Assembly (NCBI RefSeq): GCF_015207255.1
Contig: NZ_JADEXG010000059.1
Span: 1 to 32,594, forward strand
Length of the DNA: 32,594 nt
Direction: 5' to 3'
Source: Vasconcelosia minhoensis LEGE 07310
Lineage (GTDB): Bacteria > Cyanobacteriota > Cyanobacteriia > Phormidesmidales > Phormidesmidaceae
The notes below the pieces were generated by a model. That model did no database searches and had not been told where the DNA came from. It saw only the letters and a list, made by a program, of their open reading frames with translations. Each line of letters starts with the position of its first letter. Within the stretch, counting starts at the first letter, position 1. This document shows positions 1 to 32,594 of this stretch, in pieces. Both the position numbers and the translations under genes were made by a program.

Positions 1-1673
1 AAGTCTTTTTTATCCGGCATCAGCTTTGAGCCGCGCGCGTCGAGCGCCCCCTTGACCAGAATCAGGGTGGTGGTGTGCAGCCCCAGCGCGATCGCGTGAT
101 GCACCAGGAAGTCGCCCGGCCCAATCGCCAGGAATAGCGAGTTGGTGCCATCGTTAATCGCATCTAGCCAGCCCGGCAGCCAGATACCGCTAGCGGCGGT
201 TGTGGCAATGCTATCGGGGTTGGACAGCAGCGTATCGAAGCCGTACAGTGCCTTACCCGAAGCGGCCTGAATCCACTGGGCAAACACCGGCTCGACCAGG
301 ATTTGCTTCTCTGGCGTGCCAAAGGCCACGACCACATCGTTGTGGACATAGAGCCCTAGGGTATGAAAGCCCAGGAACAGCGACACCCAGCTCAGGTGAG
401 AGATAATCGCTTCCTTATGGTCGAGCACCCGGGCCAGCACGTTGTTCTCATTCGCGGCAGGGTCATAGTCACGAATCAGGAAGATCGCCCCGTGGGCAAA
501 GGCCCCCACCATAATGAAGCCAGCGATGTACTGGTGGTGGGTATAGAGCGCCGCCTGGGTCGTGAAGTCCTGCGCCATGAAGGCGTAGGGCGGTAGCGCA
601 TACATATGCTGCGCCACCAGGGACGTGACCACGCCTAGACTCGCCAACGCCAGCGCTAGCTGGAAATGCAGCGAGTTATTCAACGTGTCGTACAGCCCCT
701 TATGACCCGCACCCAGCGCACCACCGAAGGGCGTACCCTCAGGCGGACGGTGGGTGGACAGAATCTCCTTGATGCTGTGACCGATACCGAAGTTGGTGCG
801 GTACATGTGGCCAGCGATGATGAAGATCACCGCGATCGCCAGATGGTGATGGGCCATATCCGTCAGCCACAGCGACTGCGTCTGCGGATGAAAGCCGCCC
901 AGAAAGGTCAGAATGGCCGTTCCAGAACCCTGAGCCGTGCCAAAGACATGACCTGCCGTATCAGGATTCTGAGCGTATACGCCCCAATTGCCCGTAAAGA
1001 ACGGTGCTAGGCCCGCCGGATGCGGCGGCGTCGAGAGAAAGTTGCCCCAGCCGACATGCTGGCCGCGAGACTCGGGAATCGCCACGTGCACCAGGTGCCC
1101 CGTCCAGGCCAGCGAGCTGACGCCAAACAGACCGGCCAGGTGGTGGTTGAGCCGAGACTCCGCATTCTTAAACCAAGACAGGCTAGGGCGGAACTTGGGC
1201 TGCAAGTGCAGCCAGCCGGCGAACAGGAAGACCGCCGACAGCAGCAGTAGGAACACCGCACCGGTATACAGGTCGTTATTGGTCCGCATGCCGATGGTGT
1301 ACCACCAGTGATAGACGCCGGAATAGGCGATGTTCACCGGATTGGACGCGCCAGCTTGGGTAAAGGCATCTACCGCAGGCTGACCAAAGTGGGGGTCCCA
1401 AATCGCATGGGCGATGGGACGGACATTCAGCGGGTCTTGAATCCACTGCTGAAAGTTACCTTGCCAGGCGACGTGGAACAGGTTGCCGGAGGTCCAGAGG
1501 AAGATGATTGCCAGATGGCCGAAGTGAGAAGCAAAGATCTTTTGGTAAAGATTCTCCTCCGTCATGCCGTCATGGCTTTCAAAATCGTGGGCCGTGGCAA
1601 TCCCATACCAGATCCGACGAGTCGTCGGATCCTGCGCCAGATCCTGGCTAAATTTTGGGAATTTAGTTGCCAT
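1..1673 (-). CDS. psaB: Photosystem I P700 apoprotein A2 (PsaB), 3' end cut by window edge
   Basis: PsaB pairs with PsaA to form the photosystem I core in the thylakoid membrane, binding P700, antenna chlorophylls, phylloquinone and, with PsaA, the Fx 4Fe-4S cluster. The reading frame starts at an ATG at 1673, begins [20 protein letters not shown] and stays open for 557 codons to the left edge. It has the histidine-rich membrane helices of the family, for example [11 protein letters not shown] and [12 protein letters not shown]. The last visible residues are KLMPDKKDF, so the Fx-binding loop and the last helices lie outside the window. It sits 22 bp after psaA on the same strand, with a GGAGG ribosome site (1685-1689) in the gap, as expected for the psaAB operon. 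Nothing suggests a far-red or otherwise divergent paralogue, although this was judged by eye only. Confidence 0.98.
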
Positions 1674-1695
1674 TTGTTATGAGTCCTCCGTGCTC

Positions 1696-3966
1696 CTAAC
1701 TGACTGCAATTATTCGAGCCAGGAAGAACGCCCACGTAGTGACGATTCCTCCCAGGAGGTAGTGAGCGACGCCCACCGCACGACCCTGAGTAATACTCAG
1801 TGCCCGAGGCTGGATAGCCGGTGCCACCTTCAGCTTATTGTGAGCCCAAACGATGGACTCAATCAGCTCTTGCCAGTAGCCGCGGCCACTGAACAGGAAC
1901 ATCAGGCTAAATGCCCACACAAAGTGAGCGCCCAGGAATAGCAGCCCGTAAGCCGACAGCGCCGACCCGTAGGAGTTAATCACCTGAGACGCCTGCGCCC
2001 ATAGGAAGTCGCGCAGCCAGCCATTGATGTTGATTGCACTGGCGGCAAAGTTGCCACCGGTGATGTGCGAAATCGTGCCGTTCTCCGACACCGTACCCCA
2101 CACGTCCGACTGCATTTTCCAGCTGAAGTGGAAGATCACAATCGACAGCGCGTTGTACATCCAGAAGAGACCTAGGAACACGTGGTCCCAAGCCGAAACC
2201 TGGCAGGTGCCACCGCGTCCCGGCCCATCGCAAGGGAACCGGAAGCCCAGCTCGGCCTTGTCAGGAATCAGTCGCGAATTACGGGCATACAGCACGCCTT
2301 TGAGCAGAATCAGCACCGTCACGTGAATCGTGAAGGCGTGAATATGGTGGATCATGAAGTCCGCCGTTCCCAGCTGGATCGGCATCATCGCTACCTTGCC
2401 ACCGACTGCCACGACGTCGCCGCCAAAGGCATAGCTGGCGGGGGCCAGCGCGTTCGGTGCGGTACCCGCACTGCTGACTGCGACCGTGTGCAGATGCTGC
2501 ACCCACTGGGCAAAGATCGGCTGGAGCTGAATCGCACTGTCAGAAAACATGTCCTGAGGGCGGCCCAGCGCCTGCATGGTGTCGTTATGAATGTACAGCC
2601 CGAAGCTATGGAAGCCTAGGAAAATACAGACCCAGTTCAGGTGGGAGATGATCGCATCGCGCACCCGCAGCACCCGGTCCAACACGTTATTCACATGCTT
2701 GGCGGGGTCGTAGTCACGGATTAGCGCGATCGCGCCATGCGCTCCTGCCCCGACCACCAGGAAGCCGCCAATCCACATATGGTGGGTGAACAGCGAAAGC
2801 TGGGTGGGATAGTCCGTCGCCAGGTAGGGGTAAGGTGGCATCGCGTACATATGCTGCGCCACGATGATGGTCACCGAGCCTAGCAGGGCCAGATTAATCG
2901 CCAGCTGCGCGTGCCACGAGTTAATTAGGAACTCGTACAGCCCTTCGTGCCCTTTACCACCAAACAGCAGCGGGTCGCCTTGATGGTTGTCGAGAATCTG
3001 CTTGATGCTGTGACCGATACCCCAGTTAGTGCGGTACATATGGCCCGCCACCAGGAACAGCACCGCCAGGGCCAGGTGATGGTGCGCCGAATCGGTCAGC
3101 CACAGCCCACCGGTGACCGGGTTGAGTCCGCCCTTAAAGGTCAGAAAGTCGCTGTAAACGCCCCAGTTCAGCGTGAAGAAGGGCGTCAACCCCTGCGAGA
3201 AGCTAGGGAACAGCTCGGCCATAAAGTTCGTATCGAATAAGAACTCGTGGGGCAGCGGAATATCCTGCGGCGCCACGCCCGAATCCAAGAGCTTGTTAAT
3301 CGGCACCGCGACGTGGATTTGGTGGCCTGCCCAGGACAGACAGCCCAAGCCCAGCAGACCCGCCAGATGGTGGTTCAGCATGGACTCCACGTTTTGGAAC
3401 CACTCCAGCTTGGGAGCCCGTTTGTGATAGTGGAACCAGCCAGCAAATAGCATCAGTCCCGCCATCACCAACCCGCCTATCGCAGTGGCATAGAGCTGGG
3501 TGGAGTTGGTAATCCCCGAAGCCCGCCAGAGCTGGAAGAATCCGGAGGTAATTTGAATTCCCTGGAAACCGCCGCCGACGTCGGCGTTCAGGATCTCTTG
3601 ACCGACAATCGGCCAAACGACCTGAGCGCTGGGCTTAATGCCCGTCGGGTTAGTCATCCAGGCTTCGTAATTGGAAAACCGAGCGCCATGGAAGTACATG
3701 CCACTCAGCCAAATGAATACTACGGCCAGATGGCCGAAGTGAGCGCTGAAGATTTTGCGAGAAATATCTTCTAAGTCACTGGTGTGACTGTCAAAGTCGT
3801 GAGCGTCGGCATGGAGGTTCCAAATCCAGGTGGTGGTTTTGGGTCCTCGGGCCAAAGTCCGATCGAAATGTCCCGGTTTCGCCCACTTCTCGAAAGAAGT
3901 TGGCACAGGATCTTTGTCAACCGTTACCTTAGCCTTTGCCTCCCGCTCCCGCGGGGTAGTTGTCAT
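1696..3966 (-). CDS. psaA: Photosystem I P700 apoprotein A1 (PsaA)
   Basis: This is the core photosystem I protein that binds P700, the A0/A1 electron acceptors and half of the Fx cluster. It is 756 residues long, normal for the family, and full length. It starts [13 protein letters not shown] and has eleven expected membrane helices rich in paired histidines. The Fx loop [12 protein letters not shown] is present, with the two cluster-ligand cysteines at residues 579 and 588. A GAGGAG ribosome site precedes the ATG at 3966. It is the first gene of the psaA-psaB operon, and the long region upstream carries the operon's promoter. The C-terminus ends RIIAVS. No frameshift or missing key residue was seen. 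Confidence 0.99.
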
Positions 3967-3992
3967 GGAGACTCTCCTCTCTAGACAAAGTA

Positions 3993-4008
3993 GTTAACAT
4001 CCCTTAAC
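3993..4008. promoter_or_regulatory. GTTAA-N6-TTAAC element in psaA leader region
   Basis: The sequence GTTAACATCCCTTAAC lies 27-42 bases before the psaA start codon. Read on the minus strand it also contains GTTAA twice at a 10-base spacing, which loosely resembles the direct-repeat layout of the HLR1 site bound by RpaB. The match to the HLR1 core (TTACA) is poor, so this is only a candidate. Two more GTTAAC palindromes occur upstream at 4153-4158 and 4242-4247. Confidence 0.25.
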
Positions 4009-4049
4009 CCGAGCGATTACCCGAATATCAAGCCGAATGATATTCCAAC

Positions 4050-4078
4050 GCTCTAGAAGGCAAAACGCGGTCTAGAGC
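4050..4078. repeat. Inverted repeat in psaA upstream region
   Basis: GCTCTAGA at 4050-4057 is the exact reverse complement of TCTAGAGC at 4071-4078, with a 13-base spacer. If transcription starts near 4111, this lies in the untranslated leader of psaAB and could form an 8-bp hairpin. It could also be a protein-binding dyad. It is not followed by a T-run in the psaA direction, so it is not a standard terminator. Confidence 0.5.
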
Positions 4079-4117
4079 AGCGATGACATCAGCTCGGCGT
4101 AAGGACTGCTTGGGAGC

Positions 4118-4123
4118 ATTATA
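4118..4123 (-). promoter_or_regulatory. Candidate -10 box of the psaAB promoter
   Basis: The minus strand reads TATAAT here, a perfect -10 consensus, about 150 bases before the psaA start codon. No good TTGACA-like -35 sits 16-18 bases upstream, which is common for activator-dependent cyanobacterial promoters. The predicted start would be near 4111. The psaAB operon may well have a second promoter that I cannot place. Confidence 0.35.
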
Positions 4124-4484
4124 GACTCGTAACCGGGCCAGCCTTTAAGCAAGTTAACAATACTTCAAGCTGCGAAAATCCCGGTGTAATCAGGCTTGCG
4201 CAGTTGTGGAATACACAAGGCAGAGGTTTAACGGAGAAAATGTTAACAAAAGTCAATATTAGCAGCAGGCCAGTAGACGGATGGGCCAATTGCGACCTGA
4301 GAATTCTTCCTACTGGGTATTGGTAGATTCATTAGTCCGCCCAGATTGGCATTTTCCTAAGGCTTTTTGGAAATAATTACATAGACTTCTAAACTTATTT
4401 TTATACCCCAACAATTTGCTAGGTGATCGTTTAATTGACCGGATGCTCCCATAGCCAGACCTTTTCCGATGCCGGCCCCTGTTT

Positions 4485-4514
4485 TTTATAGGTGCCCCGG
4501 CAATCGGCTATAGT
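4485..4514 (+). promoter_or_regulatory. Candidate promoter of the lipoprotein gene
   Basis: TTTATA (4485-4490) and TATAGT (4509-4514) are separated by 18 bases, a reasonable sigma-70-type pair. Transcription would start near 4521. An ATG at 4524 would then have almost no leader, while the ATG at 4548 would have one of about 27 bases. This favours 4548 as the start of the following gene. Confidence 0.4.
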
Positions 4515-4547
4515 CCTTAATGGATGTGCGTTTGGTCGGCTAAAACT

Positions 4548-6386
4548 ATGGCGAATTATCCAGGCCGCCGAAGCGGGCTGTCTCGGTTTTGGAGTCTGTG
4601 TGCCGCTCTGCTCCTCAGCTTTGGCTTACTCAGCTGCCAGCGAGCAGAGTCGGTGAAGCTCATCCGCTACGAGGTCCCGCCTGCCCGCCCGGTGCCGAGT
4701 CCTCTCATTGGCCAGATCTCAGAAGTACCGACCCCGACCCCTTTGTCAGCGCTAGGCGGACAATTGGAAGCGGCCCAGCCTCAGGTTAAAATTCTGAGCC
4801 CGCAACCGCAGCAGGTGCTAGAGGACACCTCTTTGGAGGTGCGGTTTCAGGTTCGTGGCTTATCTATATATAAGGATGAAGACTGGCAGCTCGGTCCTCA
4901 TCTCCACGTCATTTTAGACAACCAGCCCTATCGCGCGGTGTACAACCTCGACCAGCCGCTGCTGCTATCAGACCTGTCTCCCGGTACCCATACAATCAGG
5001 GTATTTGCCTCGCGACCCTGGCACGAAAGCTTTAAGACTCCAGGGGCCTATGCCCAGACGACCTTTCATATCCTGGCAGAGACTGGAGAAAACAGTCCTG
5101 CCGCTGACCAGCCGCTGCTGACCTACAGCCGCCCCAAAGGAAGCTACGGCGCAGAGCCGATCATGCTGGATTTCTACCTGACAGATGCACCGCTGCATAT
5201 GGTCGCTCAGGAATCGCCCGACGACGATATTCCAGACTGGCAAATTCGCTGCACAGTTAATGGGGAAAGCTTTGTTTTCGATCGTTGGCAGCCGATTTAT
5301 CTTCAGGGATTTAGGCCCGGGAAAAACTGGGTACAGCTTGAGCTAATCGATCAGCAGGGGAACGCGATCGCAACCCCCTTCAATAACACCGTCCGGCAGA
5401 TCACCTACGAGCCCGGCGGCGAAGATACCCTATCCAAGCTGGTGCGAGAGGAGCTAACGGCAGCCGAGGTGGGCCGCATTGTCGATCCAGATTACGTCAT
5501 GCCGGTTGCTGAACCTGCTTCCCCAGAAGCGGAGCCAACTCTACCCAAACCTGTCCCCAAGCCACCCGCCCCACCCGAATCCTCGCCAGTCGTTCCCTTC
5601 CCAGCCGTTCCTTTTCAAGAGCTCCCCGAAAAGCTGCGTGAAAAGCTGCCAGCGCAGTCAACAGAGCAGTCCTTAGAGGAGCCGCCTGCCAATCAGGGGA
5701 GCAGCCCAGCCGAGCCGTCTCCAGAAAACGGCAGCAATCCGGAAGAACCGGTGGGAACTCCGGTGACCGAACCGGAACCGAGCTCTGCACCTGAGCCTGC
5801 AGAACCGGAAGCAGAAAGCGCTGAACCCCCTGAACCCCCTGAACCCCCTGAACCGTCCCTGAAATCGACTGAAAAATTTGCTGAGAAAAAATCTATTGAG
5901 GAAAGCCTGCCAGACAAGTCTGGGCAGAGTCCAGCGCCCACGGAACCCGTTCCGATGCCGGAAATGAATCCATCAGCTGAACGCGATCGCGGCGTGATCA
6001 ATCGGTTTAAGCGACTGCGCGATCGGGTTCAGTCCAACCAGCCCCCCGTCAAAGTCGAGCCGCCGCTGCCCAGCCAGCCCGAGGCTCCGCTGCCAGAGTC
6101 AGCTCCCCTAGAGCCTACGCCAGAAGACAGCCTAAAGTTCTCGCCGGCAGCGGAGCCTAATTCCCCTTCCACATCCTCAGATGAAGCCGACCGGCGCGGT
6201 GTCAACCAGCGACTGGATGCGCTCCCCGATGTAGAAATGGACGCAGATACCACGACCGAACCTAAAATTGAGCCCCAGCCGATGCTTGAAATTCCTAGCC
6301 AGCTTGAGGCTGACGATGCGGCGGAGGTAGAGCTCGATGAGCCCAAAAAACCATCTGATAGATCTGATTTTCAGCTGACGCCCTGA
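4548..6386 (+). CDS. Putative lipoprotein with proline/glutamate-rich tail, function unknown
   Basis: This encodes a 612-residue protein that I do not recognise as a named family. The N-terminus is a lipoprotein signal: two arginines, a hydrophobic stretch and a lipobox LLSC with Cys30, so the mature protein is probably membrane-anchored outside the cytoplasm. Residues about 75-300 look folded and beta-rich, possibly two Ig-like domains (for example GTHTIRVFASRPWHES). From about residue 315 onward the protein is low-complexity, dominated by Pro, Glu and Ser, and includes a PPEPPEPPEP run. Two short basic motifs, RGVINRFKRLRDRV near residue 481 and RRGVNQRLDAL near 549, interrupt this tail. 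The tail suggests a flexible spacer or peptidoglycan-spanning segment, which is inference. An in-frame ATG at 4524 is an alternative start, but the candidate promoter argues against it. No Shine-Dalgarno site is evident. Confidence 0.8.
   Translation: MANYPGRRSGLSRFWSLCAALLLSFGLLSCQRAESVKLIRYEVPPARPVPSPLIGQISEVPTPTPLSALGGQLEAAQPQVKILSPQPQQVLEDTSLEVRFQVRGLSIYKDEDWQLGPHLHVILDNQPYRAVYNLDQPLLLSDLSPGTHTIRVFASRPWHESFKTPGAYAQTTFHILAETGENSPAADQPLLTYSRPKGSYGAEPIMLDFYLTDAPLHMVAQESPDDDIPDWQIRCTVNGESFVFDRWQPIYLQGFRPGKNWVQLELIDQQGNAIATPFNNTVRQITYEPGGEDTLSKLVREELTAAEVGRIVDPDYVMPVAEPASPEAEPTLPKPVPKPPAPPESSPVVPFPAVPFQELPEKLREKLPAQSTEQSLEEPPANQGSSPAEPSPENGSNPEEPVGTPVTEPEPSSAPEPAEPEAESAEPPEPPEPPEPSLKSTEKFAEKKSIEESLPDKSGQSPAPTEPVPMPEMNPSAERDRGVINRFKRLRDRVQSNQPPVKVEPPLPSQPEAPLPESAPLEPTPEDSLKFSPAAEPNSPSTSSDEADRRGVNQRLDALPDVEMDADTTTEPKIEPQPMLEIPSQLEADDAAEVELDEPKKPSDRSDFQLTP
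5823..5849 (+). repeat. 9-bp tandem repeat, three copies, inside the lipoprotein gene
   Basis: GAACCCCCT occurs three times head to tail, with a degenerate fourth copy (GAACCGTCC) directly after. It encodes the Glu-Pro-Pro repeats of the tail. A 9-bp unit keeps the frame, so copy number could vary between strains by slippage without breaking the gene. Confidence 0.85.
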
Positions 6387-6481
6387 CTCAGACTAGGCGC
6401 GATTGCGGTGCTGGCCGAAAGAAAGATGTCAGACCCTAATTTTTCGCCTGTAATCAGGACTAGCCCAATTTGTTTTTAAAA

Positions 6482-6895
6482 ATGACTATGACCAACCGCA
6501 AAGAAACGCTGCGTGGCGTGCTAGCCGTCTCGATGGTGATCGTTGGCGTTCTGCATTTTTCCGTTCCGACGCCCTTTGTCAAAATCGTTCCAGCGGTCCT
6601 GCCCGCACCGCTAGCGCTGGTCTATATCAGCGGGTTTTTTGAAGTGCTGGGCGGGATTGGACTGCTGATCCCCGGCGTCAGTCGAGCGGCGGCCTGGGGG
6701 CTAATCCTGCTGTACATCGCCGTTTTCCCTGCCAATATCAACATGGCCGTCAATCAGATCAAGCTAGAGGGCATCCCCGACTCGCCCATTTTGCCCTGGG
6801 CTCGGCTGCCGTTGCAGGCCGTGCTGATTGCCTGGGCCTGGTGGTATACTCGCCCGTCAGACAAGGCCAGGCAGGCTTCGATCATTAATGAATAG
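6482..6895 (+). CDS. DoxX-like small integral membrane protein
   Basis: This is a 137-residue protein with four predicted membrane helices: about residues 8-25 (GVLAVSMVIVGVLHF), a second around YISGFFEVLGGIGLLIPG, a third around WGLILLYIAVFPANI, and a last one near the C-terminus (VLIAWAWWY). The order, the early helix ending in LHF and the GGIGLL motif fit the DoxX/DoxX-like membrane family, whose members have varied and mostly unproven roles. The start is uncertain: ATGs at 6470, 6482 and 6488 are in frame and none has a clear ribosome site. It ends only 10 bp from the convergent gpsA gene. No partner is suggested by the neighbours. Confidence 0.75.
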   Translation: MTMTNRKETLRGVLAVSMVIVGVLHFSVPTPFVKIVPAVLPAPLALVYISGFFEVLGGIGLLIPGVSRAAAWGLILLYIAVFPANINMAVNQIKLEGIPDSPILPWARLPLQAVLIAWAWWYTRPSDKARQASIINE

Positions 6896-6905
6896 GGATA
6901 GAGGA

Positions 6906-7886
6906 TTACAGCAAATCACAGGATTCTGGCTTTAAGTCTCGCTCCATCAGCCCTTCTAGGGCTTCCCTGGGCGTGATGCTGCCCTTTAGCAGTCGGTGTA
7001 CCTGACGGGAAATGGGCACCGGGATACCTTCACGGTTGGCAATATCCATCAGCACATAGGCGGTGTTCACGCCCTCAGCCGTACTGCCCAGCTCTGCTAA
7101 AATCTGGTCGAGCGCTTTCCCTTGAGAGAGCCCGTAGCCCACGCGATAGTTGCGGCTGAGGGTGCTGTCGCAGGTTGCAAGCATATCACCCAGACCAGAC
7201 AGGCCGTAGAAGGTTTCAATCTGAGCGCCCATATGCAGGCCCACCCGAATGATTTCGGGCAGGGCTCGCGTCATCAGCGCCGACTTGGCATTGGAGCCGA
7301 GGCCCAAACCGTCGCAGACGCCGACCGCGATCGCAACCACATTTTTCAGCGTGCCGCCCAGCTCAGCCCCCAGCGGGTCTGGACTGGTGTACACCCGAAA
7401 GCAGTCCGAAGAAAACACCTGCTGTAGGGTTTCAGCGGCAGCGGCATCGGTACTGGCAATCACCGTTGCGGCGGGCAGGCCCTGGGCGATCTCCTTGGAC
7501 AAATTCGGGCCTGAGAGCACGGCAATCGGGTGCTCTAGGAAAGCTGCCTGGTAAATTTGCGAGGGCGTCCGGGTGGTCGCCGGATCGAGTCCCTTGGTCG
7601 CCGTTGCAATAATTGACTGGGACGGAATCGACAGCTCTTTCAGCCGCTCGGCCAGCTCGGCGACGCCCTTCATTGAAATGGCCGACAGAATCACGTCAGC
7701 TCCGGCGATGGCCTCCTCCAAACTCAATTCGCCGCGCCGCGACCAGACCCGCACTGAATGCTGGTTGTTCTGCGCTAACTGGGCCAGGGCCGAACCCCAG
7801 GCTCCCGACCCCAGGACGGTGAGATTAATCGTCTGGAACACAGGCGGAGAAGCCGACGCTTGCCGGTTTAGGGAAGATGTAACCAT
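6906..7886 (-). CDS. gpsA: Glycerol-3-phosphate dehydrogenase [NAD(P)+], GpsA
   Basis: GpsA reduces dihydroxyacetone phosphate to sn-glycerol-3-phosphate in the cytoplasm, feeding phospholipid synthesis and, here, probably glucosylglycerol. It is 326 residues long, about the usual size. The Rossmann dinucleotide motif GSGAWG is at residues 26-31. The conserved ATKG (Lys98), GPNLSKE and GGTLKN blocks follow, the last containing Lys181, the expected catalytic lysine. The C-terminal helical domain has the expected NAKSALMTRALPEI segment. A GAGG ribosome site lies 12 bases before the ATG. The gene follows glpD by 35 bp on the same strand, so the two are probably cotranscribed downstream of ggpS. 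Its place beside ggpS suggests it supplies acceptor for GG synthesis under salt stress. Confidence 0.95.
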   Translation of the reverse strand: MVTSSLNRQASASPPVFQTINLTVLGSGAWGSALAQLAQNNQHSVRVWSRRGELSLEEAIAGADVILSAISMKGVAELAERLKELSIPSQSIIATATKGLDPATTRTPSQIYQAAFLEHPIAVLSGPNLSKEIAQGLPAATVIASTDAAAAETLQQVFSSDCFRVYTSPDPLGAELGGTLKNVVAIAVGVCDGLGLGSNAKSALMTRALPEIIRVGLHMGAQIETFYGLSGLGDMLATCDSTLSRNYRVGYGLSQGKALDQILAELGSTAEGVNTAYVLMDIANREGIPVPISRQVHRLLKGSITPREALEGLMERDLKPESCDLL

Positions 7887-7921
7887 AGGAAATTAGCCTC
7901 ATAAGCGTTAATCGGGCAGTG

Positions 7922-9625
7922 CTAGCCGACAATGGCGGGCGCTTTTGGCGTTTCTAGCGCATCGGACTGGAGCACATAGTCGGGAATGCAGTTTTCCCGC
8001 ATGTAGGTGACATAGTTTTGGATGGCGCGATCGCACCTTTCCTCATCCCAGCCGCAGTGGCGCTGAAGGGTTTCCGCAATCGCAGCTAGGGCGTCGTAGC
8101 CATAGTTGGCCTGGATCGCCAGAGAAGTCCGGCGGCGGCAGATGTCGATTAGGTTGTAGGCCATTTCTGCTCGGATCGCATAGACAATTTGAGCCTTGAT
8201 ATCCGGCAGATAGCTGACGATGGGCTCAGCCAAATCAGCAGATTCGTCGATCAGGGCTAGCACCTCGACGGCTTTGGCCCCGTATAGGTGAAAGAGGTGG
8301 TCCAGGGCCTCGGGCTGGACGCGATCGCCATAGTCGGCAAACGCCTGCGTAATCCGCCGATCGTTGGGCAGGATTGCTCCCGGCAGCGGCTGATGGCGAG
8401 TCGGGCTGGGCGGTACAGGCTGCTGCCGCTGCTGGTAAACCCAGTCCACAGCCTCTTCACCCACGCGTCGATGGGTGGTCAGCTTGCCGCCGATCAGCGA
8501 CACCATGTTTTTCACCCCTTCCGCCGCATGCTCAAACAAAATGTGGTTGCGGCTAATACTGCCCGGCTTTTTCCCTTCGGCGTAGGGCAGGGGCCGGATG
8601 CCAGAGTAGGTAAAGCGCACCGACTCGCGGGTGAGTCGGGCTGACGGCAGCACCTGGTTGGTCTCAGCAATCAGATAGTCCACTTCGTCATTGTCGGCCT
8701 TGACCGGGTCGAGGTCGCCCTCGTATTTCAGGTCAGTCGTGCCGATCAGGTACATGCCTAGGAAAGGCACGATAAAGAAGGGTCGATTGTCGGCGGCGGC
8801 TTCCACATAGAAAGCCGTATCCGGCGCGCCCGGGAACGGATTGACCAGAATATGGCTGCCCTTGGTACCGCCAATCTTGCGCGTCGTGCCGATGGGAGCT
8901 GGCGTAGAGCCCTCTACTCCCTGCTGGCACACCCGGTCTACCCAGGGACCCGACGTATTGACAATCATCGTCCGCTCGTGGCTGCCGATAGTAAAGGTCT
9001 GGTCGCTGAGGCCATCTTTGCAGGTGAGGCCGATCACGCGATCGCCATGGCGCTGTAGCTCGCTGACTTCGACGTAGTTCAGCGCTACGGCATCGGCAGC
9101 CTGGGCCGACAAAATAATTTCCAGACAGAGCCGCTCAGCATATTCAGCCTGGCCGTCATAATACTGTGAGCCGCCCTTGACCCCATTAGGATTGACCGCT
9201 CTAAACAGCTGCCGCAGCTTAGCCGGGCGCAGCATTCGATGGTTAGGCAGGCTTTTATCAAAGCTCAGAATGTCATAGAGGATCATCCCCGCCTGAATTT
9301 CCCAATAGCTGCGCGAGCTGTAGTCGTAGAGCGGCAGGGTCAGCTGTACCGGGTGGACCAGGTGGGGTGCGGTATTGAGCAGAATTTCGCGCTCCCGCAG
9401 CGACTCGCGCACCAGATTGAATTCAAAATACTCTAAATAGCGCAATCCTCCATGGACGAGGCGGGTAGACCAGCTGGTGGTGCCGCCGCCAAAATCCCCC
9501 TTTTCGACCAGGATAGTTTTAAGGCCGCGCAGCGCCCCGTCTCGGGCGACAGCCGCGCCGTTGACGCCGCCGCCAATGACGATTAGGTCAAACGCGGTCG
9601 AGTCAATGGATGAAAAATCACGCAT
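7922..9625 (-). CDS. glpD: FAD-dependent glycerol-3-phosphate dehydrogenase, GlpD
   Basis: GlpD oxidises sn-glycerol-3-phosphate to dihydroxyacetone phosphate and passes electrons to the quinone pool; it is normally a peripheral membrane flavoprotein. The 567 residues begin with an FAD-binding fold (DLIVIGGGVNGAAVARDG, GGGVNG at 18-23), followed by the family's GGTTSWSTRLVHGGLRYLE-type signature. The FAD domain continues to about residue 390, and a C-terminal helical DAO_C domain completes it. The gene lies between ggpS (94 bp upstream) and gpsA (35 bp downstream), all on one strand. The expected role here is to recycle glycerol released from GG, after GlpK phosphorylation. It catalyses the reverse direction of GpsA, its operon partner, so the two must be controlled separately to avoid a futile cycle. 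Confidence 0.95.
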   Translation of the reverse strand: MRDFSSIDSTAFDLIVIGGGVNGAAVARDGALRGLKTILVEKGDFGGGTTSWSTRLVHGGLRYLEYFEFNLVRESLREREILLNTAPHLVHPVQLTLPLYDYSSRSYWEIQAGMILYDILSFDKSLPNHRMLRPAKLRQLFRAVNPNGVKGGSQYYDGQAEYAERLCLEIILSAQAADAVALNYVEVSELQRHGDRVIGLTCKDGLSDQTFTIGSHERTMIVNTSGPWVDRVCQQGVEGSTPAPIGTTRKIGGTKGSHILVNPFPGAPDTAFYVEAAADNRPFFIVPFLGMYLIGTTDLKYEGDLDPVKADNDEVDYLIAETNQVLPSARLTRESVRFTYSGIRPLPYAEGKKPGSISRNHILFEHAAEGVKNMVSLIGGKLTTHRRVGEEAVDWVYQQRQQPVPPSPTRHQPLPGAILPNDRRITQAFADYGDRVQPEALDHLFHLYGAKAVEVLALIDESADLAEPIVSYLPDIKAQIVYAIRAEMAYNLIDICRRRTSLAIQANYGYDALAAIAETLQRHCGWDEERCDRAIQNYVTYMRENCIPDYVLQSDALETPKAPAIVG

Positions 9626-9719
9626 GGGTCATGGCTCTGAGCAACAGGGAGATCCTAACGAATTAGCCTTCAGCAGTCAGCCATCAGAGATGAGAAACCG
9701 GCAGCTGACGGTCGAGAAA

Positions 9720-11222
9720 TCAGGCTAGCATCGCCGCGCTGGTCTCAATTGCGGTTGCCTTCGCTTCTCGGAAAAGGTGATTCGCCCACTGCTGCACGTC
9801 GTAGCGGCAAATTGCCTTGTGCAGTCGGGTCATGCGCTCGGTTTGCTCCTCTGGGGACATCGCCAGCGCCGCGTCGATAGACTCATCCATCTTGGTAGAA
9901 GAGTAGGGATTGGTCAGGATCGCATCGGGCAGCTCTACCGCCGAGCCTGTGAACTCAGAAAGCACCAGCACCCCGTCTTTGCCCGCGTGGGCGGCGACAT
10001 ATTCCTTAGCGACCAGGTTGAGGCCATCTCGCAGCGGGCAGATCCAGGCGATATCGGCCGCTCGGAAAAAGGCCATCAGCTGCGACTGGGGGATGGGTTC
10101 GGTAAACAGCAGTACCGGCGTCCAGTTGAGCTTGGCAAAGCGACCATTGATGGAACCGACCAGCTGCTCGATCTGATGCTGGGCCTGGCGATAGACCCGC
10201 ATTCCTTGGTTGGCTTTGATTGCCGTCATCATCAGGTTGACCTTGCCGATCAGCTCCGGTCGGCGGTCCAGCAGGCGCTCGTAGCAGAGCAGCATTTCCC
10301 GCGCTCCCTTCACATAGTCCACCCGACCGGCTGAAATAATCAGCTTATTATCGCCAATGTCGCGGCGAATCTGTTCAACCTTTTCCGTCACCTCAGGCTG
10401 CGCCACGGCTTTGCGAATCTGCTCGGGGTTGGTCCCCACGGGAAAAGCGTCGATGCTAACGATTCGGCCCTGATAGCGCAGCTTAGTGGTCATCTCAGGC
10501 TCCGCTAGCGCTGTGCCCACCCGGGTGAACGCGGCCGGAACCGGCATTTTTTCGACAATCTCAATTTCGCGACAGCTGCGGGCTGCCGAGACAAAATTTT
10601 CGACATAGCGGGGAATATGGAAACCACAGAGATCGCAGCAGAGCAGGCTGTCAATAATGGCTTCGCGCCAGTGCAGGATATTGAACACATCCGCCGCGGG
10701 AAAGGGGGTGTGATGGAAGAAAGCAATTTTTACATTGGGCATCTTCTGCCGAATGTAGTAAGGCGTCAGCCAGAGGTTGTAGTCGTGAATCCAGATCAGG
10801 GCGTCGTCGGCCGCGTCTTCGCAGGCCGCCTCAGCGAACAGCCGGTTGATATTTTGAAAATTTTCCCAGTCGGAGCTGTCGTAGGTAAAATGCTCTGGAA
10901 ACGAGTGCAGAATGGGCCAAAAGGCTTCCTTGGAGGTGATGTGATAGAAATTCTTCACCTGCTCAGCCGTTAGGGGAATGCGGCGAACCACACAGCTATC
11001 GCTGCCGCCTTCCATCGTCACCCGTTCTTCAAAGTTGATTTGCTGCTTCGAGGCAATCTGCTTCCAAGCCACCCAGGTACTCTGGTCGGCATTGGCAAAA
11101 AAGCTCTTCAGCGTCGGGACAATTCCATTCGGGCTTTTCTTTTCGCGGTAGTAAGTCTTGCCATTTTCCTTGACTTCGTCGTAGGGTTCACGATGATAAA
11201 GGATGACTAGAGAAGATTTCAT
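9720..11222 (-). CDS. ggpS: Glucosylglycerol-phosphate synthase, GgpS
   Basis: GgpS joins glucose from ADP-glucose to glycerol-3-phosphate, giving glucosylglycerol-phosphate, the first step to the compatible solute glucosylglycerol. The 500-residue product begins MKSSLVILYHREPYDEVKEN, as in cyanobacterial GgpS, and belongs to glycosyltransferase family 20 (related to trehalose-phosphate synthase). Visible family motifs include HDYNLW (His146) and the nucleotide-sugar loop RDGLNLVAKEY (Arg398-Asp399). The start at 11222 has a GAGG ribosome site; an in-frame ATG at 11282 would add 20 unconserved residues and is rejected. No phosphatase domain is fused to it, so GgpP must be encoded elsewhere. 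It heads the ggpS-glpD-gpsA series and is divergent from gghA. In Synechocystis 6803, GgpS is induced by salt and ggpS also lies near gghA and glpK. Confidence 0.95.
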   Translation of the reverse strand: MKSSLVILYHREPYDEVKENGKTYYREKKSPNGIVPTLKSFFANADQSTWVAWKQIASKQQINFEERVTMEGGSDSCVVRRIPLTAEQVKNFYHITSKEAFWPILHSFPEHFTYDSSDWENFQNINRLFAEAACEDAADDALIWIHDYNLWLTPYYIRQKMPNVKIAFFHHTPFPAADVFNILHWREAIIDSLLCCDLCGFHIPRYVENFVSAARSCREIEIVEKMPVPAAFTRVGTALAEPEMTTKLRYQGRIVSIDAFPVGTNPEQIRKAVAQPEVTEKVEQIRRDIGDNKLIISAGRVDYVKGAREMLLCYERLLDRRPELIGKVNLMMTAIKANQGMRVYRQAQHQIEQLVGSINGRFAKLNWTPVLLFTEPIPQSQLMAFFRAADIAWICPLRDGLNLVAKEYVAAHAGKDGVLVLSEFTGSAVELPDAILTNPYSSTKMDESIDAALAMSPEEQTERMTRLHKAICRYDVQQWANHLFREAKATAIETSAAMLA

Positions 11223-11432
11223 AGGAGCAACCTCGTCCCGTTGAATTAAGCAATGGCTCACGCCGAGCCGACCAAGCGTCATAGAGAAGCGTCGTAGAAA
11301 TACGAGCTATGCCTGCACCATCCCTTAGGGACAGTCCAGGCAATACGGTTGGTCCCAATTCAGCTCTCAATCTCGCAAGAGACAATGTCATCCTGCGGCT
11401 ATAGTCAAACGCCCGTTGTGATTCCAAAGGTA

Positions 11433-11461
11433 ACAATATCGTAATAAAACGCCTTTGGCAA
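11433..11461 (-). promoter_or_regulatory. Candidate ggpS promoter
   Basis: On the minus strand TTGCCA (11456-11461) is followed after exactly 17 bases by TATTGT (11433-11438): five of six and four of six consensus matches. Transcription would begin near 11426 and give a leader of about 200 bases before the ggpS ATG at 11222. The candidate small frame at 11188-11391 would lie inside that transcript. Confidence 0.4.
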
Positions 11462-11499
11462 ATGGGCCAATCTAGCCCAAAGTATTCACTTCCCCTTGC

Positions 11500-11519
11500 T
11501 CAAGGGAGGGTCAAGGGAG
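11500..11519 (+). repeat. Two TCAAGGGAG direct repeats at 11-bp spacing
   Basis: TCAAGGGAG occurs at 11500-11508 and again at 11511-11519, so the copies start 11 bp apart, about one turn of the helix. They lie 40 bp upstream of the candidate ggpS -35 box. Such spacing is typical of paired half-sites for OmpR-type response regulators. The sequence does not match a motif I know, so the regulator is not named. Confidence 0.4.
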
Positions 11520-11789
11520 ACTTAACGGCATCGCAGACCTGATTTGTAGACCGAATCTTGTCGAATAGAGTCAGTGGGTCAGACCCATGCCGGATTAGCA
11601 GACGGCGCTTCCAAAAAGGGCTAACTCGCCAATCTGCCTAGCCTCTAAACAAAAGTTAGTATTAGGATATTTCCGGTGATGGCCGCCTGCTTTTGAGGGC
11701 GGGATGGTTATTCTAGAAAAAGTTTGTGGCGATTGGCGGCGATCGCAGCGGTGCAAACATAAAGATGTCAGCAGCAATAGGACGTTAGG

Positions 11790-14315
11790 GTGGTAGCCAC
11801 AGTTTCTAATTCTAAGCAGGTCAGGTTTGTCGAGGATGAGACCCAGAGCTTAGTGGCCTGGGCAGACAGTATCAATCGCTCTGACGCGACTTATTTCAAC
11901 AAGGCCCAGAAGCTGGCGCATCGACTAGGGGCCAAATACCGCAGCGATCGCCTGACCGAGATCGGGTTTTGGACGCCGGAGTTTGCCGGTGATATCATCC
12001 AGTCCGAGCACCGCCTGGAGCTAGAAATTTTTACCCCGCTTGACCCGCTTGACTTTCGCGCCCCGCAGCAGACCGTCCGATTTCAGCGCGACCTGATTCC
12101 AATTACCAAGCAAGGCGAATTTGTCTGGGCGGTGATCTACGGCATGCAGGCCGGTACTCGCCATCAGGCCGGCTGCTTTTACTGGCTGCGCTACGAAGAC
12201 GCCGACGGCCGGGTGCGGGTGATTCGCGATCCGCTGGCCTACTCGCTGCCCTACGGCGTGTTTGCGCCGGCTGAGCTCTACGACATGCGGCAGCTGCAGC
12301 GGCGACGGGCCGACCTCGCCTATTTTCGCCAGACCGGCAGCAGCAGCAGTCTCAGCGATGCGACCCCGCCACGGGTGCCAGCCCCGACTAACATTTTGCA
12401 AATCCACGTCAAAACTGCGTCGGCCGAAGGCACGCTCGAAGGGCTGACCCGGATCTATCAGCGCATTTCAGATAAGCTAGCGGCTGGTGAGTCACTGACG
12501 CCCGATGAATCCGTCTATGCGGGCTACGATGCGGTGCAGCTCTTACCCGTAGAGCCAACGATCGAGTATCGGCGGGAAGATACCCACGGAGACTATGAGT
12601 TTTTTGCGATCGCGCCCTACGACCCAGACCACGACAGCCCCCTCACCGTCACCCTGCGCCAGCCCGATACCCAAAACTGGGGCTATGACGTGCCCATTCT
12701 GGGCTCCGGCGCCACCAACCCGGCCGTTTTAGGGAGCCTCCGTCCGGACGAAGTGGTGGACTTTATCGCCACGCTGCACAACTTTTCCCAAGGGCCGATT
12801 CAGCTGATCTATGACCTGGTCTACGGCCATGCCGACAACCAGTCCCTGGAGCTGCTCAACCATCAGTATCACAAAGGCCCCAATATGTACGGCCAGGACC
12901 TGAATCACCAGTCGCCTCAGGTCAGGGCGATCCTGCTGGAAATGCAGCGCCGCAAAATCAACACCGGGGCCGACGGCGTTCGCGTCGATGGCGGCCAGGA
13001 CTTTCGCTTTTTTAACCCGCTCAGCGACCGGGTTGAGCAGGATGATGCCTACCTGATGGCGATGAGCGACGTGGTACAGACGATCCAGGGCTGTCGGCGG
13101 CTGATGTTTACGATCTTTGAAGACGGTCGGCCCTGGCCCCAGGAAGGTTGGGAAGAGATATCCCGCTACCGGGAGCTGATCGAGCTCAAGCCCAACTCGT
13201 TCCAGTGGGGGCCGCTGATTTTTGCCCACAATACGCCAACCCTCAAGGGGTTTTGGGATCGCAAATGGCGGCGGGCCTGCGAGGTCATCTTTCAGGGCAA
13301 TCGCTGGATTACCGGCTGCGGCAACCACGACACGGTGCGCCGGGGCAACCAGGTGGCGCTAGACCGTGACATCAACTGGAATCTGGGCAAAACCCTCCCC
13401 CAGGTGCTGCATACGGCTTACAACAGCCCCGCTACTCAAATCTGGGTGCAGGGCTTTAGCCCCGGCCTGCCGATGGATTTTCTGAATGCCTGCGTGGGGG
13501 CGGCCTGGGGCTTCTTTCGCAATACCGACGATCGCTACGGGGTGAAGGTCGTTGCAGAAGAAGTGGGCTTTTTGGACTGGCAGGTAGAGCCCGAGCGATA
13601 TGCTCGCTCAGAGACTTTTCCGCGGCTGAAGCAGCTTGGGTTTTACGACCTCGAGCAGCTCCGCGCCTTTGCAAAAGCCCTGCAAACAGCGATGGAGGAA
13701 ACCGATTACGACCTGGATGCGGTAGCGGAAATCTGTCGTCACTGCCTGGGCGCTGACGCCAACGGATATTGCGAAATTCCGGCCCTGGAGGACCTGAATG
13801 AGCCCAACCTATCTCACTTTTTAGCGACGCTGGACGTGCCTAAGCTCAAGTCGTTTGCCATGGCCTTTATGGAAGATGGCCATGACCTCTGCAACGTCGC
13901 TCGCTATGCCGAAGACATCGACCCCAACCTGAGCTACTTCAATCTGGCGCTGCGCAACTTTCGCCGTCGCCACCCTTGGCTTCAGGAAAATCTGACCGGG
14001 CGCGATCGCTTCAATCGAGTCAGTGACGACCGCCGGACCATTTTTTATGGCCTGCGGACCTGTCCCGATCAGGCCAATGCGGCTCGGGTCGCAATGGTCG
14101 CCCACATGGGCGGCGAGCCGCTGCCGCTGGACCTGGAAGACTGGCTGCAAATTGACTTTGACCAATGGCAAATCGCGATCGCGACGCCCGATCTGCTGGG
14201 GCTAGATCAGGCTCAGGCCCTACGCTCCTTTGTCCTGCACGATGGGCAGGGGATTTTGCTTGAGCCTCGTGGTCCAGTCGCTTTGGCCCAGTCTGAAGCT
14301 GGTGAAGGCAGTTAA
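11790..14315 (+). CDS. gghA: Glucosylglycerol hydrolase, GghA (GH13-like)
   Basis: GghA hydrolyses glucosylglycerol to glucose and glycerol, lowering the solute pool when salt stress ends. The 841-residue protein resembles the cyanobacterial Slr1670 type in length and in position next to ggpS. The alpha-amylase-like core shows the four GH13 regions: region I LIYDLVYGHAD, region II GVRVDGG with the nucleophile candidate Asp400, region III FTIFEDGR with acid/base candidate Glu444, and region IV NHDTV with His513-Asp514. An N-terminal beta-sandwich-like part of about 270 residues precedes the barrel. The start is a GTG at 11790 with an AGGA site eight bases upstream. No signal peptide is seen, so it should act in the cytoplasm. 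The divergent arrangement with ggpS places synthesis and breakdown under one regulatory region. Confidence 0.88.
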   Translation: MVATVSNSKQVRFVEDETQSLVAWADSINRSDATYFNKAQKLAHRLGAKYRSDRLTEIGFWTPEFAGDIIQSEHRLELEIFTPLDPLDFRAPQQTVRFQRDLIPITKQGEFVWAVIYGMQAGTRHQAGCFYWLRYEDADGRVRVIRDPLAYSLPYGVFAPAELYDMRQLQRRRADLAYFRQTGSSSSLSDATPPRVPAPTNILQIHVKTASAEGTLEGLTRIYQRISDKLAAGESLTPDESVYAGYDAVQLLPVEPTIEYRREDTHGDYEFFAIAPYDPDHDSPLTVTLRQPDTQNWGYDVPILGSGATNPAVLGSLRPDEVVDFIATLHNFSQGPIQLIYDLVYGHADNQSLELLNHQYHKGPNMYGQDLNHQSPQVRAILLEMQRRKINTGADGVRVDGGQDFRFFNPLSDRVEQDDAYLMAMSDVVQTIQGCRRLMFTIFEDGRPWPQEGWEEISRYRELIELKPNSFQWGPLIFAHNTPTLKGFWDRKWRRACEVIFQGNRWITGCGNHDTVRRGNQVALDRDINWNLGKTLPQVLHTAYNSPATQIWVQGFSPGLPMDFLNACVGAAWGFFRNTDDRYGVKVVAEEVGFLDWQVEPERYARSETFPRLKQLGFYDLEQLRAFAKALQTAMEETDYDLDAVAEICRHCLGADANGYCEIPALEDLNEPNLSHFLATLDVPKLKSFAMAFMEDGHDLCNVARYAEDIDPNLSYFNLALRNFRRRHPWLQENLTGRDRFNRVSDDRRTIFYGLRTCPDQANAARVAMVAHMGGEPLPLDLEDWLQIDFDQWQIAIATPDLLGLDQAQALRSFVLHDGQGILLEPRGPVALAQSEAGEGS

Positions 14316-14445
14316 AAACCCGTATTCGTCCTGCCAACCTGATCCTTCTTTTACAGTATGCGGATGTTCTCAGTGATAAGATGGGAAGAATATATCTAAG
14401 GATAGATGCAAATTGCGAACCTGTTGAGGCGATAGCTAAGGGCCT

Positions 14446-14757
14446 ATGGAAGATAAACTCAAGGAACTTGTAGGTCAGCCCTGCGTCTGGCTCTATATCA
14501 AAAGCAGCAACGGCTGGTTCAAGAATGTTGAGATTTTAGACGTCAGCGCTCAGACGGTCACCTTTCGCTACGAGTCTGAGTCAGAGACCGATCGAAAACT
14601 TTGGGAAAAGACGACGCGGATTAGCAATGTCGCTGAGATTGAGATTCGCCTGGTCTCGATCCCCAAGGCCAATCAGCAGCTCACCGACATTCGGGTCCAG
14701 CTTTCAAAACTGCTCAATCAGGATAGCGCTTCAGATTTTGAAAATCCGGCAGCCTAA
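14446..14757 (+). CDS. Small conserved cyanobacterial protein, possibly DUF6679-like
   Basis: This encodes a 103-residue soluble protein without signal peptide or membrane segment. The central part (CVWLYIKSSNGWFKNVEILD, then VTFRYESESETDRKLWEKTT) looks like a small beta-barrel of alternating strands and resembles cyanobacterial proteins of the DUF6679 type as I remember them; no function is known to me. The C-terminal third is helical and polar. It follows gghA by 130 bp in the same direction, so it may be read through from gghA. A link to glucosylglycerol metabolism is possible from position alone. Confidence 0.75.
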   Translation: MEDKLKELVGQPCVWLYIKSSNGWFKNVEILDVSAQTVTFRYESESETDRKLWEKTTRISNVAEIEIRLVSIPKANQQLTDIRVQLSKLLNQDSASDFENPAA

Positions 14758-14784
14758 GCCTATCGGGCTATTGAGTCAGCCAGC

Positions 14785-16692
14785 TTAAACGAGCGAGTCC
14801 CAGCTTTCCAGAGCCCGCAGGCCAGCCTGAACGAGGGCGTCATAGGTCCCATCCATCGCCGCCTGAGGGGGGACAAATACGATAAAGCCGTCCCGCCCTC
14901 GGGTTAGCAAGACCCGATAGCTGTTCAGCCGCAGCCGTAGCGGGTCGCGCACCTGTCGCTGCCGGACCGAGCTGCGCCAGCCTAGCTGCTGCCAGGTCAG
15001 ATCGTTGCCCCAGCCGATAATGGGAAAGTCTAGCTCCAGCCCCTGACAGCCAAATTCGGTGACGACCCCGGCAAGCGCACAGCAGGACAGCGGCGAGTCG
15101 GGCGGGTCGATATACCAGGGGCCGACTTTCAGCCTTTGGGTAGACAGATAGTCGTTTTTGATGCCGGCATCCGTCAGATTTTTAGCCCGAGAGGACGCGA
15201 TCAGGCCATAGCGCTTTGTTGGCTGGTCCTGATAGCGCTGGCGGCAGTAGTCCTTAGCCCGATCGAGCTGACGGGTTAGGTAGGCATCGAAGCCCTGATC
15301 GCGCAGCCGGGGCATGCGGGCGGCGGCGGCTTGGAGCTGGCCCTTGAGCAAATCGCTCACCCAGTGCTGAAGATCAGCGGCGAGGTGCGATCGCAGCGTC
15401 GTCGTCAGGTCTAAGCCATCTGCGGCATGAACCGGCGAGCTGAGGTCAGCAAAATGGCCCGTCTGGGAGACGGGGCAGTGCACCTGCCAGTCGGCCTGAG
15501 CTTGGGCGATGCCCTGGCTCCACTGTTCCATTCCGGCCTCTTCGCCCACGTGAATTTCTTGGCCTTCGCCAATCAGCCCCAGCACGACCCCCCAACTCGG
15601 CGTCCGCTCCGTAATCCGCAGCACGATCTCGGGAGCCGAAGCGGCAATCCCATATTTATCGCCCATTCGCCCTGCATCCCAGGCCCGCTGAGCTTCGTCA
15701 AAGACAATCACATGCTCGCGCGGCGCTTTCTGCTGCCGCACCTGATGGGCCATGTAAAAGTTGCGGACCGCTTGAACAAAGGCGCGGCTCTTGAGGGCGT
15801 ATTGCAGCACCGTAATCAGCGGTCCGTTGCCCGAGAGCAGCACCGCCTGGGACGGCCCATCAGACTGCGGGCTTTGGTAGACAAACTGGAGGCCGACGAG
15901 GGTTTTTCCCGCACCCGGCACCCCAGTCACTAAAACTAAATGCCGCTCCTGCCGGGCCTGAGCCTGCTCGACTAGCTGGTTTAGATAGTCCAGTACGGCT
16001 GGAATCCCAGCGCTGTGGGCCTGGCGAATTGAGGGCAGCGGCTGATTTTGAAAAATCCGGCGGGCGGCCTGGATGACCGTGGGCAGCGGCGCGTAGTCGG
16101 CTGTTAGCCAAGCGGACGGATCGATGTTGGGCTCGGTCGGTTCCAAAGCCGCTAGATAGGGGACAAGATCCGCCGGGCCTAAAACCGCGATCGCTTTCCA
16201 TTCAGCAGGCTGCGTTCGGCGGGTCAGCACCACCGCCGTCTGCACCGGATTGAGCCGAGAGCCGCTGTGGTACTCAGCCAAATCTCGACCGTAGGCGGCG
16301 GCCTGATCCCGGTCAGCGGCAGCGGGAGAGGCCTTTTGCTTAAACTCTAGAACCCCGATTTGGCCGTCGGCTAGGATCACCAGATCGGGGCGGCGGCCCC
16401 CTTCTCGCGGCAGCTCGTATTCAAATACCAGCGTCCAGGCGGCGCTGGTAGGGCGCTGCTGGCAGAGCTGAGGGAGGCGCGATCGCAGCACCTGGCCGCA
16501 GTCCTGCCAGGCCTGCTGCTGGGTCTGGGTCGCCCGCTGCTGATACAGCCCCTGGCATCGCGATAGTAGGGCGGCCAGCCAATCTTCCGGAGCGAGTCTG
16601 AGAAAGGCTTCAACCGTCCCAGCCCAGCCATAAGGCGGTAGGTTAGGAGGGTCGCCGGTCTCAAAAACGGAAAGCTGTGAATCAGAACCCAT
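14785..16692 (-). CDS. DUF2075 (Schlafen-type) ATPase/helicase with N-terminal nuclease-like domain
   Basis: The 635-residue protein has two recognisable parts. Residues about 85-160 contain a PD-(D/E)xK-like nuclease pattern: Asp103 in RRPDLVIL and Glu116-x-Lys118 in GVLEFKQK. Residues about 245-630 form a P-loop NTPase of the DUF2075 type, with Walker A GVPGAGKT (257-264), Walker B VIVFDEAQ (327-334) and C-terminal blocks such as GCQGLELDFPIIGWG and SYRVLLTRGRDG that resemble superfamily 1 helicases. Such proteins are often found in phage-defence or DNA-repair settings, but their activity is rarely proven. It is the only minus-strand gene between gghA and glpK and separates what is otherwise a GG-related plus-strand run. 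No partner gene is adjacent. The start ATG at 16692 fits the conserved beginning of the domain. Confidence 0.85.
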   Translation of the reverse strand: MGSDSQLSVFETGDPPNLPPYGWAGTVEAFLRLAPEDWLAALLSRCQGLYQQRATQTQQQAWQDCGQVLRSRLPQLCQQRPTSAAWTLVFEYELPREGGRRPDLVILADGQIGVLEFKQKASPAAADRDQAAAYGRDLAEYHSGSRLNPVQTAVVLTRRTQPAEWKAIAVLGPADLVPYLAALEPTEPNIDPSAWLTADYAPLPTVIQAARRIFQNQPLPSIRQAHSAGIPAVLDYLNQLVEQAQARQERHLVLVTGVPGAGKTLVGLQFVYQSPQSDGPSQAVLLSGNGPLITVLQYALKSRAFVQAVRNFYMAHQVRQQKAPREHVIVFDEAQRAWDAGRMGDKYGIAASAPEIVLRITERTPSWGVVLGLIGEGQEIHVGEEAGMEQWSQGIAQAQADWQVHCPVSQTGHFADLSSPVHAADGLDLTTTLRSHLAADLQHWVSDLLKGQLQAAAARMPRLRDQGFDAYLTRQLDRAKDYCRQRYQDQPTKRYGLIASSRAKNLTDAGIKNDYLSTQRLKVGPWYIDPPDSPLSCCALAGVVTEFGCQGLELDFPIIGWGNDLTWQQLGWRSSVRQRQVRDPLRLRLNSYRVLLTRGRDGFIVFVPPQAAMDGTYDALVQAGLRALESWDSLV

Positions 16693-16738
16693 GCCATATT
16701 AGCCTTAAACTCAAGCGCCCTTGACTCGGGTGCTCTTT

Positions 16739-16782
16739 CACTCTAACGATTGCCACTCTAACGATTGCCACTCTAACGATTG
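16739..16782. repeat. 15-bp tandem repeat, three copies
   Basis: CACTCTAACGATTG occurs at 16739-16752, 16754-16767 and 16769-16782, a strict 15-bp period. It lies between the divergent DUF2075 and VOC genes, about 40-85 bp before the VOC start. Three copies without distinct spacers do not make a CRISPR. It could be slippage DNA or a cluster of binding sites. Confidence 0.85.
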
Positions 16783-16822
16783 ATTGAGAGCCGGCTGACA
16801 ATCCAGTCCCCCATGCTAAAAA

Positions 16823-17227
16823 ATGAACGCTATGGATATTCAAGCTGCCCACACCCGACTGCTGGTTGCAGACGTTGGCACCTGCGCCAAGTTTTATCGA
16901 GACATTTTAGGCTTTACGCCAGTGACAGAAGATATCGAGCGCGGCTATGCCGAATTTGAGATTGCCAACATGCGGCTTTCGCTGTTTAGAAAGCACGAAA
17001 TGGCCGAAATCCTGCGCACCATCGATAAACCCGCTACCGCCGACTGCCAAGACCGAATGGTCTTTATTCTCAAAGTTCATGACCTTGACAGCATCTATCA
17101 CCAGCTCAGGCATAAAGGCGTCACCTTTGTCGAATCGCCGACTCAAAACACCGATTTTGCCTTGAAGGTGGCCTACTGTCGCGACCCGGAAGACAACCTA
17201 ATCGGCTTTTTTGAACCGATGATGTGA
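16823..17227 (+). CDS. VOC/glyoxalase-fold protein
   Basis: This is a 134-residue protein of the vicinal oxygen chelate superfamily (glyoxalase, bleomycin-resistance and dioxygenase relatives). It shows the paired beta-alpha-beta-beta-beta modules: HTRLLVADVGTCAKFYRDIL with GFTPVTED in the first half, and VHDLDSIYHQLRHKGV ending with DPEDNLIGFFEP in the second. His10 and the glutamate of FFEP are at positions usually used for metal. The substrate cannot be told. It precedes glpK by 50 bp on the same strand and may be cotranscribed with it, so a role near triose or glycerol metabolism is possible but unproven. An ATG at 16832 is an alternative start; neither has a clear ribosome site. Confidence 0.85.
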   Translation: MNAMDIQAAHTRLLVADVGTCAKFYRDILGFTPVTEDIERGYAEFEIANMRLSLFRKHEMAEILRTIDKPATADCQDRMVFILKVHDLDSIYHQLRHKGVTFVESPTQNTDFALKVAYCRDPEDNLIGFFEPMM

Positions 17228-17277
17228 GCGCCGCGCGCTGACGTCCCAAAATGACAACCCGCATACGAGGAACCCCC

Positions 17278-18768
17278 ATGCAATACATCATGTCCCTTGA
17301 CCTGGGCACTACCGGCAACCGCGCGATTATCTTTGACCGGGCCGGTCAGATTGTCGGGCTGGCTTACAAAGAGCTGACCCAGTATTATCCCAAGCCCGGC
17401 TGGGTCGAGCACGACGCGATGGAAATCTGGGAAGCGATCCGCTGGGCGATGGGGGCAGCGATTCAGGATGCGGGCATTACCGCCCAGGATGTAGCCGCGA
17501 TCGGGCTGACGGTCCAGCGTGAAACCTGTTTGCTGTGGGATAAAACCACGGGTCAGCCGCTGCACAACGCCATTGTCTGGCAAGATCGACGGACAGCGGG
17601 GCTCTGTCACCAGCTCGAGGCGTACCGCAGCGAAATCTACGAGCGCTCTGGCCTATTTCTAGACGCCTACTTCTCGGCAACGAAGCTGATGTGGCTGCTG
17701 GATCAGGTCGGCGATGTCAACCTGGACAACGTTCTAGGCGGCACCATCGATAGCTGGGCGATCTGGCAGCTAACAGGTGGAAAAGTGCACGCCACCGACC
17801 ACAGCAACGCCAGCCGGACCATGCTGATGAACCTGAAAGAGCAGGACTGGGATCCGGAGTTGCTGAAAATTTTCAACCTGCCCCAGCAGATTTTGCCTGA
17901 GATTAAGCCTAGCCAGGGAATTTTTGGCCAGCTTGACCCCGACCTGCTGGGGGTCGAGATTCCGATTGCGGCGACCTTTGGCGATCAGCAGTCGGCCCTA
18001 TTTGCCCACGGCTGCGACCAGCCCGGCTTGCTGAAATGCACCTACGGCACGGGCTGCTTTCTGGTCTCGCATATGGGGGGCGAGATCGTGCGATCGCAAA
18101 ACCACCTGCTCTCGACCGTAGCCTGGACGACAGCCCAAGCGGGCGGTGACTATCAGCTTGGCTATGCGCTAGAAGGCAGCATGTTTACCGCCGGCGCCTG
18201 CATTCAGTGGCTGCGGGACGGCCTGAATATTATTGATACAGCCGCCGACAGCGAACCGCTGGCCCAGCAGGTGGAAGACAACGGCGGTGTCTATTTTGTC
18301 CCCGCCCTCAGCGGCCTGGGCGCGCCCCACTGGGATATGAGCGCTCGCGGTGCGTTTTTGGGGCTCACGCGGGGGGCCAGCAAAGCCCATATGGTGCGGG
18401 CGGTGCTAGAAGCGATCGCAAACCAGGCCCGGGAGGTGGTGCAGGCCGTCAATGAAGACAGCGGTACGCCGATCAAAGAACTCAAGGTAGACGGCGGCGC
18501 CTGCCAGAATGACTTCCTGATGCAGTACCAGGCCGACGTATTGGGGATTCCGGTAGAACGCCCAGCGATTCTAGATGCGACGGCCCAGGGGGCTGCCTTC
18601 GCTGCGGGCCTGGCCGTCGGCTATTGGGACAGCTACACCGACCTGGTCAAGGGACGCAAAATCGACCGGGTATTTGAGCCTTCGGCCCGCGCCACCCAGG
18701 CTCAGGATAGCTTTGCCACCTGGCAGAAGGCCGTCGAACGGGCGAAGCATTGGGTCGAGGATGACTAG
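17278..18768 (+). CDS. glpK: Glycerol kinase, GlpK
   Basis: GlpK phosphorylates glycerol with ATP to glycerol-3-phosphate. The 496-residue protein (FGGY kinase family) starts [20 protein letters not shown], with the phosphate-binding DLGTTGNR loop at the N-terminus. Further family motifs are [20 protein letters not shown] with the candidate catalytic Asp236, GLGAPHWD and [17 protein letters not shown] ribosome site lies about seven bases before the ATG at 17278, so the upstream in-frame ATG at 17251 is not preferred. In this cluster it probably returns glycerol released by GghA to glycerol-3-phosphate, which can be reused by GgpS or oxidised by GlpD. Its last codon overlaps the convergent pepA stop. 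Confidence 0.96.
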
Positions 18769-20240
18769 CCGCTAGTAGTAATCCACTGCACCAGCATCCG
18801 TACCCCGTAGCCGGTCGCGCCGGGGCTGTTGTAGCCATTCTCTTTGTCAGTCCACACCGGACCAGCGATATCCAAATGCGCCCAGGCCGTCTCTTTGATG
18901 AACTGCTTGAGGAAAAGCGCGGCGGTAATCGAGCCGCCCGCCCGGGGGCCGGTATTTTTCATATCGGCGACAACCGACTTCAGCCCTTCAAAATATTTTT
19001 CTTCCAAAGGCATTTTCCAAACCTTTTCGCCGGAGACCTCAGCCGCCTTCAGCAGCTCGTCGCCCAGCGCCGGGTCGGGACTGTAGAGGGCTGACATATC
19101 GTCCCCCAGGGCTACAACGCAGGCTCCCGTCAGCGTCGCCAGATCGACGATCGCGTCTACCTGCAGTGCTTCGGCATAGACCAGCGCGTCAGCTAGGGTG
19201 AGGCGACCCTCAGCATCGGTGTTGTTAACCTCGATCGTTTTGCCGTTAGAGGCCGTTAGAATGTCGCCGGGACGCATAGCGTGGCCGCTGACCATATTCT
19301 CGGTCGCCGCGCTGATGAAATGCACTTCTACTTCTGGCTTTAACTGCCCCACTGCCTTGGCTGCACCCAGCATCGCCGCCGCGCCGCCCATATCAATTTT
19401 CATCATCTCAATCCCCGAGCCGCCTGTCTTGAGGTTGAGGCCGCCCGAGTCAAAGGTCAGCCCCTTACCAATAATGGCAAGCTTGCGGGTTGGGGTACCC
19501 TCTGGCTGATAGGTCAGGTGAATGAACTTAGGGGGTAGGTCTGAAGCCTGAGCTACCCCAAGATAGGCCCCCATGCCAAGCTTTTCGCAATCTGCGCGCT
19601 CTAGTATCGCCAAAGTCAGGCCGTGATCGCGGGCAATCTCAGCCGCAGTGTCGGCTAGCCGCAGCGGGGTGACGACATTGGGTGGGGCCGCGACCAGCTG
19701 ACGGGCAAGCAATACCCCATCGCAAATTTGCTGGGCCGATTGAATGGCAGCATCCTGCCCGCTCAGCTCTAGCAGATGAACCTGCTCTACCTGAAAATGA
19801 GCTGGGTCCGCCTCCGATTTAAAGCGAGTATCCTGGTAGAGCGCCAGTATCGCGCCCTCAACCAGCGCCTGAGCAGTCAGGGCGGGGTGGTTATTCCAGA
19901 CTGGAAAACTGATGCCCAGCTGGGCACATCTTGCTTGCTGCGCCAGACGAGCAGCCCTGGCAGCAGCCTGGCGCAGACCTTCCAAATTCAGCTCGTCAGC
20001 GCGGCCCAAGCCAACAATCCCAAGCTTGCGAATCGGGCCGCTACCCACGCGAAGGATAGCCGTACTGGTCGCTTTGGCTTCAAACTCAGACTCGTCGATC
20101 AGCTCCTGCAGCAGCCCCGAGAGCTTGTCATTGAGCTCTGCCAAGATGCCCGTCAGCGGTAACGACTCTTCGGAGAGACCAATCACCAGACAGTCGCCTG
20201 ACCAATCGAGACAGGATTGGGCCGATGCTAAAAAATTCAT
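18765..20240 (-). CDS. pepA: Leucyl (cytosol) aminopeptidase, M17 family
   Basis: This metallo-aminopeptidase removes N-terminal residues from peptides in the cytoplasm, usually as a hexamer with two metal ions. From the ATG at 20240 it has 491 residues, the usual length. The M17 signature NTDAEGRL is at residues 340-347, and the other metal-ligand blocks [10 protein letters not shown] and [10 protein letters not shown] are present and in order. The C-terminal end has [20 protein letters not shown], also typical. The frame is open upstream to an ATG at 20291, but a TATAAT -10 box at 20300-20305 would put transcription at about 20293, so the ATG at 20240 is preferred. The gene is convergent with glpK and shares its stop-codon bases, leaving no room for a terminator between them. 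Confidence 0.95.
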
Positions 20241-20299
20241 GCTTGATTCTTCACCAAAATTCACTGGACTGCTGGTCCCACTATCCATCAATTTTACCT

Positions 20300-20305
20300 A
20301 TTATA
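20300..20305 (-). promoter_or_regulatory. Candidate -10 box for pepA
   Basis: The minus strand reads TATAAT, a perfect -10 match, followed by about 55 bases to the pepA ATG at 20240. No convincing -35 box was found 16-18 bases upstream. Confidence 0.4.
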
Positions 20306-20352
20306 ATTGGGACAATGGCCGGGCTGGGCGAGCGGTTAAGCGGCTTCTACGG

Positions 20353-20380
20353 TTGACATTTTCCGCTTTTTTGCTACAAC
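20353..20380 (+). promoter_or_regulatory. Candidate promoter of the lytic transglycosylase gene
   Basis: A perfect TTGACA (20353-20358) is followed after 16 bases by TACAAC (20375-20380), four of six matches to a -10 box. The transcript would have a leader of about 210 bases before the ATG at 20596, containing the inverted repeat at 20485-20522. Confidence 0.4.
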
Positions 20381-20484
20381 TTCAGGAAAAGTATACTTTA
20401 GCGTTCTTTGGTAAGCCTGTGAACAGCTCCCAGTAAGTCATTGGCGGCGCAGCGTCGGTTAGATTTTGAGCCAGGGGGCCAGCC

Positions 20485-20522
20485 AGCGCTGCTGTGTCAC
20501 CCACAAACCGGACAGCAGCGCT
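20485..20522 (+). repeat. Perfect 11-bp inverted repeat in the slt leader
   Basis: AGCGCTGCTGT (20485-20495) and ACAGCAGCGCT (20512-20522) are exact reverse complements with a 16-base spacer. The following bases (ATTCTTTATT) are T-rich but not a clean T-run. It lies about 75 bases before the transglycosylase ATG, so it could be a leader hairpin, an attenuator, or an operator for a dimeric protein. Confidence 0.65.
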
Positions 20523-20595
20523 ATTCTTTATTCACCTTATTCACCCCATCTCTATAGTTCCTCGCAGGACTTGGGGACAGGCCTCGGGAGCATCT

Positions 20596-22794
20596 ATGTG
20601 GCAGCCGTTAAAAGAGAAAATCAAAATCCATTGGCCGCTTTTAGCCCTAGCGGGTGTGAGTGCGCTATCGGTCGGCATGGTAGTGGCGCTGTTAGAAACC
20701 GTAGGTGTGCTCAACTTGGCGCCCGCTGATTCTGCCATTGTTGAGTCAGAGCTGGCACCAGAAGCCCCCTCGGCGGTACTCGGACTCGCCGATCGGCCAC
20801 CGGCCCAGCGCACGGAAGCGCTTTCGCTGATTGCCCAGCAGCAGGACAATCAAGAGGGCCATCGAGCCCGCTATCTGCTGGCAACCGACCTGCTCAGTCA
20901 GGGACGAGGCGGTTCTGCCCTCACGGTCTTGGACGGCTTAGAGCAGGACTATGAGGCGCTGGCTCCCTACGTTTTACTCAAGCGGGCTCAGGCCCAGACC
21001 GCGGCGGGCCAGCCCGAAGCGGCTCAGCAGACCTGGCAGACCCTAGCGGAGCAATATGCCCAGCATCCCGCCGCGGCGGAAGCGCTCTATACGCTAGGCC
21101 AGTCCGACGAATCGACCTGGGAACAGCTGATAGCTAACTTCCCAGCTCATCCCCGCAGTGTCGAAGTCGCGGCTAAGCAGCTACCTGTTGCCACCGGGGC
21201 GAAACAGATGGCGCTGCTGCGGCTACTCGTCAACTACGGTCTCCACCAGTCGGAGTATGGCACCTGGCTCGACCAGTTCGTGAGCGAATATGGATCGCTG
21301 CTGACGCCAGAAGATTGGCAAGCGGCGGGTTTCGGCTATTGGGAAACGCAGCGCTATGGGAAAGCAGGCTCGGCCTATGCCAAGGCCCCAGCCAGTCCGC
21401 TGAGCCGCTATCGAGCCGGGCGAGGGGCCCAGCTAGACGGCCAGCGCAAGGCCGCGATCGCAGCCTATCGGCAGCTGGCTCAAGCCTTCCCCGACGCGCC
21501 TGAAACGGCCACTGGCCTGCTCAAGCTAGCCGACTTACTGCCCCAGCCCGAGGCGATTAAAGTACTTGACCAGGTGATGGCCCGTTTCCCCAATCAGGCC
21601 GCTACAGCCCTCGGCAAACGGGCCGACCGGCTCGACGCTTTGCAGAGCCCCACCTCAGCCCAACAGGCGCGAGACGCTGTCCTTTCCCAGTACAGCCAGT
21701 CTGAAGCCGCTGCCGAACTGCGCTTTCGGCAGGCCCAGCAGCAGGCTAAAGCCGGTCATTACGAGTCTGCCCTGAGCTGGGCGCAGCAGCTGCTAAAGGA
21801 TAATTCCACCCATCAGCTCGCTCCCGAGGTGGGCTTTTTGGCAGGCAAATGGGCGCTTCAGCTAGAGCAACCTGAGGTAGCGCAGCGGGCTTTTGAGCGG
21901 GTGATTGGGCAGCATCCCGAGTCTTACTTTGCCTGGCGTTCAGCCGTCTATCTGGGCTGGGACGTGGGAGACTTTGACGGCGTTCGCAGCCTCGACCCGC
22001 AGATTGTTCTCCCCGACCAGCGGACACCGCCGCCGGCTGGCTCGGACACGCTGAAGGAGCTGTATCTGCTGGGGCAGGACCAGGACGCCTGGACTCAGTG
22101 GCAGAACGAATTTCGCGATCGCGAAAGCCCCAGTGTAGCGGAGCAGTTTACCGACGGCCTGATGCGAATTGGCGTGGGCGATACGCTGGACGGCATTTTT
22201 ATGGTCTCTAATCTGGCCTGGCGGGAGCAGCCCCAGGCGCGCCAGGAATACCTAGCGCTGCAGGCAGATCCGGCCTATTGGCAGGCGATGTATCCCTTTC
22301 CCTACGAGCAGCTGATCGAAACCTGGTCCCGCCAGCGTCAGCTCAACCCGCTGCTGGTGACGGCGCTGATTCGTCAGGAGTCGCGCTTTGTCGCCGACAT
22401 TGAGTCGGTGGCCGGGGCGCTGGGGCTGATGCAGGTGATGCCGGGCACTGCCGACTGGATCGAAGCCCAGATTGGCCAAACGGGCTACGACCTGACCCAG
22501 CCGGCCGATAACGTTGAGCTGGGCACCTGGTACCTGGACTATACGCACCGCGAATATGACAATAACGCCCTGTTCGCCGTGGCCAGCTACAATGCCGGCC
22601 CGGGCAACGTAGCCGACTGGATTCAGCGGGGCGGCTTCACCGACGCCGACGACTTCGTCCGCCAGATTCCCTTTGCTGAGACCCAGGGCTATGTCGAGGC
22701 GGTGTTTGGCGGCTATTGGAACTATCTGCGGCTTTACAACCCCGCGATCGCGGCCAAAGTCGAACGCCTAGCTGCGACTCAGCCGAACAGCTAA
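20596..22794 (+). CDS. Soluble-lytic-transglycosylase-like protein (Slt, GH23) with TPR-like repeats
   Basis: This enzyme should cut the MurNAc-GlcNAc bond in peptidoglycan, forming 1,6-anhydro products, in the periplasm. The 732-residue product begins with a short basic segment and one membrane helix (WPLLALAGVSALSVGMVVAL), a membrane anchor or signal. Residues about 60-560 are Ala/Gln/Leu-rich helical repeats like the TPR superhelix of Slt70. The C-terminal SLT domain contains ALIRQESRF with catalytic candidate Glu595, then GALGLMQVMPGTA and VASYNAGPGNV, all hallmark motifs. The start is the ATG at 20596, with GGGAG upstream; an in-frame ATG at 20494 would fall inside the inverted repeat and is rejected. 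A RodZ-like gene follows by 108 bp, also linked to wall growth. Confidence 0.92.
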   Translation: MWQPLKEKIKIHWPLLALAGVSALSVGMVVALLETVGVLNLAPADSAIVESELAPEAPSAVLGLADRPPAQRTEALSLIAQQQDNQEGHRARYLLATDLLSQGRGGSALTVLDGLEQDYEALAPYVLLKRAQAQTAAGQPEAAQQTWQTLAEQYAQHPAAAEALYTLGQSDESTWEQLIANFPAHPRSVEVAAKQLPVATGAKQMALLRLLVNYGLHQSEYGTWLDQFVSEYGSLLTPEDWQAAGFGYWETQRYGKAGSAYAKAPASPLSRYRAGRGAQLDGQRKAAIAAYRQLAQAFPDAPETATGLLKLADLLPQPEAIKVLDQVMARFPNQAATALGKRADRLDALQSPTSAQQARDAVLSQYSQSEAAAELRFRQAQQQAKAGHYESALSWAQQLLKDNSTHQLAPEVGFLAGKWALQLEQPEVAQRAFERVIGQHPESYFAWRSAVYLGWDVGDFDGVRSLDPQIVLPDQRTPPPAGSDTLKELYLLGQDQDAWTQWQNEFRDRESPSVAEQFTDGLMRIGVGDTLDGIFMVSNLAWREQPQARQEYLALQADPAYWQAMYPFPYEQLIETWSRQRQLNPLLVTALIRQESRFVADIESVAGALGLMQVMPGTADWIEAQIGQTGYDLTQPADNVELGTWYLDYTHREYDNNALFAVASYNAGPGNVADWIQRGGFTDADDFVRQIPFAETQGYVEAVFGGYWNYLRLYNPAIAAKVERLAATQPNS

Positions 22795-22902
22795 TTTCCC
22801 ACAAAGCCCCATTCACTCATAAAATAAACAGCAGCGTTTGTCAGGACTCGTCAGCTGGCGAACCGGGTTTGAAACAGTGATTGGGATTTAACAGGGTTTA
22901 TC

Positions 22903-23979
22903 GTGACCAAATACAACGCAGCTCAATGGGAGCAACTGAGTAAAATCGGTGCTTTTCTTCGAGAGACCCGCGAAAAGCACGACAAGTCGCTCGACGATAT
23001 TGCGATTAGTACCTACATTCGCCCGCCGATCCTGGCTGCGCTCGAAGCCGCAGACCCTGACCGGCTCCCCGAGCCGGTCTATGTCCAGGGCTTCATTCGA
23101 CGCTACGCCGAAGCGCTTGGACTCGATGGTCAAGCGCTGGCTCAGCAATTTTCCGGACTGAGGCCCGCAGCTCCTCGGGGCATACCGGCTGACCTTCCCC
23201 CCCGTACGACCAACGGCATCCCGTTCGGTCGCAGCCCCCAAAATAGCCCGCCGTCGAATTTAGCCCCGTCGGCGGATACGGCTCGCAAGCCGGTTCAGGC
23301 ACCGGTTCAGGCGACCGAAGCGGCGGCAGCACCGACGACCGAGCCAGACAGCGCTGAGACCAACGGCAACCAGGCGCAGCCGCTGGTCGCCCAGGCCGCC
23401 GCGATCGCGGCTGAGCCGACCCTGCCGTCAGACCCGCCGGATCCTGCCGCTCCCGCTCCGATATCTGTCCCTACACCCTATAGCCCTAAGGCCCCGTCTA
23501 GCTCAGCCCGCTCCAGCCAGTCAATCAATTTTACGCCCTACGCCCTGGCCGGAATTTTAGCCGTGCTAGTCGTGGGGGCGGTCGCCCTGCTAGCGAACCT
23601 TTCCGGCAGTCGGCCCGCGGCTGAAGTCGAGCCGGTCGCTGAAGCTGAAGCCCCCGAAGTCGCTGAGCCGCCTGCCCCGCCAGTGGCTGCAACGCCGGAA
23701 CCGGCCCCACCGCCGGAACCAGTCAGCGAGGCCCCGGTCTATGTCAGCCTAGACACGACAGGAAACGCCTGGATCAGCGTGATTGCTGACGGGCGTAAGG
23801 TTTTTGAAGGCACGCTACCGCCAGGAGAATCGCAGCTGTGGGAAGCGCAGCAGAGTATCGACGTCTTTACCGGCAACGCTGGCGCCGTACTTTTGTCCCA
23901 CAACGGTTCTGAACCCGCTCCGATGGGCGAACTCGGCAAGACTAGCCAGGCCATCTATACGGCTGACTCGGCGGAATAA
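22903..23979 (+). CDS. RodZ-like membrane protein (HTH_25 and DUF4115 domains)
   Basis: RodZ-type proteins link the MreB cytoskeleton to wall synthesis and help set cell shape. The 358-residue protein starts at GTG 22903. Residues about 10-85 form the cytoplasmic helix-turn-helix domain (GAFLRETREKHDKSLDDIAI, then YVQGFIRRYAEALGLD). A long Pro/Ala/Glu linker follows, then a single membrane helix at about 213-233 (ALAGILAVLVVGAVALLANL). A second Pro/Glu-rich linker leads to a C-terminal DUF4115-type domain (YVSLDTTGNAWISVIADGRK). The Pro-rich linkers are longer than in E. coli RodZ, though this is common in cyanobacteria. Its position after a lytic transglycosylase gene supports a wall-related role. 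A DNA-binding function is unlikely. Confidence 0.85.
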   Translation: MTKYNAAQWEQLSKIGAFLRETREKHDKSLDDIAISTYIRPPILAALEAADPDRLPEPVYVQGFIRRYAEALGLDGQALAQQFSGLRPAAPRGIPADLPPRTTNGIPFGRSPQNSPPSNLAPSADTARKPVQAPVQATEAAAAPTTEPDSAETNGNQAQPLVAQAAAIAAEPTLPSDPPDPAAPAPISVPTPYSPKAPSSSARSSQSINFTPYALAGILAVLVVGAVALLANLSGSRPAAEVEPVAEAEAPEVAEPPAPPVAATPEPAPPPEPVSEAPVYVSLDTTGNAWISVIADGRKVFEGTLPPGESQLWEAQQSIDVFTGNAGAVLLSHNGSEPAPMGELGKTSQAIYTADSAE

Positions 23980-24054
23980 GATAGCGGCCAGAAGGGTTTA
24001 GCAAAATCGTTTAGCTAGAATGAGAAAGATCCGATAGCCCCCTTGCCGGAGCCT

Positions 24055-24852
24055 ATGACGCCGCCCACCGATGTAGAGACCGCAACAGAGTCACAGCTGA
24101 GCAATCAGCCCAATCGCGCCACCCAGTCCGAGGCATCGCTGGATGAGGTGCCCAACGACGTGGAAATGTCGCTGTTCGACCATTTAGAAGAGCTGCGTCA
24201 GCGCATCTTCTATGCGCTGATCGCGATCGCGGCGGGGGTGATTGGCTGCTTTACCGTAGTCAATCGGATTGTCGAGCTGCTAGAGGTGCCAGCCCAGGGC
24301 GCCAAATTTCTCCAGCTTTCGCCGGGCGAATATTTCTTTGTCTCGATCAAGGTCGCCGGCTACAGCGGCATTCTGATTGCCAGCCCTTTTCTGCTCTACC
24401 AGATTATCCAGTTTGTGCTACCGGGGCTGACCCGCCGCGAGCGTCGGCTGCTGGGTCCGATTGTGCTGGGCTCAAGCGTCCTGTTTTTCGCCGGGCTGGC
24501 CTTTGCCTACATCGCCCTGATCCCGGCCGCACTCAGCTTCTTTATCAGCTATGGGGCCGATGTGGTCGAGCAGCTCTGGTCGATCGATCGGTATTTTGAA
24601 TTTGTGCTGCTGCTGCTATTCAGCACCGGATTGGCCTTCCAGATCCCGGTCATTCAGCTGCTGCTCGGGCTTTTAGGCATTGTCAGCTCGCGGACAATGC
24701 TCTCGGGCTGGCGCTATGTTTTGCTGGGGGCGGCGGTACTGGGCGCAGTGCTGACGCCTTCTACCGACCCCATTACCCAGAGCCTGCTGGGCGGTGCTGT
24801 CCTCTTCCTGTACTTCAGCGGCGTGTTTTTGGTGAGAGCCATCGGCCGGTAG
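24055..24852 (+). CDS. tatC: Sec-independent protein translocase subunit TatC
   Basis: TatC is the receptor subunit of the twin-arginine translocase, moving folded proteins across the plasma and thylakoid membranes. The 265-residue product has an acidic N-terminal extension of about 40 residues, then the family motif [17 protein letters not shown]. Six membrane helices follow, with the typical [17 protein letters not shown] and FGLPGL-equivalent ([11 protein letters not shown]) segments and the conserved [10 protein letters not shown] near the C-terminus. The ATG at 24055 is chosen over an in-frame TTG at 24043; a GGAG lies close upstream. It follows rodZ by 75 bp on the same strand, so the transglycosylase, rodZ and tatC may form one transcript. 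No tatA/tatB gene is in the window. Confidence 0.95.
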
Positions 24853-24959
24853 CGCATTTTGTCAATCGAAACCATTAATTTATATTAAGTAGCCCCTGCC
24901 AGTTCAGAGGTGCAAATGTCAAAATGGATACAGACAAGAGATAAGTCTGTCGGTCACCC

Positions 24960-25044
24960 TTTCTGGCACCCTTTCTGGATTTTTGGCTTTAGCGCCTGTA
25001 GTGACTTCTGAGAGATCAGAAAAGAGGCCAGAAAAGACCAGAAA
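24960..25044 (+). repeat. Imperfect long inverted repeat in leader of the 41-residue gene
   Basis: TTTCTGG occurs twice (24960-24966, 24972-24978) and its complement CCAGAAA twice (25028-25034, 25038-25044), so the two arms could fold into a two-part stem around a 49-base loop. Within the loop, TTCTGA (25006-25011) and TCAGAA (25016-25021) form a perfect 6-bp hairpin with a GAGA loop. It lies in the 311-bp gap between tatC and the small gene at 25164. It could shape the leader RNA of that gene or end the tatC transcript; there is no T-run. Confidence 0.5.
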
Positions 25045-25098
25045 TCAGGGCGGAAGTAGGGAGCTCCCCGAAGGAACGCGCCTCTTTATCTGAACCCC

Positions 25099-25146
25099 AT
25101 CATCTGCATTCCCCCTATCATCTGCATTCCCCCTATCATCTGCATT
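25099..25146 (+). repeat. 18-bp tandem repeat, three copies
   Basis: ATCATCTGCATT recurs at 25099-25110, 25117-25128 and 25135-25146, part of an 18-bp unit (TATCATCTGCATTCCCCC). The array ends four bases before the ribosome site of the small gene at 25164. There are no unique spacers, so it is not a CRISPR. Slippage or a regulatory array are both possible. Confidence 0.85.
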
Positions 25147-25163
25147 CCTTGGAGGCGAAATCC

Positions 25164-25289
25164 ATGAATACCGAACTTTTAAATGGTCTAGAGGTCATTT
25201 TCACCATTAGCGCGATGACCGCAGTGCTCTGTCCGATCTTTTGCTGGGTTCTACCCAACCGGGCTCGGGCCGGCAGTGGCGCCGTCTAG
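25164..25289 (+). CDS. 41-residue single-helix membrane protein, unknown
   Basis: This is a short gene with strong signs of being real: a GGAGG ribosome site at 25151-25155, nine bases before the ATG, and a clean terminator 65 bases after the stop. The protein is MNTELLNGLE, then one hydrophobic helix at about residues 11-30 containing CPIFCW (Cys23 and Cys27), then a basic tail NRARAGSGAV. By the positive-inside rule the C-terminus would be cytoplasmic. The size and layout are like those of the small accessory subunits of photosystems, cytochrome b6f or NDH-1, but it does not match any I know (PsbX, PsaI, PsaM, PetG, PetM were considered). The long structured leader suggests regulated expression. 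Confidence 0.7.
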   Translation: MNTELLNGLEVIFTISAMTAVLCPIFCWVLPNRARAGSGAV

Positions 25290-25354
25290 TTGCGGATAGC
25301 GACATAACCGGCTAGCCAAGCCGTCAAGAAGCCGTCAATTTATCCATCAATAGT

Positions 25355-25386
25355 GAAGCGTTAGATCGATAGCGCTTCGCTTTTTT
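25355..25386 (+). terminator. Rho-independent terminator after the 41-residue gene
   Basis: GAAGCG (25355-25360) pairs with CGCTTC (25373-25378); three further pairs, one a wobble, extend the stem to nine around a GATCGA loop. A T6 run follows two bases later (25381-25386). The gene on the opposite strand ends at 25401, so it may serve transcription in the plus direction only. Confidence 0.75.
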
Positions 25387-25415
25387 ATGAGGCCCCGGGT
25401 TTATGAGGCCCCGGG
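25384..25415. repeat. Perfect 16-bp tandem duplication covering a stop codon
   Basis: TTTATGAGGCCCCGGG occurs at 25384-25399 and directly again at 25400-25415. The second copy holds the stop and last codons of the glycosyltransferase gene on the minus strand; the first copy is a silent leftover downstream of that stop. It looks like a recent local duplication. Confidence 0.9.
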
Positions 25416-26447
25416 CTGATCGCGATGCGCTGAGCAGCCGACCACTTCTCTGACCCGATAGATCGGCCGTCGCTGAGACTCGTGATAGGTGCGCATCATC
25501 ATCTCGGCCAGCAGGCCAAAGCTCAGCAGCTGAATGCCGGCGATGAAAAGGACGACCGCGAACAGCAGCAGGGGACGGTTGCCAATATCGGCCTGTCGAA
25601 AAAACTTGATAACGGCTAGATAGGTGCTTAGCGCTAGGCTGATTAGGATCGAAACAATGCCGAAGGAACCGAAGATGTGCATCGGCCGGGTCAGAAAGGT
25701 TTTCATGAAATAGATGGTAAACAGGTCCATCAGAACCCGGAAGGCTCGACCGAGTCCATATTTGCTCTGACCAAACCGGCGAGCGTGATGACGTACGGGA
25801 ATTTCAGTGATTCGCGCCCCTTCAATAAAGGCTAGGGCTGGCAGAAACCGATGCAGCTCGCCGTAGAGATGCATATCATGGGCAACTTCGGCCCGATAGG
25901 CCTTCAGCGAGCAGCCGTAGTCATGCAGCTCAATCCCAGTGACCTTACCGATTAGCCAGTTCGCTAGCTTCGATGGCAGCAGCCGGGTAAGCGTATTGTC
26001 CTGCCGGGACTGGCGCCAGCCGCTGACCAGATCGTAACCCTGCTCGAGTTTATGAAAGACGGTTGCAATATCGGCCGGTTCATTTTGCAGATCGCCATCG
26101 AGGGTGACGATCACTCGACCCGCCGCATAGTTGAAGCCCGCCGCCATCGCCGCCGACTGCCCGTAGTTGCGACGCAGAATCACGACCTGTAAATCCTGCC
26201 GCCTCGAAGCAATTTGGCGGAGCAGGTCCGCCGACCCGTCGGTAGAGCCGTCATCGACGCAAATCAGCTCGTAGGGCAGATTCATCTCGGTTAAAACGGT
26301 GCCAACCTGGTCAACCAGCAGCGGAATGCTGTCGTACTCGTTATATATGGGGATGACAACCGAGAGAACGAGGCCGGTCGGTCCAATTGCTGCGTTGAGG
26401 CTTGGGGATAGCGCAGAGTCAGGCATGGGGACTGATGATTCGCTCAA
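25401..26447 (-). CDS. Family 2 glycosyltransferase, polyprenol-phosphate type, with membrane tail
   Basis: The 348-residue protein has a GT-A catalytic domain at about residues 28-250: LSVVIPIYNEYDSIP, VDDGSTDGS and TLDGDLQNEP, the last holding the metal- and sugar-binding acidic residues. Two membrane helices follow near residues 260-320. This layout fits the DPMS/GtrB/ArnC group, which transfer a sugar to a polyprenol phosphate on the cytoplasmic membrane face. The sugar donor cannot be told. A TTG start at 26447 is used because AGGA lies seven bases before it; an ATG at 26426 has no ribosome site. It is the last gene of a minus-strand envelope series, 88 bp after a UPF0104-type membrane protein. 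Such pairs often make and flip lipid-linked sugars, which is inference. The 3' end is involved in the 16-bp duplication. Confidence 0.9.
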   Translation of the reverse strand: MSESSVPMPDSALSPSLNAAIGPTGLVLSVVIPIYNEYDSIPLLVDQVGTVLTEMNLPYELICVDDGSTDGSADLLRQIASRRQDLQVVILRRNYGQSAAMAAGFNYAAGRVIVTLDGDLQNEPADIATVFHKLEQGYDLVSGWRQSRQDNTLTRLLPSKLANWLIGKVTGIELHDYGCSLKAYRAEVAHDMHLYGELHRFLPALAFIEGARITEIPVRHHARRFGQSKYGLGRAFRVLMDLFTIYFMKTFLTRPMHIFGSFGIVSILISLALSTYLAVIKFFRQADIGNRPLLLFAVVLFIAGIQLLSFGLLAEMMMRTYHESQRRPIYRVREVVGCSAHRDQPGAS

Positions 26448-26535
26448 TTAAACATCCTAATGAGATTAACCCGATTCAGACTGACGACTAGGACGATGGG
26501 TTGATGGATTGCCGGTGATATCGTCGAATCGTTGC

Positions 26536-27447
26536 CTAGCGGCGGCTGAGGCGCTGATCGAGCCAAACTAGGCCGGCGCCGCCCACTTCTGCCAGGGTAC
26601 TGATCAGCCGATAAAGCGCGACGCTGCTCAGAACCAGCCCGGCTGAAAACTGATCGTCCAGCAGCGCGATCGCGGTTGCCTCAAACACGCCTATCCCACC
26701 GGGGGCACCCGGCACCACTAGCCCCAGCAGCCAGGCCAGACTAAAAGCACTGAGCAGCGGTAAGACCTGTTCCCAGGTTATGCCCAGCAGCCCCGCGACG
26801 GTAAGCAAAAAGCCGGTTCCCCGTAGGATAACAAAGCCCAGTTCTCCCAGCAGCGGCTTCAGCGGATAGTGCCTGAGCTGAACCGTAGGTTCGATTTCAG
26901 CCAGCTTCTGCGCCTTGGCCTTAATCCGACCCAGTCGTCGCAGCACCGGATTGAATAGGCGGGGATGAACACCGACTAGCGTCACCGTCAGGACCCATAG
27001 CTGTAACCCCCCGATCTGCGAACTGCTGACAGCCGCTAGACTGATGGCGGCGGCCGCCATCAGTAGCGGCTCCATCAGTACGCTGAACAGAGCTATGCCA
27101 GCAGAAGCGCCGGTTGCCTGTACCGCGCGAACTCGCCCATAAAAATGCCAGACGTTGCCCGGCAAATATTTAGCAATATTGGTCTTGAGATAGACCTGAA
27201 CAGCCCAAGTGCCGCTGAGGGGCTGACTGAAGCTCTGAAGAATCCAATGCCAGACCCAGCCAGACCAAATGTGCGCCAGCAGGGTAACTCCAAGGGCACA
27301 AATCAAGCAGGCCCAGGTCTGAGCCGTCACCTGAATCGCTGTGACGTCTCGCCAGTGATCTCTTAGGGTCTGAGCAATAAAGAATAACGTACCTCCTAAA
27401 ATAGCCCAGCGGAGGTAGGGTTTCAGACGATGAACCAGCGGCGTCAT
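26536..27447 (-). CDS. UPF0104/lysylphosphatidylglycerol-synthase-type membrane protein
   Basis: This is a 303-residue integral membrane protein with about seven to eight hydrophobic helices. The arrangement, with the motif YLPGNVWHFYGR after an amphipathic stretch (QVYLKTNIAKYLPG) and the C-terminal VPGAPGGIGVFEATAIALL, is that of the LPG_synthase_TM/UPF0104 family. Members include the flippase part of MprF and many free-standing proteins of unknown role. No cytoplasmic lysyl-transferase domain is fused here, so lipid lysinylation is not implied. It lies 59 bp after the NlpC/P60 gene and 88 bp before a polyprenol-type glycosyltransferase, all on the minus strand, which suggests a role in envelope lipid or glycan handling. 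Confidence 0.85.
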   Translation of the reverse strand: MTPLVHRLKPYLRWAILGGTLFFIAQTLRDHWRDVTAIQVTAQTWACLICALGVTLLAHIWSGWVWHWILQSFSQPLSGTWAVQVYLKTNIAKYLPGNVWHFYGRVRAVQATGASAGIALFSVLMEPLLMAAAAISLAAVSSSQIGGLQLWVLTVTLVGVHPRLFNPVLRRLGRIKAKAQKLAEIEPTVQLRHYPLKPLLGELGFVILRGTGFLLTVAGLLGITWEQVLPLLSAFSLAWLLGLVVPGAPGGIGVFEATAIALLDDQFSAGLVLSSVALYRLISTLAEVGGAGLVWLDQRLSRR

Positions 27448-27506
27448 AGGCAGCAGCTACCGGTCGGAAGCCAGCGAATTGAGCAATAGAGTGGAGGGCA
27501 AGCGAA

Positions 27507-28241
27507 TTAGGGCAATGATTGGGCTGGCCGATAGCTCTGAACAATGCGTCCAAAGCTACGAAGCTGCTGTTGGTATGCGGCGCTAATCGGATCGCTCAGG
27601 TCTGTAATAGAGTCGATTCCGATTCCGTTTCGCCCCTGGTCGCGACCTGAGCTGTGGATGTAGCTGCCATTGCCCAAATAGAGTGCGACGTGATTCGTTC
27701 GCTCAGCCGTACCAAAGAAAATTAGGTCGCCAGGATGCAAGTCGGCCTTGGCGATCGGTTGAGTAAAGGCTTCCTGCTGATAGGAATCGCGGGGAATTCG
27801 AATGCCGGCAGCGGCAAAGGCCGCCTGCATCAGGCCCGAGCAGTCGTAGTTGGGCGCGACTGTGCCGCCCCAGAGATACTGGTTAGGAACTGCCTCTGCC
27901 GCCCGAGTAAACGCGATCGCCGCCGGCAACCGAGCCTGAATCTCAGCCGCCGTCAGGGAGGTCGGCTGGTAAGGTTGGGGGGGCAGCGAAAGCGGCAGAG
28001 CGGCCGCTGCCGGCGGCTGGGGAAACGCAATCCAGCCCGGGTAGTCGTCTTCACACAGACGTATCTGAACAGCAGTGGGACGATTTTCACGGCCTTCGGC
28101 CAGGTCGATAATTTGCAAATGCCGACCGCGATCGGCCTGGGTGGTTAAATCCTCACAGGTGGGTGACTGATAAAGATTGAGGGGCTGGTCGCAGCGATAT
28201 TCCGCCGACGGTGACTGCTTCAGCCGTTCTAAAGTAAGCAT
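27507..28241 (-). CDS. NlpC/P60 peptidase with N-terminal SH3-like domain
   Basis: These enzymes cut peptide cross-links in peptidoglycan, usually next to a D-Glu-diaminopimelate bond. The 244-residue protein has an SH3b-like N-terminal part (about 10-80) and a C40 papain-like domain from about residue 100. The catalytic triad is visible: Cys134 in NYDCSGLM, His184 in NHVALYLG and His196 in YIHSSG. No obvious signal peptide is present, which is common for this cyanobacterial type and leaves its location open. A 76-bp gap separates it from the upstream membrane protein, and a UPF0104-type gene follows by 59 bp. The start is the ATG at 28241. A close relative in cyanobacteria (AvPCP type) cuts gamma-D-Glu-diaminopimelate, and this could be the same. 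Confidence 0.92.
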   Translation of the reverse strand: MLTLERLKQSPSAEYRCDQPLNLYQSPTCEDLTTQADRGRHLQIIDLAEGRENRPTAVQIRLCEDDYPGWIAFPQPPAAAALPLSLPPQPYQPTSLTAAEIQARLPAAIAFTRAAEAVPNQYLWGGTVAPNYDCSGLMQAAFAAAGIRIPRDSYQQEAFTQPIAKADLHPGDLIFFGTAERTNHVALYLGNGSYIHSSGRDQGRNGIGIDSITDLSDPISAAYQQQLRSFGRIVQSYRPAQSLP

Positions 28242-28317
28242 AGGGGATAGGCCGTCTAACTCGCCCGATTGGGATCTACGGCGCTACGGTTATAGCATGC
28301 CGCTGCCTCAGCTCATC

Positions 28318-28971
28318 CTATCGGCGACGGCTGGGATGCATTAGCAAGCCTAGGCTAATGCCTGAGAGAACCGCGATCGCGCCCCAGGCCAGCAGCAGCC
28401 CTAGCACGTCGCTGATAAACAAATCTGTCGCGAGCCGCAGCAGGCCACCGACGCCCCAGCCCAGGGCAATGGCGATCGCCCAGATCAGCACGCTAGCGCC
28501 AATCCAGCGCCAGGCCTGGGGAATCTGTCGCCGCAGCACAAACCACTGGCCGCTGCCCAGGACCAGGCCGGCATAGCCGCCGTGCAGCACCCCGTAGATC
28601 AGCCGCAGCGTCGGGCTGGGGGTACTCGGAGCCATCCATCCCACAGCGCCGATGTTAGCCAGGGTTAGGAAAACCCAGGCCAGAACTGTGGCGACCATCC
28701 AACCATAGGCCCGATACAGGTGCAGGCGCAGCACTTGCCATTGGGCAAAGCCCACCATCAAACCGCCTAACGCTGCTTCTAGCAGCGATATATCGGTTTT
28801 TTCGCCTACTTCAATGCAGAGCAGGGTTAGCCCAAAGGCGAGGCCGGTCGCTCCCGACCAGCGCAGCCAGAAGCCCACGCCGGTTGGGGCTGCATGTTTG
28901 GGCAAGATTGCACCCACAGGCGGCTTGGCTGCTGAAGGGCTAAAGGAATCGGCAGAGGGACTGAGGGTCAT
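28318..28971 (-). CDS. Membrane protein with internally duplicated helix motif, unknown
   Basis: This is a 217-residue protein with about six membrane helices. I do not recognise a named family. Two segments repeat the same pattern: GLMVGFAQWQVLRLHLY followed by W and a helix, and GLVLGSGQWFVLRRQI followed by W and a helix. This indicates an internal duplication of a G-x-x-QW-x-VLR unit, as found in several cyanobacterial membrane proteins of unknown role. The start is fixed by the ATGA overlap with the upstream GH10-like gene (its TGA is inside this gene's ATGA), so translation of the two is probably coupled. A frame open further upstream is not used. A role with the GH10-like protein in the envelope is inference. 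Confidence 0.8.
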   Translation of the reverse strand: MTLSPSADSFSPSAAKPPVGAILPKHAAPTGVGFWLRWSGATGLAFGLTLLCIEVGEKTDISLLEAALGGLMVGFAQWQVLRLHLYRAYGWMVATVLAWVFLTLANIGAVGWMAPSTPSPTLRLIYGVLHGGYAGLVLGSGQWFVLRRQIPQAWRWIGASVLIWAIAIALGWGVGGLLRLATDLFISDVLGLLLAWGAIAVLSGISLGLLMHPSRRR

Positions 28972-30221
28972 GGCGAGCGCAACAGATCGCGAAACTTTTG
29001 GCGGCGGGTCTGGGGCGACTCGGGAGTGAAATAGCTCCAAAGCGTTTGCCAATAGAAAAAGGAAACGCCGTGGAAGTTGCGATCGCGGCTGGCGGCTACC
29101 TGCTCGGCAATCTGCTCGAACCCAATCGGACGTTCCCAGGTCCCGGTCAATATGCCAACGCTGACTGGAATTCGCTGCCGAGCCGACTGCACCCCCGGCT
29201 GCGAGAGCTCGGTCTCAAAGCTGGCCAGATCGTTCCGGTAGACCTGCAAAACCAGCTCATCTATCCAGCCATTATCCACCCATCGCTGCCAGTCTTGCAG
29301 ATAGTAGTGATAGGCATAGCCAGCCGGATGGGGCGATAGGGACAGCGTACAGCCAGGGCGAGCTGCTGTGATGGCTTCATGTAGCCGACTGACAAAGCCG
29401 CTGAGCTTGCTGGCCCGCCAGCGCATCCAGTCGCCATCGGTGGGATTGCTCGGGGGCGCCTGGCCGCCGTGCTCAGCCCGATAGAGATCAATGGTGTAGG
29501 GATCGTAGCCAAACTCGACCGGCAGGCTAAAGTGATCGTCGAACTGGATGCCGTCCACCGGATAGCCCTCGACCACTTCCATCACCAGGTCCAGCAGCAG
29601 CGACTGAACCGCCGGATGCAGCGGATTCAGCCAGGCCAGCTGGCCCGCTAGGGGATTGTGAAATAGCCGATCGATTAGCCGCTGCCGACCGCTCAGGGCC
29701 TGCGGCTCAAATACGCTTTCCTGCAACCGGTAGGACCCGTTTTGGCGCGTTGTTAGCCAGTCGGGATGCTGCTGCGCGATCGCGGCATGAATCGGTACCA
29801 TAAACCCATATTCGAACCAGGGGATCACCCTGAGCTGGCGGCGATGTCCCCGTCGCGTCAGCTCCGCGAGCACGTCCTGGCCGAGATGAGCGAAGTTCAA
29901 CAGCGGCTCAACCGCTTCCCCGGTCAGCTGCTCCAGCCGCGAGCTGGGATAAAAGGTCTGCCCCCGGTTCCATACCACTGGGTAAATTGTATTAAAGTGC
30001 AGGTCGGCGAGCTGATCGAGGGCACGAGCCAGTCCCCAAGGCGCAAAAAATACACCGCTGGCCACGTTGGTGAGCCAGACTCCTCGCAGCTCAGCGGAGG
30101 TAGAATCGGCAGCGCGACCGGACCGTTCAGCAGGCTTAAACTGCCATAGCCCCGCTAGCGCCAAGCAGACGACTAAGCCAACGACGATGGTGGCTCGAAC
30201 CCTGATTTTTTGCTGCCGCAT
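28968..30221 (-). CDS. GH10-like secreted/anchored glycoside hydrolase family protein (GHL10, DUF187)
   Basis: The 417-residue protein has a basic N-terminus and a hydrophobic helix (VRATIVVGLVVCLALAGLW), a signal or anchor directing it outside the cytoplasm. The remainder matches the glycosyl-hydrolase-like 10 family: ELRGVWLTNVASGVFF at about residue 42, then HFNTIYPVVWNRGQTFYPSS, and a TIM-barrel core with PVDGIQFDDHFSLP, YHYYLQDWQRW and a C-terminal GVSFFYWQTLW. The family is thought to act on wall or surface polysaccharide, but the substrate is unknown. An in-frame TTG at 30242 is an alternative start. The stop overlaps the ATG of the next gene (ATGA), suggesting translational coupling. 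It is the first gene of a minus-strand envelope series ending at 25401. Confidence 0.88.
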   Translation of the reverse strand: MRQQKIRVRATIVVGLVVCLALAGLWQFKPAERSGRAADSTSAELRGVWLTNVASGVFFAPWGLARALDQLADLHFNTIYPVVWNRGQTFYPSSRLEQLTGEAVEPLLNFAHLGQDVLAELTRRGHRRQLRVIPWFEYGFMVPIHAAIAQQHPDWLTTRQNGSYRLQESVFEPQALSGRQRLIDRLFHNPLAGQLAWLNPLHPAVQSLLLDLVMEVVEGYPVDGIQFDDHFSLPVEFGYDPYTIDLYRAEHGGQAPPSNPTDGDWMRWRASKLSGFVSRLHEAITAARPGCTLSLSPHPAGYAYHYYLQDWQRWVDNGWIDELVLQVYRNDLASFETELSQPGVQSARQRIPVSVGILTGTWERPIGFEQIAEQVAASRDRNFHGVSFFYWQTLWSYFTPESPQTRRQKFRDLLRSP

Positions 30222-30308
30222 GCCGATACAGAGACTTCCCAAAAATTTGGTTTGCTCTCAATTTTAGGGCTTAACCCACTCCAACGGAAGCGCCGCGCGC
30301 TGCAGTAA

Positions 30309-30473
30309 TCGAGCTTTTCTACCGGTTGTGCGCCTCTGTATTGGGAGTGTCGCCTGGATTCGCTTGAGCGTGAAATTGAATCGGAGCCTGCTCGGATCGA
30401 GCAGACCTACCAGGTTGAGTCTCATCGAGAAGAACCGGTAGGTCTGGAGTATCTGTGGTTGATGACTAACTAA
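30309..30473 (+). pseudogene. Fragment: C-terminal end of a DNA methyltransferase-like protein
   Basis: A 54-codon open stretch without a start codon encodes RLDSLEREIESEPARIEQ, YQVESHREEPVGLEYLW and a stop. This closely resembles, from memory, the conserved C-terminal tail of large class I SAM-dependent DNA methyltransferases of type IIG-like restriction systems, which end in EPVGLVYLWPV-like sequence. The preceding part of the gene is missing, so this is a remnant. A minus-strand frame over the same bases has no family character. A search of this peptide against protein databases would decide. Confidence 0.5.
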
Positions 30474-30539
30474 GCGCCCCTGTCGTTCACTCCTTTGATG
30501 TGTCAACATTTTGGCATATGTGGCAATGGTGATGGTTTT

Positions 30540-30791
30540 ATGGCAGATCAGCCTATGGAAGTTCAAATTGGAGCGAGTGGTCGTTTAGTCATTCCCCCTG
30601 AGCTACGGCAGCAGCTAGCGCTGAAGCCGGGCGATCGCTTAGTGGCTAGAGTTGAGAACGGTCGGCTGGTATTCGAGAAAGCAGAGTCTATTAAGCAGCG
30701 GCTGAAGCAGCGGTTTGCCCACCTCAAAGGTCAGGGAATCATAGACGAACTGATAGCCGAGCGTCGGTCAGCTGCTCAGGAAGAATCATGA
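30540..30791 (+). CDS. AbrB/MazE-type antitoxin of a VapBC-like pair
   Basis: This is an 83-residue protein with a swapped-hairpin AbrB DNA-binding domain: VQIGASGRLVIPPELRQQLA, followed by KPGDRLVARVENGRLVFEK. The C-terminal part (IKQRLKQRFAHLKGQGIIDE) is helical and would wrap the toxin. Such antitoxins neutralise the PIN-domain RNase and repress their own operon. The ATG at 30540 is chosen; 30495 or 30555 are possible. Its stop overlaps the toxin start as ATGA, a standard sign of translational coupling in these pairs. It lies between two methyltransferase fragments, in a decayed accessory region. Confidence 0.9.
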   Translation: MADQPMEVQIGASGRLVIPPELRQQLALKPGDRLVARVENGRLVFEKAESIKQRLKQRFAHLKGQGIIDELIAERRSAAQEES

Positions 30792-31168
30792 CTGCGGTGC
30801 TAGATGCTTCGGCCTTGTTAGCGTTTCTGCTGGATGAACCGGGACAGGACCAGGTTGATGATGCACTATCTGGGGCAACAATATCAGCGGTGAACTGGTC
30901 TGAGGTCTTGCAGCTGTTGGTCAGGCGTGGGGAAGCAGTCGATGGCTGTCGTAATGATTTAGAAGCGCTGGGACTCTCGATTGTAACCTTCGATGCGGAG
31001 ACGGCTGAAACTGCAGCTCAACTGTGGCTAGAGGGCCGTCCCTACGGCCTTTCTTTAGGCGATCGCGCCTGCATTGCCTTGGGAAAAGCTTTGGAGGGAC
31101 CTATCCTTACCGCTGACCAGATCTGGGCTACTGCCTTTCCAAATCTTCCTATCCAGCTGATTCGATAG
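30788..31168 (+). CDS. PIN-domain toxin (VapC-like ribonuclease)
   Basis: VapC-type toxins are Mg-dependent RNases that cut tRNA or rRNA and stop translation. The 126-residue protein has the conserved acidic residues of the PIN fold: Asp6 in VLDASALLAFL, Glu39 in NWSEV, Asp92 in LGDRACIALG and Asp110 in LTADQIWA, all intact, so the toxin is probably functional. It overlaps the antitoxin gene by four bases (ATGA). It is the second gene of a compact bicistronic unit. The RNA target cannot be told from sequence. Confidence 0.93.
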   Translation: MTAVLDASALLAFLLDEPGQDQVDDALSGATISAVNWSEVLQLLVRRGEAVDGCRNDLEALGLSIVTFDAETAETAAQLWLEGRPYGLSLGDRACIALGKALEGPILTADQIWATAFPNLPIQLIR

Positions 31169-31226
31169 TTATCACGACCGACTTTGAACTAATACGTTAG
31201 GGGACGAAGGTAGCCATTAGCATCTT

Positions 31227-31449
31227 TTGAATGGCACTCACCTGCGGCTGGTCTATGCACCTCAGGGAGAGTCATCTGAGTATCTGACGTTTCCGATTCA
31301 GGCGATGACGGAGGTTGCCGGGGCGGGTGATTCTGGATACTCTAGAGATGCTGCTGGGGGCAAGTCGTCTGTTTAATGCACCGACAGGCCGAACGCTGCC
31401 GCAGCTGCTAGAGCAAAGCAGAGTGGGGGCGCACGAATTGTCTAGTTGA
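31227..31449 (+). pseudogene. Frameshifted fragment of a DNA methyltransferase-like gene
   Basis: One frame reads NGTHLRLVYAPQGES and SEYLTFPIQAMTEVAG up to a G-run at 31320-31323; the next frame continues RVILDTLEMLLGASRLFN and RTLPQLLEQSR before a stop at 31447. Removing one G from the run joins the two into one sensible peptide, so this is a +1 frameshift. The peptide resembles an N-terminal to central block of type IIG-like DNA methyltransferases, as remembered. Start and most of the gene are missing. With the C-terminal fragment at 30309-30473, it suggests a broken restriction-modification gene or two broken copies. Confidence 0.5.
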
Positions 31450-31523
31450 TTGGGCCGATCTGCTTAGCAGACACAGACCATACGGATAAAATAAAAGATG
31501 AAGCGATAACCTTGAGCAGGATC

Positions 31524-31542
31524 TGGACTGTCGAGCAGTCCA
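31524..31542 (+). repeat. Small hairpin upstream of the HSDR_N-like gene
   Basis: TGGACTG (31524-31530) and CAGTCCA (31536-31542) are perfect complements with a five-base TCGAG loop, about 50 bases before the ATG at 31590. A TAAAAT box occurs about 30 bases further upstream. It may be a leader hairpin; no T-run follows. Confidence 0.4.
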
Positions 31543-31589
31543 AATCACGTATCCGAACGGAAGCTACCTAATTGAGGCAACTGACTTTC

Positions 31590-32225
31590 ATGACACAGAT
31601 TTCGCAAGCTAGGGATATCAGCTTGGAAGAGCTGCACTGTCACTTCAATTTGGAAATTGCTACGTCAGAAGATTTTTTTGGTGAATGGCGAGCTAGCCTT
31701 CCAGCAGCGACAGATTATGAAAAAGGGCTGCTAGAGCGAGTTCAGCAAAATTATCTCAACCTGGCTAGCCGCAGATCTTTTTCGGAAGAAGCCGTCAAAA
31801 TGGTTGTACTTTCACCGCTTTTGGACTTAGCAGGTTTCTATCAGACTCCTTTTAGCCTCCAAACTGAAGAATCTATCGAAATTGAGGCTGAAGACGAGGC
31901 AGTCGTCATCAGAGGCAGTATAGATGTTCTGGTTATATGTCGGCAGTTCTGGGTGCTGGTGATCGAATCAAAAAGCACGCGCTTCGACGTCATGACTGCG
32001 CTACCTCAGGCCTTGGCCTATATGCTTGATACCCCAAACCGGGAAAAGCCAGTCTATGGCCTGTTAGTCAATGGCCGCGAATTTGTTTTTATTAAACTCC
32101 TGCAGCATCCAGCCCCTGTTTACGCCCGCTCTTTCGCCTTATCTATCGAACGAGACAATGAGCTAGTCCAGGTTTTGGGAACTCTCAAAAATATCAGGCA
32201 GAGCATACTTGAGCAGCCTGCCTAA
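31590..32225 (+). CDS. Type I restriction HsdR N-terminal-domain (HSDR_N-like) protein
   Basis: The 211-residue protein carries a PD-(D/E)xK-type nuclease fold seen in restriction subunit R N-terminal domains. The centre shows VVIRGSIDVLVI, then VLVIESKSTRFD with the Glu-x-Lys pair, and QALAYMLD; Asp of GSIDVL is the likely first acidic ligand. It is far shorter than a full HsdR, with no helicase motor, but stand-alone proteins of this size are frequent in cyanobacteria. Its N-terminal ~60 residues (SLEELHCHFNLEIATSEDF) are helical. It follows broken methyltransferase fragments, and no intact methylase or specificity gene is nearby, so its own function is unclear. The ATG at 31590 is preferred to an in-frame TTG at 31572; neither has an ideally spaced ribosome site. 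Confidence 0.8.
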   Translation: MTQISQARDISLEELHCHFNLEIATSEDFFGEWRASLPAATDYEKGLLERVQQNYLNLASRRSFSEEAVKMVVLSPLLDLAGFYQTPFSLQTEESIEIEAEDEAVVIRGSIDVLVICRQFWVLVIESKSTRFDVMTALPQALAYMLDTPNREKPVYGLLVNGREFVFIKLLQHPAPVYARSFALSIERDNELVQVLGTLKNIRQSILEQPA

Positions 32226-32474
32226 GGGCCAAACAACAAACCTGCTGTCAATAGCGTCGTAGCTTCAAATGCTTTTTGGGGTCTGGGTACTTTGCAGTTC
32301 CACTTGGAAATTTTCTGTAGTACTTCTGCTGGTGAATTGTCTAAGGTTTCGGGCGATCGCGCCTGAAATTTACCCGTTAGAGCATAGGTGACTAGAGCTA
32401 GGTACTCCCAAACTATGATGCCTAGCTGTTCGATTTAGCCAGCGCCTCGAAGCCCGAAGTGACGGGGTATCAAA

Positions 32475-32594
32475 TGTCAATTAACTTGTCCGGTCAGCGT
32501 CAATTAACTTGTCCGGTCTTATCAGTCTGCTTTTGAGAACGCTGTTTAGCCCTGTGCTGCCGAAAACTGTCTGCCTGGATTTCGATGATGACCG
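32475..32594. mobile_element. Edge of a transposon/IS with duplicated terminal sequence (continues past window)
   Basis: GTCAATTAACTTGTCCGGTC occurs at 32476-32495 and again at 32499-32518, a 23-bp period, the first preceded by T to give a TGTCA terminus. Tandem terminal repeats beginning TGTCA are typical of Mu/Tn7/Tn5053- and IS481-like elements, where they bind a DDE transposase. A protein frame reading out of the window ends inside the second copy. The 250 bp before it (32226-32474) hold no gene that I can see, only a HIP1 site near 32353. The other end lies outside the window, so the type is not settled. Confidence 0.55.
32500..32594 (-). CDS. C-terminal end of a probable transposase (5' part outside window)
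   Basis: The minus strand is open from the right edge to a TGA at 32500-32502. The last 30 residues are basic and polar, ADSFRQHRAKQRSQKQ followed by TDKTGQVN. The final codons TGQVN and the stop are written by the terminal repeat itself, a feature of transposase genes that run into the element end. Too little is present to name a family. Confidence 0.45.
   Translation of the reverse strand, partial: VIIEIQADSFRQHRAKQRSQKQTDKTGQVN

Follow-up and report, generated by a model that had tools for sequence, protein, structure and literature searches.

Sequence comparison identifies a 41-residue gene of Vasconcelosia minhoensis LEGE 07310 as a real, conserved, and previously unclassified gene for a single-helix membrane protein of cyanobacteria, and it identifies the leader of this gene as a glutamine riboswitch, a divergent homologue of RF01739 rather than a standard member. 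The gene lies in a stretch of 32,594 nucleotides (contig NZ_JADEXG010000059.1), referred to here as the window. We consider it likely that it constitutes a one-gene unit with a conserved product, a leader derived from a glutamine riboswitch, and expression in nitrogen excess, and the cell probably makes the 41-residue protein only when nitrogen is plentiful. The first-pass annotation of the window had proposed that the gene might encode an as yet undescribed small membrane protein controlled at the RNA level; both parts of that proposal held, given that the open reading frame (ORF) is conserved without belonging to a classified family and that its leader is a glutamine riboswitch.

The coding sequence (MNTELLNGLEVIFTISAMTAVLCPIFCWVLPNRARAGSGAV) occupies positions 25164 to 25289 of the forward strand, with its ATG at 25164 and its stop codon at 25287 to 25289. 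The Shine-Dalgarno (SD) sequence GGAGG (25151 to 25155) is spaced 8 nt from the ATG and forms part of the conserved, extended element GGAGGCG (25151 to 25157, forward strand). A TTG start at 25149 was rejected, as the SD sequence falls within that frame and homologues begin at the ATG. The transcript ends at an intrinsic terminator at 25352 to 25386 (forward strand), a hairpin of 12 pairs with a 6-nt loop (25352 to 25381) followed by a T run. The upstream gene (24043 to 24852), which we take from its sequence to encode TatC, ends immediately ahead of the leader, and the downstream gene, which is glycosyltransferase-like, is on the opposite strand; we therefore regard the small ORF as a one-gene transcription unit. 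The ribosome site, long inverted repeat, 6-bp hairpin, 18-bp array, and terminator were all present where the first-pass annotation had placed them. Immediately past the terminator, a perfect 16-bp tandem duplication (TTTATGAGGCCCCGGG) occupies 25384 to 25415.

In a search of 59 whole genomes of relatives, homologues were found in 47 at E ≤ 1, with E < 1e-5 in over 20 of these 47, and their frames are nearly all open. This was the search that the first-pass annotation had recommended, and neither of the outcomes it had named as telling against the gene, lack of conservation in relatives or a frame broken by stops, occurred. A scan of named genomes yielded 40 loci in Leptolyngbya, Nodosilinea, Phormidium, Laspinema, Spirulina, Coleofasciculus, and others, so that the gene is distributed among dozens of filamentous cyanobacteria; its spread is nevertheless patchy, with a protein of this type in 17 of 292 genomes sampled across the phylum, and no homologues were found on viral contigs. 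By its pattern of substitution the ORF is under purifying selection, with variabilities of 0.29, 0.14, and 0.49 at codon positions 1, 2, and 3 (32-codon core, 36 distinct sequences) and a pooled pN/pS of 0.44 (sequence pairs with pS below 0.6).

The earlier call of a single helix agrees with a hydropathy of 2.17 over a 19-residue stretch and with an AlphaFold2 model of one helix at residues 3 to 29 (mean pLDDT, 81.7). The invariant core of the protein is P-x3-W, with P24 and W28 unchanged in a wider set of 26 sequences, and the helix ends in [VI]LP[DN]R in most members. The emphasis that the first-pass annotation had placed on a CxxxC pair did not survive the comparison, because the pair is not conserved: both cysteines are kept in just 2 of 16 close homologues. 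We therefore rejected CxxxC as a functional motif, and the family does not have the conserved cysteine pair of a redox or metal-binding membrane protein of that kind. Across 24 proteins, residues 1 to 10 include 28 D/E and no K/R, and 33 K/R lie after the helix. As the positive-inside rule relates K/R placement to the cytoplasmic side, the C terminus is predicted to be cytoplasmic. The protein is without a match in Pfam, NCBIfam, or the PDB, and it lacks a DUF4278 domain by the Pfam search. Single-sequence matches to DUF2749, TrbK, and photosystem I (PSI) subunit VIII (E values of 0.03 to 0.7) were dismissed as chance.

The aptamer, with its invariant CGGAAGUA and GAAGGAACGC, was placed at 24949 to 25082 (forward strand) on the basis of a lineage covariance model and pair counts. 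This model (R1), built from the leaders of 23 relatives with the window left out, found the window leader at 24949 to 25106 with 39.6 bits and an E value of 4.5e-11, a rough figure given the approximate calibration; elsewhere in the window, the best unrelated match scored 6 bits. Rfam at its gathering cutoff gave no match anywhere in the window, and at a lax threshold RF01739 aligned to 25043 to 25082 with 16.1 bits, compared with a gathering score of 35. The low score reflects the separation of the two aptamer arms: the 5′ arm sits some 120 nt upstream of its 3′ counterpart, and the Rfam alignment misses it. The CGGAAGUA ... GAAGGAACGC core with its P3 hairpin, by which RF01739 is recognized, is exact at 25051 to 25079. 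P1 (24951 to 24955/25074 to 25078, CGGUC/GAACG) forms four of five pairs, with one G·A mismatch (G24953·A25076); P2 (24957 to 24960/25047 to 25050, CCCU/AGGG) forms its first four pairs and has enlarged arms; and P3 pairs 25059 to 25061 with 25067 to 25069 (GGG/CCC). An alternative 5′ arm of P1 at about 24899 to 24905 (AGTTCA) was rejected, as it lacks a P2 downstream and the model places the arm at 24951. Directly upstream of the small ORF, RF01739 scored above the cutoff (35 to 54 bits) at 13 of the 20 homologue loci. Across 24 leaders the aptamer and platform are 96.7% paired, with 26 double-change cells compared with 8.1 in shuffles, and the covarying helices are P2 (U-A to C-G) and P3 (G-C to A-U).

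The element GGAGGCG is complementary to, and can pair with, a CGCCUC sequence immediately 3′ to the aptamer. This anti-SD sequence (25079 to 25084, forward strand) begins at the last conserved nucleotide of the aptamer. GAGGCG (the SD sequence plus its 3′ extension) does not vary among the 24 leaders, and complementary CGCC(U/C)C follows directly 3′ of P1, with complementarity retained in 92.8% of cells. Because this helix is conserved and not covarying, we infer its role as a mask of the ribosome site.

An NtcA-like site, GTCAAAATGGATAC (GTN10AC; 24918 to 24931, forward strand), lies 19 nt ahead of the aptamer. The consensus for NtcA is GTAN8TAC, and the site in the window, GTCN8TAC, is imperfect; it is weak on its own in the window and strong in relatives. 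Among leaders of one-helix peptides, 19 of 37 have the strict motif in the 60 nt preceding the aptamer, mostly at distances of 6 to 20 nt, and among those of DUF4278 genes 90 of 113 have it there, at distances of 9 to 22 nt. Random 330-nt windows taken from the loci contain the motif in 6.6% of cases, and as the sequences are related and not independent, these counts do not translate into clean P values. The strict motif also occurs in 13 of 34 leaders classed as being without a riboswitch, one of which (L005) was misclassified through the scripted choice of start codon. So close to the aptamer, such a site would lie across part of the promoter, an arrangement consistent with NtcA acting as a repressor, as it does on the gif genes when nitrogen is short (PMC6316151; PMC11288750).

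The leader in the window also carries features of its own. A 12-nt tandem duplication (CACCCTTTCTGG; 24955 to 24978, forward strand), together with copies of CCAGAAA at 25028 to 25034 and 25038 to 25044, enlarges P2. The long inverted repeat reported by the first-pass annotation is this enlarged P2 (TTTCTGG/CCAGAAA, 24960 to 24966/25038 to 25044); a second inverted pair is nested within it (24972 to 24978/25028 to 25034), and the 6-bp hairpin TTCTGA/TCAGAA lies at 25006 to 25021. Three 18-bp direct repeats that are 94 to 100% identical lie between the aptamer and the SD sequence (25095 to 25148, forward strand); none occur in relatives, and the distance from aptamer to ATG is 84 nt, about twice the 33 to 41 nt of relatives. 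Folding energy was discarded as a signal, as it was not unusual compared with that of shuffled sequence (z = +0.8 for the leader and −0.9 for the whole unit); the significance of the leader comes from homology and not from free energy.

These peculiarities bear on whether the riboswitch is decaying in this genome, in which case the protein would still be made but would no longer respond to glutamine. The P1 mismatch is unique among the 24 leaders, the five-pair P1 being perfect in all 23 aligned relatives, and it comes with the enlarged P2, the tripled 18-bp linker, and the subthreshold Rfam score. Some homologues have no recognizable riboswitch upstream, and the leaders of some (such as L063 and L067) are clearly degraded with the ORF intact, which indicates that the ORF can outlive its riboswitch. 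However, CGGAAGUA, P3, GAAGGAACGC, the anti-SD sequence, and the SD sequence are letter-perfect in the window, and the first four P2 pairs form. We regard such decay as rather unlikely. Given the mismatch and the score, the window copy may be weakened, and with its doubled linker it may respond weakly or not at all, whereas the riboswitches of relatives look intact.

The type 1 glutamine riboswitch of gifB in Synechocystis (glnA motif, RF01739) has a homologous aptamer core, the same P1-to-P3 layout, the same position in the 5′ untranslated region, and likewise an upstream NtcA-type site, and by analogy a similar activation logic is expected of the window copy. The window copy differs in its single P1 mismatch, larger P2, and longer linker, and its target is an unrelated membrane peptide, not a DUF4278/IF17 protein. 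Binding of glutamine to this aptamer class activates IF17 translation from gifB (PMC6316151). As the whole control region is homologous to that of gifB, the 41-residue gene should be silent in starvation and expressed as glutamine rises. During nitrogen starvation, NtcA would block the promoter, and with little glutamine CGCCUC would pair with GAGGCG and hide the ribosome site. Ammonium would then raise glutamine, the aptamer would close and take up its 3′ tail (C25079), and the freed SD sequence would permit translation. The helix would insert with its acidic N terminus outside and its Arg-bearing C terminus in the cytoplasm. Less certainly, the invariant Pro and Trp and the LP-[DN]-R edge might bind a membrane partner, and the protein might throttle nitrogen import or assimilation, as the soluble IF7 and IF17 do with glutamine synthetase.

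In this genome and in its relatives, DUF4278 (IF17-like) genes have the same layout of NtcA-type site, aptamer, and maskable SD sequence as the 41-residue gene. The window genome contains two other RF01739 matches, both driving DUF4278 proteins (57 and 142 aa, IF17-like). Within the family to which this genome belongs, riboswitch matches regardless of target precede 90 DUF4278 genes, 28 one-helix peptides (type B included), 3 other small membrane proteins, and 3 others, targets having been picked by a script on SD sequence and length, so that a few assignments may be wrong. Glutamine aptamers in available cyanobacterial genomes were previously associated mainly with DUF4278 genes (PMC6316151), whereas in this family unclassified one-helix membrane peptides make up about a quarter of the targets sampled. 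Other families of the class contributed 32 DUF4278 genes, 13 other small membrane proteins, and 19 others; the 13 mostly belong to an unrelated family of 68 to 75 aa with two helices, and several of the 19 are IF7-like by eye. These families add further riboswitch-driven small membrane proteins.

Given the predicted coregulation with glutamine synthetase inactivators and the conserved helix, the likeliest reading of the protein's role, which we offer tentatively and by analogy, is that of a membrane protein that regulates nitrogen import or assimilation. IF17/IF7 and the short DUF4278 proteins are likewise small, share the switch and the genomes, and are likewise expected to appear on nitrogen upshift, but they are soluble, whereas the protein described here has a transmembrane helix and no detectable similarity to them. 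The downstream-peptide motif of marine picocyanobacteria (RF01704, type 2 glutamine riboswitch) is also a glutamine-sensing leader before a tiny ORF, but it is a different aptamer class, and its ORFs of 17 to 100 aa are reported to be of the DUF4278 type (PMC6316151), not single-helix membrane peptides. SliP4 of Synechocystis (37 aa) and other cyanobacterial small membrane proteins are similar in size and in likely membrane location; high light induces SliP4, which functions in cyclic electron flow, and it is by this description (PMC12850537), not by sequence, that we set it apart. The literature searched described no nitrogen-regulated or riboswitch-controlled small membrane protein, although the primary papers of 2018 (NAR) and 2011 (RNA Biology) could mention one.

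The protein could instead be a small accessory subunit of PSI, PSII, cytochrome b6f, or NDH-1, with its amount set by nitrogen status; it was with these complexes that the first-pass annotation had suggested looking for copurification. Its size, single helix, and cyanobacterial distribution are similar to those of such subunits, small helices are common in these complexes, and 1 of 16 members matched PSI subunit VIII, although not significantly (E = 0.69). The family profile, however, matched no PDB chain even at an E value of 10 and no Pfam family, and no similarity to solved or named small subunits of these four complexes was found, in keeping with the earlier failure to assign the peptide to any known photosynthetic subunit. 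The presence of the gene in 17 of 292 genomes is also unlike that of a core subunit, and its control is that of nitrogen-excess genes. We thus consider a tuning subunit of a photosynthetic complex unlikely, and less likely than a regulator of nitrogen import or assimilation; most likely the protein is a small membrane regulator made in nitrogen excess and not a photosystem subunit. That the ORF is a leader peptide, or its RNA a dual-function regulator, with a protein that does nothing is highly improbable despite the position of a short ORF downstream of a structured leader, given that the transcript stops at its own terminator with the next gene on the other strand and that the ORF is under purifying selection with residues invariant across families.

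No conserved neighborhood naming a partner for the proposed membrane regulator was found across lineages; gene neighbors vary, so they give no pointer to a partner, and only local clusters occur, for example a gene family that lies downstream on the opposite strand in the Nodosilinea group. It is possible, although speculative, that riboswitch-induced membrane microproteins form a second arm of the glutamine-triggered shutdown and throttle nitrogen uptake or another membrane complex, with the 41-residue family, the related type B peptide, and the unrelated two-helix family as its members. The riboswitch provides proteins of a class that genome annotation usually misses with a named regulatory signal, and it offers a new, directly testable entry into the cyanobacterial response to a glutamine surge.

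Several further targets were observed behind glutamine riboswitches. The type B one-helix peptides (e.g., MSSSVFTTTELIAVISLYCIAFCPILCWVLSQK...) occur at L050, L054, L138, L156, L157, L175, and L206, and types A and B coexist in some genomes. The unrelated family of 68 to 75 aa, in which two hydrophobic stretches are predicted, directly follows the riboswitch in other cyanobacterial families (L238, L245, L252, L258, L260, L262, L265, L266, and L271) and has no significant Pfam match in the two members scanned. Other small soluble proteins of the FDFDLWA and QWQTYxELELxP types (L239, L241, L244, L251, and L263) likewise gave no Pfam match in the two scanned. In the reports consulted, the switch is described for gifB/DUF4278 genes only, and here it also lies upstream of short proteins that are IF7 (gifA)-like by sequence (L217, L223, L225, L227, L229, and L233). 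At L144, L159, and L170, three glutamine riboswitches follow in succession about 300 nt apart, and at L159 and L170 each of the three is followed by its own 56-aa DUF4278 gene.
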